A stretch of 36,778 bases of DNA from positions 1 to 36,778 of the forward strand of contig JACPWS010000028.1 in assembly GCA_016196925.1 (NCBI GenBank), in the 5' to 3' direction. The notes below the pieces were generated by a model. It saw nothing but the letters and a program-made list of their open reading frames with translations. It searched no databases and had not been told where the DNA came from. A program made the translations under genes and the position numbers. Numbering within the stretch: position 1 is the first letter of the stretch; each line of letters starts with the position of its first letter. Source of the DNA: Burkholderiales bacterium. Lineage in GTDB: Bacteria; Pseudomonadota; Gammaproteobacteria; Burkholderiales; Burkholderiaceae_D. Below, one piece after another: positions 1-36,778 of the stretch.

Positions 1-1134
1 GATCAGGCCGTGTCGCACAAATGGTGCGCGCTGGTGCGACAGCAGCATGTTGGCGCTCAGGCTCAGCTCCGGCACGGCGCCGCGCCCGAGCCGTTCTTCC
101 GGCACCAGGCTTTGCCCCAGCTTGCGCCTGGCGTCCGGCCCCAGACCGGCGACCGGCCGGCCTTGCAGCATGATCATCTGTGGCGCGGCGCGCCGGTCTT
201 CGCCCGACAGCGCCGCCAGCAATTCTTGCTGGCCGTTGCCGGACACGCCGGCGATGCCGACGATCTCGCCGCTGAACAGTTCCAGATGGATGTCGTCCAG
301 CGCGGTGGCGAAGGCATGCGCCTTCGGCAGACTCAGGCCTTGCAATCGCAGGCGCGCCGCGCCGGGCGGCATCGCTGGTTGCGCTACTTGCTGCGGCAGG
401 GTTTGCGGCAAATCCGCGCCTAGCATCAGGCGCGCCAGGCTGGCGGCGCTTTCCTGCGCCGGGTCGCAGCGCCCGCTGACCTGGCCGGCGCGCAGCACGG
501 TGGCGGAGTGACACAGTGCGCGGATTTCATCGAGTTTGTGGCTGATGTACAGGATGCTGCAGCCTTCGGCCGCGATCTGGCGCAGGGTGAGGAACAGCTT
601 TTGCACCGCCTGCGGCGTCAGCACCGAAGTCGGCTCGTCCAGGATCAGCAATTGCGGTTTGCTCAGCAGGGCGCGCACGATTTCCACGCGCTGCCGTTCG
701 CCGACCGAGAGCGTATGCACATGGCGCTGCGGCTCCAGCTCCAGTCCGTAATCCTCGCCGGTTTTTCTGATTTGCGTGGCCAATACGCTCAGATCGGTGT
801 GCGGCGGCATGCCGAGCGCGATGTTTTCGGTGACGGTCAGGGTATCGAATAGCGAGAAATGCTGGAACACCATCGCGATGCCGAGCCGGCGCGCAGCGTG
901 CGGCGTGCGTATCTGCACGGGCTGGCCGTTCCAGCGCATTGTGCCGGCGTCCGGCTGCAGCGCGCCGTAGATGATTTTCATCAGGGTCGACTTGCCGGCG
1001 CCGTTTTCGCCGAGCACGGCATGGATTTCGCCCGGCGCCACCCTCAGGGCTATATTCTCGTTGGCGCGCACCGCCGGATAGCGCTTGCAGATACCGCTCA
1101 GTTGCAGTCGCGGCGGAGTGGGGATGACAGTCAC
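1..1134 (-). CDS. Nucleoside/sugar-type ABC transporter ATP-binding protein (3' end outside window)
   Basis: This is the cytoplasmic ATPase of an importer of the BMP/PnrA nucleoside or ribose class, with two fused nucleotide-binding domains. About 378 residues are visible and the frame stays open through base 1. Domain 1 has Walker A GENGAGKST (about 995-1020), signature LSVGERQR (about 690-715) and Walker B LLILDEPTS (about 635-660). Domain 2 begins with GIAGVSGNGQQELL in place of a canonical P-loop, as is usual for the second half of this class. The start is GTG at 1134, with AAAGG 5 nt upstream and an in-frame TGA just before it. It lies 47 bp downstream of the glycerate kinase and is probably co-transcribed. 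Purine import is inferred from the urate and adenine genes nearby; a sugar substrate is not excluded. The permeases would lie to the left. Confidence 0.88.
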   Translation of the reverse strand, partial: MTVIPTPPRLQLSGICKRYPAVRANENIALRVAPGEIHAVLGENGAGKSTLMKIIYGALQPDAGTMRWNGQPVQIRTPHAARRLGIAMVFQHFSLFDTLTVTENIALGMPPHTDLSVLATQIRKTGEDYGLELEPQRHVHTLSVGERQRVEIVRALLSKPQLLILDEPTSVLTPQAVQKLFLTLRQIAAEGCSILYISHKLDEIRALCHSATVLRAGQVSGRCDPAQESAASLARLMLGADLPQTLPQQVAQPAMPPGAARLRLQGLSLPKAHAFATALDDIHLELFSGEIVGIAGVSGNGQQELLAALSGEDRRAAPQMIMLQGRPVAGLGPDARRKLGQSLVPEERLGRGAVPELSLSANMLLSHQRAPFVRHGLI

Positions 1135-1181
1135 GCTGGCCTTTCAAGTTGGCTACTCGGGCGACATTATAAATGTCTTGC

Positions 1182-2450
1182 TCACAAAATCAGGATGGCG
1201 CGGAAATCGTTGACATTGGTGCGTGTCGGCCCGCTCACCAGTAAATCGCCCAGCGCGCAAAAAAAACCGTAACCGTCGTTGTCGTCCAGCATGCGTCCGG
1301 GGTGCAGGCCGAGTGCGGCGGCGCGGCTCGCGCTCTCCGGACTATATAGTGCACCGGCATTGTCCTCGCTGCCGTCGATGCCGTCGGTGTCGCAAGCCAG
1401 CGCATGGATGGCCGGGTGGCCGTCCAGCGCCAGCGCCAGGCTCAGCAGAAATTCGGCATTGCGCCCGCCGCGCCCGTTGCCGCGCACGGTGACCGTGGTT
1501 TCGCCGCCCGACAGCAAGAGGCAGGGTCGGCTGAACGGCTGGCCCCTGGCGGCGATCTGGCGCGCGATGGCGGCGTGCACCAGCGCCACGTCGCGCGCCT
1601 CACCCTCCATGCTATCCGACAAGATATGCGCCGCGACGCCGGCCGCGCGCGCCGCATACGCCGCCGCATCCAGCGCTTGCTGGGCGCTGGCGATGATCTG
1701 GTGTTGCTGGCGCGCGAAACGCGGGTCGCCCGGCTTGGGTGTTTCGCCTCTGCCCGATGCCAGATGCGCCTCGACTGCGGGCGGGATGGCGATCGCGTAT
1801 TTGCGCAGGATAGACAGCGCCTGCTCGCAAGTGCTGGCGTCCGGCAGGGTGGGGCCGCTGGCGATGACGGCGGGGTCGTCGCCAGGCACATCCGAGATCA
1901 GCAGGGTCAGCACGCGGGCCGGGGCGCAAGCCAGCCCCAGCCGCCCGCCCTTGATGGCGGACAGATGCTTGCGCACGCAATTCATTTCCGCGATGCTGGC
2001 GCCGCTTTTTAATAAGGCTTTATTGACGGACTGTTTCTGCTGCAGCGTGATGCCGTCCGCCGGCAAGGCCAGCAAGGCCGAGCCGCCGCCCGAGATCAGG
2101 CATAGCACCAGATCGTCGGCGCTCAAGCCCTGCACCAGCTGCAAAATCCTGTGCGCCGCTTCTTGCCCGGCCGCATCCGGCACCGGATGCGCGGCTTCCA
2201 CCACCTCGATCTGGCGGCAAGGCGCAGCGTGGCCGTAGCGCGTCACCACCAGCCCGGATAAGTGGCCTTGCCAGTGCTGCTCCAGCGTATGCGCCATGGC
2301 GGCGGCCGCCTTGCCGGCGCCTATCACCAGTGTGCGGCCATGGGCGGGCGGTTGCGGCAAAAACGCCGGCAGGCATTTTTCGGCGCTGACGGCGGCGACG
2401 GCGCTCTGGTACAGGCCGGTCAGGAAAGCGCGGGGCGAGTCTATGGTCAT
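1182..2450 (-). CDS. ttuD: Glycerate 2-kinase, MOFRL/TtuD family
   Basis: The 422-residue product matches the GckA/TtuD glycerate kinase family, which phosphorylates D-glycerate to 2-phosphoglycerate in the cytoplasm. Older annotations call these proteins hydroxypyruvate reductase. Visible family features are LVIGAGKAAAAMA near residue 40, SGGGSALLALP near 120 and DTDGIDGSEDNAGALY near 365. The length is normal and the gene looks intact. Start ATG 2450; no strong ribosome binding site is visible. In purine users this enzyme follows Gcl and GlxR, feeding allantoin-derived glyoxylate into glycolysis, which fits the urate island downstream, although Gcl and GlxR are not in the window. The gene precedes the ABC ATPase by 47 bp on the same strand. 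The symbol is less certain than the activity. Confidence 0.88.
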   Translation of the reverse strand: MTIDSPRAFLTGLYQSAVAAVSAEKCLPAFLPQPPAHGRTLVIGAGKAAAAMAHTLEQHWQGHLSGLVVTRYGHAAPCRQIEVVEAAHPVPDAAGQEAAHRILQLVQGLSADDLVLCLISGGGSALLALPADGITLQQKQSVNKALLKSGASIAEMNCVRKHLSAIKGGRLGLACAPARVLTLLISDVPGDDPAVIASGPTLPDASTCEQALSILRKYAIAIPPAVEAHLASGRGETPKPGDPRFARQQHQIIASAQQALDAAAYAARAAGVAAHILSDSMEGEARDVALVHAAIARQIAARGQPFSRPCLLLSGGETTVTVRGNGRGGRNAEFLLSLALALDGHPAIHALACDTDGIDGSEDNAGALYSPESASRAAALGLHPGRMLDDNDGYGFFCALGDLLVSGPTRTNVNDFRAILIL

Positions 2451-2503
2451 GGCGGCGCAGTAGTAAGATGGAGGTTAGTATGAACCTGAAAAAGACTGGA
2501 TTT

Positions 2504-2676
2504 GTCCACGAAAAACACGAAAAGCACGAAAAGAAAATCAACGTCTTTCGCTCCGTCATTCCCGCGCAAGCGGGAATCCAGTGTCGTGCTAGTTGAGACC
2601 AAGCCCCTGGATCCCCGCCTGCGCGGGGATGACAATGTAGTGGTTTTTTTTCGTGCCTTTCGTATTTTTCGTGGAC
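2504..2676. repeat. Nested palindromic MITE-like element, copy 1
   Basis: The outer arms are near-perfect inverted repeats: 2504-2537 begins GTCCACGAAAAACACGAAAA, and 2644-2676 is its reverse complement with few mismatches. Inside are two opposed copies of a GTCATTCCCGCG-type palindrome (2554-2580 and 2608-2633). The element fills most of the gap between ttuD and the beta-lactamase-like gene and has no credible ORF. The same outer and inner layout recurs at 9960-10127. Similar GTCATTCCCGC palindromes are known as abundant small repeats in betaproteobacteria. Mobility is inferred from the layout, not shown. Confidence 0.8.
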
Positions 2677-2702
2677 CAAGCTTTTCTTAAGACGACGTAA
2701 AA

Positions 2703-3896
2703 ATGATCATAAACCAAACCAGCTACGACTTCGGTGAAGTAAATTCAGCAATGCAGCGTTATGTGGACCGGCAGATACTGGCCGGGGTCTCGACGGCCGT
2801 GCTGGTCGGGCGCGAGCTGGTGCACCAGCAATGCAGCGGCTGGGCCGATATCGAAAACGCGATTCCGCTAAGAGAAGACCATTTGTTCCGGGTGTTTTCA
2901 AACACCAAGCTGATCACCTCGATCGCGGTGCTGATGCTGATGGAAGACGGCTTGCTGCAGCTGGACGACCCGCTTGAAAATTATTTGCCGCAACTGGGCA
3001 AACGCCATGTGCTGAAGCCGGATGCGCGCTATATCGGCGATACCGAACCGGCGCGCTCTTCCATCACGATCCGCCACTTGCTCACGCATAGCTCGGGCCT
3101 CAGCTATGGCTTCCTCGACCCCGGCAGCCTGTTGTACCAGGCGTATAACGAACGCAAGGTGATGAATGCGCAGGCCACGCTGGCCGAGCTGGTAGCCGTG
3201 CTGGCCGATCTGCCGCTGCGCTTTCATCCCGGCACGGCCTGGGAATATTCGATCGCCACCGATGTGCTGGCGCGCCTGGTGGAAGTGGTCGGCGGTCAGG
3301 ATTTCGACGTCTTTCTGGAACAACGCATCTTGCAACCGCTCGCCATGCTGGACACTTTTTTTACGGTGCCGGAAGCCAAACGCGACCGGCTGACCGCGTA
3401 TTACGTCGGCACCGATCCGGCCAACCTGTTGCAGCGCAGCCTGAAGCGCATCGATAAATCGCCGTATCCGGGCGCCTTCGTCACGCCGGTGGCGCGCAAG
3501 TCCGGTGGCGGCGGCTTGGTGTTCAGCCTGCCCGACATGCTGGCTTTGCTGCGCAGCCTGATGCCGGGCGGCGACACTATCTTGCGGCCGGATACGCTGG
3601 CGCTGATGATGCGCAACCAGCTGGCGCCCGGCTTGCATATCGGCTTTCCCGGCTTCGGCGCGGCGCCCGGCAAGGGCTACGGTCTGGGCGGGGCGGTCAC
3701 CGTGCAAGCCGGCCCGATGGACCCGCCCGGTTCGGCCGGCGAATTCGAGTGGGGCGGCATCGCCGGCACCCACTGGTGGATTTCGCCGCGGCATAACATC
3801 GCCGGGGTCTTGATGACGCAGCGCCAGATGAGTTTCTGGCATCCGTTTTCTTTCGAGTTCAAGCGGCTCGCGTACCGGGCGCTGGGCGCCAACTAA
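2703..3896 (+). CDS. Serine hydrolase, class C beta-lactamase/EstB-like family
   Basis: This 397-residue protein has the beta-lactamase-fold serine hydrolase motifs. S66-N-T-K69 (in FRVFSNTKLI) gives the nucleophile and general base, Y182-S-I is the Tyr motif, and GGIAGTHWW near the C-terminus replaces the KTG box. This combination resembles EstB-type esterases and other penicillin-binding-protein-like hydrolases more than true AmpC, so an esterase or amidase acting on small molecules is likelier than antibiotic resistance. No signal peptide is visible, so a cytoplasmic location is inferred. The ATG at 2703 has no good ribosome binding site. The gene begins just after MITE-like copy 1. Substrate unknown. 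Confidence 0.85.
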   Translation: MIINQTSYDFGEVNSAMQRYVDRQILAGVSTAVLVGRELVHQQCSGWADIENAIPLREDHLFRVFSNTKLITSIAVLMLMEDGLLQLDDPLENYLPQLGKRHVLKPDARYIGDTEPARSSITIRHLLTHSSGLSYGFLDPGSLLYQAYNERKVMNAQATLAELVAVLADLPLRFHPGTAWEYSIATDVLARLVEVVGGQDFDVFLEQRILQPLAMLDTFFTVPEAKRDRLTAYYVGTDPANLLQRSLKRIDKSPYPGAFVTPVARKSGGGGLVFSLPDMLALLRSLMPGGDTILRPDTLALMMRNQLAPGLHIGFPGFGAAPGKGYGLGGAVTVQAGPMDPPGSAGEFEWGGIAGTHWWISPRHNIAGVLMTQRQMSFWHPFSFEFKRLAYRALGAN

Positions 3897-3898
3897 AC

Positions 3899-3965
3899 CT
3901 AAGGAAACGCTGGAAGTCCAGGCGCGTCATTCCCGCGAAATCCGATTAAATCCGCGTTTCCCTAA
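3899..3965. repeat. Short inverted repeat related to the MITE-like elements
   Basis: The segment is bounded by CTAAGGAAACGC (3899-3910) and GCGTTTCCCTAA (3954-3965), which are inverted with 10 of 12 bases matching. Inside are GCGTCATTCCCGCG and GATTAAATCC. The string CTAAGGAAACGC plus GATTAAATC also occurs inside the second MITE-like element at about 9993-10014. This suggests a composite or deleted relative of that family. It separates two plus-strand genes. Confidence 0.6.
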
Positions 3966-3979
3966 TTCGGAGTATCACG

Positions 3980-5398
3980 ATGAAGCAAGAAAAGAATTTG
4001 GCTTGGCGCCGGATCGCGCTGGCGATTGCCGGCTTGTCTGCCGCCTGCAGCCATCTGGAAACGCGTCAGCCGCCGGCGCTGCAGGCGGCCTGGGTGGTGC
4101 TGGGCGAGCAGGGGCTGGCCGTGGCGCGCGTCATCACCAGCGACGCGCAATGTCCGGTGCTGCTGCAGGATGGCGCGGCGCAGACCATGCGGGTCAGGGC
4201 GGCGGCGGCCAGCGTGGCGCAGCGCAAGACTATCAGCAAGGCGCAGGATACTAAGCCTGCCGCGTTCCCGGTGCTGACTTGCGAGGCGGCGCTGGAGGCC
4301 GGCGCGCGCAGCGCCAGCGTGGGCGGGCGCGACTTGCCCTTGCCGAAACCGGCACCGCAAAAAATCGTCGTGATCGGCGACACCGGTTGCCGGCTGGCGG
4401 CGAAAGACAATTACTATCAATCCTGCAACGACAGCGAACTATGGGCGTTCCGCCGGATGGCCGAAACCGCCGCCGCTTTTAAACCCGATCTGGTCGTGCA
4501 TGTCGGCGATTACCACTACCGCGAAAACGCTTGCCCGCAAGGACATGCGGAATGCGCCGGCAGTCCCTGGGGTTATGGCTGGGATACCTGGCAAGCCGAT
4601 TTCTTTGCGCCGGCCGCGCCCTTGCTGGCGGCCGCACCGTGGGTGGTAGTGCGCGGCAATCACGAAACCTGCGAGCGCGCCGGCCAGGGCTGGTGGCGCT
4701 TCCTCGATCCGCGCCCCTTGCAGGCCGGGCGCGATTGCAATCTGGCCGACGACGATAGGCAAGGCGATTACAGCGCGCCGTACGCGGTGCCGCTAGCCCA
4801 GCCGGGCGCGCAGCAAGCGCAGCTGATCGTGTTCGACTCTGCCAAGGCGCCGAATCTGGCGCTGGACAAGAGCCACCCCGCTTACCGTGCATATCTGCAG
4901 CAAGTCCGGCGCGTCGATCAGCTGGCGGCCCAGGCTGGCGTCAATTTCTTCGTCAGCCACCACCCTGTGCTCGGGTTCGGCGTCGGGCGCAAGGATAGCG
5001 GCGAGCTGAAAATCTGGCCCGGCAACGGCGCCCTGCAAGACGTGCTGCAAGACGTCTACGGCAGCCGCCTGTTCCCGGCTTCCGTGCAAGCCGCGCTGGC
5101 CGGTCATGTGCACTTGTTCGAAGTCCTGAGCTTCGCCAGCGATCATCCGACCCAGTTCATCTCGGGCAACGGCGGTTCTTCGCTCGATGCGCCTTTGCCG
5201 CAGCCGCTGCCGGCCGGCAGCACGCCCTATCCGGCGGCGCAGCCGGCGTATTTCGGCAACAGCAACCGGGTCGGCTTCATGACTATCGAGCGCGAACCAG
5301 AAACATGGAAAATACTGGCCTGGGACAAGAACGGCAAACCGATCAGCGACTGCCGCCTGCAAAACCGACACGCCGTTTGCCATGCCGTGACGCCTTGA
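3980..5398 (+). CDS. Calcineurin-like metallophosphoesterase, exported
   Basis: The 472-residue protein carries the ordered metal-binding motifs of the metallophosphoesterase fold: GDTGC (Asp134), GDYHYREN (about 175), RGNHET (about 222), SHHP (about 325) and GHVH (about 375). The N-terminus has basic residues, a hydrophobic stretch and then AACS near residue 23. This resembles a lipoprotein signal, although Ser at -3 is not canonical, so either a lipoprotein or a cleaved periplasmic enzyme is possible. Two conserved metals would hydrolyse a phosphomonoester or diester; the substrate cannot be read from sequence. The ATG at 3980 follows GGAG with suitable spacing (TTCGGAGTATCACG). A hairpin with T-rich flanks follows the gene. 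Confidence 0.85.
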   Translation: MKQEKNLAWRRIALAIAGLSAACSHLETRQPPALQAAWVVLGEQGLAVARVITSDAQCPVLLQDGAAQTMRVRAAAASVAQRKTISKAQDTKPAAFPVLTCEAALEAGARSASVGGRDLPLPKPAPQKIVVIGDTGCRLAAKDNYYQSCNDSELWAFRRMAETAAAFKPDLVVHVGDYHYRENACPQGHAECAGSPWGYGWDTWQADFFAPAAPLLAAAPWVVVRGNHETCERAGQGWWRFLDPRPLQAGRDCNLADDDRQGDYSAPYAVPLAQPGAQQAQLIVFDSAKAPNLALDKSHPAYRAYLQQVRRVDQLAAQAGVNFFVSHHPVLGFGVGRKDSGELKIWPGNGALQDVLQDVYGSRLFPASVQAALAGHVHLFEVLSFASDHPTQFISGNGGSSLDAPLPQPLPAGSTPYPAAQPAYFGNSNRVGFMTIEREPETWKILAWDKNGKPISDCRLQNRHAVCHAVTP

Positions 5399-5416
5399 AC
5401 GAGGCAGTTTTTTTGT

Positions 5417-5457
5417 GGCAGGCACGCAACAATGCCTGCCGTTTTCCCTGGTTTTTT
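5417..5457 (+). terminator. Probable terminator after the metallophosphoesterase
   Basis: A perfect 8-bp stem, GGCAGGCA (5417-5424) and TGCCTGCC (5433-5440), is followed by GTTTTCCCTGG and then seven T residues. It lies 19 bases after the stop codon. The interrupted T tract makes it a moderate candidate. Confidence 0.5.
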
Positions 5458-5668
5458 TGCGATCTGTCGGCATTCCGCCACGGTCCCGGCAAAAAAACAA
5501 CAAAGCGACTGGCGCCGGCGCCGGCTTTGCCATAACGTGAAGTTACCAGTGCAGACACCATGTCGGCGCTAGTGTTACCCGGCAGATGCACGTATTTCCT
5601 AGAGGAAACAATCAAATTTTTGCAGGACCAGTGAAAGTTACAATGTGGAAATCTTTTAAGGAGACAGC

Positions 5669-6865
5669 ATGAAACTAAGAGCTTTGATCCCTATGCTGGC
5701 GATGCCGCTGGCAATTTCCAGCGCCTGGGCCGCCGACGACGGCCCCAGCATCACCATCAGCGGCTTCGGCACTGCGGCCGTGACCCACTCCAATTCCGAA
5801 GACGCCGATTTCATACGCCCGAATCAGGCGGCCGGTTCGCGCGACAATTACCGCACCGGGGTCGATTCCAATTTCGGCATCCAGGCCACCGCCAAGTTCA
5901 ACGACATGTTCTCGTTCACCGGCCAGGGCCTGGTGCGCAAGTACGTGACCGATAGCGTCGGCGCCGAACTGGCCTGGGCCTTCGCCAAGGTCAGGCTGTC
6001 CGACCACCTGAACCTGCGCGTCGGTCGTGTCGGTTTGCCGGTCTACATGATTTCCGATTACCGCAACGTCGGCTATGTCCAGAACATGATACGGCCGCCG
6101 GTCGAGATGTATTCGCAAGTGCCTATCGACAGCGTGGACGGCGTCGATGCCGTGTATCAGACCTCGTTCGGCGATACGGCCGTCACCGCCCAGCTCGCCT
6201 TCGGCAAGACCAAGACTGATAGCGCCGGCGGCTATACGGTAGATTTGAATCGCTTGTACAGCCTGAACCTGGTGGCGGAGATGGAACCGTTCACCTTCCG
6301 TTTCGGTCATGCCGGAACCCGGCTGAGCATAGACAATAACGCCAGCCTGAACGCGGTGGTCGGCGGCCTGAGCAAGTTCGGCTTCAAGTCGGCGGCCGAC
6401 AGCCTGGCGGTCAAGGATGCCAAGGGCACTTTCACTTCGCTCGGTTTCGGTCTCGATTGGAAAAATATCGTGGTGCAAGCCGAATACGGCAAGCGCAAGA
6501 CCGATAGCCTGACGGTGGCGGACACCACGTCCTGGTACACCATGGCCGGGTATCGCATCGGCAAATTCCTGCCGTATTACAACCACGCTTCGGTCAGGCA
6601 AAATAGCCCGCGTACGGTCGCCGGGGTGCCTACGACCGGCCCGTTCGCCGCATTGGGAATCGGCGCCAACGCCATCGCTTCTACGGCATCCATACAGACC
6701 AGCAACAGCCTGGGCGTGCGCTGGGATTTCTATAAGTCGGCCGCGCTGAAAGTGCAGATCGACAGGTTCTCGCCCGAGAATGGGTCCGGCACATTTGCGA
6801 ACGCCAAGCCGGGCTTCAAGGGACCGGTGACGGTATTCGCGGCCGGCATAGACTTTGTTTTCTGA
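5669..6865 (+). CDS. Outer-membrane porin-like beta-barrel protein
   Basis: The 398-residue product starts with a Sec signal peptide (MKLRALIPMLAMPLAISSAWA, cleavage after AWA). Alternating amphipathic strands follow, and the chain ends in phenylalanine (GIDFVF), as expected for a BAM-inserted barrel. It does not read like the short general porin at 19.4 kb; a specific or OprO-like porin is possible. The ATG at 5669 is preceded by AAGGAGACAGC, a strong ribosome binding site. It is directly followed by a small phosphate-binding-type periplasmic protein, and the two are probably one transcript ending at the 7311 hairpin. The substrate is unknown; phosphate or another oxyanion is suggested only by the neighbour. 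Confidence 0.75.
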   Translation: MKLRALIPMLAMPLAISSAWAADDGPSITISGFGTAAVTHSNSEDADFIRPNQAAGSRDNYRTGVDSNFGIQATAKFNDMFSFTGQGLVRKYVTDSVGAELAWAFAKVRLSDHLNLRVGRVGLPVYMISDYRNVGYVQNMIRPPVEMYSQVPIDSVDGVDAVYQTSFGDTAVTAQLAFGKTKTDSAGGYTVDLNRLYSLNLVAEMEPFTFRFGHAGTRLSIDNNASLNAVVGGLSKFGFKSAADSLAVKDAKGTFTSLGFGLDWKNIVVQAEYGKRKTDSLTVADTTSWYTMAGYRIGKFLPYYNHASVRQNSPRTVAGVPTTGPFAALGIGANAIASTASIQTSNSLGVRWDFYKSAALKVQIDRFSPENGSGTFANAKPGFKGPVTVFAAGIDFVF

Positions 6866-6875
6866 GGAGGCTGCG

Positions 6876-7289
6876 ATGAATAAACATCTTAAAAATCTGT
6901 TGCTGGCCGCCACACTGTCGGCCAGCGCCGCGCCTTTGCTGGCGGGCGATATCGCGATCATCGTCAATCCCAAGAATCCGGCCACCGCCATGACCAGCGC
7001 CCAGGCTTCTCAGTTTTTCCTAGGCAAGTCGGCCATGTTCACGCCGGTAGATCAGGCGGAAAGTGCGCCCATCCGCGCCGAGTTTTATAAAAAAGCGACC
7101 GACAAGGACTTGTCGGAAGTGAAAGCGATCTGGTCCAAGCTCGTGTTTACCGGCAAGGGCACGGCGCCGAAAGAACTGCATTCGAACGCCGACGTGAAAA
7201 AAGCGGTGGCGGCCGATCCCGGCGCCATCGGTTACATCGATAAATCGGCGGTCGACGCCACGGTCAAGGTGGTCACGACCCTGCAGTAA
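6876..7289 (+). CDS. Miniature phosphate-binding-type periplasmic protein
   Basis: This 137-residue exported protein has a signal peptide (MNKHLKNLLLAATLSASAAPLLA). A single short lobe resembling PstS-type solute-binding proteins follows, with AIIVNPKNPATAMTSAQASQFFLGK near the start and GAIGYIDKSAVD near the end. Classical PstS is over 300 residues, so this is a one-domain version rather than a full transporter component, and no ABC permease or ATPase is adjacent. The ATG at 6876 is chosen because GGAGG lies 5 nt upstream; an upstream ATG at 6855 would sit inside the porin gene. It starts 10 bp after the porin stop and probably works with it in ligand capture or sensing. Function inferred. 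Confidence 0.75.
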   Translation: MNKHLKNLLLAATLSASAAPLLAGDIAIIVNPKNPATAMTSAQASQFFLGKSAMFTPVDQAESAPIRAEFYKKATDKDLSEVKAIWSKLVFTGKGTAPKELHSNADVKKAVAADPGAIGYIDKSAVDATVKVVTTLQ

Positions 7290-7310
7290 GCCGACATAGG
7301 CTGAGCTGAG

Positions 7311-7346
7311 ACGGGAAAGCCGGAAAAGCTTTCCCGTTTTTTTTTT
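7311..7346 (+). terminator. Rho-independent terminator
   Basis: The stem is ACGGGAAAGC (7311-7320) and GCTTTCCCGT (7328-7337), with a 7-nt loop, followed by an unbroken T tract. It closes the porin/binding-protein transcript, so the chemoreceptor downstream probably has its own promoter somewhere in 7347-7530, where I saw no convincing sigma-70 or FliA box. Confidence 0.9.
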
Positions 7347-7530
7347 CTTAACGCCTTTTTCCTGGCGGCAAGCATGCCCGGCCGGCGTCAAACTTCTTTG
7401 ATTTTTAGCTGTTTTTGCTTTAAAACGTAAGAAGTCGCCGCATGCGTTAGCGTGATATGACAGCCGGCCACGATGCCGGCCTGACATCTGCGCAGCAATT
7501 TTATCGTCCAGCTTTCCCAGGAGGAATGCC

Positions 7531-9219
7531 ATGAAATTGTTCTCTAACCTGCGGATCTCGGCCAAGCTGTTCGTCGGCTTCATCGCGCTGTTGCTGCTCA
7601 CCGCCTTTCTCGGCCTGTTCTCGATTTTTCAGCTGGCCCGCGTCAACCAGACTGCCTACGATCTGGGCACGATCTGGATGCCTAGCGTCAACGCCGCCAT
7701 GAACATCAAGGAGCGCGTCTCGCGCATCCGTTCGCAAGAGGCGCAACTGGTGTCGGCCGAAAACGCCGAAGAAGCCGATAAATACGCCAAGCGCACCCAG
7801 GAAGCGGTCGACGGCTTGAAGGAGCACGAAGCCGAATACGGCCGCCTGATCGTGACGCCGGAAGAAAGAAACCTGTTCGCCGATTACAGCAAGGCGATGG
7901 CGGCTTACCTGGACGTGTCGGCCAAGATGGCCGGGCTGGCGCGCGCCGGCAACAACGCCGAGGCGAGCGCCTTGCTGCGCGGGCCGTCTTCCAAGATCAA
8001 TAGCCAGGTGCGCGGCCTGGTCGATCAGATGGTCAAGCTTAACGTCGAGGGCGGGGTCGCCGCCTATCAGCGCGGCGCCGGCATTTACGCCAATTCGCGC
8101 ATCATGATCGCCATGCTGCTGGCGGCCAGCATCGCGCTCGGCCTGTTGCTGGCTTACCTGATCGCGCGCGTGGTGGCGCGTCCCTTGCAGGAAGCGCTGC
8201 GGGTGGCGCAGACGGTCGCCGCCGGCGACCTGACCAGCCATATCGAGGTCGGCAGCCGCGATGAAACCGGTTTGCTGTTGCAGGCGCTGAAGGAGATGAA
8301 CGAGAGCCTGCTGAAAGTGGTGCGCGAAGTGCGGCAAGGCACCGATGAAATCGCCCTGGCCTCGACCGAGATCGCCAACGGCAATATGGACCTGTCTGCG
8401 CGCACCGAATCCCAGGCCAGCTCGCTGGAAGAAACCGCGTCCTCGATGGAAGAGCTGACGACGACCGTGCGCCACAATAGCGACAACGCCAGGCAAGCCA
8501 ATCAGCTTTCGCATTCGGCTTCGGCGGTGGCGCAAAAAGGCGGGCAAGTGGTGGCGCAAGTGGTCGACACCATGGGCTCGATCAACGCATCTTCGAAAAA
8601 AATCGTCGACATCATCGCCGTGATCGACGGCATCGCGTTCCAGACCAATATCCTGGCCTTGAACGCGGCGGTCGAAGCGGCGCGCGCCGGCGAGCAGGGG
8701 CGCGGCTTCGCGGTGGTGGCTTCGGAAGTGCGCAACCTGGCGCAACGCTCGGCCAGCGCGGCCAAGGAAATCAAGGAATTGATTGACGATTCCGTGGAAA
8801 AAGTCGGCCAGGGCACGCGCCTGGTCGATCAGGCCGGCAGCACCATGCAGGAAGTGGTGGAAAGCGTGAAGCGGGTCAGCGACATCATCAGCGAAATCAC
8901 CGCCGCCGGCGCCGAGCAAAGCGCCGGCATCGATCAGGTGAATACCGCCATCGTCAACATGGAACAGATGACCCAGCAAAACGCCGCCCTGGTCGAACAG
9001 GCGGCAGCGGCGGCGGGCGCGATGCAAGATCAGGCCGCCAATTTAAGCCGGGTGGTCGGCGTATTCAAGCTCGATCAGGCGGCGGCGGACGCGCCTGCGC
9101 GCGCGCCCTTCAGGCCGCCGGCCAAACCGAAACCGGCGGCCAAGAGCTTGCCGAAGCCGCCGCCCCGCCAGATCAGGCCGGTGCGCGCCGCAGCCGACGA
9201 GGCATGGGAAGAGTTTTGA
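7531..9219 (+). CDS. Methyl-accepting chemotaxis protein
   Basis: This is a 562-residue transmembrane chemoreceptor. TM1 is about residues 12-35, the periplasmic helical (4HB-type) sensor about 36-188, TM2 about 189-210, HAMP about 211-263 and the cytoplasmic signalling hairpin about 270-530. The conserved tip reads [20 protein letters not shown] near residue 365. The C-terminus has a Pro/Lys-rich linker ending in WEEF, resembling the CheR/CheB-tethering pentapeptide of other receptors. The ATG at 7531 follows AGGAGG. It lies downstream of the porin/binding-protein pair but beyond their terminator. That neighbourhood suggests, without proof, that the small periplasmic protein could be its ligand-binding partner. 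Confidence 0.93.
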
Positions 9220-9222
9220 CGT

Positions 9223-9261
9223 AAAAAATGCAGGGGGAAGGCATACTCCCCCTGCATTTTT
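9223..9261. terminator. Bidirectional terminator hairpin after the chemoreceptor
   Basis: ATGCAGGGGGA (9229-9239) pairs with TCCCCCTGCAT (9247-9257). The stem is flanked by A residues on the left and T residues on the right, so it can end transcripts from both strands. It serves the chemoreceptor (plus) and the ClpP-like gene (minus), which converge here, and overlaps the start of the dispersed repeat at 9242. Confidence 0.85.
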
Positions 9262-9331
9262 CATTTTTCGAGCTGTCGTCAGCGTATTTAAAGGGGCTTT
9301 TTTATATACTCCCCTTGAGTATTTTTAAGCC
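9242..9331. repeat. Dispersed ~90-bp repeat, copy 1
   Basis: This segment aligns over its whole length with 20441-20531. Shared blocks in the same order are CATACTCCCCC (CATATACTCCCCCC in copy 2), a T-rich run, CTGTCGTC, ATTTAAAGGG, ATATACT and AGTATTTTTAAG. Its right part contains ATACT-CCCCTTG-AGTAT, an inverted repeat around a C tract. Both copies lie between the ends of convergent genes, suggesting a terminator-associated mobile repeat rather than a promoter. Confidence 0.7.
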
Positions 9332-9340
9332 TTGGCCACC

Positions 9341-9931
9341 TTATCCAGCATCCAATTCGCTCTGGCGCACGATGATGCGCGACACCAGGCCGTATTCGGT
9401 CGCTTCGGCCGCGCTCATCCAGTAATCGCGGTCGATGTCGGCGCTCACCTTGTCGAGCGGCTGGCCCGATTCGCGTGCGATCAGTTCGGCGATGCGTTCG
9501 CGCACCTTGACGATCTCGCGCGCCTGGATCGCGATATCGGTGGCCTGGCCGCCGCAACCGCCGCTAGGCTGGTGGATCAGGAAGCGGGTATTGTTCAGGC
9601 AGAAACGGCGCTCCTTGGGCACGGACAGGAAGACGTTGACCGCCGCGCTGCCTACCCAGCCGGTGCCGACCATGTTCACCGGCGCATCGATGAAGCGCAC
9701 GATGTCGTGGATCACATCGCCCGATTCGACATGGCCGCCCGGCGAAGAGACCAGCATGGTGATAGGCTGCTTCGATTCGGCGGCCAGCGCGATCAGGCGC
9801 TTGCTGACATCGGCCGCCAGCTTGTCGTTGATGGTGCCGAACACCAGCACGGTGCGCGATTTGAACGCTTTCTCTTCGAGGAAGGGGCTGCGCGGGGTGT
9901 TGTTGCTGTTGGTTTCGTTTTCTTCGGACAT
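9341..9931 (-). CDS. ClpP-like serine protease paralogue
   Basis: The 196-residue product has the ClpP fold and an apparently intact triad. Ser95 is in GWVGSAAV, His120 in IHQPSGG and Asp169 in DRDYWMSA. The usual nucleophile context G-x-A-A-S-M is replaced by G-W-V-G-S-A-A, and the N-terminus is Asn/Ser/Glu-rich rather than the normal axial loop or propeptide. The gene stands alone, not next to clpX or tig, so it is probably a second ClpP rather than the housekeeping copy. In ClpP families such paralogues may form mixed rings or work with other unfoldases; which applies here is unknown. MITE-like copy 2 lies 29 bp upstream of its start. Confidence 0.85.
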   Translation of the reverse strand: MSEENETNSNNTPRSPFLEEKAFKSRTVLVFGTINDKLAADVSKRLIALAAESKQPITMLVSSPGGHVESGDVIHDIVRFIDAPVNMVGTGWVGSAAVNVFLSVPKERRFCLNNTRFLIHQPSGGCGGQATDIAIQAREIVKVRERIAELIARESGQPLDKVSADIDRDYWMSAAEATEYGLVSRIIVRQSELDAG

Positions 9932-9959
9932 GATGGGGTTGTTAAAAGGGTTGAATTTT

Positions 9960-10127
9960 GTCCACGAAAGACACGAAAAGCACGAAAAAAAACTAAGGAA
10001 ACGCAGATTAAATCAAAAGGCGTCATTCCCGCGCAGGGTGAAGCAGGGAATTCGAGCAGCATGCTGCTCGCCTGCGCGAGAATGACGCGGTATTTCCTTT
10101 TTCGTGCTTTTCGTGTTTTTCGTGGAC
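9960..10127. repeat. Nested palindromic MITE-like element, copy 2
   Basis: Arms GTCCACGAAAGACACGAAAA (from 9960) and its inverted partner ending GTGGAC at 10127 match those of the element at 2504-2676. The interior has GTCATTCCCGCGCAGG (from 10022) opposed to CCTGCGCGAGAATGAC (to 10086), around a perfect CGAGCAGC/GCTGCTCG palindrome at about 10053-10070. It also contains the CTAAGGAAACGC block seen at 3899. It separates the ClpP-like and M20D genes. Confidence 0.8.
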
Positions 10128-10158
10128 CCTGTTTTTTAAACGTAAAATCTGGGCTCGA

Positions 10159-11352
10159 TTATGCCTTGTTCAGCCAGGCTTCCGCCAGCCTGACCCAGTA
10201 AGTCGCGCCCAGCGGCAGCAGTTCGTCGTTGAAATCGTAGCTGGGGTTGTGCAGATTGCAGGGGCCGAGGCCGTGGCCGTGATCGCGGTGCCCGCCTTCG
10301 CCGTTGCCGATGAATACATAGCAACCGGGCTTGGCTTGCAGCATGAAGGCGAAATCCTCGGCGCCCATGGTAGCTTCGACCGCGGCATCGACGCGCCCGG
10401 CGCCGACGATAGTCTGCATCACGGCTGTCGCGAACGCGGTTTCCGGCGCGTGGTTGAGCAGCGGCGGGTAATTGCGCTTGAAGTCGAATTGCACGCCGGC
10501 ATCGAAGGCGGCCGCCGTGTGTTCGGCGATGCTGCGCATGCGGCTTTCCACCAGGTCGACGGTGGCGGTGCTGAAAGCGCGCACCGTGCCTATCAGCGTC
10601 GCTTCGTCGGGGATCACATTGGTGGCGCTGCCGGAATGGATTTGCGTGACCGACAGCACGGCCGATTCCAGCGGGCTGGTGTTGCGGCTGACGATGGTTT
10701 GCCAGCTCTGGGCGATCTGCACCGCCACCATGATCGGGTCGACGCCCTTGTGCGGTTGCGCGGCATGCGCGCCCTTGCCGCGCACCACCACCTCGAATTC
10801 ATTGGACGACGCCATCATAGCTCCCGGCGTCACGCCGAAGCTGCCGGCCGCGATACCGGGCCAGTTATGCATGCCGAACACCGCATCCATCGGATACAGC
10901 TGGAACAGGCCGTCGTCCATCATGCGTCTGGCGCCGCCGCCGCCTTCTTCGGCCGGCTGGAAAATCAGGTAGACGGTGCCGTCGAAATTTCTGTATTGCG
11001 CCAGATAATGCGCGGCGCCGAGCAGCATGGCGGTGTGGCCGTCATGGCCGCAGGCGTGCATCTTGCCCGCGTGTTGCGACGTGTGCGGGAAGCTGTTGAT
11101 TTCCTGCATAGGCAAGGCATCCATATCGGCGCGCAGGCCGACCGCGCGCGCACTGTCGCCGTTCCTGACGATGCCGAGCACGCCGGTGCCGCCCAGGCCG
11201 CGCACCACGCTTATGCCCCATTCCTGCAATTTTTTGGCGACCAGTTCGGCGGTGCGGTGCTCTTCGAAGCACAGCTCGGGATGGGCGTGAATATCGCGCC
11301 GGATCTGGCTCAGTTCGGCCTGGAATTGGACGATAGGGTCTAACAATTTCAT
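10159..11352 (-). CDS. M20D-family amidohydrolase (hippurate hydrolase-like)
   Basis: The 397-residue enzyme is a cytoplasmic two-metal amidohydrolase of the HipO/aminoacylase group, cleaving N-acyl amino acids or related amides. Motifs in order are GLRADMDALPM, HACGHDGHTAML (Cys and His ligands), FQPAEEGGGG (catalytic and ligand Glu), FGMHNWPG and GAEDFAFM, with a C-terminal HNPSYDF ligand. The start is ATG 11352, with GGAGA 6 nt upstream; a GTG/ATG extension to 11400 is less likely. M20 enzymes include allantoate amidohydrolase, but that belongs to a different subfamily, and allantoate here is handled by the allantoicase. A direct role in the purine pathway is therefore not supported. Confidence 0.88.
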   Translation of the reverse strand: MKLLDPIVQFQAELSQIRRDIHAHPELCFEEHRTAELVAKKLQEWGISVVRGLGGTGVLGIVRNGDSARAVGLRADMDALPMQEINSFPHTSQHAGKMHACGHDGHTAMLLGAAHYLAQYRNFDGTVYLIFQPAEEGGGGARRMMDDGLFQLYPMDAVFGMHNWPGIAAGSFGVTPGAMMASSNEFEVVVRGKGAHAAQPHKGVDPIMVAVQIAQSWQTIVSRNTSPLESAVLSVTQIHSGSATNVIPDEATLIGTVRAFSTATVDLVESRMRSIAEHTAAAFDAGVQFDFKRNYPPLLNHAPETAFATAVMQTIVGAGRVDAAVEATMGAEDFAFMLQAKPGCYVFIGNGEGGHRDHGHGLGPCNLHNPSYDFNDELLPLGATYWVRLAEAWLNKA

Positions 11353-11821
11353 ACTGGTCTCCGTATTACGGTACCAGACAATGCGCCGCTGGCTTTGCAT
11401 GTTGGCATGTTTTTACGACAGGTGCTGAGTGTAAGGTATTTTAGTTCTGTTTTACCGATGGCATGAAAACATGCTTAGGGCAACACTGATTAAGTGTTGC
11501 GAGCTGTTTGAGTGGGCGTTGGTGAGCGCAGTGAGTGGCCTGCGGACAGCTTCGGTAGTTATCATCACATTGACACCGGAACTTGTGCCTTTGAGGCACA
11601 TTTTGTTAACAATTTTCATGTAAAACCCCTACTCTTAATGGGATAGATAGGATTACCAATGTCCGTCCTTTGCTCTCAAGAGCTTGTCTGGTCGGCATGC
11701 AAATATGGTATTGAAATATTAGTATTGCAAGGATAATCGTAGTCATGGTGTAATTTTTCGCAAGACCAAAAATAATGTACTCCATCCGCAGCATGCGTCA
11801 TCACACTAAGGGAGACCCAAA
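11353..11821. other. 469-bp AT-rich intergenic region
   Basis: No convincing gene was seen here. It contains small inverted repeats: GCATGAAAACATGC (11461-11474), a perfect GCAACACT/AGTGTTGC hairpin (11480-11500) and GTGCCT/AGGCAC (11585-11599). TTAGGGCAACACTGATTAAG (about 11475-11494) resembles the CTAAGGAAACGC...GATTAA block of the repeats at 3899 and 9993 and may be an insertion-element relic. The part from about 11600 to 11800 is clearly more AT-rich than neighbouring genes and probably holds the promoter of the YiiX-like gene. Confidence 0.5.
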
Positions 11822-12400
11822 ATGGGAACGAAGAAATTTGAAAACGTAAAAAAGCGCGCGTATCAAGATGTGCGCCCGGAAATCCGCACCGGCGACATTT
11901 TTTTCGCTTCCGGCAATTATGCGTTCAGTAAGATGATCAAGCATTTTTCCGATTCCATGCTGAGCCATGTCGGCTTCGTGTTTACCTGGAACGCGCGGGT
12001 CTTGCTGCTGGAAAGCGTGGAGGACGATGGCGTGCGCGCCGTGCCGCTCAGCCGTTATGTCAACGACTACAATAATTCCGGCGAACCCTATAACGGCCGC
12101 CTGTTTCTCGGCCGCTACAACGACGAGCTGAATATGGGCAAGGTCAGCCAGATGCTGGGCAAGGCGGCCGATATCCTGAACCGCAAATACGATGTCGATG
12201 AAATCACCGAAATGCTGGCGCGCGTCACCCTGGGCCTGGGGGTGCATAAAGACGACGATGCCTATCTCTGTTCCGAGTTCGTCGATGTCTGTTTCAAGGA
12301 AATCGGCATCCATTTCCCGCGCGACGACAAGGGCTTCATCTTCCCTGAGCATATCGCGGCCGATGGCAAGGTCGATCCCTTGTTCGAGATCGTCGCCTGA
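11822..12400 (+). CDS. Permuted NlpC/P60 (YiiX/YebB-like) cysteine hydrolase
   Basis: In this 192-residue protein the catalytic order is circularly permuted relative to papain-like NlpC/P60 enzymes. The His comes first (LSHVGFVF, about residue 44), an acidic residue follows (LLLESVEDDG) and the Cys is last (YLCSEFVD, about residue 148). That is the hallmark of the YiiX/YaeF/LRAT-like group. Members act on amide, thioester or lipid-linked bonds; the substrate here is unknown. No signal peptide is visible, so it is probably cytoplasmic. The ATG at 11822 follows GGGAGACCCAAA. Sibling RNA copy A begins about 90 bases after its stop. Confidence 0.8.
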   Translation: MGTKKFENVKKRAYQDVRPEIRTGDIFFASGNYAFSKMIKHFSDSMLSHVGFVFTWNARVLLLESVEDDGVRAVPLSRYVNDYNNSGEPYNGRLFLGRYNDELNMGKVSQMLGKAADILNRKYDVDEITEMLARVTLGLGVHKDDDAYLCSEFVDVCFKEIGIHFPRDDKGFIFPEHIAADGKVDPLFEIVA

Positions 12401-12489
12401 GCGAACCAGGCCGTCGCTGCCAGTGCAGAGCAGAATAGATGTTCAGATATATGAATTGGTGATGTTAGGTATACGAATAATAAAGATGA

Positions 12490-12586
12490 TTTATTTGCTG
12501 CACTGCGATAAAGTAGCACCTGTCTCCTCCAACACCTCCTAAGGTTTGGATTTAGCCCGCAACCTCAAGGTCGCGGGCTTTTTTTT
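12490..12586 (+). ncRNA. Candidate sibling sRNA, copy A
   Basis: This unit shares promoter-like and transcribed sequence with copies at 12708 and 13810. TTGGTG (12456-12461) and GAATAATAAAG (about 12475-12485) form the putative promoter. The core runs GCGATAAAGT, then CACCTGTCTCCTCC (12517-12530). A hairpin spans 12528-12550, with stem TCCAA(C)ACCT / AGGTTTGGA and loop CCTA. A terminator AGCCCGC...GCGGGCT (12554-12578) ends in eight T. The terminator loop differs from the other copies but keeps its stem, and itself forms ACCT-CA-AGGT. CACCTCCT matches the 16S anti-Shine-Dalgarno sequence. The transcription start is inferred. Confidence 0.62.
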
Positions 12587-12707
12587 GTCCATTTTATTTT
12601 TCAGAGGCGAGGGCGGCTGCTTAGCCTGAATGTTGATACTGCACGGAAATAAACGCGCACAGAAATATTCGTTTGGTGAATGACAGATATGTAAATATAT
12701 GTGTTTG

Positions 12708-12800
12708 TGAATGTGTTGCGGCGCGATATAGTGGCACCTGTCTCCTCCAACACCTTTTAGGTTTGGACTTAAGCCCGCAAACGCTGCGGGCTTTTTTTTT
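12708..12800 (+). ncRNA. Candidate sibling sRNA, copy B
   Basis: This is the second unit of the family. TTGGTG (12673-12678) with ATATAT (about 12695-12700) gives the putative promoter. GCGATATAGT precedes CACCTGTCTCCTCC (12735-12748). In the hairpin at 12746-12767 the stem TCCAA(C)ACCT / AGGTTTGGA is intact but the loop is TTT instead of CCTA, so structure is kept while sequence changes. The terminator AAGCCCGC...GCGGGCTT (12771-12792) runs into a T tract. It lies upstream of the solute-binding protein gene in the same direction. Confidence 0.6.
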
Positions 12801-12850
12801 GCGCGTTTTCATGGCGGGCGCCAAACGGTCAAGTTGAAATATTGCAACAT

Positions 12851-12878
12851 TTGACTAACGCTAAGCCTGCCATACACT
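12851..12878 (+). promoter_or_regulatory. Sigma-70-like promoter of the solute-binding protein gene
   Basis: TTGACT (12851-12856) and TACACT (12873-12878) are separated by 16 bp, 34 bp upstream of the ATG at 12912. This is the best match in the gap and lies downstream of the terminator of sRNA copy B, so the gene should be independently transcribed. Confidence 0.5.
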
Positions 12879-12911
12879 GGTCGGTAGCGATATAAGAACC
12901 TAGGGGGGCTT

Positions 12912-13667
12912 ATGGACTTCAGAAAACTCGCCGTACTCGCCTTGCTGTTTGTGCTGGGCGGCTTAGTCCAGGCGCGCGAGTTGCGTGCGATATTCAATAC
13001 CGACAAGCCGCCTTTTTCTTTCCGCGACGAGCGCGGCGTCAATACCGGCATAGAGGTGGACTTAATGCGCACCCTGCTGGCGCGGATGGGGCATACGCTG
13101 ACGGTGCGCACGGTTCCCAATAACCGCTTGCTGGTGGAGTTGATCACCGGGCAGGCCGATATCGCGGTGACGGTCAGCGGCAGCGACGATGAGCAACTGT
13201 TTTTTTCCGACGATTTCATCACTTTCGTGAATGTGGCCATCAGCAAGAAGTCGCGCAATGTGAGCATGCGCGGCATCGCCGATCTCGGCAACTACACTTT
13301 TGTGATCTGGCAGCGCGGCTGGCGCGACCTGGGGCCGGAATTCGAGTCCATCTACAAGCCCGACGCCAGTAACCGCTTCCGCTCGAATTATTACGAAGTC
13401 GACAGCCAGGAAGTGCAGTCGAGGATGTTCTGGCTTAACCGCACCGATCTGATCGTGGTCGACAAGACCATTTTCCAATGGTACCAGCGCATCCTGGCGA
13501 ACACGCTGAAAATAGACGAGGAAGTCGTGTATCACGATATCTTCCATTCCCGCACCGGCTTTCCGGTGGCGTTTCGCGACCGGAAGCTGCGTGACCGCTT
13601 CAACCAGGAATTGAGAAAAATCCGCGCGGACGGCACTTATCAAAAGATCTTAGACAAATACAAGTAG
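12912..13667 (+). CDS. Family-3 periplasmic solute-binding protein
   Basis: The 251-residue product has a signal peptide (MDFRKLAVLALLFVLGGLVQA). The SBP_bac_3 pattern then follows: TDKPPFSFRDERGVNTGIEVDLM early, then VELITGQADIAVTVSG, and RKIRADGTYQKILDKY at the C-terminus. The family binds amino acids or other small polar ligands in the periplasm. No ABC permease or ATPase is adjacent, so it may be an orphan binding protein or a sensing partner. The start ATG at 12912 follows a G-rich ribosome binding site (TAGGGGGGCTT). The gene is flanked on both sides by the sibling RNA units B and C, an arrangement that may reflect duplication around it. Confidence 0.85.
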   Translation: MDFRKLAVLALLFVLGGLVQARELRAIFNTDKPPFSFRDERGVNTGIEVDLMRTLLARMGHTLTVRTVPNNRLLVELITGQADIAVTVSGSDDEQLFFSDDFITFVNVAISKKSRNVSMRGIADLGNYTFVIWQRGWRDLGPEFESIYKPDASNRFRSNYYEVDSQEVQSRMFWLNRTDLIVVDKTIFQWYQRILANTLKIDEEVVYHDIFHSRTGFPVAFRDRKLRDRFNQELRKIRADGTYQKILDKYK

Positions 13668-13809
13668 GCTTGCCGGAGGGGGAGCCCGTAACCCGCTGAT
13701 TTTGCCTGGTTGACGCCATTACCAGGCCAGGATGTCGCCTGCATGCGGATACTGCAGCGGCTTTCAGTTATACGTTGATGGAATATCTGATATGCGAATA
13801 ATAAAGCAT

Positions 13810-13904
13810 ACAAATATGTCGCACCGCGATAAAGTAACACCTGTCTCCTCCAACACCTCCTAAGGTTTGGATTTAAGCCCGCAAACGCTGCGGGCTATTT
13901 TTTT
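13810..13904 (+). ncRNA. Candidate sibling sRNA, copy C
   Basis: This is the third unit. TTGATG (13775-13780), 17 bp, then ATAATA (13798-13803, within GAATAATAAAG as in copy A) gives the clearest promoter of the three. GCGATAAAGT leads to CACCTGTCTCCTCC (13838-13851), the hairpin at 13849-13871 (same stem and CCTA loop as copy A), and the terminator AAGCCCGC...GCGGGCT (13875-13896) with a T tract broken by one A. The terminator overlaps the last codons of allA on the other strand, so its transcript would be antisense to the allA 3' end. Confidence 0.62.
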
Positions 13905-14401
13905 GCCTGAAGACTTTCCAGCCAGCAGTCGCCCGTCAACACCACCTCATCGCAATTCTGCCCCGGCCCCAGCCTGTCCATCACGAGAAAATCACTGACT
14001 TTATGCAGCGCGATCAGCGGGTGGTGCCACACGCCTTTTGCGTAATTCACGCCCTGCCAGCCGCGGCAGATGAAAGCCTGCATCAGTGCCGGGTCGAATG
14101 CGCCGGGCGGCGCCACCACTACCAGATAGGCGTCGGCCGGGTCTTGCGTCAGCGGCACGAAGGCTTGGCTGGCTAGCGGGTGGCGCTCCATCACGCTGAT
14201 GGCCAGCGGCAGGCTGCGCGGTTGGGCGCGGAACAGGCTGAGTATGGTCTGGCCGTTACCAGTGTCGGCCGTGGCCAAGGCGTGATAGCGTTCGGTCGTG
14301 CCCTGGTTGATGGGAAAATGACGGGCGCCGTCCAGCATGATGACTTCGCCGTAGGGGGCGAACGCTTGCCGCGTCAGCGGTGTAATGGGCAGGGCCGGCA
14401 T
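13895..14401 (-). CDS. allA: Ureidoglycolate lyase
   Basis: The 168-residue product matches AllA throughout: ITPLTRQAFAPYGEVI at the N-terminus, FPINQGTTERYHAL (about 30-43), SVMERHPLASQAFVPL (about 69-84) and GVWHHPLIAL (about 122-131). It cleaves ureidoglycolate to glyoxylate and urea, the last step of allantoin degradation, in the cytoplasm. The ATG at 14401 is 3 nt after the alc stop, so translation is probably coupled. It is the last gene of the uraH-puuD-alc-allA operon. The stop TAG lies in the T tract of sRNA copy C on the opposite strand. Confidence 0.95.
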   Translation of the reverse strand: MPALPITPLTRQAFAPYGEVIMLDGARHFPINQGTTERYHALATADTGNGQTILSLFRAQPRSLPLAISVMERHPLASQAFVPLTQDPADAYLVVVAPPGAFDPALMQAFICRGWQGVNYAKGVWHHPLIALHKVSDFLVMDRLGPGQNCDEVVLTGDCWLESLQAKK

Positions 14402-14404
14402 ATC

Positions 14405-15418
14405 CTAACCTCCGGCCAGCCGGCTCCACAGGCGCAGGCGCGAGACGCCGCCGTCCGGGTAGATGTTGAAGCGGATGTGGGTGATCGCGCCCAGTTGGTG
14501 GATTTCGTTTTGGTAATAGTGCTGGTGATCCATCTGCAGCGCCTGTTCCGGCAGCAAGACTGGCCAGAACATCGACTGGGTGATCAGCGACGTCTCGGTG
14601 CCGCCGTGCATGGCGGCCGCCTGCAGCATGCAGCCGGCCGGGTAATTGCCCTTGAAGTGGCAGGTATCGACTTCGATCTTTTCCACCAGGCCGGGATGGG
14701 CCAGCGCGATGAGGCACCAGTCGTTGCCCGGTTCGCGCCGGCGCCGGGTTTCCCAGCCGTCGCCCATGTTGCGGCCGCGCCCCGGCAGCAACAGCTTGGA
14801 TGCGTGCCCGAAATGCTGGTTATTCGTCGCCACCACGTAGCCGCCGTTTTCCATCGCGATCAGGTCGAACAAGCCATGCGGCTCGGCGGCCCAGTCGGCT
14901 TGCGGCTGTGCGTACACGCGCAAACGGGCCACGCCGCCATCGGGGTAGATGTTCAGGCGCACATGGGTGTAAGTCTGCGCGTTGTGGATTTCGTGGTAGT
15001 GATGGCTATTCCCCTGCAAATTCACCGAGGGCAGCACCGTGTGCCAGACCGTTTCTTCGTCCGGCGCACCGGCGTCGATGCAGGCCGCTTCCAGCGCGGC
15101 GGCCGGCGGGTAATTGCCGCTGAAATGGCTGGTGTCGAGATCGACCCCGCGCAGCACGCCGGGCTTGGCCAGCCGGACTATGCACCAGTCGTGGCCGTTG
15201 ACGCGCTTGCGGCGCGATTCCCAGCCATCCATCCATTTGCCGTTGGCGTCGTACTTGCCGGGGATGAAGACGGCTGGCTCGGGATTCAGCATGCGCGCCA
15301 TGTCGGCAAAGAAATCGTCGCTGCAAGCCAGGGTGCGCGCGCCGAGCCGGGCGTCGGCCAGGTTCGGGTAGCGCCGCGCATAGTCGGGGGCCTTGTGGTC
15401 CAGGGTGGGGAGGGCCAT
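14405..15418 (-). CDS. alc: Allantoicase
   Basis: The 337-residue enzyme hydrolyses allantoate to ureidoglycolate and urea. The family's internal duplication is plain. Repeat 1 has [23 protein letters not shown] and [11 protein letters not shown]; repeat 2 has [23 protein letters not shown] and [11 protein letters not shown]. Each repeat ends in a similar [11 protein letters not shown] or [11 protein letters not shown] strand. The length is typical. It starts 15 nt after the puuD stop, with GGAAAG upstream of the ATG at 15418, and is followed by allA after 3 nt. It is the committed step producing the urea-releasing intermediates of this operon. Confidence 0.96.
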
Positions 15419-15433
15419 GTGCTTTCCTTTTTT

Positions 15434-16624
15434 CTATTTTCCCGCCGCGCCGGCCTCGACCCAGCGGGCGATGATGGCGCGTTCTTCTTCGGTGATATGG
15501 GTCAGATTGCCGAGCGGCATCAGCTTTTGCTGCACGACTTGCTGGTAAATCAGCTGCGCCTTTTCCTGGATCAGGGCCGGGCTATCCAGCACTACGCCCT
15601 TGGCCGGGAATTCCATCAGACTCGGGTGGGCCGAGTGGCATTGCACGCAGCGCGCCTGTATCACTTGCTGCACCTGGGCGAACTGGGCCGCGCCCAGCTT
15701 GCTTCCCTTGGAAGTCGCCGGCGCCGGCACACTCCAGGCCGCCACTGTGGCCAGCAGCGCGACTGCCAGCACAGGCAGCACCCACTGGTTCTTGCCCTTG
15801 TGGCGCAGGATGAAAAACTGCCGTATCAAGACCCCGGCCAGCATGATAAGCGCCAGCACCAGCCAGTTCTGTGGATGAGTATAGGTCATGCTGTAATGAT
15901 TCGACAGCATGGCGAACAGTACCGGCAGCGTGAAATAAGTATTGTGCACGCTGCGCTGTTTGCCGCGTTGGCCGTGCACCGGATCGACAGTGTCGCCGGC
16001 GCGCAGCGCCGCCACCACCTTGCGCTGGCCGGGGATGATCCAGAAAAACACGTTGGCGCTCATGCTGGTGGCCAGCATCGCGCCTATCAGCAGGAAGGCG
16101 GCCCGGCCGGAAAACAGATGGCAGGCGGCCCAGCTGGCGGCAAGCACGTAGGCCGCCACCAGCACCGATAGCAGTTTTTCATTCTTGCCGAAAACGCGGC
16201 ACAGCAAGTCGTACACCAGCCAGCCCAGGCCGAGGAAACCGATTGCCAGCGCGATCGCCAGGCTAGGCGTCAGGCTGGCCACGGCCGGGTCGATCAGATA
16301 GGTCCTGGCGTTGAACAGGTACATCAGGCTGAACAAGGCCAGACCCGACAGCCAGGTGCTATACGATTCCCAGTAAAACCAGTGCAAATCTTGCGGCAGG
16401 GCCGGCGGCGCGCCCAGGTATTTTTGCGGGTTGTAAAAGCCGCCGCCGTGCACCGCCCACAATTCGCCGCCCACGCCTTGCTGGCGCAGTTGCGGGTCGC
16501 TCGGCGGCGTCAGATGATTGTCGAGCCAGACGAAATAAAACGACGAGCCTATCCAGGCGATCGCTACGATCACATGCAGCCAGCGCAACAGCAAGTTGGC
16601 CCAGTCGAGCAGATAGGCTTCCAT
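15434..16624 (-). CDS. puuD: Membrane-bound cytochrome c-fused urate oxidase
   Basis: PuuD oxidises urate to 5-hydroxyisourate at the inner membrane and passes electrons to its own cytochrome c domain rather than to oxygen directly. The 396-residue chain has an N-terminal multi-helix membrane domain (about residues 10-300, with LLRWLHVIVAIAWIGSSFYF near the start). A C-terminal cytochrome c has C-V-Q-C-H near residue 338 and a candidate axial Met in QKLMPLGN. The start is ATG 16624, after GAGGAAG; the ATG overlaps the uraH stop (TAATG), so the frame extension upstream to 16873 is a shadow of uraH. It replaces the soluble uricases, which are absent here. Confidence 0.95.
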   Translation of the reverse strand: MEAYLLDWANLLLRWLHVIVAIAWIGSSFYFVWLDNHLTPPSDPQLRQQGVGGELWAVHGGGFYNPQKYLGAPPALPQDLHWFYWESYSTWLSGLALFSLMYLFNARTYLIDPAVASLTPSLAIALAIGFLGLGWLVYDLLCRVFGKNEKLLSVLVAAYVLAASWAACHLFSGRAAFLLIGAMLATSMSANVFFWIIPGQRKVVAALRAGDTVDPVHGQRGKQRSVHNTYFTLPVLFAMLSNHYSMTYTHPQNWLVLALIMLAGVLIRQFFILRHKGKNQWVLPVLAVALLATVAAWSVPAPATSKGSKLGAAQFAQVQQVIQARCVQCHSAHPSLMEFPAKGVVLDSPALIQEKAQLIYQQVVQQKLMPLGNLTHITEEERAIIARWVEAGAAGK

Positions 16625-16977
16625 TAACTTCCTCGATAGGTGGAATAGCTCCACGGCGTCGCCACCAGCGGCACGTGGTAATGGGCGCCGGGATCGGCCA
16701 CGCCGAAGCGCAGCGTGACGATGCCGAGAAACGCCGGCTGCGGCAAGGCTGCGTCCAGGCTGCCGAAATACGTGCCGAGGTCGAAATCGAGTTCGTAGAT
16801 GCCGGCCAGCAAAGCTGCGCCTTCCAGCAGCGGCTGCGCGCAACGGCCGTCGGGGTCGGTGACGCGCTGGCACAGCAGCGTGCGCTGCTGCGCCTCCAGC
16901 CGGTACAGCGCCAACGCCACCCCGGCGCCCGGTTTGCCGTGCGCCGTGTCCAGTACATGTGTGGTCAAGCGTCCCAT
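16624..16977 (-). CDS. uraH: 5-hydroxyisourate hydrolase
   Basis: This 117-residue transthyretin-related protein hydrolyses 5-hydroxyisourate to OHCU. It shows LTTHVLDTAHGKPG at the N-terminus (catalytic His7), the HYHVPLVATPWSYSTYRGS end with the diagnostic Y-R-G-S C-terminal tetrapeptide, and the usual length. No periplasmic signal is present, so it is cytoplasmic. The ATG at 16977 is preceded by AGGGGATAA. It is the first gene of the minus-strand urate operon, and its promoter region holds the palindrome at 17011-17022. Confidence 0.96.
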   Translation of the reverse strand: MGRLTTHVLDTAHGKPGAGVALALYRLEAQQRTLLCQRVTDPDGRCAQPLLEGAALLAGIYELDFDLGTYFGSLDAALPQPAFLGIVTLRFGVADPGAHYHVPLVATPWSYSTYRGS

Positions 16978-17010
16978 TTATCCCCTGATTTTGTCGGAAT
17001 GAATAATATA

Positions 17011-17022
17011 ATTGTCGACAAT
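17011..17022. promoter_or_regulatory. Palindromic operator, uraH side
   Basis: ATTGTCGACAAT is a perfect 12-bp palindrome, 34 bp upstream of the uraH ATG and next to AT-rich hexamers (TATATTATT on the minus strand) that could be its -10 box. Its TTGT-CG-ACAA core fits the consensus of FadR/FCD-type GntR regulators, one of which is encoded just to the right. Confidence 0.8.
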
Positions 17023-17117
17023 CTTAGTCCGGTGAATTTGTCGCTGTCAAACAAATCCGCTATAAATCATGGTTTTACGTCACACTTGTCGGCGCTGAGC
17101 GCAGGCGGATATTTAAA

Positions 17118-17129
17118 ATTGTCGACAAT
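17118..17129. promoter_or_regulatory. Palindromic operator, gntR side
   Basis: This is an identical second copy of ATTGTCGACAAT, 107 bp from the first and 34 bp upstream of the gntR ATG at 17163. It lies just upstream of the TATACT hexamer (17151-17156), where a bound repressor would cover the polymerase -35 region. The distance from operator to start codon is the same on both sides. Confidence 0.8.
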
Positions 17130-17150
17130 CGTGTTTAAATGTAGCAACCG

Positions 17151-17163
17151 TATACTTTGACAA
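17151..17163 (+). promoter_or_regulatory. Possible -10 box for a leaderless gntR transcript
   Basis: TATACT (17151-17156) ends 6 nt before the ATG at 17163, which would put the transcript start at or beside the start codon. No Shine-Dalgarno sequence precedes either candidate ATG (17163, 17169). The -35 region is weak. Confidence 0.35.
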
Positions 17164-17885
17164 TGAGCATGAGCGAGACCGCCGACAGCACCGACAGCAC
17201 GCCCGACAACGCCGAGCAACGCATGTACCGCGACGTCTACGACGCCATCATGGACCATCGCCTGCCGGCGCGCACCAAACTGACCGAGCAAGCGCTGAGC
17301 CAGATTTACGCTATGGCGCGGCACGGCGTGCGCAAGGTGCTGGGGCAATTGGCGGCCGACGGCTTGGTCGATCTGGAACCGAATCGCGGCGCTTTCATCG
17401 CCAACCCCGGCGAACAGGAAGCGCAAGACATGTTCGAATTGCGCCAGACGCTGGAACAGCTGGCGCTGGAAAAAGCTTTGCAGCACGCCGACCGCAACGC
17501 CATCGCCGGCTTGCGCGCCCTGGTCGAACGCGAACGGCAAGCTTATCTGGACGGCGACCGGCCGCAATGGATACGGCTGTCGGCCGATTTTCATATAGCG
17601 CTGGCGCGCCTGGGCGGCAACCAGTTGCTGGTGGACATGCTGCGCCGCCTGGTGTCGCGCACCACTTTGCTGATTTCCAGCGGTGAAGCGAGCGGCCCCC
17701 GGCCCTGTACTTTCGACGAACATTTAAAAGTGGTGGAAGCGCTCGAGCGCATGGATAAGAAATCGGCCCTGCAGGAAATGGCGCATCATCTGCGGCAATG
17801 CGCCTGCCGCACCACTAAACACGGCGCTAAAGACTTCGATCTGCATGCCGTACTCGGTAAAACCTCAAGGAGCAAAGTCAAATGA
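17163..17885 (+). CDS. GntR/FCD-family regulator of urate catabolism
   Basis: The product, about 240 residues, has a winged-helix N-domain (about residues 18-80, with KLTEQALSQIYAMARHGVRKVL as the recognition region and LEPNRGAFIA as the wing). An FCD ligand-binding domain follows (FELRQTLEQLALEKAL, then DFHIALARLGGN and the terminal DEHLKVVEALERMD with its His ligand). Such regulators sense small acids or purine intermediates and usually repress neighbours. It sits between the two urate operons, and both promoters carry ATTGTCGACAAT, so control of both is a strong inference. The start is ATG 17163; TTG 17157 and ATG 17169 are alternatives. Its stop overlaps the puuE start (ATGA). The inducer is unknown. 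Confidence 0.88.
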   Translation: MSMSETADSTDSTPDNAEQRMYRDVYDAIMDHRLPARTKLTEQALSQIYAMARHGVRKVLGQLAADGLVDLEPNRGAFIANPGEQEAQDMFELRQTLEQLALEKALQHADRNAIAGLRALVERERQAYLDGDRPQWIRLSADFHIALARLGGNQLLVDMLRRLVSRTTLLISSGEASGPRPCTFDEHLKVVEALERMDKKSALQEMAHHLRQCACRTTKHGAKDFDLHAVLGKTSRSKVK

Positions 17886-18829
17886 CGAATTCCGCTTACC
17901 CGCGCGACCTGATCGGCTACGGCCGCCATGTTCCGCACGCGCGCTGGCCGCAGCAAGCCAGGATCGCCGTGCAATTCGTGTTGAATTACGAAGAGGGCGG
18001 CGAAAACTGCGTGCTGCACGGCGACCCGGCTTCCGAGCAATTCCTGTCCGAAATCGTCGGGGCGGCCGCCTATCCGGCGCGCCACATGTCGATGGAATCG
18101 ATCTACGAATACGGCTCGCGCGCCGGCGTGTGGCGCATCTTGCGCGAATTCGAGCGCAGAAAATTGCCCTTGACCGTGTTCGGGGTGGCGATGGCCTTGC
18201 AGAGGCATCCCGAACTGGTGCAGGCGCTGGGCGAACTGGGACACGAAATCGCCTGCCACGGCTTGCGCTGGATCCATTACCAAGCCATGGACGAAGTGGA
18301 CGAGCGCGCCCACTTGCAACAGGCGGTCGCCATCATGCGATCGCTGACCGGCAGCGCGCCGCTCGGCTGGTACACCGGGCGCGATTCGCCGAACACGCGC
18401 CGCTTAGTGGTCGAGCATGGCGGCTTCGCCTACGACGCCGACTATTACGGCGACGACTTGCCGTTCTGGACCGTAGTGGAATGCAGCGACGGCCGCCGCC
18501 AGCCGCATCTGGTGGTGCCGTATACGCTCGACAGCAACGACATGCGCTTCGCCACGCCGCAGGGCTTTAACAGCGGCGAGCAGTTTTATCAATATTTGAA
18601 AGACAGCTTCGACGTGCTATATGCCGAAGGCGACCCGGCCGGACTGAACGCACCGAAGATGTTGTCGGTAGGCATGCATTGCCGCCTGCTCGGACGGCCA
18701 GGGCGCTTGCGCGCCTTGCAGCGCTTCCTCGATTATGTGCAGGCGCATGACAAAGTCTGGATTTGCCGCCGCATCGATATCGCGCAGCATTGGATGCAGC
18801 AGCATCCTTACCGCGCAGATGCGCCATGA
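17882..18829 (+). CDS. puuE: Allantoinase, polysaccharide-deacetylase type
   Basis: PuuE hydrolyses allantoin to allantoate. It belongs to the NodB/polysaccharide deacetylase fold and is unrelated to the AllB amidohydrolase. The 315-residue sequence shows the family start YPRDLIGYGRHVPHARWP, LNYEEGGENCVLHGD (about 35-50), YEYGSRAGVWRIL (about 77-90), EIACHGLRWIHY (about 126-137) and GWYTGRDSPNTRRLV (about 162-176). It starts by ATGA overlap with gntR and ends by ATGA overlap with uraD, so the genes form one translationally coupled unit. Cytoplasmic. Confidence 0.96.
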   Translation: MTNSAYPRDLIGYGRHVPHARWPQQARIAVQFVLNYEEGGENCVLHGDPASEQFLSEIVGAAAYPARHMSMESIYEYGSRAGVWRILREFERRKLPLTVFGVAMALQRHPELVQALGELGHEIACHGLRWIHYQAMDEVDERAHLQQAVAIMRSLTGSAPLGWYTGRDSPNTRRLVVEHGGFAYDADYYGDDLPFWTVVECSDGRRQPHLVVPYTLDSNDMRFATPQGFNSGEQFYQYLKDSFDVLYAEGDPAGLNAPKMLSVGMHCRLLGRPGRLRALQRFLDYVQAHDKVWICRRIDIAQHWMQQHPYRADAP

Positions 18830-19383
18830 CGCTCGGCATGGAAGAAGTCAACCGCATGGCGCCGGCCGTATTTGTGGCCGCGCTGGGCGGCATCTTCGAA
18901 CATTCGCCCTGGGTCGCGGAAAAAGTCGTGCATTTGCGGCCGTTTGCCAGCGTCGCCGCCTTGCATGCGGCCATGGCCGATGCGCTGCGCGCGGCTGGCG
19001 AGGCGCAGCGGCTGGCGCTGATACGGGCCCACCCCGAGCTGGCCGGCAAGGCGGCCGTGCGCGGCGAGCTGACGGCGGAATCGGGCCGCGAACAGAGCGG
19101 TGCCGGCCTGGACGCATGCAGCGCTGAAGAATTTGCGGTTTTGCAGCGATTGAATGCCGCTTACAATGCGAGGTTCGGCTTTCCCTTCATCATTGCCGTG
19201 CGCGGGCACGACAGACAAAGCATCATCCGCCATTTCAGCGAACGGCTGCAGGCGGAGCGCGCCAGCGAAATGCAGGAAAGCATAGAACAGATCATACGCA
19301 TCGCCGCTTTCCGGCTGGGCGACCTGATCCGCGACCAGGGGCAGCCGCCAATTTTTACCACGCCCGATAAGGACCAACGATGA
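18826..19383 (+). CDS. uraD: OHCU decarboxylase
   Basis: The 185-residue enzyme converts 2-oxo-4-hydroxy-4-carboxy-5-ureidoimidazoline to S-allantoin. The conserved blocks are FVAALGGIFEHSPWVAE near residue 15, AHPELAGKAA with the catalytic His near 68, LNAAYNARFGFPFI and VRGHDRQSI. The start is ATG 18826, overlapping the puuE stop; the upstream extension to 18763 would lie inside puuE. Its own stop overlaps the ATG of the porin (ATGA). With UraH it removes the spontaneously racemising urate intermediates. Confidence 0.95.
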   Translation: MTLGMEEVNRMAPAVFVAALGGIFEHSPWVAEKVVHLRPFASVAALHAAMADALRAAGEAQRLALIRAHPELAGKAAVRGELTAESGREQSGAGLDACSAEEFAVLQRLNAAYNARFGFPFIIAVRGHDRQSIIRHFSERLQAERASEMQESIEQIIRIAAFRLGDLIRDQGQPPIFTTPDKDQR

Positions 19384-20342
19384 ATATAAAAATGAAAGCG
19401 TTCGCCGGCGCCGCTTGCCTGCTGGCCGGCAACGCCCTGGCGCAAGCGAGCGTCACAGTGCAGGGCCTGGTGGATGTCGCCGCCGGCTAGCTCAAGTTCA
19501 GCGGCGATAGCGCCGCCACGGCCGGCCTGACCAGCGGCGGCATGACCACGTCCTGGCTCGGTTTCAAAGGCGTGGAAGAGCTGGGCGGCGGCCTCAGGGC
19601 CGAGATGGCGCTGACCGCTTTCCTGCGTCCCGACACTGGCGAAGCGGGCCGTTTCTTCGGCGACAAGCTGTTTTCGCGCGATGCCAACATCGCCCTGTCC
19701 GGCGCTTTCGCGGCGCGCAGCTGGGCCAACGCGGCGGCCGGCGATTCCGGCTGGAGCAATCAAGTCATTTACAGCGCGCCGGATTTCGACGGCCTCTCCG
19801 CTAACCTGTATTACCAGTTCGGCGAAAAAGCCGGCGACACCGGCAGCAAGAACATCGGCTTGAACGCCCTGTATTTCCACGGTCCGCTGGCCCTGAGCGC
19901 GTTTTACCACAAGGTGCAGGTCAGCAATCCTGACGGCGGCGCCGCCCTCGTCGACGCCACTGCCGCGCCGCTCAATTTCGCCGCCATCGACAGCCAGCGC
20001 GCGTATTTTATCGGCGCCAGCTACGACTTGAACGCGGCCAAGCTTTACGCCACCTATTCTTCCAGCCGCGACGAGAGCGCCGCCGCGCTGACCCTGGACG
20101 ACCAGACTTACAGCTTGGGTGTGAAGGCGCCGGCCGGCAACGGCGACGTGCTGCTGGCGTACGCCCACACCAGGCGCAGCGGCAGCCTGGCCGGCAGCGA
20201 GCTCAAGCGCGCTACGGCCGCGCTAGGCTACGACTATAACTTGTCCAGGCGCACCGACTTGTACGCCATCGCCATGAGCGACAAACTCGGCAGCGCCGGG
20301 CGCGCCACCAGCGTGGCGGCCGGCATCCGCCACAAGTTCTGA
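19380..20342 (+). pseudogene. General porin interrupted by an in-frame amber codon
   Basis: The reading frame from ATG 19380 (overlapping the uraD stop) encodes a signal peptide (MNIKMKAFAGAACLLAGNALA) and the start of a gram-negative porin. It meets TAG at 19488-19490, codon 37, and then stays open to 20342, ending in IRHKF with the C-terminal Phe of porins. Restored, the product would be about 320 residues. Downstream features (AEMALTAFLRPDTGEAGRFF, DGLSANLYYQFGEKAGD, YDYNLSRRTDLYA) are typical of betaproteobacterial Porin_4 proteins. Restarting at ATG 19542 would lose the signal sequence. The rest looks undecayed, so this is a recent nonsense mutation, readthrough or a sequencing error. 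Its operon place suggests urate or allantoin uptake across the outer membrane. Confidence 0.8.
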
Positions 20343-20440
20343 GCGTTTTTGCACCATCAACGGCAGTGCTTCCAGGATGGGTGAACAGTTACGCGGCTTT
20401 TTTGTTTCGGGACGCGCCGGCCGGTTTTGCCTAGGCTATG

Positions 20441-20531
20441 CATATACTCCCCCCTTATTTTAATTTTTCTCGCCTGTCGTCCGCGGATTTAAAGGGCTTG
20501 AAAATATACTAGGGGGTAGTATTTTTAAGGC
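20441..20531. repeat. Dispersed ~90-bp repeat, copy 2
   Basis: This is homologous to 9242-9331. Here the right part reads ATACT-AGGGGG-TAGTAT, an inverted repeat around a G tract, where copy 1 has a C tract in the same place. That difference amounts to an inversion or substitution of the centre. It lies between the convergent porin and VOC genes. Confidence 0.7.
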
Positions 20532-20541
20532 ACTTTACCGG

Positions 20542-20566
20542 CCGTGCACCGTGTTGCACGGTTTTT
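20542..20566 (+). terminator. Rho-independent terminator of the gntR-puuE-uraD-porin operon
   Basis: CCGTGCA (20542-20548) pairs perfectly with TGCACGG (20555-20561) and is followed by five T. It is about 200 bases after the porin stop, directly after the dispersed repeat. Confidence 0.75.
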
Positions 20567-20570
20567 ATCT

Positions 20571-20978
20571 TCACGCGAGCGGCGGCGCGGCATCGACCGC
20601 CAGCCCCAGTTCTTGTCCATAGGCCAGTTCCAGCGTGTGGCCGTCGGGGTCGCGCAACAGCGCCCAGTAGCCGACCGGCGGGCCGCTGTCGGCGGCGGGG
20701 CGCAGCAGGCAGCCGTCGGCGCCGGCCAGTTGGCACAGGCGGTCGACGTCGGCCCGCGTGGCCACGCCGACCCCGAGATGGGCGATCGGCAGCAGCGGAT
20801 GGATTTCGGCGGCGCTCTCTATCAGGACGATGGCGAACGGCCGCGTGCGGTCGCTCAGCCACACCACGCCGTGGCGGCGGTGGATCACTTGCATATTCGC
20901 GTATTTTGCATAGAACGCGATGCTGGCCGCCAGCGCGCGCACCGGCAGGGCGACATGGGTCAGGCCTAGGTCGGACAT
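20571..20978 (-). CDS. VOC-fold (glyoxalase/dioxygenase superfamily) protein
   Basis: The 135-residue single-domain protein has the vicinal oxygen chelate pattern. LTHVALPVRALAASIAFY at the N-terminus supplies a His ligand (residue 8), IAHLGVGV a second His (about 67) and DPDGHTLELAYG the Glu. The family covers lyases, isomerases, dioxygenases and resistance proteins, so the reaction is open. It starts 9 nt after the HDOD gene stop and is probably co-transcribed with it, which gives no functional clue. The C-terminus falls about 5 bp from the porin terminator on the other strand. Confidence 0.8.
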   Translation of the reverse strand: MSDLGLTHVALPVRALAASIAFYAKYANMQVIHRRHGVVWLSDRTRPFAIVLIESAAEIHPLLPIAHLGVGVATRADVDRLCQLAGADGCLLRPAADSGPPVGYWALLRDPDGHTLELAYGQELGLAVDAAPPLA

Positions 20979-20987
20979 GGGCGGCGC

Positions 20988-22097
20988 TTAGCGGGCTAAG
21001 CCGGCCGCCGGCGGCGCGACGCCGAGGTCTAGCAGCTCGATTTCATTGAGGCGGTCGAAGCAGCGCGCCGCTTGCTGGCTGAGGCCGAACTTCAGGCTCT
21101 TGTCGCCGGCCTTGAGCTGGCCGTGGTTGGCCAGCAGACGCATCTTGCTCAGCAAGTCGGCGTCGTGCAGCAGGCGGCCCAGCGGGCTCCAGTCTATCGC
21201 CTTGCTGCCGCCGCTCTGTTGCTGCAAGGCCAGGATCAGCTGCGGCGGGAATTCCCAGCGTTGCGCGATGCGGTAAGACAGGGTGGCGGCGACCGAGGAA
21301 AACGTGGCGTGGAAGCTCGGCGAATAGCCGAACCTCGCTTGTTCGCACACTTGATCGAGCAGGCGGAAGGCGACGATCAGGCCGACGTTTTTCATCAGCC
21401 CGGCCAGGAACGCGTGGAAAGGATCGGCGCCGGGCGGCGTCAGGCTGTGGCAGGCGATCGCGCATTTTTCCGACTGGGTCCAGATCAGCGGCGCCGCGCG
21501 CCGCGTGTAATGGCCGGCGTTGAGGTTGATGATGGGGCGGAAAGCGACTTTGGCGATCACTAGCCGCAAGCCTTCTTCGCCCAGCATCATGACTGCGTTA
21601 TCGAGGCTGCTGATGCGGTCGGCCGGGTTGTACAGCGCGCTGTTGACGGTGTTGATGACTTCGCCGACCAGCACCACGTCCCTGACGATCTGGCGCGACA
21701 GTTCGCCGGTGGAGATACTCTTGCTGCGCAGGCTGCTCAGCAATTGCGGGATGACGGTAGGCACGCGCGGCACCACCACCGCGTCGTTCAGGTCGGACGC
21801 CAGCAAGCGATACAGCGCCTGCAAGGCATTTTGTTCGGTATCGGCATGGCCGCCGGCGTCCGGATGCCCCATCAGCCAGTCGAAGAACAGGGCGTCGAGC
21901 GGCAGCGCCGGTTTCCAGACGCTGAGATTTTCCGGCGCCGGTTTGGCGGGCGGCGCGGCGGCAGCGGGCGGGATCGCAGGCGCAGCAGGCTGGACGTCTT
22001 GCTTGGCCGGCGCGGCCGTTGCGCTTGCCGGCGCGGGGACGTCCGCTGCGGGTGCGCCGAACAGCCGTTGCAGGAATTGCTTGAGGGTAGAGGCCAC
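20988..22097 (-). CDS. HDOD-domain protein
   Basis: The protein is about 369 residues. The N-terminal 80 residues are Ala/Pro-rich and low complexity. The HDOD domain (about 130-340) shows PRVPTVIPQLLSSLRS, VLVGEVINTVNSALYNP and ISSLDNAVMMLGEEGLRLVI, followed by HAFLAGLMKNVGLIVAFRLL. HDOD proteins are non-catalytic HD relatives used in signalling, stress or motility control. I chose GTG 22097 because AGGGAA lies 3-8 nt upstream and the Ala/Pro linker starts naturally after MASTLKQFLQRLFG; the longer frame to 22283 lacks this support. A VOC gene follows. Confidence 0.82.
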   Translation of the reverse strand: MASTLKQFLQRLFGAPAADVPAPASATAAPAKQDVQPAAPAIPPAAAAPPAKPAPENLSVWKPALPLDALFFDWLMGHPDAGGHADTEQNALQALYRLLASDLNDAVVVPRVPTVIPQLLSSLRSKSISTGELSRQIVRDVVLVGEVINTVNSALYNPADRISSLDNAVMMLGEEGLRLVIAKVAFRPIINLNAGHYTRRAAPLIWTQSEKCAIACHSLTPPGADPFHAFLAGLMKNVGLIVAFRLLDQVCEQARFGYSPSFHATFSSVAATLSYRIAQRWEFPPQLILALQQQSGGSKAIDWSPLGRLLHDADLLSKMRLLANHGQLKAGDKSLKFGLSQQAARCFDRLNEIELLDLGVAPPAAGLAR

Positions 22098-22201
22098 GGC
22101 TTCCCTTTCGTTCTGGGTTTGGGGTCGGCAGTGCGTCGGGGCGAGGGCTCCTGGCGCGCGGCGTCTCCTTGCAGGAAACAGCTTAGTACACAGAATACCG
22201 C

Positions 22202-22393
22202 TTACGGCCAGATTTTGTCGATTATCGCCAAGGCCAGCAGCCAGCAAATCAGCATGCCGGACAGAAACAGCAACGCGCGCCACGGTTGCAAGCCGCGCAG
22301 ATAGACCGCGGTGTGCAGATAGCGCAACAGCACATAGCCGCCGGACAGGGTTTGCGCCGTGGCCGCCGCGCCGAAGAAAAATTCAGCGGCCAC
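22202..22393 (-). CDS. Small hydrophobic protein, possible membrane protein
   Basis: This 63-codon frame starts at GTG 22393; upstream the frame has no ATG before a TGA. It has two hydrophobic stretches (about 3-25 and 42-60), with SGMLICWLLALAIIDKIW near the end. No family was recognised and no ribosome binding site is clear. It lies between the adenine deaminase and HDOD genes on the same strand, and the gap would otherwise be nearly 390 bp. A frameshifted remnant is also possible, because a good ATG at about 22475 opens a different, quickly closed frame. Confidence 0.4.
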   Translation of the reverse strand: MAAEFFFGAAATAQTLSGGYVLLRYLHTAVYLRGLQPWRALLFLSGMLICWLLALAIIDKIWP

Positions 22394-22485
22394 GGCTTGC
22401 AGCGGGCGCCGGCGGTCGGGCGCGGGCTGGCCGAATGGATCACCGAAGGCGGCCCTGCCAGGGGGAAGGTGGGTTCATCGTAGGG

Positions 22486-24419
<1,934 letters not shown>

Positions 24420-24490
24420 AGCGGCAAGATATCACTCATGCCGCTGCCGCGTATACGGGAGCGATGATGTGCCTTATCTGAACGATGCGA

Positions 24491-24748
24491 TCAATGCAGC
24501 AAGACGTTTTGTCCCATATAGGCATCGTATTGACCAAGGAAATCGTCGATTTCTTCTATGCTAGGTTCGGAGGCGATCAGTTCGGTCACGTCTTTGCGGA
24601 AATTGATCGCCAGCGGGCCACCGATAAACCATTCGCGCCGGACCGCCTTGTCGCAGATTTCGTAACCGCCGAAACGCAGAGCCTCATGCTCGGCATCGGC
24701 GCCGTATTCGACTACGCTGTATTGCTCGCTGTTGTAGATGAGGTTCAT
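24491..24748 (-). CDS. DUF3567 family protein
   Basis: This small cytoplasmic protein of 85 residues (MNLIYNSEQYSVVEYGADAE) is recognised as the betaproteobacterial DUF3567 family, also from its EALRFGGYEI and IEEIDDFLGQYD blocks. Function is unknown. The second ATG (24748) is chosen because AAAGGA is 8 nt upstream; the first, at 24757, is too close to it. It has its own gap on both sides and a short GGAAGTATTCC hairpin upstream, so it is probably monocistronic. Confidence 0.85.
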   Translation of the reverse strand: MNLIYNSEQYSVVEYGADAEHEALRFGGYEICDKAVRREWFIGGPLAINFRKDVTELIASEPSIEEIDDFLGQYDAYMGQNVLLH

Positions 24749-24877
24749 TTTATGCATCCTTTCTGGTCGGAGGAATACTTCCCTCTTTAAAACCGGACAT
24801 GGTGCTAAAGGCGGCGGATTTCAAGTTGATGTACCGCTGATACCAACGTTACGACGTAAAAACCTCTGAACTTCAGT

Positions 24878-25240
24878 TTATAAACAAATTGTCGAATATG
24901 CCAGCAACAAGTGATCGTAGGGCGCTTGTTGCAGGGTCAGGCGGAGGTTTTCCAGGTGTGCGGTGCCGGCGACGGCCAGGAACAGATGGGCGGGGCGCCG
25001 CCGCAACAGGCGGTTGAGGGTGACGCGCAAGGCCAGGTTGCCTATGCAGCAAAGACAGCCGGGGGCGATTCTTTGCAGCAAGAGTTGCGGGCCTGCTTGC
25101 AATTCAGGCTGGCCGTCCGGCAAACCTTCGAGCAGCACGGCGACCGTCAGCCCGGGAAGCAATTGCGGCAAGGCGGCGGCAATCGCCGCCTCTCTCTGCG
25201 CATAGCTGCCGCCGCTGACCAGGGTCAGCGCGGTGCTCAT
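24878..25240 (-). CDS. Very short CobW/G3E-like protein without P-loop
   Basis: This 120-residue frame begins by ATGA overlap with the end of ntrX, giving good support for translation. Its centre, APGCLCCIGNLALRVTLNRL, matches the GCLCC segment of CobW/YjiA/UreG-type G3E GTPases, and HLFLAVAGTAHLENL corresponds to their following strand. The N-terminal P-loop is replaced by VSGGSYAQREA and there is no C-terminal CobW domain, so GTP hydrolysis is doubtful. It may be a metal-binding (C-x-C-C) relic or adaptor. The long overlapping frame to 25762 is a shadow of ntrX. Function unknown. Confidence 0.62.
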   Translation of the reverse strand: MSTALTLVSGGSYAQREAAIAAALPQLLPGLTVAVLLEGLPDGQPELQAGPQLLLQRIAPGCLCCIGNLALRVTLNRLLRRRPAHLFLAVAGTAHLENLRLTLQQAPYDHLLLAYSTICL

Positions 25241-25959
25241 TCGCCGCGTTTGGCGTATTTCATCGATTCGACGCCCAATTGCTTGAGCTTGCGGTACAGG
25301 TGGGTGCGTTCCAGTCCGGTTCTTTCGGCGACGCGTGTCATGCTGCCGCTCTCGCGGTTCAGGTGGTATTCGAAATAGATGCGTTCGAACGCGTCGCGCG
25401 CTTCGCGTAGCGGCAAGTCGAAAGACAGGCTGGCGAACTGATTGGCGGGCGCCGGCGCCGGCTGGGGCGCATTGAAATGGCGCGCCTCGTAAACGGGCGC
25501 CGCGGCGTTGAAGGCGGCTGCGGCCGGCGCCGGGCTGGGCGCCTCGCCGGTGCCGATCACGCGCAGGCTGGGCGGCGCCGGGCGCGGCGCCTCGGTATTG
25601 CGGCTCAGGCCTTGTTGCACGGCCTTCAGCAATTTTTGCAGGGCGATCGGCTTCTCGAGGAAATTCAGGGCGCCGATGCGGGTCGCTTCGACCGCGGTAT
25701 CGATGGTGGCATGGCCGGACATCATGATGACCGGCATGGTCAGCAAGCCGTCGCGCTGCCATTCTTTCAGCAAGGTAACGCCGTCGGTGTCCGGCATCCA
25801 GATATCGAGCAAGACCAGATCCGGTCTGCCTTCCAGGCGGGCCGAGCGCGCTTGCTGGGCGTTTTCGGCCAGCTGTACCACGTGTCCCTCATCCCCGAGT
25901 ATCTCCGAGAGCAATTCCCGGATACCCATTTCATCATCGACGACTAGTATGTTTGCCAT
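25237..25959 (-). CDS. ntrX: NtrX-like response regulator lacking the AAA+ domain
   Basis: The 240-residue protein has a receiver domain at 1-120 (acidic pocket DDE, phospho-acceptor Asp in LVLLDIWMPDTDG, Lys in FLEKPIA). An Ala/Pro-rich linker (about 120-180) and a Fis-type helix-turn-helix (ERIYFEYHLNRESGSMTRVAERTGLERTHLYRKLKQLG) follow. The sigma-54-interacting AAA+ ATPase of classical NtrX is absent, so it should act as a DNA-binding regulator without sigma-54 activation, a form I associate with betaproteobacteria. The gene follows ntrY by 82 bp and would receive its phosphate. Targets are unknown; nitrogen or redox control is the family expectation. Confidence 0.87.
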   Translation of the reverse strand: MANILVVDDEMGIRELLSEILGDEGHVVQLAENAQQARSARLEGRPDLVLLDIWMPDTDGVTLLKEWQRDGLLTMPVIMMSGHATIDTAVEATRIGALNFLEKPIALQKLLKAVQQGLSRNTEAPRPAPPSLRVIGTGEAPSPAPAAAAFNAAAPVYEARHFNAPQPAPAPANQFASLSFDLPLREARDAFERIYFEYHLNRESGSMTRVAERTGLERTHLYRKLKQLGVESMKYAKRGE

Positions 25960-26041
25960 AAATCTACCCTATTACCGCTCCTGTGTTTGCTTTTCTGGTC
26001 CGTGTTCCGCAAGTGCGAAGCTAGGACGAATCGCCGGATAC

Positions 26042-28396
26042 TCATGCCGCGTTGGAATCCGGTGCTAACTTTAACAGCAAAATCGCTACTTTTGCACCGT
26101 TTGCCCCACTCCGGTTCTGAATATCGATGCGGCCGCCGTGTTCATCGATGATTTTTTTCACCATGGCCAGACCGAGGCCGGTGCCGCGCGGCTTGGAGGT
26201 GGCGTACGGTTCGAACGCGCGCGCCAGGATTTTGCTGGAAAATCCCGGCCCGTTATCGATGATGGACAGCCGCACGGCCGAGCGCGCTTCCTGGTCGGCG
26301 CCGGTGTAGCGCAGCACTTCGGTCACCACGTCGATGCGCGGCACCACTGCAGGATCGGGGTTGTCGGCCACGGCGTCCTGGGCGTTTTGCAGCAGATTGT
26401 GGATGACCTGGCGCAACTGGGTGGCGTCGCCCATCACTTTCGGCAAGTCGGGCGCCAGCGCCAGCCGTATGACGTCCCTGTCGTCGCCGGCGATATACAG
26501 GTGCAGCACTTCATCGATCAGCCCGGCCAGGTTCAGCGGCGTCAGGACGGCCGGCGGGGTGCGCGCGTAATCGCGGAAATCGTCGACCATGCGCTTCATC
26601 GACGTCACCTGGTTGACGATGGTGCTGGTACTCTTGTTGAGGATGGCGATATCGCTGTCGTCCAGCTTGTCTTGCAGTTTCATTTGTAAGCGCTCGGCCG
26701 ACAATTGTATCGGCGTCAGCGGGTTCTTGATTTCGTGCGCCAGCCGGCGCGCCACTTCGCCCCAGGCGATCGAGCGTTGCGCCGAAATGATATTGCTGAT
26801 GTCGTCGAACACCACCACATAACCGCTGCCCGAGCCTACCGGCAGATGCGAGCCGCGCGCCAGCAGGGTGATGCCCTGCGCTTCTTCCGGCTGGACGGCG
26901 TCGGCCGCCTGCGCGGTTTTTTTGGCGGCGTCCGGGCGCGGCACTTCGATTTGCTGTTGCCAGTGCTGTTCTTGTTCGTTGGCGCCGGCCGACTGCGCCC
27001 TTTGCTCGGAGAAGGCCTTGGCAATCGCGGCGGCGAAAGCCTGCATGCCGGCGATCTCGGCCAGCGGTTTGCCGATCTCGCTTTCCAGCCGGCGTTGCAG
27101 TATCCGTTCCACCGATTCGTTGCACGTGACCAGATGCGCGCTTTGGTCGAGCACCATCACGCCGGCCGACATATTCGCCAGCACCGATTCCAGGTAAGCC
27201 TTGGCGTTTTCCAGTTCGTTGCGGTTTTTTTCCACCGTGGCGCGGGCGTCGAACAACTGGCGCGTCATGGTGTTGAACGACTGCGTCAGGCTGCCGAGTT
27301 CGTCGGAAGAGGTGACGATAGGGCGCGGCGACAGATTGCCTTCCGCCACCGCCTTGGTGCCTTCGGCCAGCAACAGCAGCGGGCGCGCCAGCTGGCCAGA
27401 GATCAGGAAGGCGCTGGTGATCGCGGCAAAGATCGCTAGCAGCAGGGTCAGGGTCAGGGTGAAGATATACATGGTCTTCAGGCTGGCGCGGCCGAGCGAG
27501 CGCACCTGATATTCGCTCCAGGCGCTGCGCAAGGCTTCGGCATGCGAGGCCAGGGTGGCCGGCACCGGGTGTATCAATTGCAGATACAGCGCTTCGTTTT
27601 GTAAAGAGATGCCGACGCTGCTCGTCTGCAAGGCGATCACTACGCGCGAACGCAGCACGTTATCCGGTTCGGCGTTCAAGACCGGGCGTCTGGCTCCGGC
27701 CTGGCCGGCATGTTGGTCGGCCGCGCCGGCCGCCGCCGGGGCTTCGGTATTGCCTTCGGTGGCGGCATACATGCGCGAAGTGCGGGCCTGGCGCAACATG
27801 GAAGACGTCGGCAGCTCCGGCAGCAGGCTGGCGACATTCGCGCTGGCGGTGGCGACCAGCCGCCCCTTGCTGTTGACGATGGTCGCCTCTTGCACCTGCA
27901 TTTGCTCGCGCAGGCGCGACAGCTGTATCGCCAGCGAGCTTTCCGACGGTTCGGACAACTGGCCCACCATATTGCGCGCCTTCGCTTGCAAGTCTGCCAG
28001 CGAATATTCGAGCGCGCTGTGGCCGAGGTTCAAGCCCGATTCCAGCGCCGACTCGACCTTGACGTCGAACCAGGATTCTATCGAGCGCGAGACGAATTGC
28101 ACGGAAACCACATAAATCACGGTGCCGGGCAAGATGCCGACCAGGGCAAACAGCAGCACCAGTCTGGTCATCAGGCGCGAACCGAATTCCCTGGTGCGGT
28201 AACGGCTGAGCAGGCGCCACAGCAGCGCCACCACCAGCACCAGCAAGGCGAATGCCACCACCGCATTGGCGCCCAGCAGCCAGCCGTAATATTGGTCGAA
28301 GCTGGTCGAATTTTCCGATGCCGTGGTCAGCAGGAACAGCAGGATGCTCATCAGCGCCCCGCCGATAATCAGGGCATACCGCAAAAATCGCGTCAC
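26042..28396 (-). CDS. ntrY: NtrY-like sensor histidine kinase
   Basis: The 784-residue membrane kinase has three N-terminal hydrophobic segments (about 8-28, 40-62, 83-105). A long periplasmic region with an Ala/Gly-rich low-complexity stretch and a fourth membrane segment (about 305-335) come next. HAMP (about 335-385), PAS (about 395-515), HisKA with [17 protein letters not shown], and HATPase_c with [18 protein letters not shown] complete it. The ATG overlaps the upstream DUF4390 stop by 4 nt. The partner is the ntrX-type regulator downstream. The rsmB-DUF4390-ntrY-ntrX order is the standard betaproteobacterial arrangement. Confidence 0.92.
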
Positions 28397-28974
28397 TTGT
28401 CGTCTGCCTTGAAGGTGAAGCGTTTCCAGTCGGACGACAGGCGCCAGTCGCTATTGTTGAGTCCGGTAATCAGGAAGGGTTTAGGCAATTCGTTCAGATC
28501 GAGGCGCAGGCGCACCGCGACGTTATAGGTGGCGCCGCCGGTGAGCACGCCTTTTTCCGCCACCAGCCAGCGGCGCGGCCGCCGCACCAGCGCCAGCGCA
28601 TCGTCCAGCGTGCCGAAGTTCTGTTGCAGGCCGCTGTTGATGGTGGCGCTGTACTGGCGCGTCCACAGATTGTAGGCAATGCGCACCGTCTGCGATGCAT
28701 GGATGGCTTTTTCGTCGAACCAGTACCAGCGCGGCCGCGTCAGCTCGGCTTCGGTGGTGAACGAGACCGGTATCCCGCGCGCGATGGCGTCTTCCAGCCC
28801 GTGGCTCAGTTCGAAGCTGAAGCTGGCGGCCAGGCGGTAGCCTTCTTCGCCGGCTTCCAGCCGCACCGCGGCGACTTCGGCTTCCGCCGCCTCGGCCGCT
28901 GGCAGCACGGCCGCCAGCGCCAACAGCAAAGTCAGCAGCAAGTGGCGCAGCAGGGGCAGGGAGCGTCGGATCAT
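28393..28974 (-). CDS. DUF4390 exported protein
   Basis: The 193-residue product has an N-terminal Sec-type signal (RHLLLTLLLALAAVLPAAEA). An all-beta-looking body follows, with FELSHGLEDAIARGIPVSFTTE, IAYNLWTRQYSATINSGLQQNFG and the terminal NNSDWRLSSDWKRFTF. I recognise it as the DUF4390 family that sits between rsmB and ntrY in betaproteobacteria. It is probably periplasmic; a role in delivering a signal to NtrY is only suggested by coupling (ATGA overlap with ntrY). Start ATG 28974. Confidence 0.88.
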   Translation of the reverse strand: MIRRSLPLLRHLLLTLLLALAAVLPAAEAAEAEVAAVRLEAGEEGYRLAASFSFELSHGLEDAIARGIPVSFTTEAELTRPRWYWFDEKAIHASQTVRIAYNLWTRQYSATINSGLQQNFGTLDDALALVRRPRRWLVAEKGVLTGGATYNVAVRLRLDLNELPKPFLITGLNNSDWRLSSDWKRFTFKADDK

Positions 28975-29037
28975 GCAAGCAATAGGAGTGGCAAACAGAG
29001 CCTAATGATAGCGTGAAGCAAGCAAAATCCGGCGGTT

Positions 29038-30429
29038 TTACAGCGGTTTTTGGAACAAGGCATAGAACAAACCGTCATGTTCGTTGTTGCCATCCGACGT
29101 TGTGGCCAGGCTAGGCAATAACTGCCCTGGCGCCGCCAGCCGCGCCGCGCCGTGGCGCTGGACGAAGGCGGCCGCCTGCGCTTCCGATTCCGCCGGCCAG
29201 ATCGAGCACGTCACCATCAGCATCTTGCCGCCCGGTTTCAGCATGCGCCACAGGTTGTCGAGGATGCGCGCCGACAGCGCGGCCAGTTGGGCGGCGTCGG
29301 TCTTGCGCCGCAGCCAGCGGCTGTCGGGATGGCGCCGCACCACGCCGGAGGCGGTGCACGGCACGTCGGCCAGGATGCGGTCGAACGGCTGCCGGTCCCA
29401 CCAGCCGGAGCGGCTGGCGTCGCCGTCCTTGATGGCGGCGAACAGTTTGAGGCGCGCCAGGTTGTCGTGGATGCGCTGTACCCGCAGCGGATCCTGATCC
29501 AGCGCCAGCAAGTCGATGTCGGCCAGTTCCAGCAGATGGCCGGTCTTGCCGCCCGGTGCGGCGCAGGCGTCCAGCACCCGCATGCCGTCTTGCACATCGA
29601 GCAGCGGCGCGGCCAGCTGGGCGGCGGCGTCCTGCACCGATACCATGCCTGCTTCGAAGCCGGGAATCTGTTGTACCGGCAGCGGCCTGGCCAGGCGCAC
29701 CGCGAATTCGCCGATCTGGCTGGCGGCTATCTGGCGCGCTTCCAGTATGCGCAGATAATCGGCCACCGAGCTTTGGCGGCGGTTGACGCGCAGCGTCAGC
29801 GGCGGCGGCCGGTTGCCGGTGTTCAGTATGGCTTGCCAGTCTTGCGGATAGGCCGCCTTGCACTGGTCGACCCACCATTGCGGATAATTCCAGGCGGCCG
29901 CCGGCTGTTTCATCACCAGCTTCAGCAATTCGTCCTGTTCGCGCAGGTAGCGGCGCAAGACGGCATTCACCATGCCTTTGGCGAACACCATGTGCGGGCT
30001 GGAGCCGGCGGCGCTGACCGCCTGATCGACCACGACGAAGGCTTCGTAAGGCGCTTCCTCGCCCTCGTTGCGCACCAGCAGGGTCAGCGCACAACACAGC
30101 AGCCCGTACAGCAGGGTCGGTTCCGGCGCCTTATTGGTCATCGCCTTCAACAGCGCATCGACCCGCCCGACCTGGCGCATGGTGCGATAGGAAATGTCTT
30201 GCATCGCGCCGCGCGCTTGCGGCGTGGCATTGGTCTGGCTGGCGACCTTGGCCAAGGCTTGCGGCAGGGCCGTGCCTTCCAGCACATAAGCGACTGCCTG
30301 CGCCGCGCCGAGCAGGCTGAACGCGAGCGAATCGGGCTTGATCTCCACGATGGGAAGATCGGTCGCCGGCGCCGCCGGGCGCGCGGATTGGGCGGGTTTG
30401 CCCAGGGTTTTTCTTGCTTGTTCTTGCAT
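29038..30429 (-). CDS. rsmB: 16S rRNA (cytosine-967-C5)-methyltransferase
   Basis: RsmB methylates C967 of 16S rRNA using S-adenosylmethionine. The 463-residue chain has a low-complexity leader, a NusB-like RNA-binding domain (about 45-190) and a Rossmann methyltransferase domain. The motifs are DACAAPGGKTGHLLEL (SAM site), LALDQDP, DVPCTASGVVRRHPD with one catalytic Cys and VTCSIWPAESE with the second. It is slightly longer than the E. coli protein because of the N-terminal extension. It opens the rsmB-DUF4390-ntrYX cluster, with 63 bp before DUF4390. Confidence 0.95.
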   Translation of the reverse strand: MQEQARKTLGKPAQSARPAAPATDLPIVEIKPDSLAFSLLGAAQAVAYVLEGTALPQALAKVASQTNATPQARGAMQDISYRTMRQVGRVDALLKAMTNKAPEPTLLYGLLCCALTLLVRNEGEEAPYEAFVVVDQAVSAAGSSPHMVFAKGMVNAVLRRYLREQDELLKLVMKQPAAAWNYPQWWVDQCKAAYPQDWQAILNTGNRPPPLTLRVNRRQSSVADYLRILEARQIAASQIGEFAVRLARPLPVQQIPGFEAGMVSVQDAAAQLAAPLLDVQDGMRVLDACAAPGGKTGHLLELADIDLLALDQDPLRVQRIHDNLARLKLFAAIKDGDASRSGWWDRQPFDRILADVPCTASGVVRRHPDSRWLRRKTDAAQLAALSARILDNLWRMLKPGGKMLMVTCSIWPAESEAQAAAFVQRHGAARLAAPGQLLPSLATTSDGNNEHDGLFYALFQKPL

Positions 30430-30521
30430 AATAATCTAGGTTGAATGCCGGCTCGCTACCGGATGTCGCACACGCTTTGCGAACGGCTAGTGTAACAGCA
30501 CCCGGGCACCAGGCCCCGGTT

Positions 30522-31436
30522 TCAGATGCCGGCCCAGCTCGCCGACAGGGCCGGCTCAGGCGCCTGCGCTTGCGTTGCCAGCGGCGTATAGCCTTGCTGT
30601 TCGAGCCAGGCGCGCAGGTCGTCAAAGACCCGGGTGGCGTCGAGCTCGTTGAAAATCTCGTGGTAATAGCCTTCGTAAAAATAGGCGGTCACGATGTCGG
30701 GCGGCAGCCGCGCCAGAAAGCGCTCGCTGCCGGTCAGGTCGACGATGCGGTCGTCGGCGGCGGCCAGCAGCAGCACCGGTATCTTCAGCGACGGCGCGTT
30801 ATCGTGCACATAGTCCATCGACCTTAACATGCTGCGCAGCAGGCGCGCGCTGATACGCGGGTGTACCAGCGCATCGTTTTCGTAAGCCTGTATCACTTCG
30901 CCGTCGTGGGTCAGGTAGCGGGTTTCCAGGCCGTTCGGGATGCCGACGCCGGGGATCAGCGCGGACGCCAGTTTCAGCAATACCTGCTGAAAGCCCGACA
31001 TGCGTATCGCCAGCGCCGGCGAAGACAGGATCAGTCCGCGCAAGGGCGCCTGCTCTTCCAGCGCAAAACGCGCGGCAAACAAGCCGCCCATGCTATGTCC
31101 GAACAGCAAGGGCGGCCCCGCCAGTTGCTTGCCGAAATCGTTCATCACCAGGCGCGCGTCGTGCAGGATGCTGTCGTCGTCCGGCACATCGCCGGCCGCG
31201 CCGCCCGATTTGCCGTGGCCGCGGTGGTCGTAAGTGCGCACCGCGAAACCTAGCGCATTGAAGAAACGCGCCACGTGGGCATAACGGCCGCAATGCTCGC
31301 CCAGCCCGTGCATGATGAGCACGCCCTGGGCCTGGCCCTGGACCGCGTCCGGCAGCGGCCAGTCGCGCACGAATAAAGCGACGCGGTCGGGCGTGCTTAA
31401 CTCGAACTCTTTAGTTTGCTCGATATGCGCCGGCAT
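30522..31436 (-). CDS. Alpha/beta hydrolase, monoacylglycerol lipase/lysophospholipase-like
   Basis: The 304-residue hydrolase has the oxyanion segment MHGLGEHCGRYAHVA, YDHRGHGKSGG, the nucleophile elbow GHSMGG, an acid in AADDRIVD and the catalytic His in YYHEIFNE. This set is typical of PldB/monoglyceride lipases of the Serine aminopeptidase (Hydrolase_4) family. Lipid ester hydrolysis in the cytoplasm is likely; the exact substrate is open. The start is ATG 31436, 2 nt after the DUF1840 stop, so the two are translationally coupled; the GTG at 31451 lies inside that gene. Confidence 0.87.
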   Translation of the reverse strand: MPAHIEQTKEFELSTPDRVALFVRDWPLPDAVQGQAQGVLIMHGLGEHCGRYAHVARFFNALGFAVRTYDHRGHGKSGGAAGDVPDDDSILHDARLVMNDFGKQLAGPPLLFGHSMGGLFAARFALEEQAPLRGLILSSPALAIRMSGFQQVLLKLASALIPGVGIPNGLETRYLTHDGEVIQAYENDALVHPRISARLLRSMLRSMDYVHDNAPSLKIPVLLLAAADDRIVDLTGSERFLARLPPDIVTAYFYEGYYHEIFNELDATRVFDDLRAWLEQQGYTPLATQAQAPEPALSASWAGI

Positions 31437-31438
31437 CT

Positions 31439-31783
31439 TTATACGCCCCACATGACTTCGCGCTGCATTTTTTGCGCCGCGTGCAGCATTTCCAGCACCG
31501 GAAAGACCCGGGTGGCGAAGCTGACCGGTTCCGGCGCTTCATGTTCGTTGTCGTCGCCGTCGTCGCCGTGGTGCGCATGGATGTCGCGGCTGACCTCTTC
31601 CGAAGCCGGATGCGCCCGGCTCTCGGCCACGGCGGCCTCTATCTTCAGTATCGCCTGCGGCAATTCCGGCGCAGTGATGATCCCGCGCTCCACGTCTTTT
31701 TGCAGCAAGTCCAGGATGCGCTGCGCATGTTCCTTGTACATGGTGATTTCGGTTGCGGCTTTGGATTTAAACGTGATCAGCAT
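31439..31783 (-). CDS. DUF1840 family protein
   Basis: This 114-residue cytoplasmic protein begins MLITFKSKAATEITMYKEHA, the recognisable start of DUF1840. It is rich in helices and has an acidic, His-containing middle (HAHHGDDGDDNEHEAPEP) and the terminal PVLEMLHAAQKMQREVMWG. The His/Asp tract could bind metal, but nothing is established. ATG 31783 is chosen over 31789 because AGGAG sits 8 nt upstream of it. It is coupled to the alpha/beta hydrolase downstream. Confidence 0.85.
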   Translation of the reverse strand: MLITFKSKAATEITMYKEHAQRILDLLQKDVERGIITAPELPQAILKIEAAVAESRAHPASEEVSRDIHAHHGDDGDDNEHEAPEPVSFATRVFPVLEMLHAAQKMQREVMWGV

Positions 31784-31867
31784 GGCCATCTCTCCTGTTG
31801 TCGGCGGTTCGCTGCGGTGAGCCTTGTTGCACTTCTATCATAATCCCAAATTGACAAGAATGCTGCC

Positions 31868-32365
31868 TCAGTTTGTCTTGAACGAAGTCATGAAAGTGTC
31901 GATCACCTCGCGGCTGACGGCGCGCTCCGGTCCCATGATGACGGCCTGATACACCCAGGGGCCGCGCGCCACGAAGCGGCCGACCAGCAAGACCGGCGCG
32001 CCGTTTTGCAACTGGCCGTGGATTTCTATGTCGCCGGCGCCGGCAGGCGTGCCGTCCGCCAGTTTGCCGTGGATATTGCTGACCATGCCGGCTTTCATCG
32101 CGTCCAGCACATGCGGTGCCTGTTCCGGCCGGCCCAGCTTGGCGCTGCCTACCGCAAAGCTGACGCCGCCGGCTTCGCTGGCGGTCATGGTCATTTTCAG
32201 TTCCACCCCGTCCAGCAGCATATCCTTGGAAAAGCTGGTCGGTTTGCCGGGCAGTAAGACCGTGTAGGGCGCATCGTTGCCGCGGATTTCGCGCCAGTCG
32301 AACTTCGGGCTGCAGGCGCTGCAGAGCAGCAGGGTGGAAACAAGGACAATTTTTTTCATGGGCAT
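31868..32365 (-). CDS. Hypothetical lipoprotein
   Basis: The 165-residue product has a short lipoprotein-like signal, MKKIVLVSTLLLCSACSPK, with the candidate lipidated Cys following CSA; the -3 Cys makes it slightly atypical. The mature part (WREIRGNDAPYTVLLPGKPT, GVELKMTMTASEAGGVSFAVG, SREVIDTFMTSFKTN) shows beta-rich blocks but no family I can name with confidence. The start could be 32365 or the second ATG at 32359; no ribosome binding site decides. It lies 25 bp downstream of the EamA transporter on the same strand and is probably in its transcript. Confidence 0.75.
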   Translation of the reverse strand: MPMKKIVLVSTLLLCSACSPKFDWREIRGNDAPYTVLLPGKPTSFSKDMLLDGVELKMTMTASEAGGVSFAVGSAKLGRPEQAPHVLDAMKAGMVSNIHGKLADGTPAGAGDIEIHGQLQNGAPVLLVGRFVARGPWVYQAVIMGPERAVSREVIDTFMTSFKTN

Positions 32366-32390
32366 GATAGTTGGTAAATAAAACAGAAAT

Positions 32391-33374
32391 TCAATGCGCG
32401 GACGGCTGAAAAGCCCGCACGGCGACGATGACGCCGCCGCACAACATCAGTACGCCGAGCAAGATAGCCGGCGCCGGCATGCTGCCGCGCAAGAGAAAAG
32501 TGTATAGCAAGGCCGCCAGAGTCTCGAATACGATCAATTGTCCGGCCAGGCTGGTCGGCAGGCGCTGGCTGGCATGATTCCACAGCACGGTGCCCAGCCA
32601 GGAAGCGAACAAGCCCAGCGTCAGCATCAGCAAGATATAGGTGTGCGGGTTGGCGCCGAACGGAAACAGGTAAGCGCCGGCGCCGGTATAGCGCTGGTAG
32701 ACGCCGTAAGCGCTAAAGCCGGCCAGCGCCAGCGGCAAGGTCGCCAAGCCCTGCACGGTGGCCCAGGTGCCGGCGCCGATATGGCTGGAAATTTTCATAT
32801 AGCGGCTGTTCATGATCGGGTACCAGGTCCAGGCGGCGACGGCGATCAGGGCGGTGGCGCCGCCGCGCAGATAATCGGCATTGCTGCGCCGGCCATGCAG
32901 CTGCGCCATTTCGGTCGCGTTGACCAGTAGCAGGCCTATGCTAATCAGCAGCAGCGGCAGCGCCAGTTTTTTCCAGCACAGCGCTTCGGACGGCTGCGAC
33001 CAGTTGGCGCAAATCGCGATCACCACCGGCAAGGTGCCGATCAGCATGGTCGGCAGCGGCGCGTCGGCCAGTTGTATCGCGGTCGCCAGCGCGGCGTAAT
33101 AGATGATATTTCCGACCAGCGCCAGCTTGAAGGCGGCGCCCCAGTCCTGACGCCGCAATTGCGCTATCCGTTCGCGGTCTAGCCAGGCCGGGATCAGGGC
33201 GATAAGGCCGAACGCGGCATAGCGCCCGAAAGACAGGATCAGGCCGGGATAATCGGGCAAGAGTACAGGCGCGATGAATACCAGGCCCCACAACAGACCG
33301 GCCACCAGGGCCGCGCAGAGGCCGCTCAGCATGTCAGATTTTTCATGGTCGGGAATGCGGAAATAAACGTCCAT
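32391..33374 (-). CDS. EamA/DMT-family transporter
   Basis: The 327-residue inner-membrane protein has about ten hydrophobic helices arranged as two repeats, as in drug/metabolite exporters. The first repeat includes LVAGLLWGLVFIAPVLL and ends with PTMLIGTLPVVIAI; the second has ALIAVAAWTWYPIMNSRYM and ends with TSLAGQLIVFETLAALLYTFLL. The substrate cannot be predicted. The start is ATG 33374; ATG 33332 (MLSGLCAALVAGLL) is a plausible shorter start because the first 14 residues are hydrophilic. It is divergent from the small lipoprotein gene at 33516. Confidence 0.87.
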   Translation of the reverse strand: MDVYFRIPDHEKSDMLSGLCAALVAGLLWGLVFIAPVLLPDYPGLILSFGRYAAFGLIALIPAWLDRERIAQLRRQDWGAAFKLALVGNIIYYAALATAIQLADAPLPTMLIGTLPVVIAICANWSQPSEALCWKKLALPLLLISIGLLLVNATEMAQLHGRRSNADYLRGGATALIAVAAWTWYPIMNSRYMKISSHIGAGTWATVQGLATLPLALAGFSAYGVYQRYTGAGAYLFPFGANPHTYILLMLTLGLFASWLGTVLWNHASQRLPTSLAGQLIVFETLAALLYTFLLRGSMPAPAILLGVLMLCGGVIVAVRAFQPSAH

Positions 33375-33515
33375 GATAGGGGATTTGCGCCGGCTTGGCC
33401 GGGGGCCGCGCTAATCAGCGCGCGGCAGCGCGCCGCGGCCCGGGCGCTAGAGACCGCAAACCGGCTGCGACACTGGGGTATCATTGCCTTATTTCCATTT
33501 CTCACCGGTGCCGCG

Positions 33516-33866
33516 ATGTCAATTCGTCCTGTTTTAGGTATTCCCTTGTTGGCCCTGACTTTGTTGAGCGCTTGCGAACGGCTGGGACTGGGCGATCCGG
33601 CCAAAGAAGCGGCCGCCAAGGAGGCCGATGCGCGCGCCACCGGCAGCGCCTGCCGCCATGCTGGACGCGCGATAGAAGACTGTTATGCGCTGAATCCGGA
33701 TGCCGCGCGGGCCGCGGTGTATGCCGGCTGGAAGGAAATGAACGATTACATGCGCGAAAACAAGATAGAAAACGTCAAGCCGGAAATCAACAAATCCGAA
33801 CTCCCGCCCAAGGCTGAAGACGAGCGCGCCAGCGCCCCGGCCGGCGGCTCGTCCGACAAAAAATAA
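33516..33866 (+). CDS. Small lipoprotein of unknown function
   Basis: The 116-residue protein has a signal (MSIRPVLGIPLLALTLLSAC) ending in a perfect L-S-A-C lipobox. A mature domain with two Cys (SACRHAGRAIEDCYALNPD) and conserved-looking AVYAGWKEMNDYMRENKIE follows, then a Pro/Ser/Lys tail. No family was recognised. The internal ATG 33516 is preferred over 33345 because only it places the lipobox correctly; the longer frame has no signal. Confidence 0.72.
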   Translation: MSIRPVLGIPLLALTLLSACERLGLGDPAKEAAAKEADARATGSACRHAGRAIEDCYALNPDAARAAVYAGWKEMNDYMRENKIENVKPEINKSELPPKAEDERASAPAGGSSDKK

Positions 33867-33869
33867 ACG

Positions 33870-33983
33870 ATGCGCCTGAGTTTGCGGCCCATGCGCGCGG
33901 CCGACGTCGCCGCCGTGTTCGCCGTGCAACAGCAAGTGTATGCCGGCCCCGCGTTCTACCTCAGCAAAGCGCTGCAGGGATAA
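33870..33983 (+). pseudogene. N-terminal remnant of a GNAT acetyltransferase
   Basis: This 37-codon frame, MRLSLRPMRAADVAAVFAVQ and onward, is the typical first strand and helix of a GNAT N-acetyltransferase (L-R-P-M-x-x-x-D). It stops at TAA 33981 right after the segment that would lead to the second strand. The acetyl-CoA-binding part is missing. It starts 3 nt after the lipoprotein stop, and the convergent DUF1161 gene ends 10 nt later, so the rest of the gene was deleted. It appears too short to function. Confidence 0.6.
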
Positions 33984-33993
33984 GTGCCGGCGC

Positions 33994-34266
33994 TTATTCT
34001 GTGGATTTTTTGGCCGGGTGATTTTTTTTGTAGATCAGTTTTTTGCTCCCGCCTTCACACGAACCGACCACGCGGTGCCTGGTTTCCGCATCGGGGGCTA
34101 TGGTTTCCAGCGTGTAGCCGCTGACCCCCTTGCCTTCCAGTTTTTTGGCAATCTTGTCCTTGATCGCCTCGCAGGGCGTGACGGCGGCCCGGGCGGAGGC
34201 GCTCGCCAGCATCAAACCGGACATCAAGCCGCATATCAAGCCCTTAGTCAAAACGGATTTTTTCAT
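33994..34266 (-). CDS. DUF1161 periplasmic protein
   Basis: The 90-residue product has a signal peptide (MKKSVLTKGLICGLMSGLMLASASARA). The compact domain CEAIKDKIAKKLEGKGVSGYTL, with two Cys that could form a disulfide (CEAI and GSCEGGSKKL) and a Lys-rich end, matches DUF1161. Function is unknown. The start is ATG 34266, with AGGAG upstream; the frame extension to 34407 is not needed. Confidence 0.82.
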   Translation of the reverse strand: MKKSVLTKGLICGLMSGLMLASASARAAVTPCEAIKDKIAKKLEGKGVSGYTLETIAPDAETRHRVVGSCEGGSKKLIYKKNHPAKKSTE

Positions 34267-34417
34267 TGGTCCTGCTCCTTTGCAGTGAGTGGTGGGTAGG
34301 CGTCGGGGGTCGGCAATAATAAAAACAAGCCATTTTTGATAATCGATCACGCAAGTGCGTTTCATCATGGCCGGGATTAGATATTCCGGCGAGGTATACC
34401 TTATCATTCCATAAAAT

Positions 34418-34446
34418 TTGACAGGCAGGCAAATAATTGTTGAATT
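34418..34446 (+). promoter_or_regulatory. Possible promoter for the PAS sensor kinase
   Basis: TTGACA (34418-34423) is a perfect -35 hexamer. Seventeen bases on is TGAATT, a poor -10. It is the best candidate in the AT-rich 235-bp gap before the kinase gene. Confidence 0.35.
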
Positions 34447-34501
34447 GCTCAGATGTGCTGTCGAACAGAAATCGGTTTTTTAGGGGTAAGAGGTTTTCAG
34501 C

Positions 34502-36658
34502 ATGAAGCAGGCAAGATTACATACCAGCCGTCTGGCGGCCGCTCTGGCGACCGTCCTGGTGCTCGCCATCTTGCTGGCGGCGGTCGCCTCGATCTGGATG
34601 TTGCGCCAGCAAGAAATCAGCAAATGGGAGGCGCAGACTGCGACCTTCAGCACGATGCTGGCCGAAAACACCAGTCAGCAGATGGACTTCGCCTATACCG
34701 CCCTGGGCAGCATTGCCGAACGCCTGCAAGATCGCTGGAGCGTGAATGCCGAGTATTTGTCGGGCAAGCTCGGCAATGTCGATTTCCATCAGTTTTTGCG
34801 CGAAAAAGCCGCCATGTCGCCAGCCATAGAAGTGATTTCCGTGCTGGATGTGAACGGCAATGTGATCAATACTTCGCGTCAGTTTCCGGCCCCGACTTAC
34901 AACCTGGCCGACCGCGATTATTTTATCGTGCAGCGCGACAACCCGGCGCAGGGCATCTACCTGAGCACCGCCGTGCGCAGCAAGTCGACCGGGCACTGGA
35001 TGTTTTTCCTCAGCCACAGACTGACCGGCAGCGACGGCGAATTCATCGGTGTGGTGATACTCGGTATTTCCCCGGCCTTTAATTCCAATTTTTACCAGAA
35101 AGTGATCGCCGGCGGGCACGCCTCCATCAGCCTGCTCAGGAGCGACTTTACGTTTCTGGTGCGCTGGCCCGAGCGCGACCAGGTGATGGGCAAGCAAAAT
35201 CTGTCCGGCAGCACCTATGAACTGATCCACCGGCAAAAAAGAAAATCCGGCGTCCTGATCAGCAAAGCGCAGCGCATGGCCGAGGAAGGCAAGCTGGTCA
35301 CGCGCATGGCGGCGATACAGTCGCTGGAAAAGTATCCGCTGATCACCAATTTTTCCGTCGATGAAGAATTGTATCTGGCCGACTGGCGCAAAATCAGCAG
35401 CGGGATCGCGCTCGTCGCGCTCGGCAGCATACTGGCCGTAGTGGCCGCTTTCAGCGTGCTGATACGCTTGCTGGCGCAGCGCGAGGCGGACCTGAGCACC
35501 ACCACCGCGCTCAAGCAGCAGGCCGAAGTCATCAACCGGAATCAGGCCGATTTGCTGCAAAACCTGACCGAGCAGCAAAGGGCGCTGAAAGACTCTTCCG
35601 AGCGCCTGCAGGCGATCTTCCAGAATGCCGCCGACGGCATCGTCATGGTGGACGACAGCGGCAAGATCGAGGCGATCAATCCGGCGGCGGTGGCGATATA
35701 CGGCTATGCGGCCAGCGAGCTGGTGGGGCGCAACGGCAAGCTGTTTGCGCCGCCCGGGCGGCCGGACATCCTGAACCTGGCCATGAGCCACAGCGAATTT
35801 TTGCAAACCGGCCGCCTGCGGCTGGAAGACGAACGCATGCGCAAGGACGGCAGCCTGTTCCCGGCGGAACTGTCGATCAGCGAATACCGTCTGGCCGGCA
35901 AGCGCAAGCTGATCGTGATCGTGCGCGACATTTCCGAGCGCCGCAACATGGAGCGCCTGAAAAGTGAATTCATCTCCACCGTCAGCCACGAATTGCGCAC
36001 GCCGCTGACCGCGATACGCGGCGCGCTCGGACTGGTGGTCGGCGGCGCGCTCGGTGCGATGCCGGAAAAAATCGCGCCCTTGCTGACGATCGCGCACAAA
36101 AACAGCGTCAGCCTGACCCGCCTGATCAACGATTTGCTGGACATCCAGAAAATCGAGGCCGGGAAAATGGATTTCTCGTTCGAACGTCTGCCGCTGCAGC
36201 CGCTGCTGCAGGGCGCGGTGCAGAACAACCAGGCCTACGCCCACGCGCTGGGGGTGGAAATCGTGCTGGAAAACGCGCCCGGCGAGGCCGAGGTGTCAGT
36301 CGATGCCGGCCGCTTCCAGCAAGTGATGGCCAATCTGTTGTCGAATGCCTGCAAATACGCGCCGGCCGGCAGCAAGGTCAGGGTGCTCAGCATGCACCGC
36401 AATCGGCAATGGATACGGATAGAGGTGGTGGACCAGGGCGGCGGCATCCCGGAAAATTTCCGCGCCAACCTGTTCCAGAAATTTTCCCAGGCCGACGCTT
36501 CCGACACCCGCGCCAAAGGCGGCACCGGCCTCGGGCTCGCGATTTCACAGGCGATCATGCACCAGATGCAGGGCGAGATCGGCTATTACGCGGCCGCCGC
36601 GCTGACCGGCGGCAGTACCCATTTCTATATCGACTTGCCGCTGCAAACGGCGCCGTAA
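34502..36658 (+). CDS. PAS-containing sensor histidine kinase with periplasmic sensor
   Basis: The 718-residue membrane kinase has TM1 at about 12-34, a large periplasmic region (about 35-297) with the dCACHE-like stretch VLDVNGNVINTSRQFP and DRDYFIVQRDNPAQGIYLS, and TM2 at about 299-324. A coiled linker leads to a PAS domain (about 365-480, DGIVMVDDSGKIEAINPAA). HisKA has His496 in SHELRTPLTAIRG. HATPase_c has N box NLLSNACKYAP, G1 DQGGGIPEN and G2 GGTGLGLAIS. There is no receiver domain, and no response regulator is seen before the window ends. Similar dCACHE kinases sense small organic ligands; the signal here is unknown. Start ATG 34502, weak ribosome binding site. Confidence 0.92.
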   Translation: MKQARLHTSRLAAALATVLVLAILLAAVASIWMLRQQEISKWEAQTATFSTMLAENTSQQMDFAYTALGSIAERLQDRWSVNAEYLSGKLGNVDFHQFLREKAAMSPAIEVISVLDVNGNVINTSRQFPAPTYNLADRDYFIVQRDNPAQGIYLSTAVRSKSTGHWMFFLSHRLTGSDGEFIGVVILGISPAFNSNFYQKVIAGGHASISLLRSDFTFLVRWPERDQVMGKQNLSGSTYELIHRQKRKSGVLISKAQRMAEEGKLVTRMAAIQSLEKYPLITNFSVDEELYLADWRKISSGIALVALGSILAVVAAFSVLIRLLAQREADLSTTTALKQQAEVINRNQADLLQNLTEQQRALKDSSERLQAIFQNAADGIVMVDDSGKIEAINPAAVAIYGYAASELVGRNGKLFAPPGRPDILNLAMSHSEFLQTGRLRLEDERMRKDGSLFPAELSISEYRLAGKRKLIVIVRDISERRNMERLKSEFISTVSHELRTPLTAIRGALGLVVGGALGAMPEKIAPLLTIAHKNSVSLTRLINDLLDIQKIEAGKMDFSFERLPLQPLLQGAVQNNQAYAHALGVEIVLENAPGEAEVSVDAGRFQQVMANLLSNACKYAPAGSKVRVLSMHRNRQWIRIEVVDQGGGIPENFRANLFQKFSQADASDTRAKGGTGLGLAISQAIMHQMQGEIGYYAAAALTGGSTHFYIDLPLQTAP

Positions 36659-36778
36659 GCGAGCCTAGATTCAGATACGAAGTGCAATCTAGCAGTAGGA
36701 AGAAGGGCCAGATGCGATAGCATGGGCTTTTTGACCTGCCAGTCGAAAGTTGCCGATGACGAAATACACACACCTGAC
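36659..36778 (+). other. Downstream end region with possible start of another gene
   Basis: A 7-bp inverted repeat, CTAGATT (36665-36671) and AATCTAG (36686-36692), follows the kinase but lacks a T tract. Two ATGs (36722 and 36756) open frames that run off the window, 19 and 7 full codons respectively. Neither has a clear ribosome binding site or a recognisable product. Confidence 0.25.

What the first reader, a model, noticed from the sequence alone, without database searches (positions are those of the whole stretch)
12456..13904. Three sibling ~95-nt RNA genes with CU-rich anti-Shine-Dalgarno motifs
Three copies, in the same direction within 1.45 kb, share an ordered unit. It comprises TTGRTG 60-62 nt upstream of the core, GAATAATAAAG or ATATAT as -10, GCGATAAAGT (GCGATATAGT in copy B), then CACCTGTCTCCTCC identical in all. 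A hairpin TCCAA(C)ACCT/AGGTTTGGA and a GCCCGC/GCGGGC terminator follow. Differences fall in loops (CCTA versus TTT; AAACGCT versus AACCTCAAGGTC) while stems are kept, which is the pattern of selected RNA structure rather than a copied terminator alone. CTCCTCC and CACCTCCT mimic the 16S 3' end, so these RNAs could block ribosome binding sites, like other CU-rich sibling sRNAs. I do not recognise the family.
Basis: partly seen in the sequence, partly recalled or inferred. Interest (0 to 1): 0.82.

Follow-up and report, generated by a model that had tools for sequence, protein, structure and literature searches.

The report
Tandem toxic-family small RNA genes
Three neighbouring genes each make a tiny RNA of an already known betaproteobacterial family that probably switches off protein production from other genes, and the DNA in front of such genes suggests that the family is tied to the cell's carbon-storage sensor.

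Summary
The three copies are real and under selection, but not an unknown family: all align end to end to Rfam RF02278, "Betaproteobacteria toxic small RNA" (55.6, 48.7, 51.7 bits; cut-off 50), the published double-hairpin sRNAs of Burkholderia. The genome is Undibacterium-like. GCGATAAAGT holds the likely -10, so the RNA is about 65 nt. Copies stand in tandem in 27 of 39 genomes of the genus, unlike Burkholderia.

New here, by comparison only: (1) the upstream module recurs beside one LysR-type regulator gene in 71 of 80 named loci and 17 of 60 family genomes. (2) A palindrome matching the operator core of PhaR, the PHB-granule repressor (TGCRNYGCA), lies upstream of RF02278 in 27 of 40 genomes with PhaR and 0 of 20 without. 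The window's copies carry it only degenerate (1, 1, 2 mismatches), and RF02278 also occurs without PhaR.

Best reading: LysR- and carbon-storage-controlled sibling sRNAs that block ribosome binding sites. Identity is near certain; the control is inferred.

The parts
12519..12586 (+). sRNA copy A (RF02278), ~65-68 nt; start inferred
   Evidence: Rfam match 12521-12586, 55.6 bits; fold z -5.08; -10 placement
12737..12800 (+). sRNA copy B, ~64 nt; start inferred
   Evidence: Rfam match 12739-12799, 48.7 bits, 1.3 under the cut-off; fold z -4.31
13840..13904 (+). sRNA copy C (RF02278), ~65 nt; start inferred
   Evidence: Rfam match 13842-13903, 51.7 bits; fold z -4.85
12446..12472 (+). Upstream module of copy A: boxes GATAT 12446-12450 and GGTAT 12468-12472; T12450-N11-A12462
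   Evidence: R1 64.5 bits at 12441-12520
12664..12690 (+). Upstream module of copy B: AATAT 12664-12668 and GATAT 12686-12690; T12668-N11-A12680
   Evidence: R1 53.8 bits
13767..13793 (+). Upstream module of copy C: GTTAT 13767-13771 and GATAT 13789-13793; T13771-N11-A13783
   Evidence: R1 64.1 bits
12509..12514 (+). Likely -10 of copy A, TAAAGT
12727..12732 (+). Likely -10 of copy B, TATAGT
13830..13835 (+). Likely -10 of copy C, TAAAGT
12499..12507 (.). PhaR-like palindrome, copy A: TGCACTGCG, 1 mismatch to TGCRNYGCA
12717..12725 (.). PhaR-like palindrome, copy B: TGCGGCGCG, 1 mismatch
13820..13828 (.). PhaR-like palindrome, copy C: CGCACCGCG, 2 mismatches (weak)
12912..13667 (+). Gene between copies B and C: extracellular solute-binding protein family 3; probably a neighbour, not part of the system
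   Evidence: PF00497 E 2.3e-19; not found in the 19 other array loci searched

Best explanation
Three tandem genes of the RF02278 double-hairpin ('toxic') sRNA family, each its own transcription unit of ~65 nt. SHOWN by comparison: family identity; two hairpins with compensatory changes; an invariant unpaired UCUCCUC; a conserved -10-like hexamer just upstream; an upstream two-box module of the kind bound by LysR-type activators; and, in relatives, a palindrome matching the PhaR operator core. INFERRED: the RNAs pair through UCUCCUCC (and CACCUCCU in the first hairpin of copies A and C) with Shine-Dalgarno regions of transport and catabolism mRNAs and block translation; a LysR-type regulator encoded on contig C15 of this assembly activates them; and PhaR, drawn away when polyhydroxybutyrate (PHB) granules form, relieves repression, so that carbon-replete, growth-limited cells damp further uptake. 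My estimates: family 0.98; RBS pairing 0.8; promoter placement 0.85; LysR input 0.55; PhaR input for the family 0.55 and for these three degenerate sites 0.35.
For: RF02278 alignments of all three copies; covariation and invariant CU segment; folds. Upstream module conserved; its model R1 finds the three copies plus one strong other place in this genome, beside a LysR gene, and the same place in 21 genus loci, 17 of 60 family genomes and 71 of 80 named LysR loci. TGCRNYGCA upstream: 17 of 17 leader-type and 14 of 29 other-genus copies exact, 57 of 63 genus short-type within one mismatch against 11.9 in shuffles, 27 of 40 genomes with PhaR against 0 of 20 without (shuffles 1.1 and 0.15). Exact cores upstream of the three phasin-domain frames of this genome. 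Literature on relatives: RBS pairing, growth effect and higher level in glucose medium than in starvation (PMC5688073).
Against: No transcript, protein binding or target was measured here. The window's PhaR-like sites have 1, 1 and 2 mismatches. In the order sample RF02278 and PhaR are not associated (70 both, 28 RF02278 only, 65 PhaR only, 37 neither; Fisher 0.29), so PhaR cannot be needed for the family. The PhaR-less promoters look alike and AT-rich, so they may be few lineages; with one mismatch allowed 7 of these 20 also match (shuffles 2.7). Only 12 of 60 further family copies have the exact core. No exact core lies in 1.5 kb around phaR of this genome. Nine of 80 LysR loci lack the module, 10 of 45 family genomes with the regulator have no R1 hit, and 11 R1 hits in the genus lie elsewhere.
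Confidence: 0.68

Rival explanations
1. The same sRNAs, but the palindrome and the boxes belong to other regulators; neither PhaR nor the LysR protein acts on them.
For: Binding is untested; the module beside the LysR gene could be the site of a third regulator acting on both; the window's palindromes are degenerate; RF02278 occurs without PhaR in 28 of 200 order genomes.
Against: The palindrome is absent as an exact match in 20 of 20 PhaR-less carriers and present in 27 of 40 PhaR-bearing ones, and is first of 64 palindromes of its form in each sRNA set tested.
Confidence: 0.35
2. The RNAs act as general translation inhibitors (a true toxin), not as regulators of defined mRNAs.
For: The family is named for inhibiting E. 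coli growth (PMC5688073 and PMC4603805, passages; the original paper was not held); copies A and C carry CACCUCCT, recalled as the core of the 16S 3' end.
Against: Reviews report effects of NcS27 on particular substrates and targets (PMC10987360, passages); the related S17S of Bordetella hardly impaired E. coli growth and has defined targets (PMC11722255, passages); copy B lacks CACCTCCT; many copies are kept per genome.
Confidence: 0.1
3. Longer ~95-nt primary RNAs start near 12490 and are processed to the short form, as in ncS27.
For: Herbaspirillum predictions of 93-115 nt (PMC7011215, passages); ncS27 is 92 nt and can be processed (PMC5688073); a 97-nt form folds with z -3.83.
Against: Conservation puts a -10 at -12 to -7, and the leader-type promoters that resemble ncS27 lack the GATAT module.
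Confidence: 0.12
4. Only copied terminators with decaying surroundings, no sRNA genes.
For: Terminators of the copies are similar, and a 20-nt stretch further upstream is also repeated (12624-12643 and 13737-13756).
Against: Promoter module, -10, CU-rich segment and covarying stems are conserved over many genera.
Confidence: 0.02

Closest known systems
Rfam RF02278 / double-hairpin sRNAs ncS03, ncS05, ncS27, ncS62 of Burkholderia cenocepacia; Hsnc59, 63, 86, 107 of Herbaspirillum seropedicae
   Same: Sequence, two hairpins, CU-rich unpaired stretch, short length, several copies per genome; three of the four Burkholderia copies also share an upstream motif (Fig. S3, not seen)
   Different: Burkholderia copies are said not to be in tandem (PMC5688073, passage); here three lie within 1.4 kb, and the LysR and PhaR links are proposed here
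S17 / S17S of Bordetella pertussis
   Same: 27-nt start of S17S conserved through Betaproteobacteria and close to bdhR1/RF02278 (PMC11722255, passages)
   Different: S17S is processed from a longer RNA and was hardly toxic in E. coli (PMC11722255, passages)
NmsRa/NmsRb (RcoF; NgncR_162/163) of Neisseria, RF02877
   Same: Tandem sibling sRNAs with CU-rich unpaired stretches that pair with RBS regions (PMC5688073, passage)
   Different: Copy A scores 29.9 bits against a cut-off of 52
MmgR of Sinorhizobium meliloti, RF00519
   Same: Short sRNA under negative control by AniA (PhaR); linked to PHB (PMC8401924, section 15)
   Different: Copies A and B score 23.3 and 23.5 bits against a cut-off of 41; no phasin target shown here
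AbcR1/AbcR2 of Sinorhizobium meliloti with LsrB
   Same: Tandem sibling sRNAs; for AbcR1 a LysR regulator acts at T-N11-A upstream of a sigma70 promoter (PMC8844928, passages)
   Different: RNAs of 114-121 nt, and the regulator gene flanks the sRNAs; here it lies on another contig

Membership tests
RF02278 Betaproteobacteria_toxic_sRNA | Score at or above Rfam's gathering cut-off of 50 bits, copies A and C | tested here: met
   55.6 and 51.7 bits, model positions 1-64
RF02278 Betaproteobacteria_toxic_sRNA | Same cut-off, copy B | tested here: not met
   48.7 bits, 1.3 under; aligned over 1-64. Called a sibling by homology to A and C, not filed by score
RF02278 Betaproteobacteria_toxic_sRNA | Two hairpins after an unpaired CU-rich 5' end | tested here: met
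RF02278 Betaproteobacteria_toxic_sRNA | Growth inhibition when cloned in E. coli | not testable with these tools
   Published for relatives, seen only through citing papers (PMC5688073, PMC4603805, passages)
NmsR, RF02877 | Score at or above 52 bits | tested here: not met
   29.9 bits for copy A; no match listed for B or C
MmgR/suhB, RF00519 | Score at or above 41 bits | tested here: not met
   23.3 (A) and 23.5 (B) bits; no match listed for C
PhaR regulon | PhaR encoded in the genome | tested here: met
   PF07879 at G000:C32:58222-58401, E 1.8e-30
PhaR regulon | Exact TGCRNYGCA core at the three window promoters | tested here: not met
   1, 1 and 2 mismatches
PhaR regulon | Operator present in relatives that have PhaR and absent in those without | tested here: met
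   27 of 40 against 0 of 20, exact core; relatedness not corrected
PhaR regulon | PhaR binding and derepression on loss | not testable with these tools
   needs a bench test
LysR-type regulon | T-N11-A near -65 and the same module at the regulator's divergent promoter | tested here: met
   the -65 rule is recalled
LysR-type regulon | Binding and activation by that protein | not testable with these tools
   needs a bench test

The most novel reading that the evidence does not exclude
The RF02278 'toxic' sRNAs, whose control and purpose are open, are the RNA arm of the PHB-storage regulon in PhaR-bearing Burkholderiales: PhaR represses them until granules draw it away; and in Oxalobacteraceae and relatives one LysR-type regulator, which shares its promoter module with them, accompanied their expansion into tandem and dispersed sets of up to 17 copies.
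Probability: 0.45. Interest if true: 0.72.

Novelty: new member of a known kind. Interest (0 to 1): 0.46.

Why it matters
The RNAs themselves are ordinary members of a known family. What would matter is their control: PMC5688073 (passages) says that what makes such sRNAs accumulate in Burkholderia is unknown and finds the double-hairpin RNAs more abundant in glucose medium than in starvation. A PhaR operator would tie a conserved set of RBS-blocking RNAs to carbon storage, in parallel with MmgR of alphaproteobacteria, and one deletion strain would test it. My ten paper searches showed no paper linking RF02278 to PhaR or to a LysR regulator; only openly licensed papers are held, and Kimelman 2012, Sass 2019 (NcS27) and the motif figure S3 of PMC5688073 were not seen.

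Tried and rejected
Membership of other Rfam families listed (NmsR, Trp leader, suhB/MmgR, anti-hemB, SorY, asX2, Bp2_287): all under their cut-offs. Pairing of the sRNA with phasin starts, as proposed for MmgR: duplex energies of -9.8 (L240), -5.9 (L241) and -3.6 kcal/mol (L242, start guessed) are unremarkable beside other frames of the same call; no proper control, so not used. PhaR site at phaR itself: no exact core in the 1.5 kb taken. Co-occurrence of RF02278 and PhaR: the same 56 of 60 genomes in the family sample but no association in the order sample (Fisher 0.29), so not used as support. The solute-binding gene between B and C as a partner: not found at E 1e-10 in the 19 array loci searched.

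Full report
1. What was checked. The region 12456-13904 holds three same-strand copies of one unit. A scan of the whole window against Rfam found RF02278, Betaproteobacteria_toxic_sRNA, for copies A and C; a permissive scan of 12400-14000 added copy B, 1.3 bits below the cut-off (55.6, 48.7 and 51.7 bits for A, B, C). The genome has a fourth copy over the cut-off at C31 (60.4 bits) and four weak matches of 17.9-28.7 bits that I do not count, because 11 of 14 control genomes also give weak matches at that loose threshold. The nearest named relatives of a gene of this genome are Undibacterium.

2. Structure. The three ~65-nt RNAs fold into the same two hairpins, z = -5.08, -4.31 and -4.85. In 98 distinct sequences TCTCCTC (positions 3-9) is invariant. 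Of 11 named pairs 5 change on both sides; 99.3% of cells pair, against 92.7% in shuffles and at most 47.6% when partners are slid.

3. Promoter. Anchored on TGTCTCC, 77 short-type copies (63 of them from the genus) share GATAT-like boxes at -75 and -53, AT at -59/-58, an A-rich stretch at -45 to -41, and TAaAgT or TATAGT at -12 to -7 (64 aligned). I take the last as the -10; it puts the start at about the first base of the Rfam model, as in the mapped Burkholderia relatives of 57-67 nt (PMC5688073, section 6 read). A second class, with a leader of roughly 30-55 nt by my reading and no GATAT boxes, fronts the orphan copy L001 and 16 related sequences; it recalls ncS27, which is 92 nt and can be processed to a short form (PMC5688073).

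4. Arrangement. All 39 genomes of the genus that were sampled have a match at E 1e-4 or better, 29 over the cut-off; 27 of 39 have two or more within 2.5 kb on one strand, 17 of them three or more. The Burkholderia paper says its copies are not in tandem and compares them with the tandem NmsR of Neisseria (PMC5688073, passage). In the family sample 56 of 60 genomes have a match, up to 17 in one genome. In 10 of 19 array loci of the genus the array lies near ureidoglycolate lyase and allantoicase genes, as in the window.

5. The LysR link. A sequence-only model, R1, of -82 to -1 finds in this genome the three copies, one strong other place (41.1 bits, E 4.6e-10), one weak (16.4 bits, E 0.023) and one at E 9.9. 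The strong place lies between a LysR-type gene (HTH_1, LysR_substrate) and a divergent 102-codon frame without a Pfam match, followed by a DUF2798 gene. The regulator is not named by NCBIfam: BsrA 216 bits against a cut-off of 480, LeuO 159 against 262; the nearest solved structures are LysR-type regulatory proteins (E 1.6e-48). Of 35 further R1 places taken from the genus, 20 hold this gene (21 with L091); four are sRNA copies, and 11 lie elsewhere, some before short secreted- or membrane-like frames. In the family sample R1 hits lie 32-153 nt from the LysR start in 17 of 60 genomes. In 80 named LysR loci, 71 have the module upstream, with 16.4-53.5 bits; the nine without are L179-L182 and L184-L188. 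R1 and the regulator co-occur in the family sample (35 both, 2 R1 only, 10 regulator only, 13 neither; Fisher 1.5e-5), and two or more RF02278 copies occur in 42 of 43 genomes with the regulator at 65% identity or more, against 2 of 17 others (Fisher 3.9e-11). These values ignore relatedness. T-N11-A centred at -65 is the usual LysR activator position (recalled). A third regulator acting on both places is not excluded.

6. The PhaR link. At -22 to -14 the genus's short promoters carry a near-palindrome that resembles the PhaR consensus YTKNTGCRNYGCANMAR (PMC12849132, passages) and the motif TG[N]TGC[N]3GCAA in the PhbF footprint (PMC3206438, passages). In 63 genus short copies 57 are within one mismatch of the 9-base core (shuffles 11.9), 12 exact (1.1), and 52 within one mismatch of the PhbF motif (1.4); in 29 other-genus copies only 2 fit the PhbF motif (0.6), though 14 have the exact core (0.6). 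Exact cores: 17 of 17 leader-type, 17 of 67 non-leader Undibacterium, 14 of 29 other-genus upstreams, and 75 of 80 LysR intergenic stretches; background 0.263 per kb in the LysR loci; first of 64 palindromes of the same form in each of the three sRNA sets. In 60 further family copies 12 are exact, some near -75 and some near -22. In this genome exact cores lie upstream of all three phasin-domain frames (L240 one, L241 two, L242 one, with one more just inside the frame as I started it), and none in 1.5 kb around phaR. The window's own sites have 1, 1 and 2 mismatches.

7. A natural test. Outside the window's family, 93 of the order genomes sampled carry RF02278, 65 with PhaR and 28 without. I took one copy from 40 and 20 of them. 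The exact core is within 120 nt upstream in 27 of 40 and 0 of 20 (Fisher 1.5e-7); shuffles give 1.1 and 0.15, and the next-best palindrome scores 1 in the PhaR-bearing set. Three or four of the 27 have it only beyond -100, an odd place for an operator. Grouped by GTDB family it is 12 of 16 against 0 of 10 (Fisher 2e-4), two families being in both groups. Against it: with one mismatch allowed the PhaR-less set has 7 of 20 (shuffles 2.7) and is AT-richer (GC 0.39 against 0.47); these promoters look alike, so they may be few lineages. RF02278 and PhaR as such are not associated in the order sample (70 both, 28 and 65 single, 37 neither; Fisher 0.29), although in the family sample they occur in the same 56 of 60 genomes. 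PhaR can therefore be one input, not the reason for the family.

8. How it most likely works. RBS pairing is published for Burkholderia relatives: 55-80% of predicted interactions lie at starts, ncS27 overexpression slows growth, and the RNAs rise in biofilm, starvation and glucose medium (PMC5688073, section 6 and passages; PMC10987360, passages). PhaR leaves its operators for nascent granules during PHB synthesis (PMC12849132, passages). The model that joins these: PHB formation frees the promoters, the LysR regulator drives them where present, and the RNAs damp uptake and catabolism. Two alphaproteobacterial precedents support each half by analogy only: MmgR, under negative control by AniA/PhaR (PMC8401924, section 15), and AbcR1, driven by LsrB at T-N11-A (PMC8844928, passages).

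9. Verdict. The finding is a good catch of a known family in a tandem form. The PhaR statement concerns the family more than these three genes, whose sites are degenerate; on re-checking, the lack of association in the order sample made me lower the PhaR and novel-case odds by 0.05 each.

Noticed in passing
window 13895-16873, - strand: Ureidoglycolate lyase, allantoicase and urate oxidase genes, a uric-acid breakdown cluster; its first two genes lie near the sRNA array in 10 of 19 Undibacterium array loci.
   Followed up: partly
window 12624-12643 and 13737-13756: A 20-nt stretch, 85% alike, sits ahead of copies B and C, as if the array grew by duplication of a longer segment.
   Followed up: no
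L091 712-1517, - strand: A 102-codon frame without a Pfam match and a DUF2798 gene stand divergent to the LysR gene, behind the same promoter module as the sRNAs.
   Followed up: partly
L107, L111, L114, L119, L120: R1-like promoters also precede other short frames (80 and 116-117 codons) in some Undibacterium genomes, with TGCRNYGCA cores in or just after the module in several: perhaps a wider regulon.
   Followed up: no
G061, G092, G095, G040, G043: RF02278 reaches 17, 15, 14, 12 and 11 copies in single genomes, more than the three to five reported for Burkholderia (PMC5688073).
   Followed up: no
L240 near 445: The start region of an ABC-transporter-like frame near a phasin gene (GGGAGGGGGG) pairs with the sRNA 5' part at -17.6 kcal/mol; a single case without a proper control.
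   Followed up: no
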